From an uncultured Pelagibacteraceae bacterium (GTDB taxonomy: Bacteria; Pseudomonadota; Alphaproteobacteria; Pelagibacterales; Pelagibacteraceae): 64,000 nucleotides of DNA. Shown one piece after another: positions 1-64,000 of the stretch (position 1 is the stretch's first letter; each line of letters begins with the position of its first letter). The notes beneath the pieces are model-generated. The model saw only the letters and a program-made list of their open reading frames with translations, was not told the origin of the DNA and searched no databases. A program made the translations under genes and the position numbers. The DNA lies in contig CACDZM010000003.1 in the NCBI GenBank assembly GCA_902557215.1, forward strand, positions 1 to 64,000. The letters run 5' to 3'.

Positions 1-513
1 GATTACTCTCAAATGCTAAAGGATGAAGTTGCCCTGAGTAAGGAGAATATTAAAAAAATAGATATTGAACCGATTATTAAATCTGTTGTTGATGATTTTA
101 ATAATCTTTACAAATTAAAGAGAGGAATAAAAATTTTTTATGAAAATGACCAAAAAAAAGAATATTTTATTAATGGAATTGAGAATAGAATTGAGCAAAT
201 GATAGCAAATCTTTTGGATAATGCAGTATCTTTTAGTGAGGATAACAAAGAAGTTTTGGTAAAAATATTTAAATCAGATAAAGATAATGTGATTGTAAAT
301 GTCCTAGATGAAGGTAAAGGTTTTATAGAAAAAGATACAAAAAAGATATTCAATAGATTTTATAGTAATAGGCCTGATAAATTTGGACAACATTCTGGAT
401 TAGGTTTGAATATAGTAAAAAATTTAGTGGATTTACATAATGCTACAATTAAAGCTTCCAATAGAACTGACCAAAAAGGAGCTAAAATTGAAATAGAGTT
501 CCCTCAAGTTTAA
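1..513 (+). CDS. Sensor histidine kinase, C-terminal part (HATPase domain), truncated by window start
   Basis: Frame open from base 1 (DYSQMLKDE...); HATPase motifs NLLDNAVSFS, DEGKGF, GLGLNIVKNLV. Confidence 0.85.
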   Translation, partial: DYSQMLKDEVALSKENIKKIDIEPIIKSVVDDFNNLYKLKRGIKIFYENDQKKEYFINGIENRIEQMIANLLDNAVSFSEDNKEVLVKIFKSDKDNVIVNVLDEGKGFIEKDTKKIFNRFYSNRPDKFGQHSGLGLNIVKNLVDLHNATIKASNRTDQKGAKIEIEFPQV

Positions 514-558
514 AGAGTTCTATTGATTAATTAATTCTTTATTGTTAGAAGGTCCTTC

Positions 559-1845
559 ATGGAAGATTTCAAAGTAAAAGATTTATCTCAAGCAGAATTT
601 GGACGTAAAGAAATTTCAATAGCTGAAAGTGAAATGCCTGGATTGATGGCTTTGAGGGAAGAGTATGTTGGAAAGCATCCTCTTAAAGGAGCAAAAATTG
701 TTGGCTGTCTACACATGACAATACAAACAGCAGTGTTAATCGAAACATTAGTTCATCTTGGAGCTGAAGTCAGATGGTCATCTTGTAATATTTTCTCAAC
801 CCAAGACCACGCAGCAGCAGCAATAGCAAAAGCTGGAATACCAGTATATGCATGGAAAGGCGAAACAGAGGACGAATATTGGTGGTGCGTTAAACAAACT
901 ATCGAAGGTAAAAAAGATTGGAAACCAAACATGATTCTGGATGATGGAGGAGATTTAACAGCTTTAATGCATAAAGAATATAAAGATTTAATGAAAGATG
1001 TGAAAGGTTTATCTGAGGAGACCACCACTGGTGTATTAGCGCTAAAAAAAATGGAAAAGGAGAAAACTTTGTTAGTGCCTGCAATTAATGTTAATGACTC
1101 TGTTACAAAATCAAAATTTGATAATTTATACGGTTGTAGAGAGAGTTTAGTTGATGGAATTAAACGAGCTACAGATGTAATGATGTCTGGAAAAGTAGCA
1201 ATTGTAGCAGGCTTTGGAGATGTTGGAAAAGGCAGTGCAGCATCTTTAAGACAATCAGGTGCAAGAGTAATGATTACAGAAACAGATCCAATATGTGCAT
1301 TACAAGCAGCTATGGAAGGATATGAAGTAGTAACGATGGACGATATGATAAGTGAAGCAGATATTGTTGTTACTGCAACTGGCAATAAAGATATCGTTAC
1401 AGCTGATCACATGAGAGAAATGAAAGATCGGGCTATTTTATGTAATATTGGACATTTTGATAATGAGATACAGGTTGATGCACTTAAAAACTATAAATGG
1501 GATGAAATTAAACCTCAAGTACACGAAATAACTTTACCAAGCAAAAAAAGAATAATTTTACTTGCAGAGGGCAGGTTAGTAAATTTAGGTTGTGCAACAG
1601 GACATCCTAGCTTTGTTATGAGCGCTTCATTTACAAATCAAGTTATTGCACAAATCGAATTATGGAATAATTCTAAAAATTACGAAAAAAAAGTTTATGT
1701 ATTGCCAAAACACTTGGATGAGAAAGTTGCCACATTACATCTTAAAAAGGTAGGTGCAAAGTTGACTAAATTATCAAAGGATCAGGCAGATTATATTAGT
1801 GTTAAAGTTGAAGGCCCTTATAAACCAGATGCTTACCGCTACTAA
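559..1845 (+). CDS. ahcY: Adenosylhomocysteinase
   Basis: Family motifs [47 protein letters not shown]-terminal KPDAYRY. Confidence 0.97.
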
Positions 1846-2281
1846 GAGCACAAAAATAAAGTTAAACTCAGAAAATATAACAAAAGAATTTGCTGATACT
1901 CTTTCATCAAAAATTAAAGTTGGAGATATAATTTTCTTATACGGTGAGATAGGTGTAGGTAAGACCACATTTGTAAAATATTTAATCAACATTATTCAAA
2001 AGAAAAATAAATTAGAACCATCTGAGGTAACCAGTCCTACTTTTAATATATTGAATGAGTATCAAATTAAGCAGATAAAAATAAATCATTATGATCTATT
2101 TAGACTTAAATCTGTAAATGAAGTTAAAAATTTAGGTTTATTTGATGATAGTTCTAAATCAATCACTTTAATCGAATGGCCACAATTAATTCAAGAAAAA
2201 CCAAAAAATCTCATAGAATTGACTTTTGCATATGAGAATGATTATCAAATAAGAACAGTTAAAGTTAAGGGTCTTAATTAG
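1829..2281 (+). CDS. tsaE: tRNA threonylcarbamoyladenosine biosynthesis ATPase TsaE
   Basis: Walker [29 protein letters not shown]; start chosen at internal Met, overlaps ahcY by 17 nt. Confidence 0.9.
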
Positions 2282-2292
2282 ATATAAATCGA

Positions 2293-3246
2293 ATGTATAA
2301 GTTTCAAAATTTAAAACCAATTGAAGGAGACGCATCTTTTAGAAAGTTTTTTCGAAATAAAATCAAAAATAAAAGTTCTATCGTAGTTTTTGCAAAGAGA
2401 GAAAAATCCAAAAATTTGGTTGTGTATGACGCAATTAATAAAATTTTAAATAAAAATAAAATACTAGCTCCAAATTTATATAAGGAAAACTATAAAAAGG
2501 GTTATATAGAAATTCAAGATTTCGGTGATAATACAATTTTTAAAATTTTATTAAAAAAAAAAAATAATAAAATCAAATATTTTAAGAAAATATTAAAAAC
2601 TTTAATGCAAATACAATCTATAAAAAATAAAGGTATTAAAGATTTTAAAAAGAAAAAATATACAATACCAAAATATGATAAATTAATTCTTTTAAGAGAA
2701 GCTCAGTTATTTTGTGATTGGTATGCTAAAAAAAAACTAATAAAAAAAAACAGAGATGAATTTAATAAGAATTTTAAAAGAATAACTAAAAAATTAATCT
2801 CCAACCTCCAATTAAAAAATAACGTTTTTGTTCATAGAGATTTTCATATATCCAATTTAATGTTAGTAAATAATCGAATTGGAGTAATAGATAGCCAGGA
2901 CGCTTTGATTGGAAATAAAGCATATGATTTAGCTTCTTTAGTAGATGATGTAAGATTTAAAACTCCAATTACATTCAAAAATAAAATTTACAAATATTAT
3001 ATTGATAAACAACATAATTTGAATAAATCAAAATTTAAAAACGATTTCGATATTTTATCAGTTATGAGAAATCTCAAAATTATTGGAATATTTACTCGTC
3101 TTGCAATAAGAGACGGTAAAAAGGGTTATTCAAAATTAATTCCTAGAGCTTGGGAATTAATTCGTATTAGAATTAATAATCAAATTTTTTCAGAATTAAA
3201 AAAACTTTTGAGTCAAAATTTTAAAAAAGAATTAAATGCAAATTAG
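2293..3246 (+). CDS. Aminoglycoside phosphotransferase-family sugar kinase (AmgK-like)
   Basis: Kinase-like HRDFHISNLMLV and GVIDSQDALIG; between tsaE and a MurU-like nucleotidyltransferase. Confidence 0.8.
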   Translation: MYKFQNLKPIEGDASFRKFFRNKIKNKSSIVVFAKREKSKNLVVYDAINKILNKNKILAPNLYKENYKKGYIEIQDFGDNTIFKILLKKKNNKIKYFKKILKTLMQIQSIKNKGIKDFKKKKYTIPKYDKLILLREAQLFCDWYAKKKLIKKNRDEFNKNFKRITKKLISNLQLKNNVFVHRDFHISNLMLVNNRIGVIDSQDALIGNKAYDLASLVDDVRFKTPITFKNKIYKYYIDKQHNLNKSKFKNDFDILSVMRNLKIIGIFTRLAIRDGKKGYSKLIPRAWELIRIRINNQIFSELKKLLSQNFKKELNAN

Positions 3247-3925
3247 AACAGCTCTAATACTGTGTGCAGGTTTTGGTAAGAGGTTAAATCCATTGACAGA
3301 AAAAATTCCAAAACCACTCCTTGAACTTAATAATGTTACATTATTAGAAAACTGTATTAACTTAGTTATTAAACTTGGTATTAAAAAAATTTTTTTAAAT
3401 ACATTTCATTTAAGTGATCAAATAATTAGTTTTATTAAAAAAAAAAATTTTCAAATCGAAATTCAGATAGTTGAAGATGGTAAAGAAATTTTGGATACAG
3501 GTGGCGGGATATTAAATATGATGAAAAAATCTTCTGATGAGGATTTCATCATTTTTAATCCTGACACGCTATGGAATAAGACCTATCATGAAGAAGTTAT
3601 TAAAATGCAGAATTTTTATTTTTCAAATAAACTTAACAACGTCCTTCTACTTACCAATAAGACACTGAGTTTTGATAAAAATCTCTCAGGTGATTTTAAT
3701 CTTAAAGATAATTTAATATACAGAGAAGGTACAACAAACTTTATTTATATTGGCTGCCAAATTTTAAATAAAAATTTATTTAATAAATATGAAGTTAAAA
3801 ATTTCTCTGTCACTGAAATTTGGAATGAATTGCTGAAAAATAATGAATTAAATGGTTTTGAAAGTGTTCATCAATTTTATCATTTAACAAATTTAGAAAC
3901 TTTTAGAAAATTAGAAGATCTTTAG
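3236..3925 (+). CDS. Sugar-1-phosphate nucleotidyltransferase (MurU-like)
   Basis: ALILCAGFGKRLNPLTEKIPKPLLEL nucleotidyltransferase signature. Confidence 0.85.
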   Translation: MQIRTALILCAGFGKRLNPLTEKIPKPLLELNNVTLLENCINLVIKLGIKKIFLNTFHLSDQIISFIKKKNFQIEIQIVEDGKEILDTGGGILNMMKKSSDEDFIIFNPDTLWNKTYHEEVIKMQNFYFSNKLNNVLLLTNKTLSFDKNLSGDFNLKDNLIYREGTTNFIYIGCQILNKNLFNKYEVKNFSVTEIWNELLKNNELNGFESVHQFYHLTNLETFRKLEDL

Positions 3926-4616
3926 ATCTTCCTTTATCTAAGTACTCACAATTTTTTATTTTGAATTTATTATCGAACTCTATTATGAGAGGATTCCCTG
4001 TTGGTATTTCTAACTTAGAGATTTGAGAACTATCTAGTTTAAATAAATACTTACATAATGCTCTAATTGAATTGCCATGAGCTGAAACTAATACATTCTT
4101 ATTTAAAAGTATTTTTTCAATTTCATCATGAAAGTATTTGAGAACCCTTTCATATGTATCTTTTAGTGACTCGGTGTCTGGAATTATTTCTTTTGGTATA
4201 TTTTTGTAAGTTTCAATATTAAAAGGATGATAAGGGCTTTTTTTATCTAGTGGCTCAGGTTTTGTGTCCCAGGATCTTCGAAACTCAAATATTTTATCTT
4301 CACCAATTTTTTGAGCCATTTCTATTTTATTAAGACCAGTTAAGGCTCCATAGTGTCTTTCATTTAGTTGCCACGCTCTAGGGAAATCATGCTCATCATT
4401 TAAAATTTTTTGTATTATCTTTAAAGTATTATTTGCTCTTAACTGTAGAGATGAAAAATATTTATCAATTTTAATATTTTTATTTTTGATTAAAAAACCT
4501 GCTTTTTCAGCCTCTAACATTCCATTTTTAGTAAGGTCAACATCTACCCAGCCAGTAAATCTATTTTCAAGATTCCAAACACTTTGACCATGTCTTACTA
4601 GTATTAAAAAACTCAT
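3903..4616 (-). CDS. gpmA: 2,3-bisphosphoglycerate-dependent phosphoglycerate mutase
   Basis: LVRHGQSVWNLENRFTGWVDVDLT, NERHYGALTGLNK, SAHGNSIRAL. Confidence 0.95.
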   Translation of the reverse strand: MSFLILVRHGQSVWNLENRFTGWVDVDLTKNGMLEAEKAGFLIKNKNIKIDKYFSSLQLRANNTLKIIQKILNDEHDFPRAWQLNERHYGALTGLNKIEMAQKIGEDKIFEFRRSWDTKPEPLDKKSPYHPFNIETYKNIPKEIIPDTESLKDTYERVLKYFHDEIEKILLNKNVLVSAHGNSIRALCKYLFKLDSSQISKLEIPTGNPLIIEFDNKFKIKNCEYLDKGRSKDLLIF

Positions 4617-4661
4617 GTTGTTATTTTTAAAATATATTTATAAATAAAACTATATAATTAA

Positions 4662-5057
4662 ATGACTAATTTTTTTTCCAAATTTAAAATAATTTTTTAT
4701 TTTTTAAACGTTATTTTGATATTTTTGTATCTTTTTCCTGGAAGTTTATTGGGGATAATTATATATGATAATAAAAAGATTCAACCGCAACTAACACCAG
4801 ATTTTTTTATATCCTCGAATCACTTTTATGTCTTTACTCTAATTTCAATAATAGGTTTTTTAAGCTTTATAAAAAAAAAACATATTATATTGTTAGTAAT
4901 TTATCTAATTCTTCTTTCGATTATCTTAGAAACATTTCATTTAATTATTCCAGAGAGAAGCTTTGAGTGGTCAGATTTATTAGGAAATTTATTAGGTGTC
5001 TTTATTGTAATTATAAGTAATATTCTTATAAAGAAATATGGTTATTTTAAAAAATAA
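4662..5057 (+). CDS. VanZ-like small membrane protein
   Basis: Four hydrophobic segments; ETFHLIIPERSFEWSDLLGNLLGV resembles VanZ core. Confidence 0.6.
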   Translation: MTNFFSKFKIIFYFLNVILIFLYLFPGSLLGIIIYDNKKIQPQLTPDFFISSNHFYVFTLISIIGFLSFIKKKHIILLVIYLILLSIILETFHLIIPERSFEWSDLLGNLLGVFIVIISNILIKKYGYFKK

Positions 5058-5637
5058 ATTATTAATCTTAATTATATTTTTACTAACTGGGTGCTCATCA
5101 ATACCTAATAATACAGCTAATAGCTGTTCTATTTTTAATGAAAGATATCTTTGGTACAAACATACCAAAAAGGTTGAGAGAGAATGGGGCACACCAATAT
5201 ATATTCAATTAGCGATTATTAAAATGGAGTCTGATTTTGACTGGTTAGCTAAGCCTCCAAGACAAAAAATTTTTAAAGTAATACCTTTTAAAAGACCCTC
5301 AAGCTCATTTGGATATTCACAGGCAGTCAGGGGGACATGGGAACAGTATAAAAAAGAAACAGGAAATAAATTTGCAACAAGAGCAAGATTTAAGGATAGT
5401 GTCGATTTTATTGGATGGTATACAAGTAAAACTGAAAATATTCTAAAAATTTCAAAAAAAGATGCATTTAGACAGTATCTTGCTTATCATGAGGGTTGGG
5501 GAAATTATAAATATTATAAAAAAAATAAAAAAGTGATTAAATTAGCCAAAAAAGTAGAGAAACAATCTAATATTTATAAAAAACAACTGTCTGGATGTAA
5601 AAATAATCTTAATAAGAATAAATATATTATTTTTTAA
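5038..5637 (+). CDS. Lipoprotein with SLT/lysozyme-like transglycosylase domain
   Basis: Lipobox LLTGCSS; IKMESDFDWLAKPPR, FGYSQAVRGTWEQYK, YLAYHEGWGNY. Confidence 0.75.
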   Translation: MVILKNKLLILIIFLLTGCSSIPNNTANSCSIFNERYLWYKHTKKVEREWGTPIYIQLAIIKMESDFDWLAKPPRQKIFKVIPFKRPSSSFGYSQAVRGTWEQYKKETGNKFATRARFKDSVDFIGWYTSKTENILKISKKDAFRQYLAYHEGWGNYKYYKKNKKVIKLAKKVEKQSNIYKKQLSGCKNNLNKNKYIIF

Positions 5638-8600
5638 ACAATTCTCTCCTTAGCTCTAAATCAACCGAGTCAATTCTTTTGGTATTTTTCGCTAATGCTA
5701 GATACATTGTTGGTGTAACATATAAAGTAAAAAATGTTGAAATTATCATTCCCCCTAAGATTGTTGAACCCACTGCTAATCTCGAGCCTTCACCAGCACC
5801 TGGGCCAATATTTCCTATAACTAAAGGTAACATTGCAATCATTGTACTCAATGATGTCATTATTATAGGTCTAAATCTTATTAAACACGCCTCTTTAACT
5901 GCTGAAATAACATTTTTTCCTGTAGCTCTTATTTGATTGGCATAATCGACGATTAAAATACTATTTTTTGTTGAAATACCTATTAGTATGATCAAAGCGA
6001 TTTGAGAAAAAATATTCACTGAACTGTTTAAAAAAAGAATAAATACTAATCCTCCAAAAATAGCCAATGGGACAGTCAATATTATTATAAATGGATGTAT
6101 AAAAGAGTTGAATGTTGCGGCCATTACTAAATAAGCAGTCAGGAGAGCTAAAGCAAATATCATAAATAATTCATTACTTGTCTCTTTAATTTCTTCAGAT
6201 TTTCCCTTCCAGGTAATTTGATTTTTTGGGGCTATATCAGCCATTACATTTTCAAAGAACTTTATTGCTTCTGTTAAAGTATAGCCTTCATTTATATTTG
6301 CCGAGATAGTCACTGCTCTTTGTCGGTTATATCGAGCAAGTTGTTTAGCAGTTCCTTCATTCTTAAAACTTATAAGATTTGCCATAGAAATCAGTTTTGT
6401 GTTTGTTTCGGAACGCACAAATATTTTAGAAATTCCATCTTTGTTTCTTCTATCAGATATGTATTGCTGAACAATTATTGGGTATTCTTTACCTAATTTA
6501 TTAAAGGTTGTGATCTTTTTGCCACCATATAAAGTCTCAAGCGTTTCACCTATTGTTTTAGTTGAAACTCCTAGATCCTTAGCTTTATTTTTGTTTACAA
6601 TTAATTTTACTTCAGGTTTATTCCGATTGTAATCTGATTCAATTCTTGATAAATTTTTATTAGATCTGAGTGCTCTGATTACTTTTTTTTGTATTAACTC
6701 TAGTTCATCATAAGTATTTCCATAGATTACCATCTGAACAGGTTTATTGTAGTTGGATACTCTTATTGATTGAGGCGATATAGGGAATGCTAAAGCCTGT
6801 GGTAAAGTTACAATTTTTCCAATTGCTTCTCTAAGGACAACTTGCTGACTTTTTTCCCTTTTTTTCCAATCATCGAGGAGAGCAATAATTATAAAACTAT
6901 TATATGAATTCGCAGAATTTCCAAAACCTGGAACTCTCATTATAAATCTTGAATATGGACTATTCTCAGCTTGGAGGAGCGGAAGCAACCTTGCCTCAAC
7001 CTTTTGAGCTTGCTCTTGAGTGTACTCAAATGAACTTCCCTCATCTGTTGCTCCAATAATTAAGTAAGCCCCACGGTCCTCCATAGGCAACAATTCTTTC
7101 TTTGAAAAATTAAATAATAACGCTGATGTGATCATTATGAATATTATAAAAACACCAACTGATTTAGCTTTATTTACAACAACTTCTAATGAGTCCTCAT
7201 AAAAATTAGAAAAACTAGAAAAAATTTTATCAAATTTTTGAACAAAAATTTTTTTAGATTTTTTCTTGTTTAAAAATTTACTTGCAAGCATTGGTGATAA
7301 GGTCAGTGCTACGAAAGAGGATATAATAATTGAAAAAGACAATGCGATAGCAGTTTCTTTAAACAACGTTCCTGTTATACCCTCTATAAAAATCAGAGGT
7401 AAAAAAACAGCTACCAAAATTAAAGTTGTGGCTACTATCGCAAATGAAATTTGTTTAGAACCTCTATATGCTGCCACTAAAGGTGTTTCTCCGTTTTCTA
7501 TCCTTCTGTATATTGCATCTGTCATAATCACCGAGTCGTCAGTGATAATGCCTATTGCCAGGATAAAACTTAAGAGAACAAAAATATTTATTGATAGTCC
7601 AAATATATAAAGTCCTAAAAATGAGGCTATTAAACTAACAGGTAAAGCAATGGCAGGTACCACTACCGCTTTTAGGCTTCCTAAGAATAAGTAAATTATT
7701 AATACAACTAAAACAAAAGCAATTATGAGGGTTTTGTAAACTTCTTCAATAGCCGCTTCAACATAATTTGCCCTATTAAAAGAAACTCTTAAATCTAGTT
7801 CTTCAGGCAAAGACTTTTTTACCTCAATGATTTTTTTTTTAATATTTTTTGAAAGCTCAACTGTGGAAGCCCCACTTTTTGCATAAATACCTATTCCAAC
7901 AGTCTTTAAATTTATTTGATCTTTTGTTTGTGCTTTAAAAAGAGTTTTTTCTGAAACCGGGCCGAATTCTATATTTGCAACATCTGATAATAAAATAATT
8001 TTGTTGTCATTTTTTTTTATAGGCAATTGTTTAATAGACTCAATATCGTTGTAAGATTTATCTAAATTTAAAGTAAGGTCTATGTTATCCGCTTCTAGCG
8101 TTCCTGCTGGTAGACTTATATTTTCCCCACGCAATGCGATTTCAACTTCTTGTATTGTCAGGTCATTTGCTGCTAATTTAATTGGATCAACCCATACTCT
8201 GATACTCAGCTCTCTTAATCCTCCAACTCTAATTCTCCCAACATTTTTTACACTGGAAAATTGGTCTACTAAAAAGCGCTCAGCGTAATCTCCTAATTCT
8301 AAATCACTCCAAGTTGATGATGACAAAGATAACCACATTGTTGTTGTAAAGCCTGCTGCTCTTTTTAATATTTGGGGAGGATTAGACTCAGAGGGAAGAT
8401 TGTCAGTAATTCTTGCCACACGCTCTCTAATATCATTCGCAGCATTATCTAAATCTATACTTGTATCAAATTCAATGTTTATCGTACTTCTGCCATTCTC
8501 TGATTTAGAATCAATATTTTTTATACCTTCTGCACCACCGATGACATCTTCTACCACTTGAGTTATTTCTTGATCAACAATAGAAGCTGAAGCAGACTTG

Positions 8601-8755
8601 TAATCAACTTGTACCTGAACAACAGGTGGCTGAATACCACTTGGTAGCTCTCTGACAGGTAATTTCCAAAAAACAAATAAACCAAAAATAATTAAAATTA
8701 GAGACATTACCCAGGATACGGTTGGTCTTTTAATGCTTAATTCAGTGATGAACAT
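5627..8755 (-). CDS. RND efflux transporter, AcrB/HAE1-like inner membrane pump
   Basis: 1042 aa; N-term SIKRPTVSWVMSLILIIFG, GRSTINIEF, ITDDSVIMTDAIYRRIE, GISTKNSILIVDYA. Confidence 0.95.
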   Translation of the reverse strand: MFITELSIKRPTVSWVMSLILIIFGLFVFWKLPVRELPSGIQPPVVQVQVDYKSASASIVDQEITQVVEDVIGGAEGIKNIDSKSENGRSTINIEFDTSIDLDNAANDIRERVARITDNLPSESNPPQILKRAAGFTTTMWLSLSSSTWSDLELGDYAERFLVDQFSSVKNVGRIRVGGLRELSIRVWVDPIKLAANDLTIQEVEIALRGENISLPAGTLEADNIDLTLNLDKSYNDIESIKQLPIKKNDNKIILLSDVANIEFGPVSEKTLFKAQTKDQINLKTVGIGIYAKSGASTVELSKNIKKKIIEVKKSLPEELDLRVSFNRANYVEAAIEEVYKTLIIAFVLVVLIIYLFLGSLKAVVVPAIALPVSLIASFLGLYIFGLSINIFVLLSFILAIGIITDDSVIMTDAIYRRIENGETPLVAAYRGSKQISFAIVATTLILVAVFLPLIFIEGITGTLFKETAIALSFSIIISSFVALTLSPMLASKFLNKKKSKKIFVQKFDKIFSSFSNFYEDSLEVVVNKAKSVGVFIIFIMITSALLFNFSKKELLPMEDRGAYLIIGATDEGSSFEYTQEQAQKVEARLLPLLQAENSPYSRFIMRVPGFGNSANSYNSFIIIALLDDWKKREKSQQVVLREAIGKIVTLPQALAFPISPQSIRVSNYNKPVQMVIYGNTYDELELIQKKVIRALRSNKNLSRIESDYNRNKPEVKLIVNKNKAKDLGVSTKTIGETLETLYGGKKITTFNKLGKEYPIIVQQYISDRRNKDGISKIFVRSETNTKLISMANLISFKNEGTAKQLARYNRQRAVTISANINEGYTLTEAIKFFENVMADIAPKNQITWKGKSEEIKETSNELFMIFALALLTAYLVMAATFNSFIHPFIIILTVPLAIFGGLVFILFLNSSVNIFSQIALIILIGISTKNSILIVDYANQIRATGKNVISAVKEACLIRFRPIIMTSLSTMIAMLPLVIGNIGPGAGEGSRLAVGSTILGGMIISTFFTLYVTPTMYLALAKNTKRIDSVDLELRRELFKK

Positions 8756-9625
8756 TTATTTAATTATAGGTTTAATTTTCCCTTTAGGTCGAACTTTTTT
8801 TAGACCTTCGGCTACTATAATGTCCCCTTCATTTAACCCAGAGATAATTTCAATACTTTTATTAGATCTTATCCCTGTAGTGACATTTATTTTATTTGCA
8901 ATATTTTTGTCTGAAATTTTATAGACAAATGATTTATCACCTTCTACTATAATACTCGTATCTGGCACTCCTATAGAATTTCTTAAATTAAATTTAATAC
9001 TCACTTCTAATAAAGATCCTGAAATTAATTCTAAATTTTCATTTTTTACTTTAATTCTACATAATAAACTTCTTGTATCTGCATTTATTCTACTTGAGAC
9101 AAAATCTATTTCACCATGAAAAATTTTATCTTTATAACTTGAAATCCTCACATCTACAGGTAACCCTTTTTGAATAGAGGCAGAATAATTTTCAGGAATT
9201 TTTATATCTGAATAAATTGTTGAGTTATCGTCTAGTGTTATTATAAATATATTGTCAGAAACAAGTATATCTTCAGTTAAGCCAGTATATCCTAGTACAC
9301 CATCAAAAGGAGCTAAGATATTTCCACTTTTAAGTTTTATTAAAATATCACCCTCTTTTACAAAATCTTTGAATTTCAAATCCTCATATAGATTTTCTTT
9401 CTTAATTTTAAAAGTTTTAGATCTTTTTGAAACAGCAGTCCCAAAAGTTTCAATTTTTTCTGAGAATTCATATTTTTTTACCTCGGTAACTATTATTCCT
9501 GGAGGCGGTTGTTTACTAAATTTTTTTTTGAAGTGGTTACCAATCATTGTTCTTGCAATTATGACAATTGCAATAATCAAAAAGAATATTGATATAATAG
9601 AAATAATTTTTGTTGATGTTTTCAT
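8756..9625 (-). CDS. RND efflux periplasmic adaptor (membrane fusion protein)
   Basis: N-terminal TM, lipoyl-like APFDGVLGYTG, GLNEGDIIVAEGLKKVRPKGKI; abuts pump gene. Confidence 0.92.
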   Translation of the reverse strand: MKTSTKIISIISIFFLIIAIVIIARTMIGNHFKKKFSKQPPPGIIVTEVKKYEFSEKIETFGTAVSKRSKTFKIKKENLYEDLKFKDFVKEGDILIKLKSGNILAPFDGVLGYTGLTEDILVSDNIFIITLDDNSTIYSDIKIPENYSASIQKGLPVDVRISSYKDKIFHGEIDFVSSRINADTRSLLCRIKVKNENLELISGSLLEVSIKFNLRNSIGVPDTSIIVEGDKSFVYKISDKNIANKINVTTGIRSNKSIEIISGLNEGDIIVAEGLKKVRPKGKIKPIIK

Positions 9626-9631
9626 ATTTGT

Positions 9632-10447
9632 CTAAATTTTCCCATACTCAGCCCAAGAACCATCGTAAATACATGGACGATATTTATCATTTATTAAAGA
9701 ATAAGCTAGTGCCAAAACACACGCAGTAACACCAGATCCACATGAGAAAACAATTTCTACTTCTTGTTTATTTTTTATATAAGCATCAAAAATCATTTGA
9801 AGATCTTTTTTATTTTTAAACGTTTTGTCATCATTTAAACATTCATTAAAAGGCAAACACAAAGAATTTTTTATGTTACCACTTCGTAAATTCTCTCTTG
9901 GCTCTGGTATTTTTCCCTCAAATCTTTCTCTGCTTCTTGCATCAATTACTTTGAATTCTTGTGTATCTATATTTTGATCAATCATTTTTATATTTTTTAT
10001 CAACTCTTTATTTTCTGATCCTTTGTATTCGCTTATTTCAATATTTTGTAAATCCTTAGTAATTTTTCTTTTTTCTTTAATCCATTTTTTTAATCCCCCA
10101 TTTAAAACATGGACCATTTCAGATTTGTGTCCAAAATAAATAAAATTAAACCAACATCTACATGAGCTAATAACATCAGAGTTATCGTAAATGATGATTT
10201 TGTCATCGTTTTGAATTCCCATTTTAGATACTATTTTTTCCCAGTCTGCTTTTTCAACTAACATATGAGGTAAGCTAGTGTTTTTTTTTGAATTTTTATC
10301 TAGATCAAAAAAAACTGCATTTGGAATATGCACTTTTTTATATTCTTCGAAACCAACTCTTTTAGTTTGAGGCATATGCCATGAACAATCAATTATTTTG
10401 ACATTATTAAGATTTTTATCTAGCCAGTCTGTTTCTACCAGAGACAT
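9632..10447 (-). CDS. sseA: Sulfurtransferase (3-mercaptopyruvate sulfurtransferase/rhodanese)
   Basis: Two rhodanese domains; active-site loop FSCGSGVTACV; VIDARSRERFEGKIPEPR. Confidence 0.93.
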   Translation of the reverse strand: MSLVETDWLDKNLNNVKIIDCSWHMPQTKRVGFEEYKKVHIPNAVFFDLDKNSKKNTSLPHMLVEKADWEKIVSKMGIQNDDKIIIYDNSDVISSCRCWFNFIYFGHKSEMVHVLNGGLKKWIKEKRKITKDLQNIEISEYKGSENKELIKNIKMIDQNIDTQEFKVIDARSRERFEGKIPEPRENLRSGNIKNSLCLPFNECLNDDKTFKNKKDLQMIFDAYIKNKQEVEIVFSCGSGVTACVLALAYSLINDKYRPCIYDGSWAEYGKI

Positions 10448-10448
10448 T

Positions 10449-10892
10449 TTATCTTTTTTCTAAATATTTTTGATGGTATTCCTCAGCTGTACAGTAATTT
10501 TTAAGTAAAGAAATTTTTGTAACAACTTTTCCTGATAATCTTTCATTTGTATCTTTCAACACCTCTTCAGCTATAATTTTTTGCTTATCATTTAAGTAAA
10601 AAATCTCACTTCTGTATTGTGTACCAAAATCGGGTCCTTGAGAGTTTAAAGTAGTTGGATCATGAATTTGAAAAAAAATTTTTAAAATTTTTTCATAGCT
10701 TATTATTTTTTCATCAAAATCAAGTTTGACAACTTCAGCATGGTTTGTATTACCTGTGCATACTTCTTTATAAGTGGTTGTAGGGCTATCGCCACCACAA
10801 TAACCAACCTCTGTTTTAATAATTCCCTCAATTTTACTAAATTTAATTTCTGGTCCCCAAAAACATCCAAGTGCTAAAACTGCTATTTCCAT
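10449..10892 (-). CDS. msrA: Peptide-methionine (S)-S-oxide reductase
   Basis: ALGCFWGPEIKF, GYCGGDSPTTTYKEVCTGNTNHAEVV, AEEYHQKYL. Confidence 0.96.
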   Translation of the reverse strand: MEIAVLALGCFWGPEIKFSKIEGIIKTEVGYCGGDSPTTTYKEVCTGNTNHAEVVKLDFDEKIISYEKILKIFFQIHDPTTLNSQGPDFGTQYRSEIFYLNDKQKIIAEEVLKDTNERLSGKVVTKISLLKNYCTAEEYHQKYLEKR

Positions 10893-10927
10893 TGATTATC
10901 AAATAAATTAATTTACAAATTATTCAT

Positions 10928-11812
10928 ATGCTTAGTAAAAATCAATTGGGTTTTTTGTACATGTTTATGTCCATTTGTGCCTTTTCTTTAATGGATATTA
11001 TAGTCAAATGGTCTGTTGATTATCCAATTGGGCAAGTGTTGTTTTTTAGAGGCTTTTTTGGAATAATTTTTTATTTTTTTATTATCCCGAAGGAAAGGCT
11101 CCATAATTTTTATAAGACTAAGAGAGTAGGTTTGCATTTTCTTAGATGTGTTTCTGGATTAATAGCCCTAGTGTCAATATTTATTGCATTGAGGAAATTA
11201 CCCTTAGCAACAGTTGTAAGTATATCTTTTGCTGCACCGATATTTACTACAATCTTTTCAATTTTTTTATTAAGTGAAAAAGTTGGTATTTTCAGATGGC
11301 TAGCAGTGTTAATAGGTTTCATTGGAATTTTGATTATAACAGAACCAGGAATAAGTGAGTTAAATATCTATTATATTTTTCCAATAATTTTTTGTTTAGG
11401 GCTTTCTTATGTAGCAATAACAATTAGACAGCTTTCCTCAACTGAACCAGTATGGTTAATTTCTTTTTATTTTTCTCTATCAATTATGATACTAAGTTTT
11501 TTCACTATTCCACAAGGGTGGGTGATGCCAAGCTTTAATCATTTGATTTTATTATCTTTTGTTGGAATTTTTGGCGGTGTCGCTAATTTGTGGTTAAGTC
11601 AGTCCTATAAGTACTCAGAAGTCTCACTTGTTACTCCACTTAAATATTTGGCGTTAGTTTTTGCAATATTTTTTGGCTATTTAATTTGGGATGAAATTCC
11701 AACAATCAAAACACTTTTTGGAGCTTTCTTAGTAATAATTTCAACATTAATAATTTTTAGAAGAGAGATTTACAAAAAGAATGTTGTTACCCCTGAGCCT
11801 TTAAATGACTAA
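10928..11812 (+). CDS. EamA/DMT-family transporter
   Basis: About 10 TM helices; RGFFGIIFYF, ATVVSISFAAPIFTTIFSIFLLSEKV. Confidence 0.9.
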   Translation: MLSKNQLGFLYMFMSICAFSLMDIIVKWSVDYPIGQVLFFRGFFGIIFYFFIIPKERLHNFYKTKRVGLHFLRCVSGLIALVSIFIALRKLPLATVVSISFAAPIFTTIFSIFLLSEKVGIFRWLAVLIGFIGILIITEPGISELNIYYIFPIIFCLGLSYVAITIRQLSSTEPVWLISFYFSLSIMILSFFTIPQGWVMPSFNHLILLSFVGIFGGVANLWLSQSYKYSEVSLVTPLKYLALVFAIFFGYLIWDEIPTIKTLFGAFLVIISTLIIFRREIYKKNVVTPEPLND

Positions 11813-12440
11813 TGTTCCTAAATACTGGAATAAAGCAAAAAAGTATTTATCCCAAAAAGATAAAGTTATGGCAAAATTAATCAAAAGATATCAAAGTCCT
11901 ACAGAGATAATATTAACGTCTAGAAGAGATATTTTCTTTTCATTATGCAAGAGTATAATTGGACAGCAAATAAGTGTAGCAGCCGCCAATTCAGTCTTTC
12001 TAAAATTTAAAAAAAAATGTAAGAACAAAATCAACGCAAAAACAATTAAAAAATTATCCTCAATTCAATTAAAAAGTTGTGGATTAAGTAAACAAAAAGT
12101 TAACGGAATAAAAAGCTTATCTAAACAAATATTAGATAAGAGCTTTGACCCAAAACTTATTGACAGCATGAATGATGAAGAGGCGATAATTTATCTTTCT
12201 AAGTTAAGACAAATTGGAAGATGGTCTGCTGAGATGATATTATTATTTACTTACAACAGACCAAACATTTGGCCAATTCAAGACATAGGCTTATTAAGAG
12301 CAATTTCAAAAAATTATAATAAGAATTATTTACCACCAGATACATTTATCAATTTATTGAATAAAAAATTTTCGCCATATTGTTCAGTCGCAACCTGGTA
12401 TCTTTGGCGTAGTATTGATCCAGAGCCAATACAGTATTAA
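11805..12440 (+). CDS. DNA-3-methyladenine glycosylase II (HhH-GPD)
   Basis: SIIGQQISVAAANSVFLKF; LRQIGRWSAEMILLF; WPIQDIGLLRA. Confidence 0.88.
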   Translation: MTNVPKYWNKAKKYLSQKDKVMAKLIKRYQSPTEIILTSRRDIFFSLCKSIIGQQISVAAANSVFLKFKKKCKNKINAKTIKKLSSIQLKSCGLSKQKVNGIKSLSKQILDKSFDPKLIDSMNDEEAIIYLSKLRQIGRWSAEMILLFTYNRPNIWPIQDIGLLRAISKNYNKNYLPPDTFINLLNKKFSPYCSVATWYLWRSIDPEPIQY

Positions 12441-12724
12441 TTACCCTCTACAAGCTGATGATGTCTTACAACATGACCTTTTAAAATGTTATGAGCTTCT
12501 TGATAGTCTGTTGAGTCATAACACTTTACGGCAGTATCATAATCAGGAAACTCAACTACAACTGTTCTGGGCGACTCAACTCCATCATTAGTTCTGTTTT
12601 TTCCACCTCTAACTAAGAATTTACCAGAAAATTTTTCTATAGCTGGCTTAGCTTTGCCCGCATACTCCTTAAGTTTTTCTAAATTATTGATTTTTTCATA
12701 TATACAAACCCAATAACCCTTCAT
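12437..12724 (-). CDS. DUF1330 family protein
   Basis: KYAGKAKPAIEKFSGKFLVRGG, VVVEFPDYDTAVKCYDS, EAHNI. Confidence 0.88.
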   Translation of the reverse strand: MKGYWVCIYEKINNLEKLKEYAGKAKPAIEKFSGKFLVRGGKNRTNDGVESPRTVVVEFPDYDTAVKCYDSTDYQEAHNILKGHVVRHHQLVEGN

Positions 12725-12766
12725 AATTCTCCTTTTTTAATTTTTTTTTTGTGATACCAAATTTTA

Positions 12767-13294
12767 ATGACAAATAAATTAATAGTCACCTTTGAAGAAT
12801 ATAACAAGATTGTTGAAAAATTAGCAATACTTATACATCAAAATTATAAACCAACAGTGCTTGTTGGCATAATGAGAGGAGCCGCACCCATTATAGATAT
12901 TTTGTCACGAATTCTAAAATTACCAATTGCTTATATAGTAATTCAAAGTTACTCTGGAAAACGTACCGAAGATAAACAGGGAGAATTAATGTTTGCGAGG
13001 GAAATAAGTTCTTTAGCAAATAGTGAGGATTTTAAACGAGTACTTTTAATTGATGATTTATCTGACACAGGATTAACGCTTAATAAAAGTATTGAATGGT
13101 TAAAAAACTATGGTCCAACAAAAGACTTCATTAAAGAGGTAAAAACTGCATGTTTGTGGAAAAAAAAATCATCAACATTTGAACCAGATTTTTGTCCTAT
13201 AAAATTAAACTCTGATCCCTGGATTGTTCAACCAACAGAGCACTATGAAGAAATATCTATAAAAAAAATTATAGAAAAAAATAAAAAGGGCTAG
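12767..13294 (+). CDS. Purine phosphoribosyltransferase (xanthine/hypoxanthine PRT-like)
   Basis: VGIMRGAAPIIDILSRIL; PRPP motif VLLIDDLSDTGLTL; WIVQPTE. Confidence 0.85.
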   Translation: MTNKLIVTFEEYNKIVEKLAILIHQNYKPTVLVGIMRGAAPIIDILSRILKLPIAYIVIQSYSGKRTEDKQGELMFAREISSLANSEDFKRVLLIDDLSDTGLTLNKSIEWLKNYGPTKDFIKEVKTACLWKKKSSTFEPDFCPIKLNSDPWIVQPTEHYEEISIKKIIEKNKKG

Positions 13295-13313
13295 GTAAAA
13301 CTAGCCCTTTTTT
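13283..13313. terminator. Bidirectional intrinsic terminator between PRT and NCS2 permease
   Basis: aaaaagggctag-gtaaaa-ctagccctttttt; A/T runs on both sides; PRT stop TAG lies inside left arm. Confidence 0.88.
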
Positions 13314-13321
13314 TAAACTCT

Positions 13322-14632
13322 TTAAGCTACAATAAAACTTATGAAGCTTAAGATAGCAATAACCCAAATTGCTGGTGAAGTTGTTGAAAATTTACCAGTA
13401 AATATTTTGATTAAAGCGTAAGAAATAAACGCTAAAGCAATTCCATTACTTATACTATATGTCAAAGGCATTGATATCATGGCTAAAACTGCTGGAGCTG
13501 ACTCAGCAATATCGTCCCACTCTATGTCAGTGATATTTCTAACAAATAAAACTGCAACATATAGTAGGGCTGCGCCATCTATCTCTTTAGGAAGGCTTGT
13601 AGCTAAAGGAGAAAGAAATAAACAAGCTAAAAATAAAAGTCCTATCACTAAGGAAGTCATTCCAGTTCTGCCGCCAGCTTTTACTCCTGCTCCAGACTCT
13701 ACATAACTTGTAACTGTGGTAGTACCCATCAATGCACCTGCTACAGTTCCAACACTATCTGACATCATCGCTTTTTCAATATCTTGGACCTTGCCTTTTT
13801 TATCAACTTTACCTGCAACATTGGCAACTGATGTTAAAGTTCCAGCCGTATCAAAAAAGTCTATAAATAATAAAGTAAATATAACCGTGGACATTCCAGC
13901 AGTAAATGCTGCAGTTAAATCAAAATCCATTAGGTAAGTCATTGGCGGTATGCTCCCAACTACACCGTTGAATTTTGCAAGACCAGACGCCCAAGCAATA
14001 ATGCTAAAGACTATGATACCAATAATAATATTTCCTTTAATATTAAGTTTTTCCATCACAATCATTGATACAAATGCTAGACATCCTAAAATGATAAGTG
14101 GATTTTTTATATCTCCCAGAGTGACTAATGTAACAGGATGGTCTGCAACTACTCCCATTATTTCAAGACCAATAATTGCTAAAAACAAACCAATCCCAGC
14201 TCCAATTCCTAATTTTAAACTTCTTGGGATAGAATTAATTAACCATGCTCGTATTGGCGTTAAAGAAATAATCAAAAATAGAACACCTGCAACCAAAACA
14301 GCTCCTAAAGCTGCTTGAGGAGTGTAACCCATACCTGCAACTACACCAAATGCAACAAAAGCATTTATTCCCATTCCTGGGGCTAAACCAATTGGCCAAG
14401 TTTTACCGTAAAAGGCCATTATGAAACACGCGAGAGCAGTAGCCACAATAGTAGCAGTAAAAACTGCACCAAAATCAAAAAAACCCTTTTCTGGACCAGC
14501 AAATTCTCCTGATAGTATGAAAGGATTTAAAAACATTATGTATGCCATAGTTAAAAAAGTTGTAACTCCGGCAATTACTTCTGTTTTAAAATTCGTTTTA
14601 TGTTTTTTATAATTAAAATATTTATCTAACAT
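13322..14632 (-). CDS. NCS2-family purine permease (guanine/hypoxanthine type)
   Basis: 436 aa; TEVIAGVTTFLTMAYIMFLNP, GLAPGMGINAFVAF, SGAGVKAGGRTGMTSLV. Confidence 0.93.
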   Translation of the reverse strand: MLDKYFNYKKHKTNFKTEVIAGVTTFLTMAYIMFLNPFILSGEFAGPEKGFFDFGAVFTATIVATALACFIMAFYGKTWPIGLAPGMGINAFVAFGVVAGMGYTPQAALGAVLVAGVLFLIISLTPIRAWLINSIPRSLKLGIGAGIGLFLAIIGLEIMGVVADHPVTLVTLGDIKNPLIILGCLAFVSMIVMEKLNIKGNIIIGIIVFSIIAWASGLAKFNGVVGSIPPMTYLMDFDLTAAFTAGMSTVIFTLLFIDFFDTAGTLTSVANVAGKVDKKGKVQDIEKAMMSDSVGTVAGALMGTTTVTSYVESGAGVKAGGRTGMTSLVIGLLFLACLFLSPLATSLPKEIDGAALLYVAVLFVRNITDIEWDDIAESAPAVLAMISMPLTYSISNGIALAFISYALIKIFTGKFSTTSPAIWVIAILSFISFIVA

Positions 14633-14686
14633 TTTTCCTCCTATATTTGTTCTAAGTATTTGATTCTCGCTAAAAATTCCCGGTAA

Positions 14687-14692
14687 ATTATA
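14687..14692 (-). promoter_or_regulatory. Candidate -10 box (TATAAT) for NCS2 permease
   Basis: Perfect TATAAT on minus strand about 55 nt upstream of ATG; weak -35. Confidence 0.4.
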
Positions 14693-14759
14693 ATCTTATT
14701 CACACAATACAACTAAGAAGTTTATATTTATAGTTTGTCTTACTTGTTATCATGTTTAA

Positions 14760-15065
14760 ATGAGAAATCTCAAACCTATTATTTTAATTTTAGTTTTGTC
14801 TTTTACTATTTCGGCCTGTCAGACTATTAAAAATAAAACTGATGAGATTGTTGAAAAAGAGAATCAAAAATTAACTAAATACATCGGTAAAACATCCACT
14901 TTACTAAAAATGGAATTAGGTGCTCCTAGTGAAGATTTTAAAAACGAAAAAGGAAATTTAATTTTAGTATATAATACTAAAAAGTATGGGATACCATGTG
15001 AGAGAAGATTTGAAATAAATTCTAATTCTATTGTAATTGGATTTGTTTCTAATGGATGTTTTTAA
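14760..15065 (+). CDS. Small putative lipoprotein, unknown function
   Basis: Signal peptide with lipobox TISACQ. Confidence 0.7.
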   Translation: MRNLKPIILILVLSFTISACQTIKNKTDEIVEKENQKLTKYIGKTSTLLKMELGAPSEDFKNEKGNLILVYNTKKYGIPCERRFEINSNSIVIGFVSNGCF

Positions 15066-15071
15066 AAATTA

Positions 15072-15096
15072 CTTGCGGAGAAGTTATCTCCGCAAG
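15072..15096. terminator. Perfect 10-bp GC-rich hairpin between convergent genes; likely hsp20 terminator
   Basis: cttgcggaga-agtta-tctccgcaag; T-run follows on the minus strand (taattttt). Confidence 0.75.
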
Positions 15097-15106
15097 CAAG
15101 GTATAT

Positions 15107-15553
15107 TTATTTTATATCAATAAGTTTTTTCTTTTTATGCTCTGGAACAATTCTTTCACAAGATATTGTTAAAAGACCATCTTTTAACTCTGCACCATTT
15201 ACTTTTACATCATCAGCTATAGTAAATGATCTAGCAAATTGTCTTTGAGAAATACCTTTATGAATTATTTCTCCATCAGCATTATTATTTTCTAATTTAT
15301 TAACTTGTTTAGTTCTTACAGTTAATAAATTATCCTCAAACTCAACTTCAACATCGTTTTTATTAAAACCAGCTAAAGCAACTTCGATTGCATAATTATC
15401 CTTACCAGTTTTTCTGATGTTATAAGGTGGGTAGTTTGACTGCATAGTCAAAGAACCATTACCAAGCATATTTTCAAATTGATCAAACATATCATCAAAA
15501 CCAATTGAAAAAGGTCTTAGTGAGTTGAATATAGATAAATCCTTACTTGTCAT
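15107..15553 (-). CDS. Small heat shock protein, Hsp20/IbpA family
   Basis: NIRKTGKDNYAIEVALAGFNKNDVEVEFEDNLLTV; GISQRQFARSFTIADDV. Confidence 0.95.
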   Translation of the reverse strand: MTSKDLSIFNSLRPFSIGFDDMFDQFENMLGNGSLTMQSNYPPYNIRKTGKDNYAIEVALAGFNKNDVEVEFEDNLLTVRTKQVNKLENNNADGEIIHKGISQRQFARSFTIADDVKVNGAELKDGLLTISCERIVPEHKKKKLIDIK

Positions 15554-15611
15554 AATATCCTCCTTTGTTAAGCAAGTTTATTTATTGTTAGCCCCATTAG
15601 GCGACCAACAA
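15554..15611 (-). promoter_or_regulatory. Putative ROSE-like RNA thermometer in hsp20 5'UTR
   Basis: Minus strand: TTGCT-taacaa-AGGAGG places UUGCU opposite the SD; second hairpin TTGTTGGTC...GGCTAACAA at 15585-15611. Confidence 0.6.
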
Positions 15612-15616
15612 TATGT

Positions 15617-15644
15617 ATATGGGAGTAATTTATTTTTTTTCAAG
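15617..15644 (-). promoter_or_regulatory. RpoH (sigma-32)-type promoter for hsp20
   Basis: Minus strand CTTGAAA-N13-TCCCATAT, near-match to heat-shock consensus. Confidence 0.75.
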
Positions 15645-15647
15645 ATA

Positions 15648-17729
15648 TCAAAATTTAATTTTTTCAGAGATCTTTAAAATAAATGTGTAATCAAAAGCTA
15701 TTTCCTCGATGGCACCATCCCTACCTGACTTCCCCCCATGGCCTGCGTTCATCTCAGTTTTTAATAAAAGCAAGTTATTATCTGTTTTTAGATCTCTAAG
15801 TTTGGCTGTAAATTTTGCTGGTTCATCAAATAATACCCTATTATCACTTAAGCTTGTTGTAATTAATATGTGAGGATAATCCATTTTTTTAATGTTGTTA
15901 TATGGAGCATAAGAATAAATATAATCAAAATGCTCTTTTTTATCTTTTGCATTTCCGAATTCATCAAATTCTCCAACAGTAAGAGGCAAAGAATGATCCA
16001 AGTTAGTTGTTAATGAGTCAACAAATGGTACAGCCATAACAATTCCAAGAAATAATTCTGGAGATTGATTAACTACTACTCCCATTAATAAACCACCAGC
16101 CGATCCACCCATACCAATAATTTTTCCTTTCGACGAATATCTTTTTTCAATCAAAAACTTTGCTACGTGGATGTAATCTTCAAAAGTATTTTTTTTATTA
16201 AGAAGCTTTCCTTCTTTCCACCATTTCATTCCTTTTTCCATTCCCCCTCTAATATGTGCAGTTACCCAAATAATATCTCTGTCAATTAAACTCAATCTAG
16301 TTGAGGAAAAATCTGGACTCATTGAACTTCCATATGACCCATAGCCATATAAAAGTAAATTTGCTGTTCCATTAATTTTTGTTTTTTTGTGCCTGGTAAT
16401 TGTAAGTGGAACCAATCTTCCATCATGAGAAGGGCACTCCAGTCTTTCGACTATATAGTCATCCGGATTATGACCAGATGGGATTTCTTGTTCTTTTACT
16501 AATTTTTTTTCTTTTGTTTTTAAATTGTATAAATAAGTTTTGCCTGGTGTTTTCGGGGACGAATATGACAAGTAAACAAAGTCAGTATTTTTATTTCTTT
16601 GTATCAACGAGACATTAGGCACAATCACAGATTCGTCAGTAAATTTTAACTCTTCCTCAATTCCTGTTTGTCTATTTCTTACAAATAACTTTCCTAATGC
16701 ATTTGATTTTTCTCCTCTGATAATCCAATCATTTAAAAATATTAATCCTCCGATTAAAACCTCTTCTTTACCAGCTATATAAATTTCCCACTTTTGATTT
16801 GATAAATCATCACATCTTTCAATTTTGAAATCCTCTGCATCATCATTAGTATGACAATAAAAATATCCGCCCCAAGAATTGACTGAATAAATTACTCCCT
16901 TTCTTCTTTTTATAATTAATTTTGGTTTTGGGTTTTTTTCTGTTACCTCAAAGTAGTATTGTTCAGAAGTATTATGATCTGATGTTGTTATAAAAAAATA
17001 TTTTTCATCTGAACTCAAACTTATACCCACAGTAAATGCTTCACTTTTCTCTTCAAAAATAAGCTCATCATCTTTGGCTGATGATCCAATTTTGTGTCTA
17101 AATATTTTTCTGGGTCTATGAAATTCATCAAGCTTTGAATAAAAAAAATATTGATCGTCCAAACTAAAAGCAATACTTCCACTTGTTTCTTCTATTTTCT
17201 CAGTGACTAATTTTCCTGAGGTAATATTTCTTATGTAAATTGTATAATATTCAGATCCTTTTAAGTCTAAAGAATAACCTAAAAGTTTATCATTATAACT
17301 AACCTCTAAATCACCAACACCGAAATATTCAGTTTTTAATTTCTCTTTTTCGAGGTCACCATTCCAAAATTCTTCAACAGTATCACTTCCAATTTTTTTT
17401 CTAAGTTTTATTGAATAATTTCCTACCGCAGTTGTTTTAGTCCAATATTCATATTCTTTATCTTTAAATTTTAATGATTCATCATCTAATTTTATTCTAC
17501 CTTTAATTTCATCAAATAAGATTTTCTGATATTTTTTTGTGTCTTTTAAATTATGTTCTGTAAAATTATTTTCTTCTTCAAGATATTTCCTAACATCTGG
17601 AAGTAGCTTGGAACTATCTTTTAAAACCTCAAGAATATTATCCTGATGGATCCAACTATAATTATCTTCCCACGTGGTATTGTGACAAGATTTAAGCTCT
17701 GGTTTTTTTTTAAGTTGTGGTATTTTCAT
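15648..17729 (-). CDS. ptrB: Oligopeptidase B (prolyl oligopeptidase family, S9A)
   Basis: GYGSYGSSMSPDFSSTRLSL, HIRGGMEKGMKWW, GGSAGGLLMG catalytic Ser, GHGGKSGR. Confidence 0.95.
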   Translation of the reverse strand: MKIPQLKKKPELKSCHNTTWEDNYSWIHQDNILEVLKDSSKLLPDVRKYLEEENNFTEHNLKDTKKYQKILFDEIKGRIKLDDESLKFKDKEYEYWTKTTAVGNYSIKLRKKIGSDTVEEFWNGDLEKEKLKTEYFGVGDLEVSYNDKLLGYSLDLKGSEYYTIYIRNITSGKLVTEKIEETSGSIAFSLDDQYFFYSKLDEFHRPRKIFRHKIGSSAKDDELIFEEKSEAFTVGISLSSDEKYFFITTSDHNTSEQYYFEVTEKNPKPKLIIKRRKGVIYSVNSWGGYFYCHTNDDAEDFKIERCDDLSNQKWEIYIAGKEEVLIGGLIFLNDWIIRGEKSNALGKLFVRNRQTGIEEELKFTDESVIVPNVSLIQRNKNTDFVYLSYSSPKTPGKTYLYNLKTKEKKLVKEQEIPSGHNPDDYIVERLECPSHDGRLVPLTITRHKKTKINGTANLLLYGYGSYGSSMSPDFSSTRLSLIDRDIIWVTAHIRGGMEKGMKWWKEGKLLNKKNTFEDYIHVAKFLIEKRYSSKGKIIGMGGSAGGLLMGVVVNQSPELFLGIVMAVPFVDSLTTNLDHSLPLTVGEFDEFGNAKDKKEHFDYIYSYAPYNNIKKMDYPHILITTSLSDNRVLFDEPAKFTAKLRDLKTDNNLLLLKTEMNAGHGGKSGRDGAIEEIAFDYTFILKISEKIKF

Positions 17730-17743
17730 TAGATCAAAAATAT

Positions 17744-18247
17744 ATGAATATAATAATTTATACAGTGGTTATATTAACCATTTTTTATTTTTTATTACGT
17801 TTAATAACCAACATTTCATCTAGAAAAATTTCAAAAGGTCTAAGATTTTTAATTATATTAGGATTAATTGCTTTAGCAGTCTTGTTTGCTATTGGTGGCA
17901 AATTTTTATTAACCTTACCTCTTACTTTGGCAAGTCTAGCTTTATTAAAATTAAAAGGTTTATCTATTTTCCAATTAATTTCTCTTTTTAGACTTATTCA
18001 GACATTAAGAAGATCTGGTCGCTTTTCTTTCAACCAAGCAGGTACTAATAACGTTTCGTCGATATCAGTTTCAGAGGCATATAAAATTTTAAATTTAGAT
18101 ATGAATAAAAAAATCACAAAAGAAGATGTAAACAAAGCTTATGTTAAAATCCAAAAAAAAATCCACCCTGACGTTTCACCAGAAACTTCTCGATTATCTT
18201 CAATAGTAAATGAGGCAAAAGATATTGTATTAAAAGATATTTCCTAA
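17744..18247 (+). CDS. Membrane-anchored J-domain (DnaJ/TIM14-like) protein
   Basis: N-terminal TMs; C-terminal SEAYKILNLD...KIQKKIHPDVSP with HPD motif; start set at internal ATG. Confidence 0.8.
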   Translation: MNIIIYTVVILTIFYFLLRLITNISSRKISKGLRFLIILGLIALAVLFAIGGKFLLTLPLTLASLALLKLKGLSIFQLISLFRLIQTLRRSGRFSFNQAGTNNVSSISVSEAYKILNLDMNKKITKEDVNKAYVKIQKKIHPDVSPETSRLSSIVNEAKDIVLKDIS

Positions 18248-19206
18248 TTGATAATTTCTATAAATTTATCAAATATTTTTTGAGAACTAATTTTTTCTTT
18301 ACCCAAAGTATTATGTGAGACTGTCTCTTCTCCATCAGGGATTATTGGAAACATCTTCGAGCTATAATTACCATAAATTAATGGTGTGTCTGCCATTAAA
18401 GTTATAGTCTTTACACCAAGTGCTGCAGATAAATGACTAAAACTAGTGTCATTGCAGATTGATAAGTTGCAATTTTTTATTAATGGCATTATTTCTCTGA
18501 GTGAAAAATCGTCTAATGGTTTACAAAGACCACTAAATTCTGAGCTTAAAATATCACGTAAAATAACTTGTTCTTCTTCGTTTTTTCCTGTTGCAAGAAA
18601 AAATTTACAATTTTTTATTTTTGATATTTTATCAATCACTTTAATAAAAGTATTAGCAGGAATTCTCTTAGTTGGACCAGAGCCCCCTATTCCTAAAAGA
18701 ATATTAATTTCTTTTTCATCAATTTGAAATTTTTCAATCGTTTCTTGAGCTATCATATCATCTATTTCTATCTCTGGATCATCTTTAACTGTTAATTCAA
18801 ATTTTTCTTTTATAAATTTTTTTGGAGTTTCAGTTATGTGTTGTTGTTTTTTTTGGAACAAAGGATATTGAAACACTTCTTTAATCCCTGAAAATTTTGC
18901 AATTAAATTGTATCTTAGAGATGAATTAAAAATGATAATTTTATCAAAATTAAATTTTTTAATATCTTTAATTAAATTTAAACTTCCTAAAAGACCATCA
19001 TGTCTATTTTTGATTTCGTTATCCCTTTCCAAAAAGATTATTTTGTCAATATAACTTGTTTGATATAAATATTGATCAGCTTTAGAATTTTTTTTAACAA
19101 GTAAACTTATAGGCGAATTGAATTTGTCAGATAATGCCTTAATAAAGGGTAAAAAAATAATATTATCACCAATACCCTTTCTACTTTGTACTGCTAATAT
19201 TTTCAT
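18244..19206 (-). CDS. Glycosyltransferase family 9 (heptosyltransferase-like)
   Basis: MKILAVQSRKGIGDNIIFLPFIKAL; CNLSICNDTSFSHLSAALGVKTITL; start trimmed to Met45 of the ORF. Confidence 0.85.
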   Translation of the reverse strand: MKILAVQSRKGIGDNIIFLPFIKALSDKFNSPISLLVKKNSKADQYLYQTSYIDKIIFLERDNEIKNRHDGLLGSLNLIKDIKKFNFDKIIIFNSSLRYNLIAKFSGIKEVFQYPLFQKKQQHITETPKKFIKEKFELTVKDDPEIEIDDMIAQETIEKFQIDEKEINILLGIGGSGPTKRIPANTFIKVIDKISKIKNCKFFLATGKNEEEQVILRDILSSEFSGLCKPLDDFSLREIMPLIKNCNLSICNDTSFSHLSAALGVKTITLMADTPLIYGNYSSKMFPIIPDGEETVSHNTLGKEKISSQKIFDKFIEIIN

Positions 19207-19255
19207 ATGGTATTTATAAACTTTTATAACTATACTTTTTACATAAAATTTTATT

Positions 19256-20140
19256 ATGACAAAAATAAGTGGAATTTTTGCTGCTACAATGTCTGTTATC
19301 AATCCAGATTTAAGTCTTAATATCGAAAAAACAATCAATCATGCGGAAAGCCTTATTGATCAAGGTTGTCATGGAACAGCAATATTTGGTAGTACCGGAC
19401 AAGCACAATTAATTTCAATTTCAGAAAAAATCAACTTATTAAATAAACTCTCAGAGAGCAAATATAAAGACAAACACCTAATTGGTACTGGTTTAAATTC
19501 CCTTAGTGAAACTATTAACTTAATTAAAATTGCGAGCTCTTTAAATTTCAACAAATTTTTAATAATGCCACCAGCCTATTATAAATATGGTGATACTGAG
19601 GTCATGGAGTTTTACAAAAAAATTATAGAGGCCGTTCCTGAATGTAAAATTATTCTTTACAATTTTGAGAAATTATCTGGATACAAATTTAGCATCAAAT
19701 GTGTCAATGAGCTTGTTAAAAGGTTTCCCGATCAAATCGTAGGGGTTAAAGACAGTTCTTATAACTTATATGAAAATTTAAAATTAAAGAATTTTTCTAT
19801 CTTTCCTGGTTCTGAACTTAAATTATTAAAAGGTTTAGAATTGGGATGTTCGGGTATAATAACAGCTACGTGTAATGTAACAGCAGCGCTTTCAAGAAAA
19901 GTTTATGACGATTTTTTTTCAGGTGCAAAACAATTAAATAATAAAAAATTATGCGAGGTAAGAGCCATTTTTGATAAATATAATTTGATTTCAGGTTTAC
20001 ATACTTTTTGTTCTCAAGAAAATGAAATTTATAAAAATGTTCTACCGCCCTTAAGTATCTTAAATCAAAGTGATCAAAAAAATTTAATTGAAGCTTTGAA
20101 AAATTTAAATTTTACGAATAAACCACCTCTCGCAGCATAA
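19256..20140 (+). CDS. Dihydrodipicolinate synthase (DapA)-family aldolase
   Basis: GCHGTAIFGSTGQAQLISISEK; ILYNFEKLSGYKF; VGVKDSS. Confidence 0.88.
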   Translation: MTKISGIFAATMSVINPDLSLNIEKTINHAESLIDQGCHGTAIFGSTGQAQLISISEKINLLNKLSESKYKDKHLIGTGLNSLSETINLIKIASSLNFNKFLIMPPAYYKYGDTEVMEFYKKIIEAVPECKIILYNFEKLSGYKFSIKCVNELVKRFPDQIVGVKDSSYNLYENLKLKNFSIFPGSELKLLKGLELGCSGIITATCNVTAALSRKVYDDFFSGAKQLNNKKLCEVRAIFDKYNLISGLHTFCSQENEIYKNVLPPLSILNQSDQKNLIEALKNLNFTNKPPLAA

Positions 20141-20141
20141 G

Positions 20142-21329
20142 ATGTATCTTGCAAGTTTCTTAAATAAAATTTTTAAAAAAGGTGGTTTCATCTTAACTGA
20201 TGCTGACTCGAAAGATTATATAATAGGCAATCCTGGGGAACAGCCTATGAAAATAAAACTTTTGAATAAAAAGCTTCATTATAAACTTTTGTTACATCCC
20301 GATTTATATTTCGGTGAGGCATACACAAAAGGAGATTTGATTATAGAAAATGGAAATTTAAGTGATTTTTTAGATTTAGCATTAATGAATTTCGGAAGAG
20401 GGCCTTTGAATTTTTTTAGTTACATAATAAATAGACTTAGAGGATCTTACAGATACTTAACAAATTTTAATTTTATTAAAAAATCTAAAATGAATGTTTC
20501 CCATCATTATGATATTTCTGATGATTTATATGATTTATTTCTAGATCCAAAGAGACAATATTCATGTGCTTATTTCAAAAAAGAGACTGATAGTTTAGAA
20601 GTTGCTCAAAATAATAAAATTCAACATATTATAAAAAAATTAAATATTAAAAAAAATCAAAAAGTTTTAGACATAGGTTGTGGTTGGGGTTCATTAGCAT
20701 TTGATATAGCAAAAAGTGCAAGTTGTGAGGTTACTGGAATTACTTTATCAGAAAATCAATTTAATTTTTGTGAAAAAAAATCAAAAGAAATGAATTTAGA
20801 AAATCAAGTAAAATTTAGATTGATGGATTATAGAGAACTTAAAGAAAAATTTGATAGAATAGTAAGTGTTGGAATGTTTGAGCATGTAGGAAGAAAATTT
20901 TATAAAAAATTTTTTAATCAAATTGAAAATTTATTAAAAGATGATGGTGTTTCATTGATACATACCATCGGATCTGTTGATCCTCCTCGAGACCCACATC
21001 CCTGGATAACAAAATATATTTTTCCTGGTGGGTATACACCGAGTTTAAGTGAAGTTACCAACCCAATTGAAAAAGCGGGCCTTATCGTTACAGATATAGA
21101 GGTTCTAAGACTTCATTACTCTCACACATTAAGACATTGGAAAGAAAATTGTATTAAAAACAAACAAAAGATCACACAAATGTTTGATGAAAAATTTTTT
21201 AGGATGTGGGAGTTTTACTTAACAGGTTGTGAAATGGCATTTAAATGGGGTGATCAAGTTGTATATCAATTTCAACTTACGAAAAATTATCAATCAACTC
21301 CTGTTACTAGAGACTATATTTATCAATAA
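20142..21329 (+). CDS. cfa: Cyclopropane-fatty-acyl-phospholipid synthase family methyltransferase
   Basis: SHHYDISDDLYDLFLDPKRQYSCAYF; VLDIGCGWGSLAFDIA; GMFEHVGRKFY. Confidence 0.94.
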   Translation: MYLASFLNKIFKKGGFILTDADSKDYIIGNPGEQPMKIKLLNKKLHYKLLLHPDLYFGEAYTKGDLIIENGNLSDFLDLALMNFGRGPLNFFSYIINRLRGSYRYLTNFNFIKKSKMNVSHHYDISDDLYDLFLDPKRQYSCAYFKKETDSLEVAQNNKIQHIIKKLNIKKNQKVLDIGCGWGSLAFDIAKSASCEVTGITLSENQFNFCEKKSKEMNLENQVKFRLMDYRELKEKFDRIVSVGMFEHVGRKFYKKFFNQIENLLKDDGVSLIHTIGSVDPPRDPHPWITKYIFPGGYTPSLSEVTNPIEKAGLIVTDIEVLRLHYSHTLRHWKENCIKNKQKITQMFDEKFFRMWEFYLTGCEMAFKWGDQVVYQFQLTKNYQSTPVTRDYIYQ

Positions 21330-21358
21330 ATTATTGATAGAATTAGCTTTCTTTAATA

Positions 21359-22549
21359 ATGAAAAAAAAGCATAAAAAATCAAAAAAAAAAACAAAAACT
21401 AAAAAAAAAAATAAAGTTAATAAATTTAAAAGAAAAGTAAATAAAATAAAAAAAAGTACAAAAAAAAAGAAAAAAACAAAATTTATTAAAAAAAAGAAAA
21501 CTATTAAACTTAAAAAATTAAATTATCAATCACAAGTAAAAAAAAAACAAGAAGATAGCTTAATCTTAAAATTAGTTAAATTTCAATTATCTCTCAAACC
21601 CCAGTTTAATTTTAAATTTAATTTAAATTTAGAAAAATATATTCAAGGTTTTTTTGACAAAATTTCAGAGACTATTTCCAGTTATAAGATATTAAAAACC
21701 GATGAAAAAAGAAGAATTAAGATAGAAAAAATTGAAAAAGAAAGAAGGGAAAAAATAGAAGAAGCAGAAAGAAAAAAAGACGAGGAAACTTTAAGATTAA
21801 AGTTGAAAGAACAAACACTTAAAGAAGAAGAAAGATTAGAAAGACAAAGGACTAAAGACATAAAATTATTTTTGAGAAAAGAACAAGCACTTTTGAGGAT
21901 AGAACAAGCAGAAAAACAAAAACAATTTTTAAAACAATTAAGATTAGATAAACAAATTGAAAAATTTAGAATAAGAGAGGTCAAGGAATTAGAAAAACTT
22001 GAGAAAATTTCGTTAAAAGAAAAAAGAGAAGATTATTCTGGATTACAAGAGAGAATTGACAAACTTAAAGAAAAATACAGATTACTGCGGGATCAAAAAA
22101 TCAAAGAAAGAGTTGAAGCGCTAGGAATCAAGCTTCAAGGTGACGAAGATAGAGAAACTTTATTAGAAAAAGAAAAGGAATATACTTTAGCGAGACAAAA
22201 AATTGAATTTGCACTTGAAAGTTTTTATAGAAGTGCAAGCAGTTTAGTATTTCAACTAAATAAAAGACATATTACACGAGATATGTCAATTTTTCGATGT
22301 ATAGATAGGAGATTTGAAACTGGAGAAGTTTTTATAAAATGGGACGAGTCATCAGACGATGAATGGTTACTATTGATTTATATTAAAAATAATTCTCCGG
22401 ATGAAGGAATTGTCATAGAAGATAAAACAAATCCAGAAAAAAATCTTTCCCACGAGTTTAGAAATGTGGATATTTTTAAAGCCTCAGACACCATGGTAGA
22501 CTCTTTAACACAACTCATTGCTAGAAAAAGAGCCAAAAATAATAATTAA
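21359..22549 (+). CDS. Lys-rich N-terminal tail + charged coiled-coil protein, unknown C-terminal domain
   Basis: 396 aa; 30 Lys in first 50 residues; long E/K/R helix; globular C-term FRCIDRRFETGEVFIKWDESSDDEWLLLIYIKN. Confidence 0.8.
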   Translation: MKKKHKKSKKKTKTKKKNKVNKFKRKVNKIKKSTKKKKKTKFIKKKKTIKLKKLNYQSQVKKKQEDSLILKLVKFQLSLKPQFNFKFNLNLEKYIQGFFDKISETISSYKILKTDEKRRIKIEKIEKERREKIEEAERKKDEETLRLKLKEQTLKEEERLERQRTKDIKLFLRKEQALLRIEQAEKQKQFLKQLRLDKQIEKFRIREVKELEKLEKISLKEKREDYSGLQERIDKLKEKYRLLRDQKIKERVEALGIKLQGDEDRETLLEKEKEYTLARQKIEFALESFYRSASSLVFQLNKRHITRDMSIFRCIDRRFETGEVFIKWDESSDDEWLLLIYIKNNSPDEGIVIEDKTNPEKNLSHEFRNVDIFKASDTMVDSLTQLIARKRAKNNN

Positions 22550-22579
22550 ATAATAAGATTTAATTAGGTATTATATCTT

Positions 22580-22873
22580 ATGATTATAGGGTCTATTTTT
22601 TTTGTAATTTTATATTTAGTCTTTAGATACATCATAGCTTGGATAACTTATTTAAATAACTTAGATCCAAGACTTGGTGATAGTACATGGAGATTTACTT
22701 ATGATTATCCTGTCATCGGAGAAAGAGATGTGTCAGATTTAGATGATAAAGATTTTGTGAGACTTAGAAGAAAAAAAAATAATATTGTATTATTAATGTA
22801 TTCTATAGTTTTAGTAATGTTTATAGCCTCTATGTCTTTATTAAGTAAATTTTTGTTATTTTTCTTTAGTTAG
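22580..22873 (+). CDS. Small membrane protein with two TM helices, unknown
   Basis: N- and C-terminal hydrophobic segments; 30 nt after the Lys-rich gene. Confidence 0.7.
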   Translation: MIIGSIFFVILYLVFRYIIAWITYLNNLDPRLGDSTWRFTYDYPVIGERDVSDLDDKDFVRLRRKKNNIVLLMYSIVLVMFIASMSLLSKFLLFFFS

Positions 22874-23219
22874 TTTTTTTCAATTGTTTTCTATTCTTAA
22901 TATAAAGAAAAAAAGCTACTATTTCATATACTACAGAAAATATATTGAAAATTATTGGTAACTTAAAAAAATTATAAAGAAATCTATATTTTGGCATTTT
23001 TTTCCATAACAATAAAAATGCTTTTGCGCCTCCTAAAACATTATCACCATCTTTTACATGAAGTCTTCTTAAAAGCTGTTTGCTATCTTTAGAGGTTTCT
23101 TTTTCGGCTAACTCATTGTTTGTAATATCAACCCAATTAATTTCGTTTATTTCTTCTTTTTTATAAAGATCAATTTCAGCCTTACAAATTTTACAAGAAT
23201 TATTAAAATAAACTTTCAT
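22866..23219 (-). CDS. DCC-family thiol-disulfide oxidoreductase (DUF393)
   Basis: VYFNNSCKICKAEIDLYKK with CxxC; LLRRLHVKDGDNVLGGAKAFLLLWKKMP. Confidence 0.88.
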   Translation of the reverse strand: MKVYFNNSCKICKAEIDLYKKEEINEINWVDITNNELAEKETSKDSKQLLRRLHVKDGDNVLGGAKAFLLLWKKMPKYRFLYNFFKLPIIFNIFSVVYEIVAFFLYIKNRKQLKKTN

Positions 23220-23304
23220 AATTATAGGATTTAATACTGATTTGTCTTATAAATGTACATGCGTAAAATACTCTAGTTGAAAATTCCATGAAACAATCTA
23301 TTTA

Positions 23305-24726
23305 ATGTATTTTATGAGTAATTTCTTCGAAAAATCTGACCTATCAAGAAAAGAGGCTGAAAGTATTATTTCAGACACTTTGCGAAAATGTGATGATGGT
23401 GAATTATATTTAGAAAATTCGAAATCTGAATCAATATTATTAGACGATAACAAAATCAAAAATTCAAATTATAATTCAGATTTAGGATTTGGTTTTAGAG
23501 CTATATCTGATGAAGTAGTGGCTTATTCTCACTCTAATGAAATTTCCAAGAACTCTTTAAAACAATCCTCAGAAAATTTAAAGTCTACATTAAAATCTGT
23601 CAAAGGTACTTATAATCATGAAATTCCTAAATCAAATAAAAAGTATTATGACAATATTAATCCGATTGAGCAAAAATCTCTTAATGAAAAAATTAAAATA
23701 TTGAACGATGTAAATGATTATTTACGATCTAAAGGTGACAAAGTTAAACAAGTTACAGCTAATTTTTTGGGAGAGCAAAAGTCTGTTGAAATAATTAGAT
23801 GTGGTGGAGAGACTTTGTCAGATGTTCGACCCTTGATAAGATTTAACGTGTCAGTTATGCTTGAGAAAAATGGAAGAAAAGAAACGGGTGTATACGGTGT
23901 TGGTGGAAGACAATCTTACGATTCATATTTAAAAGATGAAAATTGGAAAAGTGTTTGTGATGAGGCTTTAAGAATAGCATCAGTAAATTTGGAAAGCAAA
24001 CCTGCGCCAGCAGGTGAAATGAAGGTTGTTCTAGGACCTGGATGGCCAGCAATATTAATTCATGAGGCTGTCGGTCATGGTTTAGAGGGAGATTTTAATA
24101 GAAAGAAAACTTCAGCATTTCATAATCTAATGGGCCAAAAAGTTGCAAGTGAAGGAGTTACAATTATTGATGATGGTACCATTGATAATAGAAGAGGTAG
24201 TCTTACTATTGACGATGAGGGAACACCAACAGAAAAAACGGTTTTAATTGAAAATGGAATTTTAAAAAATTTTATGCAAGACAGACTAAACGCACGTTTG
24301 ATGAAAACAAGATCTACTGGAAGTGGAAGAAGAGAAAACTATAGACATATAGTTCTACCAAGAATGAGAAATACGATGATGTTAAGCGGTAAGCAGACTC
24401 AAGAAGAAATGATTAAAGCTGTCGACAAAGGTATTTTCGCAGTTAGTTTTGGTGGTGGACAAGTTGATATTACATCTGGAAAATTTGTATTTAATTGCAC
24501 TGAAGCATATGAAATTGTTGACGGTAAAATTGGATCGCCAATTAAAGGTGCAACGTTAATTGGTGATGGTCCTTCAATTTTAAAAGAAGTTTCCATGGTG
24601 GGAAATGACATGATGATGGACCCTGGTATTGGGACATGTGGTAAAGCAGGACAAGGTGTACCAGTAGGTGTTGCACAACCATCAATATTAATCGATAAGA
24701 TGACTGTGGGTGGTACAAAACTTTAA
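23305..24726 (+). CDS. tldD: Metalloprotease TldD
   Basis: HEAVGHGLEGD metal motif; GVPVGVAQPSILIDKMTVGG; start may be Met at 23314. Confidence 0.96.
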   Translation: MYFMSNFFEKSDLSRKEAESIISDTLRKCDDGELYLENSKSESILLDDNKIKNSNYNSDLGFGFRAISDEVVAYSHSNEISKNSLKQSSENLKSTLKSVKGTYNHEIPKSNKKYYDNINPIEQKSLNEKIKILNDVNDYLRSKGDKVKQVTANFLGEQKSVEIIRCGGETLSDVRPLIRFNVSVMLEKNGRKETGVYGVGGRQSYDSYLKDENWKSVCDEALRIASVNLESKPAPAGEMKVVLGPGWPAILIHEAVGHGLEGDFNRKKTSAFHNLMGQKVASEGVTIIDDGTIDNRRGSLTIDDEGTPTEKTVLIENGILKNFMQDRLNARLMKTRSTGSGRRENYRHIVLPRMRNTMMLSGKQTQEEMIKAVDKGIFAVSFGGGQVDITSGKFVFNCTEAYEIVDGKIGSPIKGATLIGDGPSILKEVSMVGNDMMMDPGIGTCGKAGQGVPVGVAQPSILIDKMTVGGTKL

Positions 24727-26043
24727 ATGGTTAAAGATCAAGAATTTTTAGAGAAAAAAGCATCATATTGTTTAGGCTTAGCCAAGAAATTAGGTGCAAC
24801 AGACTCAAGTGTTGTTGTAAAAAATTCAGTTTCTGAAACTGTTAATTTTAGAAATAGTAAATTAGATGAGTCTAACAGGTCAGATGATCTAGGCATAAGT
24901 ATCACGACTTATATTGGTAAAAAAAAATCATCAATATCATCCTCTAATTTGCTTAATGATAATTTGAATATTTTGATAGAAAAATGTGTCGAAACTACAA
25001 AAAATACTCCTGAGGATGAATTCAATTCCTTACCAGACAAAGATTTATTAGCAAAAGAAGTTAGAGATTTAGATCTTTATGATGATAGTCATATAGCGAA
25101 TGATCAAAAAATAGATTATTTAAAGAAATTAGAGGCCGCTGCTTCAAACGATAAAAAAATCGTCAATACTGAATCTAGTTTTACTCAAAATAAATCTAAT
25201 TTTGTTTTAGCTAATAGCGAAGGTTTTTGTGATGGTTACAAAACATCCTCATTTACAGCATCGAGTGTAACAGTTGCAAAAAATGAAAAAAGCATGGAAA
25301 GAGATTACGAATATTCTAGCAAATGTTTTCTTAAAGATCTAGATGATGCAGAGAAATTAGGAAATCTAGCTGCTAATCAAACTATTAGAAAATTAAATCC
25401 AAAAAAAATTGGGAGTGAAAAAATTGCTATAATTTTTGATAAAAGAATAGCTAAGGGAATGTTAAGTACTTTTGCAAGCGCTATTTCTTCATCAGCAATA
25501 TCAAGAGGAACTTCTTTTCTAAAAGATAAAATTAATCAAAAAATATTCTCAGATAAAATTAATGTATTTGACAAACCTGATATGCTCAAAGGGTTAGGCT
25601 CAAGAAATTTTGATACTGAAGGGGTAAAGACTGACACACTTAAACTAGTGGATGAAGGAATTTTAAAACATTATTTGATTGATACATACAATGGAAAAAA
25701 ATTAAATCTTAAATCTAATGGAAGATGTGGAGGAACTAGTAATCTTTATTTTGAAAATGGAAATACTAATTTTAAAGATTTACTGAATTCAGACTCAAAA
25801 AGTCTCTATATTACTGAAACTATAGGACATGGGAGTAATATTGTGACCGGAGATTATTCAGTTGGAGCAACAGGGTTTTTGGTTGAAAATGGTGAGTTTA
25901 AATATCCAATAAATGAAATTACCATAGCAGGTAATTTTAAAGATATGTTTCAAAATATCACTTTAGCAAATGATTTGGAGTTTAAATATCCAACTAACTC
26001 ACCAACCATGTTAATAGAGGGAATGGTTGTTGCTGGTAAATGA
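24727..26043 (+). CDS. pmbA: TldD/PmbA family protein PmbA
   Basis: AISSSAISRGTSFLKDKI; DTYNGKKLNLKSNG; directly follows tldD. Confidence 0.94.
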   Translation: MVKDQEFLEKKASYCLGLAKKLGATDSSVVVKNSVSETVNFRNSKLDESNRSDDLGISITTYIGKKKSSISSSNLLNDNLNILIEKCVETTKNTPEDEFNSLPDKDLLAKEVRDLDLYDDSHIANDQKIDYLKKLEAAASNDKKIVNTESSFTQNKSNFVLANSEGFCDGYKTSSFTASSVTVAKNEKSMERDYEYSSKCFLKDLDDAEKLGNLAANQTIRKLNPKKIGSEKIAIIFDKRIAKGMLSTFASAISSSAISRGTSFLKDKINQKIFSDKINVFDKPDMLKGLGSRNFDTEGVKTDTLKLVDEGILKHYLIDTYNGKKLNLKSNGRCGGTSNLYFENGNTNFKDLLNSDSKSLYITETIGHGSNIVTGDYSVGATGFLVENGEFKYPINEITIAGNFKDMFQNITLANDLEFKYPTNSPTMLIEGMVVAGK

Positions 26044-27011
26044 GCGAATTTTGTATAATTGGCTCTGGTATATCTGGATCCACAATTGCAAATCTTCTAA
26101 ATAAAAAATATTCAGTAATTCTGTTTGACAAAGCAAGAGGCCCGGGCGGTCGTGCATCTTTTAAACGAATAAAAGGCAAAACAGGTTTTGATCATGGCAC
26201 CCAATATATTTCACCAAAAACTGAAGAATTTAAAAAATTTACTAAAAATTTAATAAAAAAAAAAATTTTAAAAGTATGGAATGGCAAACACGTTTTTCTT
26301 AATTCAAAAAAAAAAGAGGATAAAAAACATCTAAAAATAATTGGCAAAAATGGGAACAATGATATTAGTAAATATTTGCTTAAGAAAATTAATTGTAACT
26401 ACCATAGTGAATTAAAAAAAATCTATTATAAAAACAAACTCTGGTATTTGTTATTTGAGGATGGAAAAATGAGATCTTTTAAAAACCTTATTTTAACTTG
26501 TCCTTTTCCGCAATTAAAAAAACTTTCTAAGAAATTTATAAAAAATTCTTTTTTAAGTAAATCTATAAAAATGGATGCTAATATTACTACTATGATTGCT
26601 ATTAAAAAAAGTAAGAATTCAAATAGCAGCTATCTTTTTGAAGACCCCATTCTTGGTTGGGCTGGAAATGAAAACTCAAAAAAAAGGTTTAAATCAAAAT
26701 ATGATTTATGGACCCTTCAAAGTACGTTTGATTGGGCAAATAAAAAGATTAATAAAAACAAGAATAATAAAAAAGAAAATTCAAAAATTATGATTGATAA
26801 ATTTTTTAAACTTTCAAAAATCAAAAAAACAAAAATTTATTATTCACTTAATCATGGCTGGAGATACTCTTCAAATTCGAGACCATTTAAAATTAAGAGC
26901 TATTGGGATCCTAGGAAAAGACTGGGTGTTTGTGCTGATTGGTTTGTAGGACCAAGATTAGAGTCAGGATGGATAAGCGCACAGGATTTATTTAAGAAAA
27001 TCTCAAGATAA
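26040..27011 (+). CDS. NAD(P)/FAD-dependent oxidoreductase (renalase-like)
   Basis: FCIIGSGISGSTIANLL Rossmann; FDKARGPGGRASFKR; FDHGTQYIS; C-term GVCADWFVGPRLESGWISAQDL. Confidence 0.88.
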   Translation: MSEFCIIGSGISGSTIANLLNKKYSVILFDKARGPGGRASFKRIKGKTGFDHGTQYISPKTEEFKKFTKNLIKKKILKVWNGKHVFLNSKKKEDKKHLKIIGKNGNNDISKYLLKKINCNYHSELKKIYYKNKLWYLLFEDGKMRSFKNLILTCPFPQLKKLSKKFIKNSFLSKSIKMDANITTMIAIKKSKNSNSSYLFEDPILGWAGNENSKKRFKSKYDLWTLQSTFDWANKKINKNKNNKKENSKIMIDKFFKLSKIKKTKIYYSLNHGWRYSSNSRPFKIKSYWDPRKRLGVCADWFVGPRLESGWISAQDLFKKISR

Positions 27012-27012
27012 A

Positions 27013-27693
27013 TTAATCAAAATTCTTTAATCTATATTCCCAGTTACCCATTCTCGAATAGGATACTTTTAATATCATTAAATTTTTACGATCGTACCAA
27101 ATATTGAAATCTAATCTTTTATTTTTCGGTATACTCATATCTTTAGATTTCAGTGTAAAATGATCAACTTCATAAACTTTTCCATAAAGATCTATTTTTT
27201 CTTTACCTAAAAAAGTTACTACTTGATCCTTAATACTTCCTGAGATGGGACTTATTTGAGAACTTGCTTGTAAAACTTTGTGATTCCACCAATTTCCAAT
27301 TACGTTATCAGCTGAGGCTTCTCCATTGTATGAAGAGCCCTTAATGTCAAATTTTTTATTTTCTTGAGAAAATGTTAAATTAACAAACTTCTTTTTGTCA
27401 TTTTGTAAAGTTTTAGAATTGTAAGAAACCAATTGATCTTTGAGATATTTTTCTTCACTATAACCCTCAACTTGGAAAACTGTTGCCCCTAAAAGCTTGA
27501 CTACAAATTTAATTTGATTAGTAACAATGGTTTCTGCTCCATTTCTTTTAAAAAAGTAATGATTATAGCCAATAAGCTCACCATTTCGAAAAATCTCCAT
27601 CTCAATTTTGTTGTATTTTATGTAATGTCCAATATGAGCGATCGTATTAGTTTGATAAAGTAGGAGTAATAAAATGACTATAATTTTTTTCAT
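27013..27693 (-). CDS. Secreted protein, DUF6134-like
   Basis: Signal peptide; EIFRNGELIGYNHYFFKRNGAETIVTNQIKF. Confidence 0.7.
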   Translation of the reverse strand: MKKIIVILLLLLYQTNTIAHIGHYIKYNKIEMEIFRNGELIGYNHYFFKRNGAETIVTNQIKFVVKLLGATVFQVEGYSEEKYLKDQLVSYNSKTLQNDKKKFVNLTFSQENKKFDIKGSSYNGEASADNVIGNWWNHKVLQASSQISPISGSIKDQVVTFLGKEKIDLYGKVYEVDHFTLKSKDMSIPKNKRLDFNIWYDRKNLMILKVSYSRMGNWEYRLKNFD

Positions 27694-27743
27694 TTAACAA
27701 ATAGTTTAATAGAATTTTTTATTAATAGAAATAACTTATTAAA

Positions 27744-28391
27744 ATGTTTTTAAAAATTAAGAAAATACCAAGGGTCAATTGGAGTTCCGATAAGCCTTAT
27801 AATTTTAAACCAAAATTCTCTACATTCTTTTTTTTATGTTTTGGATTGATGCTATTTGGTCTTGGAGAAGGTTTATTAATTGTATCTTTTACTGGTGCTT
27901 CTCCATGGAGTGTTTTAGCACAAGGCATTTCTTTAAATGTTAACTTGACTATAGGAACAATAACATTTTTGATTAGTCTTGCAGTTTTAATTTTGTGGAT
28001 ACCACTTGGTGAAAAACCAGGAATGGGTACAATATTTAATGCAATAATTATTGCAATCATGATCGATCTTTGTATTAAGTTTGTTCCAACCCCGTCTGAC
28101 TTTTTATATCAATTAATCTTAGCAATAATTTCAGTAATCACAGTTGGGATTGGTGGAGGTATTTATTTAGTATCTAATCTTGGAGCAGGACCAAGAGATG
28201 GTTTGATGATTGGCCTACAAAAAAAATCAAATTTACCAGTCGCTGCTGTAAGAGCATTTTTAGAGATCTCTGTTGTAAGTATTGGATGGTACTTAGGTGG
28301 AACTGTAGGGGTAGGTACCTTATTATTTGCTTTTGGAATTGGTCCTTGTGTTGCTTTAGGTTTGTATTTAGTTGATAATATATTCAATTAG
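27744..28391 (+). CDS. YczE/YyaS/YitT-type membrane protein
   Basis: GEGLLIVSFTGASPWSVLAQGIS; GGGIYLVSNLGAGPRDGLMIGL. Confidence 0.82.
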   Translation: MFLKIKKIPRVNWSSDKPYNFKPKFSTFFFLCFGLMLFGLGEGLLIVSFTGASPWSVLAQGISLNVNLTIGTITFLISLAVLILWIPLGEKPGMGTIFNAIIIAIMIDLCIKFVPTPSDFLYQLILAIISVITVGIGGGIYLVSNLGAGPRDGLMIGLQKKSNLPVAAVRAFLEISVVSIGWYLGGTVGVGTLLFAFGIGPCVALGLYLVDNIFN

Positions 28392-30214
28392 GCTGCAGCG
28401 CCTGATTTTTCACTTCTTTTTCTTTCATGTGGATCGAGAATTGCTTTTCTTAATCTACAAGAATCTGGAGTGATTTCTAAAGCCTCATCAGCATTTAGCA
28501 TACTTAATTGTTCAGCGATGGACATTTTTCTTACAGGAGTAAGGACAACATTTTCGTCTGTACCTTGGGTTCTCATATTAGTTAATTTTTTACCCTTCAT
28601 AACGTTAATAATCATATCTCCTGGTTTAGGAGATAAGCCCACAATCATCCCTGGATAAACAGGATCATTATGAGTCACAAACATCTCACCTCTAGCCTGT
28701 AAATTAAATATTGCAAATGCAACTGCTTTACCTTGTTCCATTGAAATAAGGGCACCATTTCTCCTACCCTCCATTTGACCCTCAAATGGTCCATATGCAT
28801 GAAAAATTCTGTTAATTACACCATTGCCTTTTGTGAGTGTTAAAAACCGACTTGTGTATCCCATCAAACCTCTTGTTGGTGCATGAAAGATTAATCTTTT
28901 TTTATTTTTACCAGTATCTTTTAACTCTATTAATTTGCCTTTTCTTCTATTCATTGAGTCAATAATTTTTGATGAGTATTCCTCATCCAGATCCATAGTT
29001 ATTTCTTCTATTGGCTCGAGTTTATTGCCATTTTCATTTTTTTTATAGAGAACTTTTGGGGGACTAACAGTCATTTCAAAACCTTCTCTTCTCATTTGAG
29101 TGAGTAAAATTTCTAACATTAATTCACCCCGCCCACTTACAACAAAAGAGTCGTTACCCTCATTTTCTGTAAAAGTAATTCCAACATTATTCTGTGCCTC
29201 TTGAATCAGCCTATCTCTTATCTGAGTGCTTGTAAGTTTTTTGCCCTCAGTTCCTGCAAGAGGAGACGTATTTACAGTAATGGTAATGGACATTGTTGGT
29301 GGATCAATTGGAGTAGCTTTAATAGGATTATTCACCTCAAGATCACAAATTGTATCAGCAACGTTAGCTTTCTCTAAACCTGCGATTACAACAATATCTC
29401 CCGCCTCACCAACTTCAATTGGAACCTTTTTAGTTCCCTCGTACCTAAAAATTTTGGTTAACCTACCTTCATCAACTTTTTGACCTGTTAAATTGATCGC
29501 CTTAATTGCTTGATTAGCTTTAGCAGTTCCCTGAGAAATTCTACCGACTAAACTTCTTCCTAAAAAACTGTCTGCATAAAGAAGAGTAGATAACATAGCG
29601 AAAGGTTTTGACTTATCTAATTCTGCAGGCTTAACATGTTCTATAATTTTTTCTAAAAGTGGATTTAGATTTTTTCTCGGACCATCAATTTCTAAATCAG
29701 CCCATCCAGATCTGCCACTGGCATATAAAACTGGGAAATCTAGTTGTTCCTCATTGGCATCTAAGCTAACAAATAAATCAAAAGTTTCATTTAAAACTTC
29801 ATCAGCTCTTTGATCTGATTTATCAAGTTTGTTGATTACAACAATTGGTTTTAAACCTTGTTTTAACGCTTTTGCTAACACGAATTTTGTTTGAGGCATT
29901 ACACCCTCAGCAGAGTCTATGAGTAATAAAGCTCCATCTGCCATACTAAGTACTCTTTCAACTTCAGCAGCAAAATCTCTATGACCCGGAGTATCAATAA
30001 TGTTTATTCTTGAGTTTTTCCAATTAATTGAAGCAGGTTTAGCTAAAATTGTTATTCCTCTCTCTTTCTCCAATTCTCCTGAGTCCATTAATCTCTCATC
30101 TACAACCTCATTTTCTCTAAAGGATCCACTTTGTTTCATAAGATTATCTATTAAAGTTGTCTTACCATGGTCTACATGAGCGATAATTGTGATGTTTCGG
30201 ATAGTATTATTCAT
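28388..30214 (-). CDS. typA: Ribosome-associated GTPase TypA/BipA
   Basis: IIAHVDHGKTTLIDNLMKQSGSF, DTPGHRDFAAEVERVL; TypA C-terminal domain. Confidence 0.97.
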   Translation of the reverse strand: MNNTIRNITIIAHVDHGKTTLIDNLMKQSGSFRENEVVDERLMDSGELEKERGITILAKPASINWKNSRINIIDTPGHRDFAAEVERVLSMADGALLLIDSAEGVMPQTKFVLAKALKQGLKPIVVINKLDKSDQRADEVLNETFDLFVSLDANEEQLDFPVLYASGRSGWADLEIDGPRKNLNPLLEKIIEHVKPAELDKSKPFAMLSTLLYADSFLGRSLVGRISQGTAKANQAIKAINLTGQKVDEGRLTKIFRYEGTKKVPIEVGEAGDIVVIAGLEKANVADTICDLEVNNPIKATPIDPPTMSITITVNTSPLAGTEGKKLTSTQIRDRLIQEAQNNVGITFTENEGNDSFVVSGRGELMLEILLTQMRREGFEMTVSPPKVLYKKNENGNKLEPIEEITMDLDEEYSSKIIDSMNRRKGKLIELKDTGKNKKRLIFHAPTRGLMGYTSRFLTLTKGNGVINRIFHAYGPFEGQMEGRRNGALISMEQGKAVAFAIFNLQARGEMFVTHNDPVYPGMIVGLSPKPGDMIINVMKGKKLTNMRTQGTDENVVLTPVRKMSIAEQLSMLNADEALEITPDSCRLRKAILDPHERKRSEKSGAAA

Positions 30215-30299
30215 AAATTTGAGCTCTTATACATATTTAATCGCTTTTGGAAACTTAAAAAAACTCATGTAATGCTTGAAAAAAACAAGTATTTTTAAT

Positions 30300-30416
30300 T
30301 TAATTTGTATTTTTTCGCTTCTCGCGTTTAAGTTTTCTTTTTTCTTTAAAACTTAATTTGGGTTTTTTTTTGACACTCGAGTCTTTGAATGATTTACCAC
30401 TGTATCTTTTTGACAT
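30300..30416 (-). CDS. Small basic ORF (38 aa), not in ORF track
   Basis: MSKRYSGKSFKDSSVKKKPKLSFKEKRKLKREKRKNTN*; 17/38 K/R; TATAAT on the minus strand at 30423-30428. Confidence 0.55.
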   Translation of the reverse strand: MSKRYSGKSFKDSSVKKKPKLSFKEKRKLKREKRKNTN

Positions 30417-30456
30417 AGAATGATTATACAAATTAAAGCATAAACATAAAATAAAA

Positions 30457-31158
30457 TTGAAAAAAATTTTTGTTCATTTAGGTGCCGGGGCAGGGGATTT
30501 AGATTCCAGAGCAAATTATAGATGTGGTTTTACTGAATTAATAAAAAAAAAAATTACTAAAGAAGACATAGCTTTTGTAATCGAAGCTAATCCAAAAAAC
30601 ATAAATAAATTGAGAGAATGTTATAAAAATTTTAAAAATATTGAAATTTTAAATCTTGCAATAAATCATGACGACACAAATTCGTGTGAATTTTTTTTTA
30701 CAAAAGATGATGCGCCTCATTATCAAGTTTGTTCTCTGGATATAAATCATGTTAAAAAACATTATCCTAATTCAGTAATTGAAAGCTTTACAGTAAAAGG
30801 TTTAAGAATTAATGAATTTTTTTCAAAATATGTAGGTGAAAAGATTGATTACCTTAGCATAGATCTTGAAGGTATAGATTATGAAGTAATGATGGAAATT
30901 GATCTTTTAAAATTCCAAATAGAAAATATTTCAATTGAACATCTTCACCTGGATAGATATCAAAAAAAAAATATGGTAAAACACTTAAATAAAAATGGGT
31001 ATTCGTATTTTGGTAATGGGTATGATCATAAAAACTTTGATTATTTATTTAAGAAAGAAAAAATAATATGGAATAGATTTTTGTCTAATTTCCTTTGGCT
31101 AGTTAGTCATAAAAAAGTTAAGTATTTTAACAAATTTTTTTTAAAGGGTTCTGAATAA
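30457..31158 (+). CDS. FkbM-family methyltransferase
   Basis: LGAGAGDLDSRANYRCGF; VIEANPKNINKL; IDYLSIDLEGIDYEVM; TTG start. Confidence 0.85.
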   Translation: MKKIFVHLGAGAGDLDSRANYRCGFTELIKKKITKEDIAFVIEANPKNINKLRECYKNFKNIEILNLAINHDDTNSCEFFFTKDDAPHYQVCSLDINHVKKHYPNSVIESFTVKGLRINEFFSKYVGEKIDYLSIDLEGIDYEVMMEIDLLKFQIENISIEHLHLDRYQKKNMVKHLNKNGYSYFGNGYDHKNFDYLFKKEKIIWNRFLSNFLWLVSHKKVKYFNKFFLKGSE

Positions 31159-31160
31159 AA

Positions 31161-31186
31161 AAAAGGGCAGTAAAAACCGCCCTTTT
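31161..31186. terminator. Intrinsic terminator between FkbM gene and groEL (best for groEL)
   Basis: aaaagggc...gcccttttc; minus strand ends gcccttttttttatt. Confidence 0.85.
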
Positions 31187-31213
31187 CAAATTTTTGTTTG
31201 AGTAACTTTGGGA

Positions 31214-32887
<1,674 letters not shown>

Positions 32888-32897
32888 TTAAATTTAA

Positions 32898-33188
32898 TTA
32901 TTTGCTTGAAATACCCATAATGTCTGATTCTTTCATTATGCTGTATTCTTTGCCATCAATTTTGACTTCGGTTCCTGACCATTTGCCAAACAAAACTTTA
33001 TCTCCGACTTTTACATCCATTGGTATCGTTTTGCCGTCTTCAGTTTTTGCACCACCACCAACAGCAACCACTTTGCCTTCTTGAGGTTTTTCCTGTGCCG
33101 TATCAGGTATGATTATTCCACCGGCAGTTTTTTCGCTACTGTCTAAAACTTCTATTAAAACTCTATCGTGTAACGGTCTAAATTTCAT
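32898..33188 (-). CDS. groES: Co-chaperonin GroES
   Basis: [44 protein letters not shown]. Confidence 0.99.
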
Positions 33189-33214
33189 AAATTCTCCTTA
33201 TTAATATGATCTTC

Positions 33215-33242
33215 ATATAGAGATTGGCCTTACTATTTCAAG
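33215..33242 (-). promoter_or_regulatory. RpoH-type promoter for groES-groEL
   Basis: Minus strand CTTGAAA-N13-CTCTATAT; also fits alphaproteobacterial CTTG-N17-yYTATNT form. Confidence 0.7.
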
Positions 33243-33311
33243 ATATAGTTAAAAATTAGTTAGTTAAAAAACAAAGGAATTTGTGGGTTTTATGGTTTAT
33301 AGATTAATTTC

Positions 33312-34130
33312 ATGACTAAAAATTTAGATAATGAAGGTCTAAGTTCTATAGCAGACAATTATCAGCTATTTTATGTTGACTTATGGGGGGTGGTCCATAA
33401 TGGGGTTACTCTACACCTTGAAGCGATAAAAGCTCTCAAAGAAATCAATAAAAAAGGAAAGGACTATATTTTACTCACAAATGCACCCAGACCCAATCAT
33501 GTAGTTAAATCTTTTTTACAAAAACTAGGCATGGAAAAAGAAATTAGAGATCATGTTTTTACGTCTGGTGAGGCAGCTCTCATTTACTTAAATAAAAATT
33601 TAATTAATAAATCTTTCTTTCACGTGGGTCCACCAAGAGATTTTGATTTATTTAATGACTTTAAAAAAATGAAATTAGATAATATTGAAAAAAGCGAATA
33701 TATTTTATGCACTGGATTGTTTGATGAACACAATGAAGACTTAAATTATTATAAAAATTTGTTCGAAAAAAATATAAAAAAAAAAATGATTTGCACAAAT
33801 CCTGATTTAATTGTCGACAGAGGAAACACAAGAGAATTTTGCGCTGGTTCTGTTGCAATGATTTTTGAAAAAATGGGTGGAGAAGTCGTTTATTTTGGAA
33901 AACCTTATCCTGAAGTTTATCATCAATCTATTGATAACAAAAATAAAAAAATTCTTTCTATAGGTGATAATCTAAATACTGATATAAAAGGAGCAAACCT
34001 TTTAAATTATGATTCTTTGATAATTTCAAATGGAATTCACAAGAATGAGATTAAAGAAAAAGGAATTGAAAAAGTTGCAAAATCTTACGAAGCAATTTGT
34101 AATTATATTCAATCGGAATTGAAATGGTAA
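33312..34130 (+). CDS. HAD superfamily class IIA hydrolase (TIGR01459-like)
   Basis: FYVDLWGVVHNGVTLHLEAIKAL; FGKPYPEVYHQS; ILSIGDNLNTDIKGA. Confidence 0.9.
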   Translation: MTKNLDNEGLSSIADNYQLFYVDLWGVVHNGVTLHLEAIKALKEINKKGKDYILLTNAPRPNHVVKSFLQKLGMEKEIRDHVFTSGEAALIYLNKNLINKSFFHVGPPRDFDLFNDFKKMKLDNIEKSEYILCTGLFDEHNEDLNYYKNLFEKNIKKKMICTNPDLIVDRGNTREFCAGSVAMIFEKMGGEVVYFGKPYPEVYHQSIDNKNKKILSIGDNLNTDIKGANLLNYDSLIISNGIHKNEIKEKGIEKVAKSYEAICNYIQSELKW

Positions 34131-35056
34131 AATCAAAAGAAATATATAAAAATTTTAATATCAATCCAAGATATAAAGAATCAATAATATTAATTGGAAA
34201 TTTTGATGGAGTTCACAAGGGACATCAAAAATTATTCTCATTAGCTAAGAAATATAAAAAAAAATATGCCTCAAAAATTGGCGTGTTGACTTTTGAACCA
34301 ATGCCAAAAATGTTTTTCAATAAGAATTTAGATAATTTTAGAATCTCTAATTTACAGCAAAAAATTAATAATCTCAAAAATCTTAATGTAGATTTTCTGA
34401 TAATAAAAAAGTTTGATCTAAAATTCTCAAAAATAAAATCTATAACTTTCATTAAAGAAATATTAGGTAAAAAGTTAAAACCAAAATTCATTTTTGTAAG
34501 TAATAATTTTAGATTTGGGAACAAAAGAGAAGGCAATGTTAGACAGTTGATTAAATTTGAGAGAATGTGTGGTTATAAGGTAGTTAAACCACAACCACTA
34601 TTAACAAATAAGAAAATTGCATCTTCCTCGTTAGTTAGAAAACTTTTACAAAGAGGAAAATTAGAAAAAGCCAATAAAATTCTTAATAGAAATTGGTCAA
34701 TTGTTGGAAAGGTTCAAAAAGGAAGACAGCTCGGAAAAAAAATCGGTTTCCCAACAGCAAACATTGATATTAAAGATTATATTTTAGCTTGCCCAGGTGT
34801 ATATGCGATTCAGGCAAAAAGATATGGTAAAAACAATCACATAAAAGGGATTGCAAATTTAGGCTATCGACCAACATTTAATGGAAAAAAAATATTATTG
34901 GAAGTTCATTTATTTAATTTTTCTGGAAATCTTTATAATAAGTATTTAACAGTAGAATTTAAAAAATTTATTAGAAAAGAAAAAAAATTTAAAGATGTTG
35001 TCCAACTTAGAAAACAAATTAAAACTGACTTATTGAAAGCAAAAAAAATAAAATGA
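34124..35056 (+). CDS. ribF: Bifunctional riboflavin kinase/FAD synthetase
   Basis: LIGNFDGVHKGHQKLF; KKIGFPTANIDIKDYILACPGVYAI. Confidence 0.95.
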   Translation: MVKSKEIYKNFNINPRYKESIILIGNFDGVHKGHQKLFSLAKKYKKKYASKIGVLTFEPMPKMFFNKNLDNFRISNLQQKINNLKNLNVDFLIIKKFDLKFSKIKSITFIKEILGKKLKPKFIFVSNNFRFGNKREGNVRQLIKFERMCGYKVVKPQPLLTNKKIASSSLVRKLLQRGKLEKANKILNRNWSIVGKVQKGRQLGKKIGFPTANIDIKDYILACPGVYAIQAKRYGKNNHIKGIANLGYRPTFNGKKILLEVHLFNFSGNLYNKYLTVEFKKFIRKEKKFKDVVQLRKQIKTDLLKAKKIK

Positions 35057-37779
35057 GTAAATCTCAAATAAATCTCCCTAAAACCGCTTTTTCGATGAAA
35101 GCAAATTTGCCAACACGAGAACCTGAAATTTTAAAACTTTGGCAAGATATAAATCTTTACGATGAATTAAGAAAATCAAGAAAAGGAGAAGAAAAATTTG
35201 TTCTTCATGATGGTCCTCCATATGCCAATGGTAATATACACATGGGAACAGCTTTAAATAAAATTTTAAAAGATATAATTGTGAGATTTCATCAAATGGA
35301 TGGAAAAGACTCTGTCTATGTTCCAGGATGGGATTGCCATGGATTACCAATAGAATGGAAAATTGAAGAACAATACAAGAAAAATAAAAAAAATAAAAAT
35401 GAAGTTCCAATCGTTGAGTTTAGAAAAGAATGCAGAGCTTTTGCAGAAAAATGGATAGAAATTCATAAAGATCAATTTAAAAGGTTAGGAGTTGTAGGAG
35501 ATTGGGATAATTATTACTCTACAATGAGTTTTGATGCTGAGGCTCAAATAGTAAGAGAACTAGGTAAATTTTTAAAAGAAGGAAGTTTGTATAGAGGCTT
35601 TAAACCTGTTTTATGGTCCACAGTTGAAAAAACAGCTTTAGCAGATGCAGAAGTTGAGTATCAAGATCATAGGTCAGATACTATTTATGCATCATTTCCA
35701 GTTAAATCATCAAATATTAAAGAATTAAATGATAGTGAAATAGTAATTTGGACAACTACACCATGGACTATTCCAGCTAACAAAGCTTTGGCTTACAATG
35801 AAAGTCTAGATTATTTATTAATTGAAGTAAATGACAATGGAGACTTTAAAAATAAGAAAATTGTTATAGCAGATGCATTAACAGACACAGTTGTAAAAGA
35901 CACCAAAATTCAAAGTTTCAAAAAATTAAAAAGTTTTAAAGGTAAAAATTTAAAAGGAACAATATGTAATCATCCTTTTTTAAAACTTGGTTATGAATAT
36001 GACATACCAATGCTGGAAGCAAGTTTTGTTACTACAGAACAAGGCACTGGAATTGTTCATTGTGCGCCAAGTCATGGTCCTGATGATTTTAATTTGTGTA
36101 TGAATAATGGAATTAAAGCAATTGAAACAGTTGATGGCGATGGAAGGTACACAAAAAATGTAGCACTTTTTGAAGGTATACATATTTTTAAATCTAATTC
36201 TATTGTGATTGAAAAATTAAAAGAACAAAAAAAATTATTATCGAGCGGTGAACTTGTTCATTCCTATCCTCATTCATGGAGGTCCAAAGCACCATTAGTT
36301 CACAGAGCAACTCCTCAATGGTTTATTTCTATGGATAGTCATAAGCTTAGAAATAAAGCTTTAAAAGCAATTGATGAAACAACCTTCTATCCTAGCAAAG
36401 GAAAAGAAAGATTAAAATCGATGATTGAAACAAGACCCGACTGGTGTGTTTCAAGACAAAGAGTATGGGGAGTTCCATTACCTATTTTTATTAACAAGAA
36501 AACTGGTGAAGTTTTGATTGATAATGAAGTTTTTGATAACATTGCGAAAATTTATGAAAAAGAGGGATCTGATTGTTGGTTTTCGGATGATCCACAAAAA
36601 TTTCTAGGAAAAAAATATAAAGCTGAAGATTTTGAAAAGTTAAGTGATATCGTAGAGGTATGGTTTGATAGTGGATCTACACACTCATTTGTATTGGAAA
36701 AAAGAAAAGATTTAAAGTGGCCTGCATCTATGTATCTCGAGGGCTCTGATCAACACAGGGGATGGTTTCATTCGTCTCTTTTAGAGTCTTGTGGCACTAG
36801 AGATCGTGCACCTTTTGAGTCTATTCTTTCACATGGTTTTGTAGTTGATGGCAAAGGTTTAAAAATGTCAAAATCTTTGGGAAATGTAATTTCCCCGGAG
36901 GATATTCTTAAAAAATATGGTGCAGATATACTTAGAATTTGGGTTGCTTCCTCAAATTATGCTGAGGATCTTCGAATAGACTATTCAATATTAGATCAGC
37001 ATGCTGAGTCTTATAGAAAAATAAGAAATACCTTTAGATATCTATTAGGCAATTTAAATGACAAATTTGAAGAGAATGAATTAGAAAAAGTTGATGTTAA
37101 TAAATTACCAGAATTGGAGCAATTTATTTTACATAAGATTTATAAATTAAATTTAGATTTTGAAAAAAATTTTAAAAATTATAATTTTCATAATCTTTAT
37201 AAGGATTTGTTGAATTTTTGCACTGTAGATTTGTCAGCATTTTATTTTGATATAAGAAAGGACACATTATATTGTGAACCTAAGAACTCTGATAAAAGAA
37301 AATCTACACTATTATTATTAAACATAATTTTAAATTCGTTACTTAAATGGTTTGCGCCTATTTTGTCATTCACAACTGAAGAAATTTATCAACTTATATC
37401 AAAATCAAAAAAAAGTATTCATCTCCAAAAATTTATCAATTTTCCTAAAAAATTTCATAACGAAAAATTAGGTGAAAGGTGGTCTAAACTTATAAAAATA
37501 AGAGATTTTTGTAATTTGAGTATTGAAGAAAAAAGAGCAAGCAAAGAGATTGGTTCAAGTTTAGAGTCTAGTTTAGAAATAACATTGAGCCAAGAATTAT
37601 TTGAAAATTTTAAAGATGTTGACTTTGCTGAAATTTGCATTACCTCATCGGCAAAAATAAATCAAGGCTCAGACAGAGAGATTGAAGTTTTAACTACCAA
37701 AGCACTTGGAAAAAAATGCCCTATATGTTGGAAGATAAGTGAGGAGGGATGCAAGAGACCAAATTGTAATATTCACTAA
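35053..37779 (+). CDS. ileS: Isoleucyl-tRNA synthetase
   Basis: DGPPYANGNIHMGTALNKILKD; KMSKSLGNVISP; C-terminal Zn motif CPICWKISEEGCKRPNC. Confidence 0.99.
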   Translation: MSKSQINLPKTAFSMKANLPTREPEILKLWQDINLYDELRKSRKGEEKFVLHDGPPYANGNIHMGTALNKILKDIIVRFHQMDGKDSVYVPGWDCHGLPIEWKIEEQYKKNKKNKNEVPIVEFRKECRAFAEKWIEIHKDQFKRLGVVGDWDNYYSTMSFDAEAQIVRELGKFLKEGSLYRGFKPVLWSTVEKTALADAEVEYQDHRSDTIYASFPVKSSNIKELNDSEIVIWTTTPWTIPANKALAYNESLDYLLIEVNDNGDFKNKKIVIADALTDTVVKDTKIQSFKKLKSFKGKNLKGTICNHPFLKLGYEYDIPMLEASFVTTEQGTGIVHCAPSHGPDDFNLCMNNGIKAIETVDGDGRYTKNVALFEGIHIFKSNSIVIEKLKEQKKLLSSGELVHSYPHSWRSKAPLVHRATPQWFISMDSHKLRNKALKAIDETTFYPSKGKERLKSMIETRPDWCVSRQRVWGVPLPIFINKKTGEVLIDNEVFDNIAKIYEKEGSDCWFSDDPQKFLGKKYKAEDFEKLSDIVEVWFDSGSTHSFVLEKRKDLKWPASMYLEGSDQHRGWFHSSLLESCGTRDRAPFESILSHGFVVDGKGLKMSKSLGNVISPEDILKKYGADILRIWVASSNYAEDLRIDYSILDQHAESYRKIRNTFRYLLGNLNDKFEENELEKVDVNKLPELEQFILHKIYKLNLDFEKNFKNYNFHNLYKDLLNFCTVDLSAFYFDIRKDTLYCEPKNSDKRKSTLLLLNIILNSLLKWFAPILSFTTEEIYQLISKSKKSIHLQKFINFPKKFHNEKLGERWSKLIKIRDFCNLSIEEKRASKEIGSSLESSLEITLSQELFENFKDVDFAEICITSSAKINQGSDREIEVLTTKALGKKCPICWKISEEGCKRPNCNIH

Positions 37780-38264
37780 TGAATAAAAAAATTTTTCTAA
37801 TGAAATTTTTATTAATCTTTTTGATTTTTTCAATTGATCAAGTTTCAAAATATTACATTATCGATATTTTTAAGTTTCAAGAAGAAGCGATTTATCTAAC
37901 AAGCTTTTTGAATCTTCAATTAATTTGGAACGAGGGTATAGCATTTGGCTTACTAAGTTTTGAAAATGATATGTATTATGATTTAATAACTTTTGTAGTT
38001 GGCATTGTAATTCTGATTTTATTATTTTTAATTAGAAAACAGGATAAATATTCGTATTTTTACTCTATTATAGTCGGAGGGGCATTAGGAAATTTTACTG
38101 ATAGAATTAGACATTCTTCTGTTCCAGATTTTATAGATTTCCATATTTCCAACTTTCATTGGTTTGTATTTAATATTGCTGATATATTTGTATCTTTAGG
38201 TGTTATTTGCCTTATTATTGCTGAATTATTTTTTAATAAAAACAATATTAATGAAAAAAATTAA
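37779..38264 (+). CDS. lspA: Lipoprotein signal peptidase
   Basis: DQVSKYYI, WNEGIAFGL, GALGNFTDRI, VPDFIDFHI, FNIADIFVSLGV. Confidence 0.96.
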   Translation: MNKKIFLMKFLLIFLIFSIDQVSKYYIIDIFKFQEEAIYLTSFLNLQLIWNEGIAFGLLSFENDMYYDLITFVVGIVILILLFLIRKQDKYSYFYSIIVGGALGNFTDRIRHSSVPDFIDFHISNFHWFVFNIADIFVSLGVICLIIAELFFNKNNINEKN

Positions 38265-38568
38265 AATTTATCTAATCATTCTGTCTATTTTTCTAACTTC
38301 ATGTCAGTCAATCAAAGATGGTTTAAGTGGAAGGAAAGCAGACAATAGTGATGAGTTTTTGGTAAAAAAAAAGAATCCTCTTGTAATGCCTCCAAAATTC
38401 ATGGAACTTCCAAAGCCCGAGCAAGAAAATTCAGTTGAGGAAATTGCAGGTATAGAGGAAACAGATGATATTAAAAATATCCTTAATTTAGAAAAAAATT
38501 CTAGTGTTAATTCAAAGAAATCAGATTCTGCGGAGGATTTCGTTTTGAAGCAACTTAAAGAAAAATAA
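38251..38568 (+). CDS. Lipoprotein, DUF3035-like
   Basis: Lipobox LTSCQS; DEFLVKKKNPLVMPPKF; classical position after lspA; start at internal ATG. Confidence 0.75.
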   Translation: MKKIKIYLIILSIFLTSCQSIKDGLSGRKADNSDEFLVKKKNPLVMPPKFMELPKPEQENSVEEIAGIEETDDIKNILNLEKNSSVNSKKSDSAEDFVLKQLKEK

Positions 38569-39737
38569 TGGTTTCATCTAATATTGAATTTAAAAATTTC
38601 AGTCAAAAAAAAAATAATTCTAAAGTTAAAAAAATTTTAAATGAATTGTTAAGTGATTATTTTAATAAAAATGATGAATTATTATTAAGTTTATCAAAAA
38701 AATATAAATATAGATTTAAATTTAAAAGTATAAAAAAATATAAAAAATTTAAATATTATAGAATTTTTGGTATGGGCGGATCCAGTTTAGGTGCTGAAGC
38801 TGTTTATTCCTTTTTAAAAAAAAAAATTACAAAAAATTTTTCATTTGTTAACAATATTGATTTATCTCATGATCAAAACAATAAAATTAATCAGTTTAAT
38901 ATAATTATTTCTAAATCGGGTAATACTCTTGAGACTTTAACAAATCTAAACTATCAAAAGGTGAAGAAGAATTCTTTGTTTATAACTGAAAATAGAAAAA
39001 GTTATCTAAGAACTCTCGCCTTAAAACTAAAAAGCGAAATAATAGAACACAATAATTTTATTGGCGGAAGATATTCAGTGCTATCAGAAACAGGGATGAT
39101 TCCTGCATTTTTCATGGGTCTTAAACCTAATAATTTTAAAAGATTGGATAATTTGATTTCAAGTAAAAAATTTATTAACAATCTTACTTATAATGTTTCA
39201 TCTATTCTTTCTTTTCACCAAATGAAAAAAAATAACTCTATAATATTAAACTACGATGAAAGTTCTAATAATCTATTTTATTGGTACCAACAATTGGTTG
39301 CTGAAAGTCTGGGAAAATCTTCGAAAGGAATTTTACCTATTATATCGTCAGTTCCAAAAGACAACCACAGTGTAATGCAACTTTATTTAGATGGATTTAA
39401 AAAGAATTTTTTTACTTTCTTTTATGTACAGGATAATAACTCAAAAAAAATTGATAATGAATCTTTATTGAATTCTCACAAATACTTAAGAAATAAAAAA
39501 ATCTCAGACATTTTATATTCTCAATTTAAGGCTACTCAAAATGTATTTTTAAAAAAAAAAATTCCGTTTAGAAGTTTTATAATTAAAAAAAGAGATGAAA
39601 AAACTTTAGGAGAGTTATTTACCTTTTTTATTTTAGAAACAATATTATTAGGAAAAGCTCTTAAAATTAATCCATACGATCAACCTGCTGTAGAATTGAT
39701 AAAAAAAGATACATTTAAAATTTTAAAAAATATTTAA
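38568..39737 (+). CDS. pgi: Glucose-6-phosphate isomerase (short form)
   Basis: GMGGSSLGAEAVYSFL; ISKSGNTLETLTN; GGRYSVLSETGMIPAFFMGL; PKDNHSVMQLYLDG. Confidence 0.9.
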   Translation: MVSSNIEFKNFSQKKNNSKVKKILNELLSDYFNKNDELLLSLSKKYKYRFKFKSIKKYKKFKYYRIFGMGGSSLGAEAVYSFLKKKITKNFSFVNNIDLSHDQNNKINQFNIIISKSGNTLETLTNLNYQKVKKNSLFITENRKSYLRTLALKLKSEIIEHNNFIGGRYSVLSETGMIPAFFMGLKPNNFKRLDNLISSKKFINNLTYNVSSILSFHQMKKNNSIILNYDESSNNLFYWYQQLVAESLGKSSKGILPIISSVPKDNHSVMQLYLDGFKKNFFTFFYVQDNNSKKIDNESLLNSHKYLRNKKISDILYSQFKATQNVFLKKKIPFRSFIIKKRDEKTLGELFTFFILETILLGKALKINPYDQPAVELIKKDTFKILKNI

Positions 39738-40294
39738 TTTGCAAATATTATTTTTGAAACACCGTATAGTCTTAGATCTAAAATATTCAGTTTTTCTGTA
39801 ATTGTAATGTTATCCTTCTTGTGTCTGTGAATTATTATTATTCCATTTTTACTAAGAATCTTTTTTTTCAAAATTTTTTCAATTAGTGAATTTATTTTTT
39901 TTTCTCTATAAGGCGGATCAAGGAAAATTATATCTAATTCTAATTCATTTTTTTTTAGTCTTTCAATAAATTCAAAACAATCTAGTTTATTAATGAGACA
40001 ACTATTTTGACATTTAAGATTTTTAATATTTTCATCTAACAGCTTGAGTGCTTTGTTATAATTTTCAACAAATAAGCATCTTCTTGCACCCCTCGATAAG
40101 GCCTCTAAGCCGAATGAACCTGAACCTGCGAACAAGTCTAAAATAGTTGAGTTTTTTAAATTGATATTAATTTTATTTGAATGCTCAATCACATTAAATA
40201 AAGATTCTTTCACTAAATCTCTAAGTGGTCTCGTAGTTCTATCTTCAGGAAGATTGATTTTTTTTCCTTTAAACTTTCCAGCAATGATCCTCAT
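39734..40294 (-). CDS. rsmD: 16S rRNA (guanine966-N2)-methyltransferase
   Basis: MRIIAGKFKGKKI, RPLRDLVKESLFN, LDLFAGSGSFGLEALSRGA, FLDPPY. Confidence 0.95.
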   Translation of the reverse strand: MRIIAGKFKGKKINLPEDRTTRPLRDLVKESLFNVIEHSNKININLKNSTILDLFAGSGSFGLEALSRGARRCLFVENYNKALKLLDENIKNLKCQNSCLINKLDCFEFIERLKKNELELDIIFLDPPYREKKINSLIEKILKKKILSKNGIIIIHRHKKDNITITEKLNILDLRLYGVSKIIFAN

Positions 40295-41553
40295 TGATTA
40301 ACAACTTTATGACCTATATCTTTTCTATAAAAACCATTTTTCCAATTCAAGCTTTTTAAAAGATCTAAGGCTTTTTTTCTTGCAGATTTAAAGTCATTAG
40401 ATCTAACAACTATATTTAAAACTCTACCCCCATTAGAGAAAGTTTTTCCATTAACTGATTTTGTACCTGCATGAAACAAAAAATTATTTTTATCTAATAC
40501 TAAATTATTTAAGTTTAATTCGATATTTTTTTCATACTTATCAGGGTAGCCTTTTGAGCACAAGACAACGCAAAGACTTTTTTCATTATACCATTCTATA
40601 TTAATATCTTTTAGTTTTTCATTTAAGCATGCCTCTATCAATAATCCAAAATCAGTTTTGAGTTTTGGCAAAAGTGTTTGGCACTCTGGGTCGCCCATTC
40701 TAACATTATATTCAATTAAGAACGGCTCACCTTGAACTATCATTAAACCAGCGTACAAAAAACCTTTGAAGTTTGTGTTATTCTCTTTTAAACCTTTAAA
40801 AGTTGGTTCGATAATTTTGTCAATTATTTTTTTACTCAAAATTTCATTTTCAAGTCTTGATGGGGAGTATGCTCCCATACCACCTGTATTTTTTCCTTTG
40901 TCTCCTTCAAGCACTCTTTTATGATCTTGAGCTGTACCAAATTGTTTATAATTTTTTCCGTCTGAAATTACAAAAAAGCTCATTTCCTCACCACTTAAAA
41001 ATTCTTCGATAAGCAATTTATCTGCTTGTCCAAATTTGCCACCAAAAATTTCTTTAACAGCTATTTTTGCTTGATCTCTATTCTCACAAATATAAACACC
41101 TTTTCCAGCAGCAAGACCATCTGCTTTAATTACAATTGGATAATCACAATTTTGAATAAATTTTTCTGCATCATCGGCATTAAAAAAAATTCCAAACTTT
41201 GCAGTTGGTATATTAAACTTTTGGCAAAGTTTTTTAGTAAAAATTTTTGAACCTTCCAACTGTGATGCAAATTTATTGGGTCCAAAAACCTTAATATTGT
41301 GTTTCTCTAAGTAATCAATAATTCCATCAACAAGTGGTTTTTCTGGACCAATTACGAGAAAATCAATTTTCTTATCTAAGGTAAAATTTTTTAAATTTTC
41401 AAAATTACTTAAATCAATCTCAATATTCTCAGCAATTTTTTTTGTCCCAGCGTTGCCAGGAAAACAGTAAATTTTCTTAATCTTTTTGGAGTTTTTAAAA
41501 GACTCGCACAGGGCGTGCTCTCTGCCACCGCTTCCTATTATACCAACTTTCAT
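40291..41553 (-). CDS. purD: Phosphoribosylamine-glycine ligase
   Basis: VGIIGSGGREHALC; VIKADGLAAGKGVYI; EYNVRMGDPECQ. Confidence 0.98.
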   Translation of the reverse strand: MKVGIIGSGGREHALCESFKNSKKIKKIYCFPGNAGTKKIAENIEIDLSNFENLKNFTLDKKIDFLVIGPEKPLVDGIIDYLEKHNIKVFGPNKFASQLEGSKIFTKKLCQKFNIPTAKFGIFFNADDAEKFIQNCDYPIVIKADGLAAGKGVYICENRDQAKIAVKEIFGGKFGQADKLLIEEFLSGEEMSFFVISDGKNYKQFGTAQDHKRVLEGDKGKNTGGMGAYSPSRLENEILSKKIIDKIIEPTFKGLKENNTNFKGFLYAGLMIVQGEPFLIEYNVRMGDPECQTLLPKLKTDFGLLIEACLNEKLKDINIEWYNEKSLCVVLCSKGYPDKYEKNIELNLNNLVLDKNNFLFHAGTKSVNGKTFSNGGRVLNIVVRSNDFKSARKKALDLLKSLNWKNGFYRKDIGHKVVNQ

Positions 41554-41574
41554 ATATGAATATATAAACTAAAA

Positions 41575-41766
41575 ATGTTTAAAAAATTAGCAAAAATAAA
41601 ATATTTACCAAATAATTTTGAGGTGATCCAAGATGGGGATCATGTTATTTGTGCAATTTCAGGAAAAAAAATCCCTATTGAAAAATTAAACTATTGGAAT
41701 GTGAAAGATCAGGAACCTTACTTTTCTTATAAGGAGGCATCGTTAAAGAGAGAAAAAAAAAGTTAA
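41575..41766 (+). CDS. DUF2093 family protein
   Basis: IKYLPNNFEVIQDGDHVICAISGKKIPIEKLNYWNVKDQEPY. Confidence 0.88.
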   Translation: MFKKLAKIKYLPNNFEVIQDGDHVICAISGKKIPIEKLNYWNVKDQEPYFSYKEASLKREKKS

Positions 41767-41767
41767 A

Positions 41768-42640
41768 TTATTTCCACCTATCGTGTGTCCATATCCACTG
41801 ACTGGGATTTGAGATAATCATTTTTTCCAAAATCGAGTTAAGAGCCAAAGTTATTGTTTCAATGTTATCATTTTTAGAAAAATTTATAGGTTTTGAAATT
41901 TCTAATATGAAATCGTTATTTTTTTTTCTTTTAATGTGTATAGGTACAATCTCACAATGAAATTTTTTCACAAACTGTGCCGGAATTGTAGTTGTCAAAG
42001 CCTCTTGGCCAAAAAATTTACTTTTAATTCCCTCAGAAACTCTTTGGTCTATCATCAAGGCAATAGAAGTTCCTGATTTAAAATATTTTAACAAATCCTT
42101 AGTACCAGAAATCCCTTTTTTTATTTGATTTTTACAAATGTATTTTTTTCTAATATTTTCCATTATCGGGTTTAGATATTGATTATTTAAAGGTCTATAA
42201 ACTACCGCAAGATCTAAACCTGATTTTTCAATATGCATTGCCATTAATTCAAAATTATCAAAATGTCCTGATATGAATATTACTGGCTGTTTATTTGTTT
42301 TAATCTTCTCTAGTTCAGCTTGGCCTTTTACTTCGATTTTTTCTGCAAAAATACCTTCTCTAAAGTCTTTTATAAAATTGTACTCAGATAAAATTTTTCC
42401 ATAGGTTAACCACATTTCATGAATAATTTTGTTCTTAAAATTTTCATCTTTATTTGGAAATGCTTTCGAGATGTTGGATTTAGTTATAATGTTAGATCTA
42501 AAAAAAGGACCAAAAAAAATAAAAATTTTACTAGCGATAAATCTTGAATTACTTAAACCTAATAACTTGAATAAAAAAAATAATGATAAAATAACCGTAA
42601 ATTGAAAAAAATATTTGATCTTTTTAATTAAGTTTATCAT
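41768..42640 (-). CDS. Lipid A biosynthesis acyltransferase (LpxL/HtrB family)
   Basis: FISGHFDNFELMAMHIEKSG; QWIWTHDRWK C-terminus. Confidence 0.93.
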   Translation of the reverse strand: MINLIKKIKYFFQFTVILSLFFLFKLLGLSNSRFIASKIFIFFGPFFRSNIITKSNISKAFPNKDENFKNKIIHEMWLTYGKILSEYNFIKDFREGIFAEKIEVKGQAELEKIKTNKQPVIFISGHFDNFELMAMHIEKSGLDLAVVYRPLNNQYLNPIMENIRKKYICKNQIKKGISGTKDLLKYFKSGTSIALMIDQRVSEGIKSKFFGQEALTTTIPAQFVKKFHCEIVPIHIKRKKNNDFILEISKPINFSKNDNIETITLALNSILEKMIISNPSQWIWTHDRWK

Positions 42641-43565
42641 TTAAAAAATCTATGAGTTTTTTCTCATTTATTATCTTTAGTTTAATTTTTAAAAAATTAA
42701 TTCTTTTAGCATCATCATCAGATAGTCTGGTAAAATCTTTTTCAGTAGTTAGTATTTTAGCGTTTAATTTATTTGACTCTTCAAAGATATTTTTGATATC
42801 CTCTTTTTTAAAATTATAGTGGTCAGGAAATACTATTTCTTTAACAACTTTAATGTTATTTTCTAATAGAATTTCTTTAAAAGATTTTGGATCACCTATT
42901 CCTGAAAAAATAAGATAATTTGAATTTATATCTAATTCATCTAAATTCTGAATTTCGTAATTAGTATCAAATATCTCAATTTTAGTATTAAATTTATAAA
43001 TTATCTTTTTTATGTCATCAGAATTTTCATTAATTCCGTTTAAGAAAACAACATCATAATTTTTTAAATTTTCAACTTTTTCTCTTAGAGGACCAGATGG
43101 AATTAATTTTCCATTTCCGATCCAGTTTTTTTTTTTAAAACAAACAAATTTTAAATCATAATCTATTTTTTTTTCTTGAAGCCCATCATCAAAAATTATA
43201 ACTTGATTAGATTTACTAATTGCTTGGTTGATAGCGTCTATCCTTCTTTCAGTAATTATTGTTTTTGTTTTGGTCTTTAAAAGCACTTGCTCATCAACTT
43301 GACTAGTATAATATTTTTTAGCTGTAACTACTTTTAAGCCCATTTTTGTGATAATATCAAATAACTTTATTGTTAAAGGTGTTTTGCCCGTTCCGCCTAA
43401 ATAAATATTACCAACACAAATAGTCTTTATTTCAGAAAATTTGTATTTTTTTTGAATATTTAAAAAAAAATTATTTATCATAATTGGAATTGTGAGTGGG
43501 ATTAATAAGTATGAAAAAATATTTGGTTTCTTTAAATTCCAAAAAAAAGGTTTTTTAAAATTCAT
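42624..43565 (-). CDS. lpxK: Tetraacyldisaccharide 4'-kinase
   Basis: CVGNIYLGGTGKTPLTIKL; IFDDGLQEKKIDYDL; LTTEKDFTRL. Confidence 0.94.
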   Translation of the reverse strand: MNFKKPFFWNLKKPNIFSYLLIPLTIPIMINNFFLNIQKKYKFSEIKTICVGNIYLGGTGKTPLTIKLFDIITKMGLKVVTAKKYYTSQVDEQVLLKTKTKTIITERRIDAINQAISKSNQVIIFDDGLQEKKIDYDLKFVCFKKKNWIGNGKLIPSGPLREKVENLKNYDVVFLNGINENSDDIKKIIYKFNTKIEIFDTNYEIQNLDELDINSNYLIFSGIGDPKSFKEILLENNIKVVKEIVFPDHYNFKKEDIKNIFEESNKLNAKILTTEKDFTRLSDDDAKRINFLKIKLKIINEKKLIDFLNDKLN

Positions 43566-43566
43566 T

Positions 43567-44811
43567 TTATTTTAAGTATTTATCAATTTCTTTTAAATAT
43601 ATTTTAAGTATTTTATCCCCTATTTGAGTAAGTTTTTTCTTAATATTTCCTTTATTATTTTTAGAGAATAGTAATTTATCCAGAATTTTATACATCTCAT
43701 TATGTTTTGATACTCTAAAAGAAATATTTTGGGAATTTAAGAAACTATATATTTCTTCAAAATTTGAAATATTTGGACCATGCAAAATATTACAACCGTA
43801 TCTTGCTGCTTCAAGGGGGTTTTGACCACCATGTTTAATTAAAGAACCACCTAAAAAAACATTTTCGCAAAGAGAAAAAAATGGTTTTGTTTGACCGTAA
43901 GAGTTGACTAAGTAGATATCAGTATCGAGAGGTATTTTTTGGGCTGGTTCATGAAGGTGCGTTTTTAGACCTAGCTTGTTTAGTTGAAACTTGATTTGAT
44001 TTATTCTGTTAATATGTCTAGGTATAACTATTGTTAGCAAATTTTTATGTTTATGGTTTAATTTTTTGTGAACAATACCAATAAAATTCTCTTCATTGTT
44101 ATGCGTACTTGAAGCACACCAAACTTTTTTACTTTTTATAAATTTCTTTAAACTTTGTCTTATCTTAATTTTTTTAAATTCAGATTGCGAGAATTTTAAA
44201 TTACCAAAATATTTAAGCTTTTTTGCTCCAAGTTTTTTAAGATAATTTTTTGATTTGAGACTTGAGCACAAACATAAGTCAAATTTACTAAAAATAAAAT
44301 TTGAATAACCTTTTAACTTTCTCCATTTTTCAAAAGATTTTGATGTAATTCTACCATTAAGTAAAATTGTAGGTATTTTTCTTTTTTTTAGATTTACTAA
44401 CATATTAGGCCAGACTTCGGAGTCCACAAATAAAGATAGATTAGGTTGCCAATAATTTAAGAAATTTTGAGTATTGAGATTAGTGTCTATGGGGAAAAAT
44501 TGATGAATTACTTTTTTAAATTTGTAATTTGATATAACTTTTGAGGAACTTAAAGTATTTGTAGTAATTAAAATTTGAGCAATATCTTTTTTTGTTTCAT
44601 ACTTTTCAATTAAGGGCACAACACTTTGAAACTCCCCAACGCTTGCACCATGTATCCAAACTAACTTACCTTTGATTTTCTTTTTCGTAAAAAAACAGAA
44701 TTTTTCTTTGAAACGTTTTGGATCTTCTTTTTTTTTTATTAATCTTAAAAAAATTATTAAAGGTGATAAAAAATAAACAATATTAATTAAAATTCTATAA
44801 ATTATTAACAT
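43567..44811 (-). CDS. waaA: 3-deoxy-D-manno-octulosonic acid transferase
   Basis: VWIHGASVGEFQSVVPLI; SEVWPNML; GGSLIKHGGQNPLEAA. Confidence 0.95.
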   Translation of the reverse strand: MLIIYRILINIVYFLSPLIIFLRLIKKKEDPKRFKEKFCFFTKKKIKGKLVWIHGASVGEFQSVVPLIEKYETKKDIAQILITTNTLSSSKVISNYKFKKVIHQFFPIDTNLNTQNFLNYWQPNLSLFVDSEVWPNMLVNLKKRKIPTILLNGRITSKSFEKWRKLKGYSNFIFSKFDLCLCSSLKSKNYLKKLGAKKLKYFGNLKFSQSEFKKIKIRQSLKKFIKSKKVWCASSTHNNEENFIGIVHKKLNHKHKNLLTIVIPRHINRINQIKFQLNKLGLKTHLHEPAQKIPLDTDIYLVNSYGQTKPFFSLCENVFLGGSLIKHGGQNPLEAARYGCNILHGPNISNFEEIYSFLNSQNISFRVSKHNEMYKILDKLLFSKNNKGNIKKKLTQIGDKILKIYLKEIDKYLK

Positions 44812-46568
44812 TATGATTTTTTGATTTGTTTATCATAAAAGTTTTTATAAATTTTTGAATTAATTAATAAATCATCGTGTTTACCTTCACCTACTACTTG
44901 GCCATTATCAATCACATAAATTTTATCTGAATTAAGGATTGTAGAAAGTCTGTGGGCAATCACGATAGTGGTTCTCCCTTCAGTAAGAAAACTAATAGCT
45001 TTTTGAATTTTACTTTCCGTCTCGGCATCTAATGAAGATGTCGCTTCATCAAGAAGAATTATTGCACTTTTTTTTAAAATTGCCCTAGCTATGGACAATC
45101 TTTGTTTTTCTCCTCCAGATAGTCTTATTCCATTTTCACCAATTAATGTGTCATATTTTTTTGGTAATTTGTCTATAAACTCACTAGCAAAAGAAAATTT
45201 TGCCGCTTCAATAATTTCCTTCTCAGACGCTTCTAAATTAGCATAGGCAATATTATTTTTTATAGTATCATCAAATAGAGTTGTATCTTGACTTACTAAA
45301 GAAATATTCTCTCTTAGAGAGCTAATCGTTGATTTATAAATTGATTGATTATCAATTTTAATATCTCCTTCGTTAATATTATAAAATCTAGGGATCAAAT
45401 TAAGTATTGTAGATTTTCCAGCTCCACTATGGCCAACCAGTGAGGTCATTTTTTTTCCGGGGATTTTTAGATTTATTGACTTTAAAATTTGAAGTTCACT
45501 TTTTTTGTATTCAAAAGAAACATTATCAAATTCAACATTTCCCTCACTAAGTTCTAATTTTTCTGCATTCGGGATATTCTTTATTTCGTTTATATCATCT
45601 ATAATTGGCAACACTCTTCTGGATCCCGTTAAACCTTGTTGAATTGTGATGTTAAGGGTAGCCAGAGATCTTACCGGCTGATAGGCTAACATCATAGCCG
45701 CAAGAAAAGAGAAAAAATTATTAACCTCAAGTTCATTACTGACCACAAGTTTAGCCGAAATAAAAATTAAACACGCAATCATGATACCTGTTAAAAACTC
45801 CATAATTGGGGAGGCTCTTACAAAAACTATGTTTATTTTTTTTGACGTTTCTTTTAAGGTGTTAATATATTTTAAGGCTCTTTCTTTTTCATAATTTTCT
45901 TTTTGAAATATTTTCATTAATTTATGATTTTTAAAAATTTCCATTAAATATGTATTTAAGATCCCAGTTTTATGCATTTGTTCATTAGTGACCTTGCCAA
46001 TTCTTTTACCTAATGATCTTGCAGCAAAAGAGGCAAGTGGTATCATTATTATTGCAATTAAAGAGAGCTTCCAGTTTTGGTAAAACATAACTGACAACAA
46101 ACCAATTAGTGTTAATGTGTCTTTAAAAAAGTTTAAAATTGCAGTACTTAATAGATTAGTTATCCAATTAACATCATTTATAAGATTTGAAATAAATTTA
46201 CCTGAATGCTTTTCATCAATCAATTTGGTGTCAGCCTTTATTAATGAAGCAAACATGTCAGCTTGAACTTCTTTTTTGACCTCTTCTGCAACCCCAATCA
46301 TTATTACTTTTGCTAAGTAAAGAGAAATACCTTTTAAACTGAAAGCGACTATTATTAGTAATGGTATAATTAATACTAATTTTGAGGATTGTTTAATGAA
46401 CAATTCATTAATAGCAGGATCGAGAAGGTACGCTATGGCTGAGGTACTACCTGCCAAAAGCAATGAAAAAAGAATTGATAAAAATATTTTAGATAAATAT
46501 TTTTTTGTATAATCTTTATATAGCCTTCTAAAAATTTGAATAGATGTCATTTTTTTAAAATTTTCCAA
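44811..46568 (-). CDS. ABC transporter ATP-binding/permease, MsbA-like
   Basis: SLVGHSGAGKSTILNLIPRFY; LSGGEKQRLSIARAIL; fused TM domain; next to lipid A genes. Confidence 0.92.
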   Translation of the reverse strand: MENFKKMTSIQIFRRLYKDYTKKYLSKIFLSILFSLLLAGSTSAIAYLLDPAINELFIKQSSKLVLIIPLLIIVAFSLKGISLYLAKVIMIGVAEEVKKEVQADMFASLIKADTKLIDEKHSGKFISNLINDVNWITNLLSTAILNFFKDTLTLIGLLSVMFYQNWKLSLIAIIMIPLASFAARSLGKRIGKVTNEQMHKTGILNTYLMEIFKNHKLMKIFQKENYEKERALKYINTLKETSKKINIVFVRASPIMEFLTGIMIACLIFISAKLVVSNELEVNNFFSFLAAMMLAYQPVRSLATLNITIQQGLTGSRRVLPIIDDINEIKNIPNAEKLELSEGNVEFDNVSFEYKKSELQILKSINLKIPGKKMTSLVGHSGAGKSTILNLIPRFYNINEGDIKIDNQSIYKSTISSLRENISLVSQDTTLFDDTIKNNIAYANLEASEKEIIEAAKFSFASEFIDKLPKKYDTLIGENGIRLSGGEKQRLSIARAILKKSAIILLDEATSSLDAETESKIQKAISFLTEGRTTIVIAHRLSTILNSDKIYVIDNGQVVGEGKHDDLLINSKIYKNFYDKQIKKS

Positions 46569-47460
46569 ATATAATGCCTATTAAAATTAATATTCCTAAA
46601 AAGTTATTTGATTTGAACTTTAATAAACAGTCTTTTGCATCTTTTATATTTAATTTTCTAATTTGGTATAAGAATAAATGAAAAAAAATGAGTAATAAAA
46701 AGATATAAAAAAGATTATTTAGACTCATCAATATACCAACAGTTATTAGAGAGATAAAAAATATTAGGTAACATAACGTTAAAAATAAGTAGGGTATTTT
46801 TTTGAACTTAATTGAAGTTGATTTTAATCCTATAATTTCATCATCTTTTATATCTTGAAACCCATATATAGTGTCATAAGCAAGTGTCCAAAATATGGCT
46901 CCTAAATAAAATATAACTGGAATTAAACTTATCTCTCCAAAAATTGAAGTCCAACCAAGGATAAGACCATAGTTAAACGTTATTCCAAGAAAAAGTTGAG
47001 GCCAATAAGTAAATCTCTTCATAAGAGGGTAAGTAAATGCCAATGGCATTGAGCCTAACGCAAGAATTATTGTAAAATAATTAAAATTTATTAAAATTAA
47101 AAATGCTGCAAAACAAAGTATCACCGCATAAATTAATCCAACCTTGACAGAAATTTTTCCAGAAGCGATAGGCCTATTTTTGGTTCTTAAAACTTTTTTG
47201 TCAAAATTTTTATCCAAAACGTCATTAACTATACAACCAGCCGATCTCATTAAAACTGATCCTAGAAAAAAAAGTATTAAATAAAAAAAATATATGTTCA
47301 AATTATCTGAAAAATCGTAACTGATAGTTAATCCCCAAGCACAAGGCCAAAAAAGCAGCATATAGCCTATAGGCTTTCTTAATCTTGTAAGTTCAATAAA
47401 TAAGCTTAATTGGTTCATAAAATTTTTCTTGTAAATAACAAACGCAAGATTGATAATCAA
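46555..47460 (-). CDS. ubiA: 4-hydroxybenzoate octaprenyltransferase
   Basis: LTRLRKPIGYMLLFWPCAWG; RSAGCIVNDVLDKNFDKKVLRTKNRPIASG; ILGWT; YDTIYGFQDIKDDEIIGLKSTS. Confidence 0.95.
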   Translation of the reverse strand: MIINLAFVIYKKNFMNQLSLFIELTRLRKPIGYMLLFWPCAWGLTISYDFSDNLNIYFFYLILFFLGSVLMRSAGCIVNDVLDKNFDKKVLRTKNRPIASGKISVKVGLIYAVILCFAAFLILINFNYFTIILALGSMPLAFTYPLMKRFTYWPQLFLGITFNYGLILGWTSIFGEISLIPVIFYLGAIFWTLAYDTIYGFQDIKDDEIIGLKSTSIKFKKIPYLFLTLCYLIFFISLITVGILMSLNNLFYIFLLLIFFHLFLYQIRKLNIKDAKDCLLKFKSNNFLGILILIGIIFGKF

Positions 47461-47470
47461 ACTGATTCGT

Positions 47471-47875
47471 ATGAATATAGATTACACAGTGACAGCCCTA
47501 ATGTTTCCAGCAATTCCTTTATTGATGGCAGTATATAGTAATAGATTCCACACTTTAAGTAATTTAGTTAGAAAATTACACGATGAACATGTTTACGAGA
47601 AACACATACCACCAGAATGGAAAAAACAATTTTTGAATCTTAGCTCAAGAATTAGCCTTTTAAGATGGACAATTTTATTTGCAGCTTTTGGGTTTTTGTT
47701 CAATATGTTAACAGTTTTTGCCTTGTATCTTGATAAGGTTTTTATGGCACGAGTAATTTTCGGCTCTTGTTGTTTATCTATGATTGTCTCAATAATTTTT
47801 TTTATAAGAGAGATTCATATTTCGACGAATGCACTTAGGCTTCATATGTCGGATATGGATGTTAATGTAGATTAA
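47471..47875 (+). CDS. DUF2721 family membrane protein
   Basis: TALMFPAIPLLMAVYSNRFHTLSNLVRKLHDEH; start set at MNIDYTV. Confidence 0.8.
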   Translation: MNIDYTVTALMFPAIPLLMAVYSNRFHTLSNLVRKLHDEHVYEKHIPPEWKKQFLNLSSRISLLRWTILFAAFGFLFNMLTVFALYLDKVFMARVIFGSCCLSMIVSIIFFIREIHISTNALRLHMSDMDVNVD

Positions 47876-48843
47876 GGAATTATTACTGCTGGACCTGTTA
47901 GCAATCTTGCCTCTAAATCCTTATGCGCTTGAGCAGCATCTTTTAGGGAATATTTTCTAGAAATTTCTATTTCAAATTTTTTAGACAAGACAGCTTCAAA
48001 AACTTTTTTTGCTGACTCTACTAGCTCGTCTCTTTTAATAGTATAATGGGCAATGGATGGTCTTGTAAAAAAAAGACCTTTTGCATTTATATCTTTTTTT
48101 ACGTCGATTGTATCAACATAACCTGAAGCATTGCCAAATGCTACCATCATTCCTCTAATCTTTAATGTTTCAATTGATCCTTTGAATGTCCTTATACCTA
48201 CACCGTCGTAGACAACATCAATTCCATTCTTACCCACAATTTTTTCAACTTCTTCTACAAAATTTTTTTCAGAATAATTTATGACGTGATGACAACCATT
48301 TTTTTTTGCAATCTCCTCTTTAATTTTTGACCCAACTGTTCCGATTACTTCCGCACCTAAAGCATTAGCCCAAGAACATAAAATTTGACCAAGACCTCCA
48401 GCTGCAGCATGATATAAAACTTTATCACCTTTTTTTAAAGTATATGCTCTATGCAACAAATATTCTGCCGTTATTCCTTTTAATGTAACACAAGATGCTA
48501 CTTCATCAGACACATCATCAGGCACAGAAACTAACTTTTCCTCGGGCATAATTTGTTTTTCTGAGTAAGCACCAATAGGCATTGAAGCATGAGCAACTCT
48601 ATCACCTGCTTTAAATAGTTTTACCTCTGACCCTACTTCTTCAATTACACCACAAGCTTCTAAACCAATGCCACTAGGTAATGGAATCGGGTAGAGACCT
48701 GTTCGATGATAAATATCTATAAAATTTAGACCAATTGATAGATTTTTAATTAAAACCTCGTTTGGTCCAGGTTTTCCTATCTCTAGATCTTGAATAACTA
48801 AAACCTCTGGCCCGCCAAACTTATCTATTTGAATTGATTTCAT
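47872..48843 (-). CDS. Quinone oxidoreductase, zinc-independent MDR family
   Basis: FIDIYHRTGLYPIPLPSGIGLEACGVIEEVG; LYHAAAGGLGQILCSWA. Confidence 0.94.
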   Translation of the reverse strand: MKSIQIDKFGGPEVLVIQDLEIGKPGPNEVLIKNLSIGLNFIDIYHRTGLYPIPLPSGIGLEACGVIEEVGSEVKLFKAGDRVAHASMPIGAYSEKQIMPEEKLVSVPDDVSDEVASCVTLKGITAEYLLHRAYTLKKGDKVLYHAAAGGLGQILCSWANALGAEVIGTVGSKIKEEIAKKNGCHHVINYSEKNFVEEVEKIVGKNGIDVVYDGVGIRTFKGSIETLKIRGMMVAFGNASGYVDTIDVKKDINAKGLFFTRPSIAHYTIKRDELVESAKKVFEAVLSKKFEIEISRKYSLKDAAQAHKDLEARLLTGPAVIIP

Positions 48844-48846
48844 TAT

Positions 48847-49683
48847 TTATTTAACAAATGTGCCGTTATGATAATCTTGAACAGCTTGTAATATCTCTGC
48901 TTTAGTGTTCATTACAAATGGTCCGCCCCTGGCTATTTCTTCATTAATAGGTTTTCCTGAAATAACTAAAAATTTTGCATTTGAAACAGCTTTAACTTTT
49001 AATTCTTCACCTTTTGAGAGTAAGATTAAGGTACTATCATTAATTTTTTTATGATCTTTTTCACCAATTATTATCTCTCCATTTATTAAGTATACAAATG
49101 AATTGTGAGTAGAAGGTAAACTAAACTTAAATTCTTTTCCCTCATTTAGTTCAACATCAAAATAAAAAGGCTCTACATTATGTCCTTTAACTGGACCTTC
49201 TACTTTTTCGAATTTACCCGCAATAACTTTGACACGTTTATCATTATCTGTATGAACACTCATTTGTTTTGAATCGATATAAATATACTCTGGTTTGCTC
49301 ATTTTTAATTTTGCAGGCATATTAATCCATAATTGAAATCCATGAAGTTTACCTTCTTTCATTCCTGGCATTTCTGAATGTATGATACCACTTCCAGTTT
49401 TCATCCATTGAACATCGCCAGCAGTCATTTTACCTTTACCACCAGTACTGTCCTCATGCTCAAAATTTCCTGCTAACATATAAGTAACAGTTTCAATTCC
49501 TCTGTGTGGATGTGGAGGAAATCCAGCAACATAATCTTCACTATTTTCTGAACCAAATTCATCCAACATTAAAAAAGGATCAAAATAGTTTGGTTCAACA
49601 CCAATGCTTCTTTTTAATTTAACTCCAGCTCCATCTGATGCAGGAATAGGATCAATGATTTTACTAACTTCAATATTTTTCAT
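48847..49683 (-). CDS. Pirin family protein
   Basis: DPFLMLDEFGS; FPPHPHRGIETVTYMLAGNFEHEDS; AGDVQWMKTGSGIIHSEMP. Confidence 0.95.
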   Translation of the reverse strand: MKNIEVSKIIDPIPASDGAGVKLKRSIGVEPNYFDPFLMLDEFGSENSEDYVAGFPPHPHRGIETVTYMLAGNFEHEDSTGGKGKMTAGDVQWMKTGSGIIHSEMPGMKEGKLHGFQLWINMPAKLKMSKPEYIYIDSKQMSVHTDNDKRVKVIAGKFEKVEGPVKGHNVEPFYFDVELNEGKEFKFSLPSTHNSFVYLINGEIIIGEKDHKKINDSTLILLSKGEELKVKAVSNAKFLVISGKPINEEIARGGPFVMNTKAEILQAVQDYHNGTFVK

Positions 49684-49721
49684 ATTGGAATTTAATAGTT
49701 AAAAAACAGAAATTTGCAATG

Positions 49722-49961
49722 TTACTTTTTATTATGTGAGACGTCACAAAACGGCTGGTTATCGGTTTGTTTAAAAGTGCAAAAAAACATCTTTTTAGTT
49801 GTTTCTGCTTTATATACAACAGGGTTAAATTGAGATCCTTTATGAGAGCCATCGCAAAATGGTTGTTTGGAACTTTTTCCACAACTACACCAAAAGTAAG
49901 ATTTACCTTCTTTCACCTCAATTTTTATTGCATTATTGCCCGTTCTCTGTCCCTTTGTCAA
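49722..49961 (-). CDS. CDGSH iron-sulfur domain protein
   Basis: CSCGKSSKQPFCDGSH canonical; second copy CTFKQTDNQPFCDVSH degenerate. Confidence 0.88.
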   Translation of the reverse strand: MTKGQRTGNNAIKIEVKEGKSYFWCSCGKSSKQPFCDGSHKGSQFNPVVYKAETTKKMFFCTFKQTDNQPFCDVSHNKK

Positions 49962-49979
49962 GTTCCCCTTAATTATTAT

Positions 49980-50642
49980 TTAAATTAAACTAAAAAGCTC
50001 AGTTAAATCTTTTATTTGATTACTTGGTTTATAATCAAGGTTATCGAATATATTATTATTTCTGTTCACCCAAATAGATTGGTAACCATAATTTCCTCCA
50101 CCAGAAACATCCCAAGTATTTGCACTTAAAAAAATAACTTCACTATTTTTTATTTTATATTTTTTAATTGGTAAGTCGTAGACTCTTGAGTCTGGCTTAT
50201 AAATTCCAACCTCTTCTATGGAAAAAATGTCATCAAATAATTTATCTAAGTTATTACTTTTGACTAGCTCATCTAATAGGGAAGGAGTCCCATTTGAAAG
50301 AATAGCTAATTTAAAATCCCTTACTTTTAATTTTTTTAAAGTTTCTGGAACTTCTTTAAAGGGCGAGAGAACTTTGTATAAATTCAATAATTCGTTTTTC
50401 ATAGAAGGATCTATGCTAAAAGCTCTCATTGATTTGTCTAAGCTATCTTCTGTAATCTGCCAAAAATCTTTATGTCTCTTCATTAAACTTCTGAGCCAAG
50501 TATACTCTAACTGAGTAGTTCTCCAAAAATTAGCAAAATTCTCCCACTTATCACCAATTTTATCTTTACATTTTTCTGCAGCAGAATTTACGTCAAACAA
50601 TGTACCATAAGCATCAAAAATTATTGCTTTAACATTTTTCAT
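49980..50642 (-). CDS. HAD-type haloacid dehalogenase, type II
   Basis: AIIFDAYGTLFDVNSAAEK; LAILSNGTPSLLDELV; FLSANTWDVSGGGNYGYQSIWVNR. Confidence 0.92.
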   Translation of the reverse strand: MKNVKAIIFDAYGTLFDVNSAAEKCKDKIGDKWENFANFWRTTQLEYTWLRSLMKRHKDFWQITEDSLDKSMRAFSIDPSMKNELLNLYKVLSPFKEVPETLKKLKVRDFKLAILSNGTPSLLDELVKSNNLDKLFDDIFSIEEVGIYKPDSRVYDLPIKKYKIKNSEVIFLSANTWDVSGGGNYGYQSIWVNRNNNIFDNLDYKPSNQIKDLTELFSLI

Positions 50643-50659
50643 AAATTAACTTAACACAA

Positions 50660-51358
50660 ATGAGTAATATTAGATTATTTTTTTTGGATTCACTGTCAGT
50701 GAATATGAATGGTAAGTTAGATAAGTCACAATCACATTATTTAACAAAAGTAATGAGAGTAAACGAAAATGAGGTCTTTTCTTTATTTAATAACAATGGT
50801 GAATGGGCAGCCAAAATTTTAAGAATTTCAAAAGGTATTGTTGAATTTAAAGTTATAAAAAAAATAAGACAAAAAGAAAAAATAAAAGAATTATGGTTGG
50901 CATTTTCTCCAATTAAATCAAATTATCAGAATTTTATGATACAAAAAGCTACGGAGTTGGGAGTAACGAAATTTATACCAATTATTTTTGAAAGGACAAT
51001 TGTTAGAAAAATAAACAAAGAACGTTTTGAAAAAATAGTGATTGAGGCAAGTGAACAATCAAATCGTATTGACGTACCATTAATTGAACCTAATCAGAAT
51101 TTGGATAATCTTTTAAAAAATTCAATGGACTTAATTTTTACAGATTTAAACTCTAGTAATACCAAACTCGACAAATCAAAATTTACAAATAAACCAGTTT
51201 GCATAATTATAGGACCAGAGGGTGATTTTTCAGAAGCAGAAAGAGCAAAGATTCTCTCTTTTAGAGGAGTTCAGCCATTTAAAATCAATGAGAATATTTT
51301 AAGATCAGAAACGGCTGTGATATCTGCAATTTCAATCGTAAATTATGTAATAAATTGA
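50660..51358 (+). CDS. rsmE: 16S rRNA (uracil1498-N3)-methyltransferase
   Basis: QSHYLTKVMR; IIGPEGDFSEAERAKI; LRSETAVISAISIV. Confidence 0.95.
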   Translation: MSNIRLFFLDSLSVNMNGKLDKSQSHYLTKVMRVNENEVFSLFNNNGEWAAKILRISKGIVEFKVIKKIRQKEKIKELWLAFSPIKSNYQNFMIQKATELGVTKFIPIIFERTIVRKINKERFEKIVIEASEQSNRIDVPLIEPNQNLDNLLKNSMDLIFTDLNSSNTKLDKSKFTNKPVCIIIGPEGDFSEAERAKILSFRGVQPFKINENILRSETAVISAISIVNYVIN

Positions 51359-51417
51359 TAAATTGTCGCGAAAACTAAAGTGTAATTTTTATAAAAGAGC
51401 TTTATATAGCTATTAAA

Positions 51418-52230
51418 ATGAAAAAAATTTTTATTATATTTTCAGGTCTTTTGTTATCTAGCAATGCTTTAGCAAACCAACCTTTTGATTGGCAACTAGG
51501 GTTTCAAAAAGCTGCTTCAGAGTCTATGAGAGATATTGTTGCTTTCCATAACAATCTTTTATTACCAATTATTATTGCAATCAGCGTATTTGTTTTATTT
51601 TTAATGTTGTATGCTTGCATAAGATTTAGAGCCTCAGCAAACCCAAACCCATCTAAAAGAACACATAATGTTACTGTAGAAATTTTATGGACTTTAATAC
51701 CATGTTTAATTTTGATAGTTATGGCAGTACCGTCATTTAAAATTTTATATAAACAAGATACTATTCCGAAAGCGGATCTAACAATAAAAGCGATTGGCTA
51801 CCAGTGGTATTGGGGTTATGAGTATCCAGATGAAAATATAATTTTTGAATCTTATATGATTGAGGATAAAGATCTAAAAGCTGATCAACCTAGATTACTT
51901 GCTGTAGATAATGAAATTGTAGTTCCGGTAAATAAAGTTGTTAAAGTTCTGATAACTGCAAATGATGTATTACATGCCTGGGCTTTACCAGCATTTGGAG
52001 TTAAAAGAGACGCAGTCCCTGGAAGAATTAATGAAACATGGTTTAAGGCAGAGAAAGAGGGGACATACTACGGCCAGTGTTCTGAACTTTGTGGCATCAA
52101 ACATGCTTTTATGCCAATCACAGTAAAAGTTGTGAGTGAGGAGGAATATCAAGATTGGCTGTCGGAGGCGCGAGTAAAATTTGCAAAAGATGAAATTAAA
52201 AATGATAAACTAAAAATAGCTAGTAGGTAA
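51418..52230 (+). CDS. ctaC: Cytochrome c oxidase subunit II
   Basis: GYQWYWGYEYPD; DVLHAWALPAFGVKRDAVPGR; QCSELCGIKHAFMPI. Confidence 0.98.
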   Translation: MKKIFIIFSGLLLSSNALANQPFDWQLGFQKAASESMRDIVAFHNNLLLPIIIAISVFVLFLMLYACIRFRASANPNPSKRTHNVTVEILWTLIPCLILIVMAVPSFKILYKQDTIPKADLTIKAIGYQWYWGYEYPDENIIFESYMIEDKDLKADQPRLLAVDNEIVVPVNKVVKVLITANDVLHAWALPAFGVKRDAVPGRINETWFKAEKEGTYYGQCSELCGIKHAFMPITVKVVSEEEYQDWLSEARVKFAKDEIKNDKLKIASR

Positions 52231-53862
<1,632 letters not shown>

Positions 53863-53880
53863 ATTCAGAATACAAAAGAT

Positions 53881-54792
53881 ATGAACAATGCACGGCTAAA
53901 AAAAAGAAGTTTAAGCCAAGAGGATTTATTTAATTTTTCAGAATTATTTAAATTAATGAAGCCACGTGTAATGTCATTAGTTATTTTTACGTGTGCTGTT
54001 GGTTTATTAACAGCACCAAATATAGTCTCAACTAAAGATGCTATAATTGGAATTTTACTAGTTTCATTGGGGGCAGGTGCTGCTGGAGCTTTAAATATGT
54101 GGTACGAGTCTGACTTAGATGCTTTAATGTCTAGAACTTGTTTAAGGCCAATACCAACTGGCAAAGTAAACAAGAACCAAGCGTTAATATTTGGTGTAAC
54201 TTTATCGATAGTGTCTGTTGTAGCCTTAGATTATTTTACTAACAGGATCTCTGCAACCATATTGTTACTAACTATACTATTTTATGTATTGGTTTATACA
54301 ATTTGGTTAAAAAGAAGAACACCCCAAAATATTGTAATAGGAGGTGCTGCAGGTGCTTTTCCTCCTGTAATAGGTTGGACGATTGCTACAGGCTCAATAT
54401 CAATTGAACCTTTAGCTTTTTTTCTTATAATATTTTTTTGGACACCCTCGCACTTCTGGGCTTTAAGCTTGTATAAATCCGATGATTACAGAAAAGCTAA
54501 AATACCTATGCTTCCATTAATTAGCGGAATTGAAAGAACTAAAATAAATATATTTATTTACTCACTAATAATGTTGCCAACAATTATTTTTCCATATGCA
54601 ATAGATTTTGTTGGGTTAACATTTCTAATTCCATCATTACTTCTAACATTTTATTATAATTATTTATGCTATCAACTACTTAGATTTAAAAAGAATAAAT
54701 TTAAACCAAAGTTTGCAAAAGCCATATTTGGATTTTCAATACTATATTTGTTTTTGATTTTTCTTCTTTTTTTGATAGATAAGATTGTATGA
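53881..54792 (+). CDS. ctaB: Protoheme IX farnesyltransferase
   Basis: LMKPRVMSLVIFTCAVGL; NMWYESDLDALMSRTCLRPIPTG. Confidence 0.96.
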   Translation: MNNARLKKRSLSQEDLFNFSELFKLMKPRVMSLVIFTCAVGLLTAPNIVSTKDAIIGILLVSLGAGAAGALNMWYESDLDALMSRTCLRPIPTGKVNKNQALIFGVTLSIVSVVALDYFTNRISATILLLTILFYVLVYTIWLKRRTPQNIVIGGAAGAFPPVIGWTIATGSISIEPLAFFLIIFFWTPSHFWALSLYKSDDYRKAKIPMLPLISGIERTKINIFIYSLIMLPTIIFPYAIDFVGLTFLIPSLLLTFYYNYLCYQLLRFKKNKFKPKFAKAIFGFSILYLFLIFLLFLIDKIV

Positions 54793-54914
54793 TTACACCA
54801 GATAAAAGAACAAAAAGAAAAAACCTTATTACAGCAATAGCAATAATTGCATTTATGATTTTTCTTTTCTTCTTTACTCTATATAACACAGGAGTATTTG
54901 ATAGATCCATATGA
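54789..54914 (+). CDS. Small one-TM protein in cox operon (CoxF-like), below ORF-track cutoff
   Basis: MITPDKRTKRKNLITAIAIIAFMIFLFFFTLYNTGVFDRSI*; 4-nt overlaps with ctaB and ctaG. Confidence 0.85.
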   Translation: MITPDKRTKRKNLITAIAIIAFMIFLFFFTLYNTGVFDRSI

Positions 54915-55444
54915 TTGAGAAAAAAAAATTAACCCCGTTAGTTCTTGCTGGCATTTTTGTTTTAATGTTAGGTTTGTCTTATGCTTCTGTTCCTCTTTAT
55001 GAAATTTTTTGTAGGGTCACAGGATTTGGAGGAACAACACAAGTTGCTAATAATGCGCCAAAAATTGTTTTAGATAAAGTAGTAAGTGTTAGATTTGATA
55101 CAAATGTGAATAATTTGCCGTGGGATTTTAAAGCTAAATCAAATGTGATGGATGTAAAAGTAGGACAAGTTAATAAAATAGAGTTTGAAGTTTTGAATTA
55201 TGGTGATGAGCCAACAGCAGGTGTAGCAAGTTTTAATGTTTCCCCATCAAGTTTTGGAAAATATTACAGTAAACTAGGTTGTTTTTGTTTTGAAAAACAA
55301 GAATTAAAAGCCGGAGAAAAAGCTACATATGTTATGACTTTTTATTTGGATCCAGAAATGGTTAATGATGCTAATGTTAAAAATTTGGAAGATGTGACTA
55401 TGTCATATACTTTTTTCTCGACAGACTATTATAAACAATCATAA
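54911..55444 (+). CDS. ctaG: Cytochrome c oxidase assembly protein CtaG/Cox11
   Basis: ASVPLYEIFCRVTGFGGTTQ; CFCFEKQELKAGE. Confidence 0.97.
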   Translation: MIEKKKLTPLVLAGIFVLMLGLSYASVPLYEIFCRVTGFGGTTQVANNAPKIVLDKVVSVRFDTNVNNLPWDFKAKSNVMDVKVGQVNKIEFEVLNYGDEPTAGVASFNVSPSSFGKYYSKLGCFCFEKQELKAGEKATYVMTFYLDPEMVNDANVKNLEDVTMSYTFFSTDYYKQS

Positions 55445-55452
55445 TTCTAAAT

Positions 55453-56241
55453 ATGTCAACTGAAAAAAAACATGATTACCACTTAGTCGACCCAAGTCCC
55501 TGGCCAATCTATGTTTCATTTTCTTGTTTAGTTTTAGCCCTTGGCTCAGTTTATTATATGCATTCAGATGTTTCTTGGGGAATGTATTTGGGACTCGCTC
55601 TTTTAATCTATGGTGTATATATGTGGTTTAGAGATGTAGTTATCGAAGCAGAACATCAAGGACATCATACACCAGTAGTTCAAATACACCATCGTTATGG
55701 GATGACTTTATTTATCGCCTCAGAGGTAATGTTTTTTGTTGCATGGTTTTGGGCATATTTTGATGTTAGTCTTTTTCCAAATGAATTTGTGGGAAATGTA
55801 TGGCCACCAAAAGATATTAAAACTTTTGATCCATGGGACATTCCATTAATAAATACTTTGGTGCTTTTATTGTCTGGAACAACTGTGACATGGTCACATC
55901 ATGCGCTTTTAGAGAATGATAGAAAAAGTTTTATTCAAGGATTAGTTTTAACAGTAATATTAGGCGCTTGTTTCACAGCTTTACAAGCTTATGAATATCA
56001 TCATGCAACATTTGCTTTTTCAGATCATATCTACGGTTCAGTATTTTATATGGCAACAGGATTTCACGGTTTCCACGTAATAGTAGGTACAATTTTTTTA
56101 GCTGTATGTTTGTGGAGAGGAAAGCTGGGTCATTTTGATAAAGATCATCATTTTGGTTTTGAGGCGGCAGCATGGTACTGGCACTTTGTTGACGTAGTTT
56201 GGCTATTCTTATTTGCTGCGATCTATATTTGGGGAAGCTAA
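55453..56241 (+). CDS. ctaE: Cytochrome c oxidase subunit III
   Basis: HDYHLVDPSPWPIYVS; GMTLFIASEVMFFVAWFWAYF; GFHGFHVIVGTIFL; WYWHFVDVVWLFLF. Confidence 0.98.
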   Translation: MSTEKKHDYHLVDPSPWPIYVSFSCLVLALGSVYYMHSDVSWGMYLGLALLIYGVYMWFRDVVIEAEHQGHHTPVVQIHHRYGMTLFIASEVMFFVAWFWAYFDVSLFPNEFVGNVWPPKDIKTFDPWDIPLINTLVLLLSGTTVTWSHHALLENDRKSFIQGLVLTVILGACFTALQAYEYHHATFAFSDHIYGSVFYMATGFHGFHVIVGTIFLAVCLWRGKLGHFDKDHHFGFEAAAWYWHFVDVVWLFLFAAIYIWGS

Positions 56242-56250
56242 TTTTGCACC

Positions 56251-56904
56251 TTGAAACATAAATTTTTATTTTCAGTTTTTATCATATTTTTTATATTTGT
56301 TTTTATTGCTTTAGGTACTTGGCAGGTAATTCGTTTAAGTTGGAAGAACAATCTCATTTTAGAAATTGAAAACTCATTGAAAAATCCTCCAGTTCAGCTT
56401 TCACAATCTAACCAACAAAACTATCTCAAAATCAAAACATCTGGCAGTGTTGATTTTGAAAAACAAATTTACTTATATAATTTAAATGACTCTGGAACAC
56501 CTGGGTTTGAAGTTTTAAATCCTATCCTAATAGATGGTGAAAATTATTTACTCAATAGAGGATGGATACCATTTGAAAAAAAAGATGCTCCAGAGATAAA
56601 TATATTGGATCAAAATAATATAGAAGGAACTCTTAAAACACAGGGAAGAAAAAATATATTCAAACCAGGTAATGATATTAAAGAAAATTACTGGTTTAGT
56701 TTAAATAGAGAAGATATCTCAAAATTTACTGGTAAAGAATTTTCTAAGTACATAATATATTTAGATGGAAATTATCAGTTTCCTAGACCAAAAAAAATTA
56801 CTGCTAATATTTCCAACAATCATAAAAAATATGCAATAACATGGTTTTCATTAGCGATTTCAATTCTTTTGTTATATCTATATTTTAGAAAAAAGAATTA
56901 TTAA
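56251..56904 (+). CDS. SURF1 family cytochrome oxidase assembly protein
   Basis: LGTWQVIRLSWKNNLI; LLNRGWIPFE; TTG start; position after ctaE. Confidence 0.92.
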   Translation: MKHKFLFSVFIIFFIFVFIALGTWQVIRLSWKNNLILEIENSLKNPPVQLSQSNQQNYLKIKTSGSVDFEKQIYLYNLNDSGTPGFEVLNPILIDGENYLLNRGWIPFEKKDAPEINILDQNNIEGTLKTQGRKNIFKPGNDIKENYWFSLNREDISKFTGKEFSKYIIYLDGNYQFPRPKKITANISNNHKKYAITWFSLAISILLLYLYFRKKNY

Positions 56905-58278
56905 ATGAATTATATCAGTACAAGAAATAATCAAAAAAACTTTACTTTTAAAGATGTTTTTCTTAAAGGTCTGGCGGATGATGGGGGACTATTTGTTCCA
57001 AAGTCAATTAAACCCTTTAAAAAGGAAGAATTAAATAATCTAAAAAACCTTAGTTACAATGATTTAGCAGCTAAAATAATTTATCCATTTATAGGAGATT
57101 TTATGTCTAAAGATGATCTAATCTCTTTGATTTCAAAATCATATTCAAATTTCAGATCCGAGGACGTTGTTAAAATATCAGATCTAGGAGATTTAAAAGT
57201 ATTAGAATTGTTTCATGGACCTACACTTGCTTTTAAAGATATCGCAATGCAACTAATAGGTAATTTTTATCAATATCATTTAGGCCGTGATCAAAAAAAA
57301 ATTAATATAATAGTAGCAACTTCAGGTGATACGGGTGCTGCTGCCATAGACGCTTTAAAGGGAAAAAATAATTTAAATGTTTTTGTACTACACCCTAACA
57401 ATAAAATTTCGCCAGTGCAAAGAAGACTAATGACAATACATGAGGAGAATAATGTATTTAACATTGCGGTGGAGGGTAATTTTGACGATTGCCAAAATTT
57501 AGTAAAAGCAATGTTTAATGACAAAAAATTTTCTAAAGCAATCAATATGTCGGGTGTAAATTCAATTAATTGGGCAAGAATTATTGCTCAATCGGTGTAT
57601 TATTTTTATGCTTACTTTAAAGTTGGAAATGGTCAACCTTTGTCCTTTTCTGTTCCAACAGGAAACTTTGGTGATATTTATGCTGGTTATTTAGCGAAAA
57701 AACTAGGTCTCCCAATTGATAAACTAATCGTAGCTACAAATAAAAATGACATACTGCACAGAGCTATTTCTGATGGTGATTATAATCAAAAGAAAGTTGA
57801 GGAAACAAATACACCTAGTATGGATATACAAATAGCAAGTAATTTCGAAAGGCTTTTATATGACGTAAAAGATTGTAACTCAGAACTTACAAAAGATGTT
57901 ATGGCTGAAATAAAAAATAATACTTATAAAATTGATAAGAATGATTTAGATAAAATTAAAAAAAATTTTGTATCTGAGATGCTTAATGAAAATGAAACTG
58001 TTGAAATGATAAAGATAATTAATGATGAACATCAAGTGGTAGTGGATCCACATACTGCGGTGGGTATCGGCGCTGCGAGAAAATTAGGATTGGAGAAAAA
58101 TTGTGTTGTATTATCAACTGCACACCCGTGTAAATTTCCAAAAGCAATAGAAGATGCAATTTCAAAAACTGAAAATTTACCAGATAGTTTAAAATATGTT
58201 AACGATAGAAAAGAAAAATTTAAAATTCTATCAAATGAAATTAAAGAAGTTAAAAAATATGTAATGAATTCGATATGA
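56905..58278 (+). CDS. thrC: Threonine synthase
   Basis: DDGGLFVPKSI; GPTLAFKDIAMQLIG; VATSGDTGAAAIDAL; VPTGNFGDIYAGYLAKKLGLP. Confidence 0.97.
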   Translation: MNYISTRNNQKNFTFKDVFLKGLADDGGLFVPKSIKPFKKEELNNLKNLSYNDLAAKIIYPFIGDFMSKDDLISLISKSYSNFRSEDVVKISDLGDLKVLELFHGPTLAFKDIAMQLIGNFYQYHLGRDQKKINIIVATSGDTGAAAIDALKGKNNLNVFVLHPNNKISPVQRRLMTIHEENNVFNIAVEGNFDDCQNLVKAMFNDKKFSKAINMSGVNSINWARIIAQSVYYFYAYFKVGNGQPLSFSVPTGNFGDIYAGYLAKKLGLPIDKLIVATNKNDILHRAISDGDYNQKKVEETNTPSMDIQIASNFERLLYDVKDCNSELTKDVMAEIKNNTYKIDKNDLDKIKKNFVSEMLNENETVEMIKIINDEHQVVVDPHTAVGIGAARKLGLEKNCVVLSTAHPCKFPKAIEDAISKTENLPDSLKYVNDRKEKFKILSNEIKEVKKYVMNSI

Positions 58279-58763
58279 AAATTAAAATAAAAGACCAACT
58301 ACCAGATACAGAGATTTTTCAACTTATTGATGGAGAACCTCAAAAAAGTAAATTAAGAGAAACTATTGGTAATGGTAAAGTTGTTTTGTTTGGTTTACCT
58401 GGGGCATTTACATCAACTTGCTCCAAACTTCACTTACCGGGTTTTGTAGTAAACGCAGACAAAATCAAAGCAAAAGGAATACAAAATATATTTTGTTTAT
58501 CAGTAAATGATCCTTATGTGATGAATGGCTGGGGGGAGGTTAATAATACTGGAGAAAAAATTAAAATGTTATCTGATCCGTATTTGTTATTTACGAAAGC
58601 AATTGGTGCAGAAGTTGATCGTAATGCAAAAGGAATGGGAATTAGATCAAATCGTTATTTAATGGTGATTGAAAATTTGACAGTTGTTAATATCCATGTC
58701 GAAAAAGAAACTAAAGAATGTGGTTTAACTTCAGCAGAAAACTTATTAAATAATTTAATCTAG
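58275..58763 (+). CDS. Peroxiredoxin (Prx5-like)
   Basis: VVLFGLPGAFTSTCSKLHLPGFV; CLSVNDPYVMNGWG. Confidence 0.94.
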   Translation: MKIKIKDQLPDTEIFQLIDGEPQKSKLRETIGNGKVVLFGLPGAFTSTCSKLHLPGFVVNADKIKAKGIQNIFCLSVNDPYVMNGWGEVNNTGEKIKMLSDPYLLFTKAIGAEVDRNAKGMGIRSNRYLMVIENLTVVNIHVEKETKECGLTSAENLLNNLI

Positions 58764-58796
58764 GTAGGGCAGTTCTGTTGCCAGGCGTCCCAACTA
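58761..58796. other. GC-rich putative structured spacer between prx and rnhA stops
   Basis: taggtagggcagttctgttgccaggcgtcccaacta; GGCAG/TTGCC arms; no T-run. Confidence 0.3.
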
Positions 58797-59216
58797 TAAA
58801 TTGGCAGCATCTTTAGCAAGTAAATCTACTTCATTATTTAATTCATCTGTTGAATGGGCTTTTACCCAGTTCCAACTTATTTCAAAATCATTATTTAATA
58901 GATCTAATTCTGTCCAAAGTGCTTTATTGCTTACTTCTTTTTTGTTTGCTGTTTTCCATCCATTTTTTTTCCAATTGTGTATCCACTCTGTTATTCCAGA
59001 TTTAACATATTTAGAGTCAGTAAAAATTTGAACTTTGCTTCCTTTTGGAATTTTTTTGAGGGCATTTATAGGTGCTAATAATTCCATCTGATTATTTGTA
59101 GTTTCTTTTTTACTTCCTTTTATTTTAGTTTTTTTACCCTCATTTAATATTATCGCTGCCCAACCACCTTTACCTGGATTTCCAATACATGAACCGTCAG
59201 TGTAGATTTTGATCAT
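58794..59216 (-). CDS. rnhA: Ribonuclease HI
   Basis: IYTDGSCIGNPGKGGWAAI; NNQMELLAPINAL; WVKAHSTDELNNEVDLLA. Confidence 0.96.
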   Translation of the reverse strand: MIKIYTDGSCIGNPGKGGWAAIILNEGKKTKIKGSKKETTNNQMELLAPINALKKIPKGSKVQIFTDSKYVKSGITEWIHNWKKNGWKTANKKEVSNKALWTELDLLNNDFEISWNWVKAHSTDELNNEVDLLAKDAANL

Positions 59217-59219
59217 AAA

Positions 59220-60182
59220 TTATAAATAATCTTTATAAGTTTTTAGTTTGTTATGTGTTACTAATTTTTGATAATATTCTCCAGGATTTTTAATTTTAAT
59301 AAGTGCTGTCTTTGGTGTGTTTGTATAGTCGTAAAGCCTAGTGAGAAAATATCTTAATGCAGCACCTCGACATAGAATATTCAATGAATTTTTTTCTTTG
59401 CTAGAAAGTTTTTTTATTTTTTCGTAGCCCTTAATAAGATTCTTCACTTTTTTTTTATTGAGATAAAATTTTGAATCGATTTGATCAAAGCATAATGCAT
59501 TAACGCATATAGCTATTTCATACATGAAATAGTCATTAGCCGCAAAATAAAAGTCAATAATTCCAGATAGCTCATCATCTTTGAAAAAAATATTATCAAT
59601 AAATAAATCCCCATGAATAATCCCACTGGGTAAGTCTTTAGGCCATTTTTTATTTATATACTTTAGGTTAATATGTAAAAATTTTTCAAGGTTATTAAAT
59701 TCTCTTGATTTGAACTTAATCTTTTTAACTAATGGTTTAAGTTTTTTTATACCCATTGAATTAACTCTGTAAAGTCTCATTTTTTTTGTATACATATGAA
59801 TTTGTGCAATTAACCTTCCTACTTCATAACAATTTTTGGGAGTTAATTTTTTTTTATCTTTTCCTTTCAAAAATGAGACAATACACGCTGTTTTATTCTG
59901 AATATTAATTAAAAATTTTCCATTTTTATTCTTTAAAGGCCTTGGACAATTTACACCTAGAGAACTTAATCGATCCATTAAATTAATAAAAAAAGGTATT
60001 TCTTTTTTTAAAACTCTTTTTTCGAAAATTGTAAGAATAAATTTGCTATTTTTTGATTTTAATAAATAATTTGTGTTTTCAATTCCTTTCTTAATACCCT
60101 TGAAACTCTTGAAATTTTCAATATTGAATTTTTTATTGATTATGGAAATATCATTTTTACTGATCTTAGTATAAACAGCCAT
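59220..60182 (-). CDS. thrB: Homoserine kinase (ThrB, phosphotransferase type)
   Basis: GIENTNYLLKSKNSKFILTIFEKR; IIHGDLFIDNIFF; ISGIIDFYFA-like metal motif; between ispH and rnhA. Confidence 0.93.
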   Translation of the reverse strand: MAVYTKISKNDISIINKKFNIENFKSFKGIKKGIENTNYLLKSKNSKFILTIFEKRVLKKEIPFFINLMDRLSSLGVNCPRPLKNKNGKFLINIQNKTACIVSFLKGKDKKKLTPKNCYEVGRLIAQIHMYTKKMRLYRVNSMGIKKLKPLVKKIKFKSREFNNLEKFLHINLKYINKKWPKDLPSGIIHGDLFIDNIFFKDDELSGIIDFYFAANDYFMYEIAICVNALCFDQIDSKFYLNKKKVKNLIKGYEKIKKLSSKEKNSLNILCRGAALRYFLTRLYDYTNTPKTALIKIKNPGEYYQKLVTHNKLKTYKDYL

Positions 60183-61136
60183 TTAATTTAATTTTCTAGG
60201 AACTTTAAAAACAACGTTTTCTTTTATAATTTCAACCTCATTAATTGAGACTGTAAATTTCTTCTTTAAGTCTTTTATAAAATTTTCTACAAGTATTTCA
60301 GGCGCAGATGCACCAGAGGAAATTCCTATTGTATTCGAATTTTCAATTAAATCATAAGGTATTTTGCTTTGTGAATGAATTAATTGCGCATTATCACATC
60401 CAGACTTTTTAGCTACCTCAACTAATCTTACTGAATTTGAAGAATTTCTACTTCCTATAACAAAAAATAAATCACAGTTTTTTGCAATATTTTTAACTGC
60501 CACTTGCCTATTTGTTGTTGCATAGCAGATGTCCTCTTTATTCGGTTCCTTAATTTTTGGAAATCTTTTTTTTAAAATATTTATTATATTTTTAGTATCG
60601 TCGACTGATAATGTGGTTTGCGTGACAAAAGCCAAATTATTTTCGCTATTAAACTTAAAATTTCTAGCCTCATACTCATTTTGAATTAAATCGATTGATC
60701 CCTTTGGCAATTGACCCATTGTACCAATAACTTCCGGATGATTTTGATGACCAATTAAAATTAAATGGTAACCAGATTTGTTAAGATTTTCAGCCTCTCG
60801 ATGAACTTTAGAAACAAGAGGACAAGTTGCATCAATGTATGTCATATTATATTTTTCAGCATCTAAAGGAATTTTTTTTGGAACTCCATGAGCTGAAAAG
60901 ATGACAGGTCTTGTTTTATCGTCAATTTCTTCAAGTTCCTCTACAAATATTGCGCCTTTCTTTTTTAAATCGTCCACAACAAATTTATTATGAACTATTT
61001 CGTGTCTAACATAGACTGGCGGTCCGTATTTAAATAAAGTTTTTTCCACAATTTCAATTGCTCTTTCAACACCAGCACAAAAACCTCGAGGTGCTGATAA
61101 CAAAATTTTAATCTCTTTATTTTTCATTTTTATCAA
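60183..61136 (-). CDS. ispH: 4-hydroxy-3-methylbut-2-enyl diphosphate reductase
   Basis: APRGFCAGVERAIEIVE; HEIVHNKFVVDDL; DATCPLVSKVHREA; ATTNRQ. Confidence 0.97.
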   Translation of the reverse strand: MIKMKNKEIKILLSAPRGFCAGVERAIEIVEKTLFKYGPPVYVRHEIVHNKFVVDDLKKKGAIFVEELEEIDDKTRPVIFSAHGVPKKIPLDAEKYNMTYIDATCPLVSKVHREAENLNKSGYHLILIGHQNHPEVIGTMGQLPKGSIDLIQNEYEARNFKFNSENNLAFVTQTTLSVDDTKNIINILKKRFPKIKEPNKEDICYATTNRQVAVKNIAKNCDLFFVIGSRNSSNSVRLVEVAKKSGCDNAQLIHSQSKIPYDLIENSNTIGISSGASAPEILVENFIKDLKKKFTVSINEVEIIKENVVFKVPRKLN

Positions 61137-62052
61137 TTAAATACTCTAGCAATATATGCGGAAAGGTTAGAGAAGCCAAACCTATAAATATTAATTTTAG
61201 AACTGAACTATCAAAACTATAATTTTTATTTAAAAAATACATTATAATAAAACAGAATATTGCAGTGAGAATTGTTAAGGGAAGAGCTTTTCTAAAAAAG
61301 ATAAAAAAACCATTTTTTAAATTTTCCTCATCAAGCTCAATTATTAATGAAATACTATGTCGAATTGAATGAAGAAAACAAAAATAAATTGTAAATGCTA
61401 TTAAAGGAGTAAAGTAATAATTTATAATTATTATTGAAAAATAATCTAAAAATATCGTAAATTTTTTTAATTCAAAATTTTTAACAAACAAAAAAACACT
61501 TGATAACGAGCTTATAAATATTCCAAAATTCAGGAGTTTGATATTTTCGATTAGAGCTAAACTTGAGTAAAAAGTTTCATTTTTAATTAATAATAATTTA
61601 AAAATAGATATTGTCTCATCGAAATGAAATATTAGTGGCGCTAAAATAACTAGTGATCCTTTAAATAAAAATAAAAATTGTTCGATATATGAATTTTTCT
61701 TTATTAAGAACTGAGTGTCTTCTTTGCCAAAATGATAAGAAGCAACAATTAAAAAAATTATTAAAGCTGTAGCTGGAAATAATATCCAAAACAATGTTAT
61801 CGAAATAGCAAATAGAAGATATGTAAAATAAAAAATCGAAATATTATTTAAATTGAAACTTTTAAGAAGTTTTTTACCTTTTATGTGATCTAAGGAGCCG
61901 TGAGACACTCCTATTAAAAGAATAAGCAATAAGCAAATTATCGGAGATATAATTGAAATATCAACCTTAAAAAATACTAATGAAAAAATATTACACAATA
62001 AAAAAAATATAAAAGAGTGATTAAAATAAATTTTTTTAATTTTATTATTCAT
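61117..62052 (-). CDS. blh: Brp/Blh-family beta-carotene 15,15'-dioxygenase
   Basis: Multi-TM; IGVSHGSLDHIKGKKLL, SYHFGKEDTQF, CFLHSIRHSISL His motifs; next to crtY. Confidence 0.92.
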   Translation of the reverse strand: MNNKIKKIYFNHSFIFFLLCNIFSLVFFKVDISIISPIICLLLILLIGVSHGSLDHIKGKKLLKSFNLNNISIFYFTYLLFAISITLFWILFPATALIIFLIVASYHFGKEDTQFLIKKNSYIEQFLFLFKGSLVILAPLIFHFDETISIFKLLLIKNETFYSSLALIENIKLLNFGIFISSLSSVFLFVKNFELKKFTIFLDYFSIIIINYYFTPLIAFTIYFCFLHSIRHSISLIIELDEENLKNGFFIFFRKALPLTILTAIFCFIIMYFLNKNYSFDSSVLKLIFIGLASLTFPHILLEYLIDKNEK

Positions 62053-63119
62053 CAGTAAAACAAAGCCTTTATAAAAGTTAATTTTGGCATTTTCAGAATT
62101 ATATTTAAATCATCCCAAAAATTACTTTTATTTGATAAAAATTTTATAACAGTCTTTGGTGAGGCCTTAAACATATCAAAGAATATAATTGACATCTTTT
62201 CTGGATGCTTATCTAGAACACGTAAAAAAATATCGTCTAAAAATTGATATTTTTTACTGATTTTAAAACGCTTAGAATTAGAAATATTCTCAATATTTTC
62301 TCTAATATATTTACTGTGTTCTTGAATGTTTAAAAAAGTATAACCAGTACTTAATCTTGTCATTCCGCCAGCAGTTCCAATATTTATTTTATTTTTTTCT
62401 TTTTTGTCTATCGGATAGAATAAGGGGATCGCACCCTCTTCTTTATAAGTAATTGTGTAATCTTTTATTTTCAGATGCTTATCAATATAATCTTTAATTT
62501 GTTTATCATAATCCTTTTGAGAATTATCGTTCATTCTAGATAGCCAAGTTGTCTCAACTAAAGCTTTATTTTTGGAGTAAGGAAGTGTGTAAAAAAAATG
62601 CACACTTTCTCTTTGTTCACAGTCAAAATCCATAAGATTAAAAATTTTCTCATCAAAAACATTTTTTTTTGTCTCAATTTCCAAACCACAAAAATGTTGC
62701 CATAGGTTAAAATGTTTTTTTTGAATATTTGGAACACTATTAAAAATGAATGAATTTTTAGTATTTATTTCGTTTATGTTTTTTAAGAAAGAAATATTTT
62801 TATTTTTTTTTAATTTGTTATTTATTTTTTTATAAAATAAACCACTATCTATACTTTGATAAGGGTAATTTTTGCATTCAAGATGATTTGTCTTACCTGG
62901 TATATTGATTGAAAAATGTTCCCAACTTTGTTTAACACAATCATCAAAATTATGAGAAGCTACTTTCCAAAAAGACCACGTTTTATCTCTTTTATATTCT
63001 ACTCTTGGTTCAATAATAGCCAACGTTTTATCTATTAATTTTTCATGAACTTCTAACTCATAAGCAAGTGATAAACCAGCACAACCACCACCAACGATGA
63101 TATAGTCAAATTCTCTCAT
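62052..63119 (-). CDS. crtY: Lycopene beta-cyclase
   Basis: DYIIVGGGCAGLSLAYEL; DKTWSFWK; GTAGGMTRLSTGYTF. Confidence 0.96.
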   Translation of the reverse strand: MREFDYIIVGGGCAGLSLAYELEVHEKLIDKTLAIIEPRVEYKRDKTWSFWKVASHNFDDCVKQSWEHFSINIPGKTNHLECKNYPYQSIDSGLFYKKINNKLKKNKNISFLKNINEINTKNSFIFNSVPNIQKKHFNLWQHFCGLEIETKKNVFDEKIFNLMDFDCEQRESVHFFYTLPYSKNKALVETTWLSRMNDNSQKDYDKQIKDYIDKHLKIKDYTITYKEEGAIPLFYPIDKKEKNKINIGTAGGMTRLSTGYTFLNIQEHSKYIRENIENISNSKRFKISKKYQFLDDIFLRVLDKHPEKMSIIFFDMFKASPKTVIKFLSNKSNFWDDLNIILKMPKLTFIKALFY

Positions 63120-63957
63120 TTATATTAATTTCTTCATTAATCAAAATATGATTATGTCTTACCTGATCATCTTTTTTATGTATTAAAGACAGTTGAATTA
63201 AGTCCAAAATTGAAAGAAAAGTTTCGAGACCTTTTTCCAAATTTGAAACATATATCTTTCCTGCATTTTGATAGTTTTCTAAGTTTTTTTTATCCAATAT
63301 CTTATGACCAATTTTTCTGTAAATTCTTCTTGCGACTAAAATAGAAAAACGAAAGCTGAAAGGTATATCCTTAATCGAATAAAATGAATTTTCATAAAAA
63401 GTATCGGCAAGATTGATAGTTGATGAAATTACTCCAAAATCCTTATCTATATAAAAACGATTATTTTTTGAGTCCTCGATTACATCTCTTGATATATTAG
63501 TAAGCTGCATCGCAATCCCAAGATCAATAGCTGATCTAAGCGAACTTTTTTTATTAACTTTTAAAATTTTTGCCATCATTAATCCAACTGTTCCAGCTAC
63601 TCTATATGAGTAAATTAACAAATCTTTTTTTGAGTCTAATTTAACTTCATCCTTGATATCTGATTTAATTCCGATTAATAAATCTTGAACAACTTTTAAA
63701 GATATATTGAACTCTTTTATAAGATCCCACATATTTTTGATAACTGGGTTATTCAATTTTTTTTTTTTAAAATCGTCCTCAAACTGACTGAATTTCTTTT
63801 CTTTATTTTCTAATTCTTCATGATCATCTGCAATGTTATCTGCTACTCTACAAAAATCGTATAAAGCTGAGCATTTTTTTAATGTTTCTTTCGGTAAAAA
63901 AAAACCAGCCCAACTAAATGATTTAGCATAAACAGACAAATAACTTTTGCTAGACAT
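63106..63957 (-). CDS. crtB: Phytoene synthase
   Basis: SFSWAGFFLPKE; YDFCRVADNIADDHEE; AMQLTNISRDVIEDSKNNRFYID. Confidence 0.95.
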   Translation of the reverse strand: MSSKSYLSVYAKSFSWAGFFLPKETLKKCSALYDFCRVADNIADDHEELENKEKKFSQFEDDFKKKKLNNPVIKNMWDLIKEFNISLKVVQDLLIGIKSDIKDEVKLDSKKDLLIYSYRVAGTVGLMMAKILKVNKKSSLRSAIDLGIAMQLTNISRDVIEDSKNNRFYIDKDFGVISSTINLADTFYENSFYSIKDIPFSFRFSILVARRIYRKIGHKILDKKNLENYQNAGKIYVSNLEKGLETFLSILDLIQLSLIHKKDDQVRHNHILINEEININERI

Positions 63958-64000
63958 TATAAAATTCTATCTAAAACTTTTGCAGATGAAAGCACCCCCG
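63957..64000 (-). CDS. 3' end of upstream gene, probably phytoene desaturase CrtI, truncated by window end
   Basis: Reads ...GVLSSAKVLDRIL* with TAATG overlap to the crtB start; end resembles CrtI. Confidence 0.65.
   Translation of the reverse strand, partial: GVLSSAKVLDRIL

Follow-up and report, generated by a model that had tools for sequence, protein, structure and literature searches.

A probable short ROSE-type RNA thermometer in the hsp20 leader of SAR11 bacteria, with ROSE-like leaders on phage hsp20 genes

Introduction

SAR11 bacteria possess few regulators, and the locus described here raises the question of whether the mRNA of their small heat shock gene hsp20 might itself respond to temperature. 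Among the aerobic heterotrophs of marine surface waters these bacteria dominate, and neither hsp20 nor thermometers are mentioned in the main text of a published screen of Pelagibacter ubique for structured RNAs (PMC2704228). In Pseudomonas, the small heat shock gene ibpA is preceded by a short ROSE-like thermometer of two hairpins and about 62 nt that has been proven experimentally, and in which hairpin 2 melts while hairpin 1 stays stable (PMC3669281). The hsp20 gene studied lies in a stretch of 64,000 nucleotides from a Pelagibacteraceae genome, analysed as a whole and called the window in the following. A sequence-only reading of this window had proposed a compact ROSE-like thermometer in the hsp20 leader and knew of no thermometer described for the lineage; the open-access literature likewise yielded none for SAR11, with subscription journals largely outside our search.

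Results and Discussion

Promoter and architecture of the hsp20 leader

The leader of hsp20 comprises 56-58 nt of the minus strand (about 15611-15554), close to the length of about 57 nt claimed earlier, and contains two hairpins. The features of the locus are the following.

15638 to 15644, minus strand: RpoH (sigma-32) type -35 element CTTGAAA, identified from the sequence, its recurrence in the family and the presence of rpoH in the genome
15616 to 15623, minus strand: -10 element CCCATATA, identified from the sequence, with a 14-nt spacer to the -35 element that is kept in the family
15585 to 15611, minus strand: hairpin 1, with outer stem, bulged G15602, CC/GG inner stem and loop UAAU, from folding and covariation
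15559 to 15576, minus strand: hairpin 2, from C15576 to G15559, from folds and the alignment to Rfam ROSE_3
15571 to 15575, minus strand: anti-Shine-Dalgarno (anti-SD) strand UUGCU, the U(U/C)GCU motif of ROSE elements, from the sequence and family conservation
15570 to 15565, minus strand: loop UAACAA between UUGCU and AGGAGG, from the sequence
15559 to 15564, minus strand: Shine-Dalgarno (SD) sequence AGGAGG, from the sequence
15553 to 15551, minus strand: start codon ATG of hsp20, from the sequence
15107 to 15553, minus strand: hsp20 coding sequence of 148 amino acids (PF00011, E 1.3e-17), the gene under the proposed control of the leader
15069 to 15099, minus strand: intrinsic terminator 3' of hsp20 (1 found, 0.3 expected)

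A sigma-32-type promoter, with both elements and their spacing, recurs at 133 of 157 family leaders, and this genome encodes an RpoH that scores above the curated cut-off. As the -10 element ends 4-6 nt short of hairpin 1, transcription is predicted to begin at the foot of this hairpin, at about 15611-15609. The family-conserved arrangement of CTTGAAA, 14 nt and -10 element thus places +1 where the sequence-only reading had expected it, and not downstream of the hairpins, a position that had been named as speaking against a thermometer. The terminator behind hsp20 suggests a single-gene transcript.

In hairpin 2, CUU-G-CUU pairs with AAG-G-AGG, leaving a G opposite a G and a loop AACA, and the computed stability is about -3.1 kcal/mol at 37 °C. 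Compared with dinucleotide shuffles, the 61-nt leader fold gave z = -3.5, and in comparison with shuffles the hairpins folded alone gave z = -4.3 for hairpin 1 and z = -2.7 for hairpin 2. The described arrangement of UUGCU facing AGGAGG across a 6-nt loop is borne out by sequence and coordinates. The upstream stem that had also been noticed is real, as the strong covariation reported below indicates; its conserved bulged G (15602), however, had been overlooked.

ViennaRNA calculations of SD opening with temperature gave no separation between native UUGCU and versions scrambled in place; as the melting curves do not discriminate, they were left out of the evidence. The cost of opening the ribosome-binding site (RBS) of hsp20 ranks 7 of 46 and is only moderately above that of other genes in the window. 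When longer segments are folded, codons 3-4 can take the place of the SD as partner of the anti-SD strand.

Conservation and covariation among SAR11 leaders

Within the window, TTGCT followed by GGAG occurs at chance frequency (3 seen, 2.6 expected), so that the case depends on comparative evidence; a search for the UUGCU-SD combination by itself was dropped as uninformative for the same reason. This chance frequency, and the lack of distinctive melting in the energy models, are what would be expected if an ordinary stable 5' hairpin had been joined by a fortuitous UUGCU and temperature control came from the sigma-32 promoter alone. We consider this explanation very unlikely, because the motif recurs far too regularly elsewhere. 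We recovered hsp20 from 83 of 101 genomes of the genus and from 77 of 118 genomes sampled from the family, and U(U/C)GCU together with the SD (GGAG) is retained in 158 of 159 family leaders and in none of the mononucleotide shuffles, with U at the variable base in 154 and C in 4. The loss of TTGCT in related genomes, which the sequence-only reading had held to be damaging to its proposal, is therefore not what is seen. The motif also occurs in other Alphaproteobacteria and in phages (see below), in the latter at 22 of 24 leaders compared with 1.1% expected from shuffles.

For hairpin 1, pairing is maintained at 98.8% across 56 diverse leaders, with changes on both sides at 8 of the 9 pairs, and the covariation score of 0.50 exceeds that of shuffled (0.27) and slid (at most 0.16) controls. 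A tree of the Hsp20 proteins provides a reference independent of the leader sequence; mapped on it, hairpin 1 requires at least 41 independent compensatory changes and slid pairs require 3-13. For hairpin 2, the proposed sensor, no covariation was detected among family leaders, owing to the fact that both strands are nearly invariant. The covariation anticipated across SAR11 leaders is thus strong for the first hairpin and lacking for the second.

These data also bear on the idea that the leader serves chiefly to bind a regulator, for instance in a self-repression by Hsp20, where temperature would act through protein titration and not through RNA melting. There is precedent in the gammaproteobacteria, where E. 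coli IbpA represses its own translation via the ibpA 5' UTR (PMC10474464), and the conserved loop and hairpin 1 could serve as recognition features. However, the sequence of hairpin 1 varies freely while its pairs are kept, which suggests that shape matters over sequence, and we regard such a site as the main function of the leader as unlikely. Regulator binding and RNA melting can coexist.

The MAFFT alignment of the leaders (A1) shifts ACUUGCUUAAC against ACCUUGCUAAC by one base; because of this misregistration it was used for hairpin 1 alone, and a subset (A2) served for a covariance model (R1). With this model built from the leaders, the window leader scores 74.7 bits, a search of the genome returned one significant site (next best E 2.9), and 142 of 198 genomes of the order are matched, or 133 of 149 among those of good quality.

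In one genome (G098, contig C13), hsp20 is present twice on the same contig, at a distance of 5.4 kb and with identical leaders (L052 and L053), either through a recent duplication or as an assembly artefact. In another single genome, a distant hsp20 paralogue (L162; 34% identical) has neither hairpin 1 nor the U(U/C)GCU motif.

Similarity to known ROSE elements

The search with Rfam ROSE models that had been suggested for this leader gave a mixed answer. ROSE_3 (RF02523) is the best-scoring RNA family at the site, but its 22.1 bits lie under the gathering cut-off of 43, as do the 35.1 bits of the best relative (L009; E 0.00095 in a search of 35 kb with all families). The second family, ROSE (RF00435), reaches 19.7 bits against a cut-off of 45, and 30 model positions are deleted in its alignment. 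As all scores are below the cut-offs, we assign the leader to neither RF02523 nor RF00435 and place it in the wider ROSE-like class. The features of that class are present: an imperfect predicted pairing of U(U/C)GCU with the SD (G opposite G) in the 3'-proximal hairpin, at least one stable upstream hairpin (hairpin 1), and a position in the leader of a small heat shock gene behind a sigma-32-type promoter.

With the Pseudomonas ibpA thermometer, the SAR11 leader has in common a 5' UTR of about 60 nt, two hairpins of which the first is stable, U(U/C)GCU opposite the SD in hairpin 2, a sigma-32 promoter and a small heat shock gene downstream. Unlike it, the SAR11 leader belongs to a different bacterial class, is AT-rich, has a bulged G in hairpin 1 and is followed by frozen complementary codons 2-4. 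RF02523 presents the same order of a stem with 5' bulge and then a U(U/C)GCU-SD hairpin, whereas in SAR11 hairpin 2 is shorter, the linker is AT-rich and the score stays under the 43-bit cut-off. The 19.7-bit alignment to the classical rhizobial ROSE (RF00435) covers the hairpin I core GCC-UUAU-GG as well as the UUGCU-SD hairpin; the rhizobial element, however, has three to four hairpins where SAR11 has two, and its middle 30 model positions are without counterpart. The leader is therefore shorter than textbook ROSE elements, as had been remarked, although the short two-hairpin form as such was already known from Pseudomonas ibpA and RF02523. On account of these precedents, it does not form a new class of thermometer.

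Hairpin 1 covariation, the retained U(U/C)GCU, ROSE_3 as best family and the fitting promoter together support the original candidate, and we conclude that the SAR11 hsp20 mRNA probably bears a short ROSE-type RNA thermometer. The assignment to the ROSE type is made by sequence, structure, gene and promoter; the thermosensing we infer. By this scheme, transcription from the sigma-32 promoter would begin at the base of the stable hairpin 1, which with its bulged G probably organises and protects the 5' end, by analogy with Pseudomonas. At normal sea temperature, UUGCU would pair imperfectly with the SD, with G opposite G, and keep ribosomes off; upon warming, the weak hairpin 2 would melt and Hsp20 would be translated. 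The scheme presumes the melting, a control at the level of translation and the range of temperatures in which these would operate physiologically. If it is true, a conserved thermometer in nearly all sampled SAR11 would constitute a direct temperature sensor in a group central to questions of ocean warming.

Other SAR11 and alphaproteobacterial leaders

The hsp20 leaders of a second SAR11 family (L277-L306) show a diverged compact ROSE-like form that is mostly missed by the R1 model. It consists of GCUUA-G-CUC...GAG-UAAGC with a bulged G, followed by UAAUCGCUUAAGGAGGAUUA, and its anti-SD motif is UCGCU. Compact two-hairpin hsp20 leaders are also found in several other alphaproteobacterial lineages (L260-L264, L268). 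Among the matches listed in a pattern scan of genome contigs, the few inspected from outside SAR11 were without an hsp20 reading frame.

Constrained codons at the start of hsp20

An unusual constraint concerns the first codons behind the start codon.

15542 to 15550, minus strand: hsp20 codons 2-4, ACA AGT AAG, constrained at the synonymous level in 133 relatives

Among 103 conserved degenerate codons in 133 orthologues, codons 2-4 are the only three at which one codon exceeds 97%, although AGT and AAG of codons 3-4 are minority codons within hsp20. The control genes hpt, groES and groEL exhibited no comparable freezing at minority codons, and they favour AAA at conserved early lysines. A competing helix of 7 bp could form between AAGUAAG (15548-15542) and CUUGCUU (15576-15570); its calculated stability is similar to, or slightly above, that of the ROSE hairpin (-4.4 vs -3.3 kcal/mol at 35 °C). 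Such a 7-bp complementarity to the anti-SD strand (AAGUAAG or AGUAAGG) is present in 125 of the 133 orthologues, and its mean length of 6.9 bp falls to 3.6 bp after synonymous recoding. With the native codons, the RBS is computed to be more closed than with synonymous recodings, by a factor of about 4 to 20 that varies with temperature and fold length.

All of this would be expected if the sensor were not, or not solely, the ROSE hairpin and if in the main clade the anti-SD strand paired with codons 3-5, clamping the start region; UUGCU would then be held fixed by two partners, as a double lock or a bistable switch. We consider this somewhat doubtful. The codon complementarity is missing from diverged family members, the second SAR11 family and the UCGCU lineages, all of which retain U(U/C)GCU, so that we read it as a clade-specific addition and not as the cause of the motif. 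Moreover, AGC would pair better than AGT, yet never occurs, the computed temperature response is not clearly steeper with native than with recoded codons, and the invariant strands leave no covariation. Next to a ROSE-type hairpin as the common element, codon pairing may supply a further lock in this clade, or act as a competitor. We discarded the possibility that codons 3-4 pair with CUUAC of hairpin 1, because the sequence of this hairpin varies and the codons do not.

The meningococcal fHbp thermosensor, which contains anti-RBS sequences inside the coding region (PMC4999090), is similar in that coding-region bases able to pair with the leader may aid control. However, fHbp is without U(U/C)GCU, and the predicted partner of the coding bases in SAR11 is the anti-SD strand and not the RBS.

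ROSE-like leaders on phage hsp20 genes

Pelagiphages also encode hsp20, and their leaders show the two hairpins, the bulged G and U(U/C)GCU; the two-hairpin layout is likewise found in cyanophages, a methylophage and one uncharacterised phage.

L429-L434, L436, L437 and L439-L452: phage hsp20 leaders of compact ROSE-like form

The carriers include the pelagiphages HTVC008M, Mosig, HTVC103P and HTVC115P, many cyanophages and the methylophage Melnitz-1. In a sample of 24 phage leaders, hand-picked for diversity and not a census, the bulged-G hairpin is present in 23 (3.8% expected from shuffles), and the U(U/C)GCU motif is absent from two, S-TIM5 and Vibrio phage PWH3a-P1. For two phage leaders, ROSE_3 was the best Rfam family, at sub-threshold scores of 34.1 and 27.9 bits. 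A T4-late-like TTAAATA or ATAAATA lies 2-5 nt upstream at 14 of the 24 leaders. That the promoter differs in phages while the leader persists argues that the leader works at the RNA level.

A tentative reading, to which we give somewhat less than an even chance as a whole, joins two proposals: that a cassette of thermometer and hsp20 circulates in the ocean among SAR11 and T4-like phages under differing promoters, and that the main clade possesses a two-lock thermometer operating via codons 3-5. The phage hosts would be SAR11, cyanobacteria and methylotrophs, and the promoter would be of sigma-32 type in the host and T4-late-like in many phages. ROSE-like leaders on most of the sampled phage hsp20 genes suggest that phages may bring heat-gated chaperone translation with them. 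No ROSE element of marine phages was found in the open-access literature, subscription journals being largely outside the search, and a second codon lock together with phage-borne thermometers could raise the novelty of the system.

A leader inspected alongside was that of groES (about 33186-33225, minus strand; also L193-L222), which has a short inverted repeat (TATATGAAnnnCATATT) directly 5' of the SD that is conserved in many relatives.
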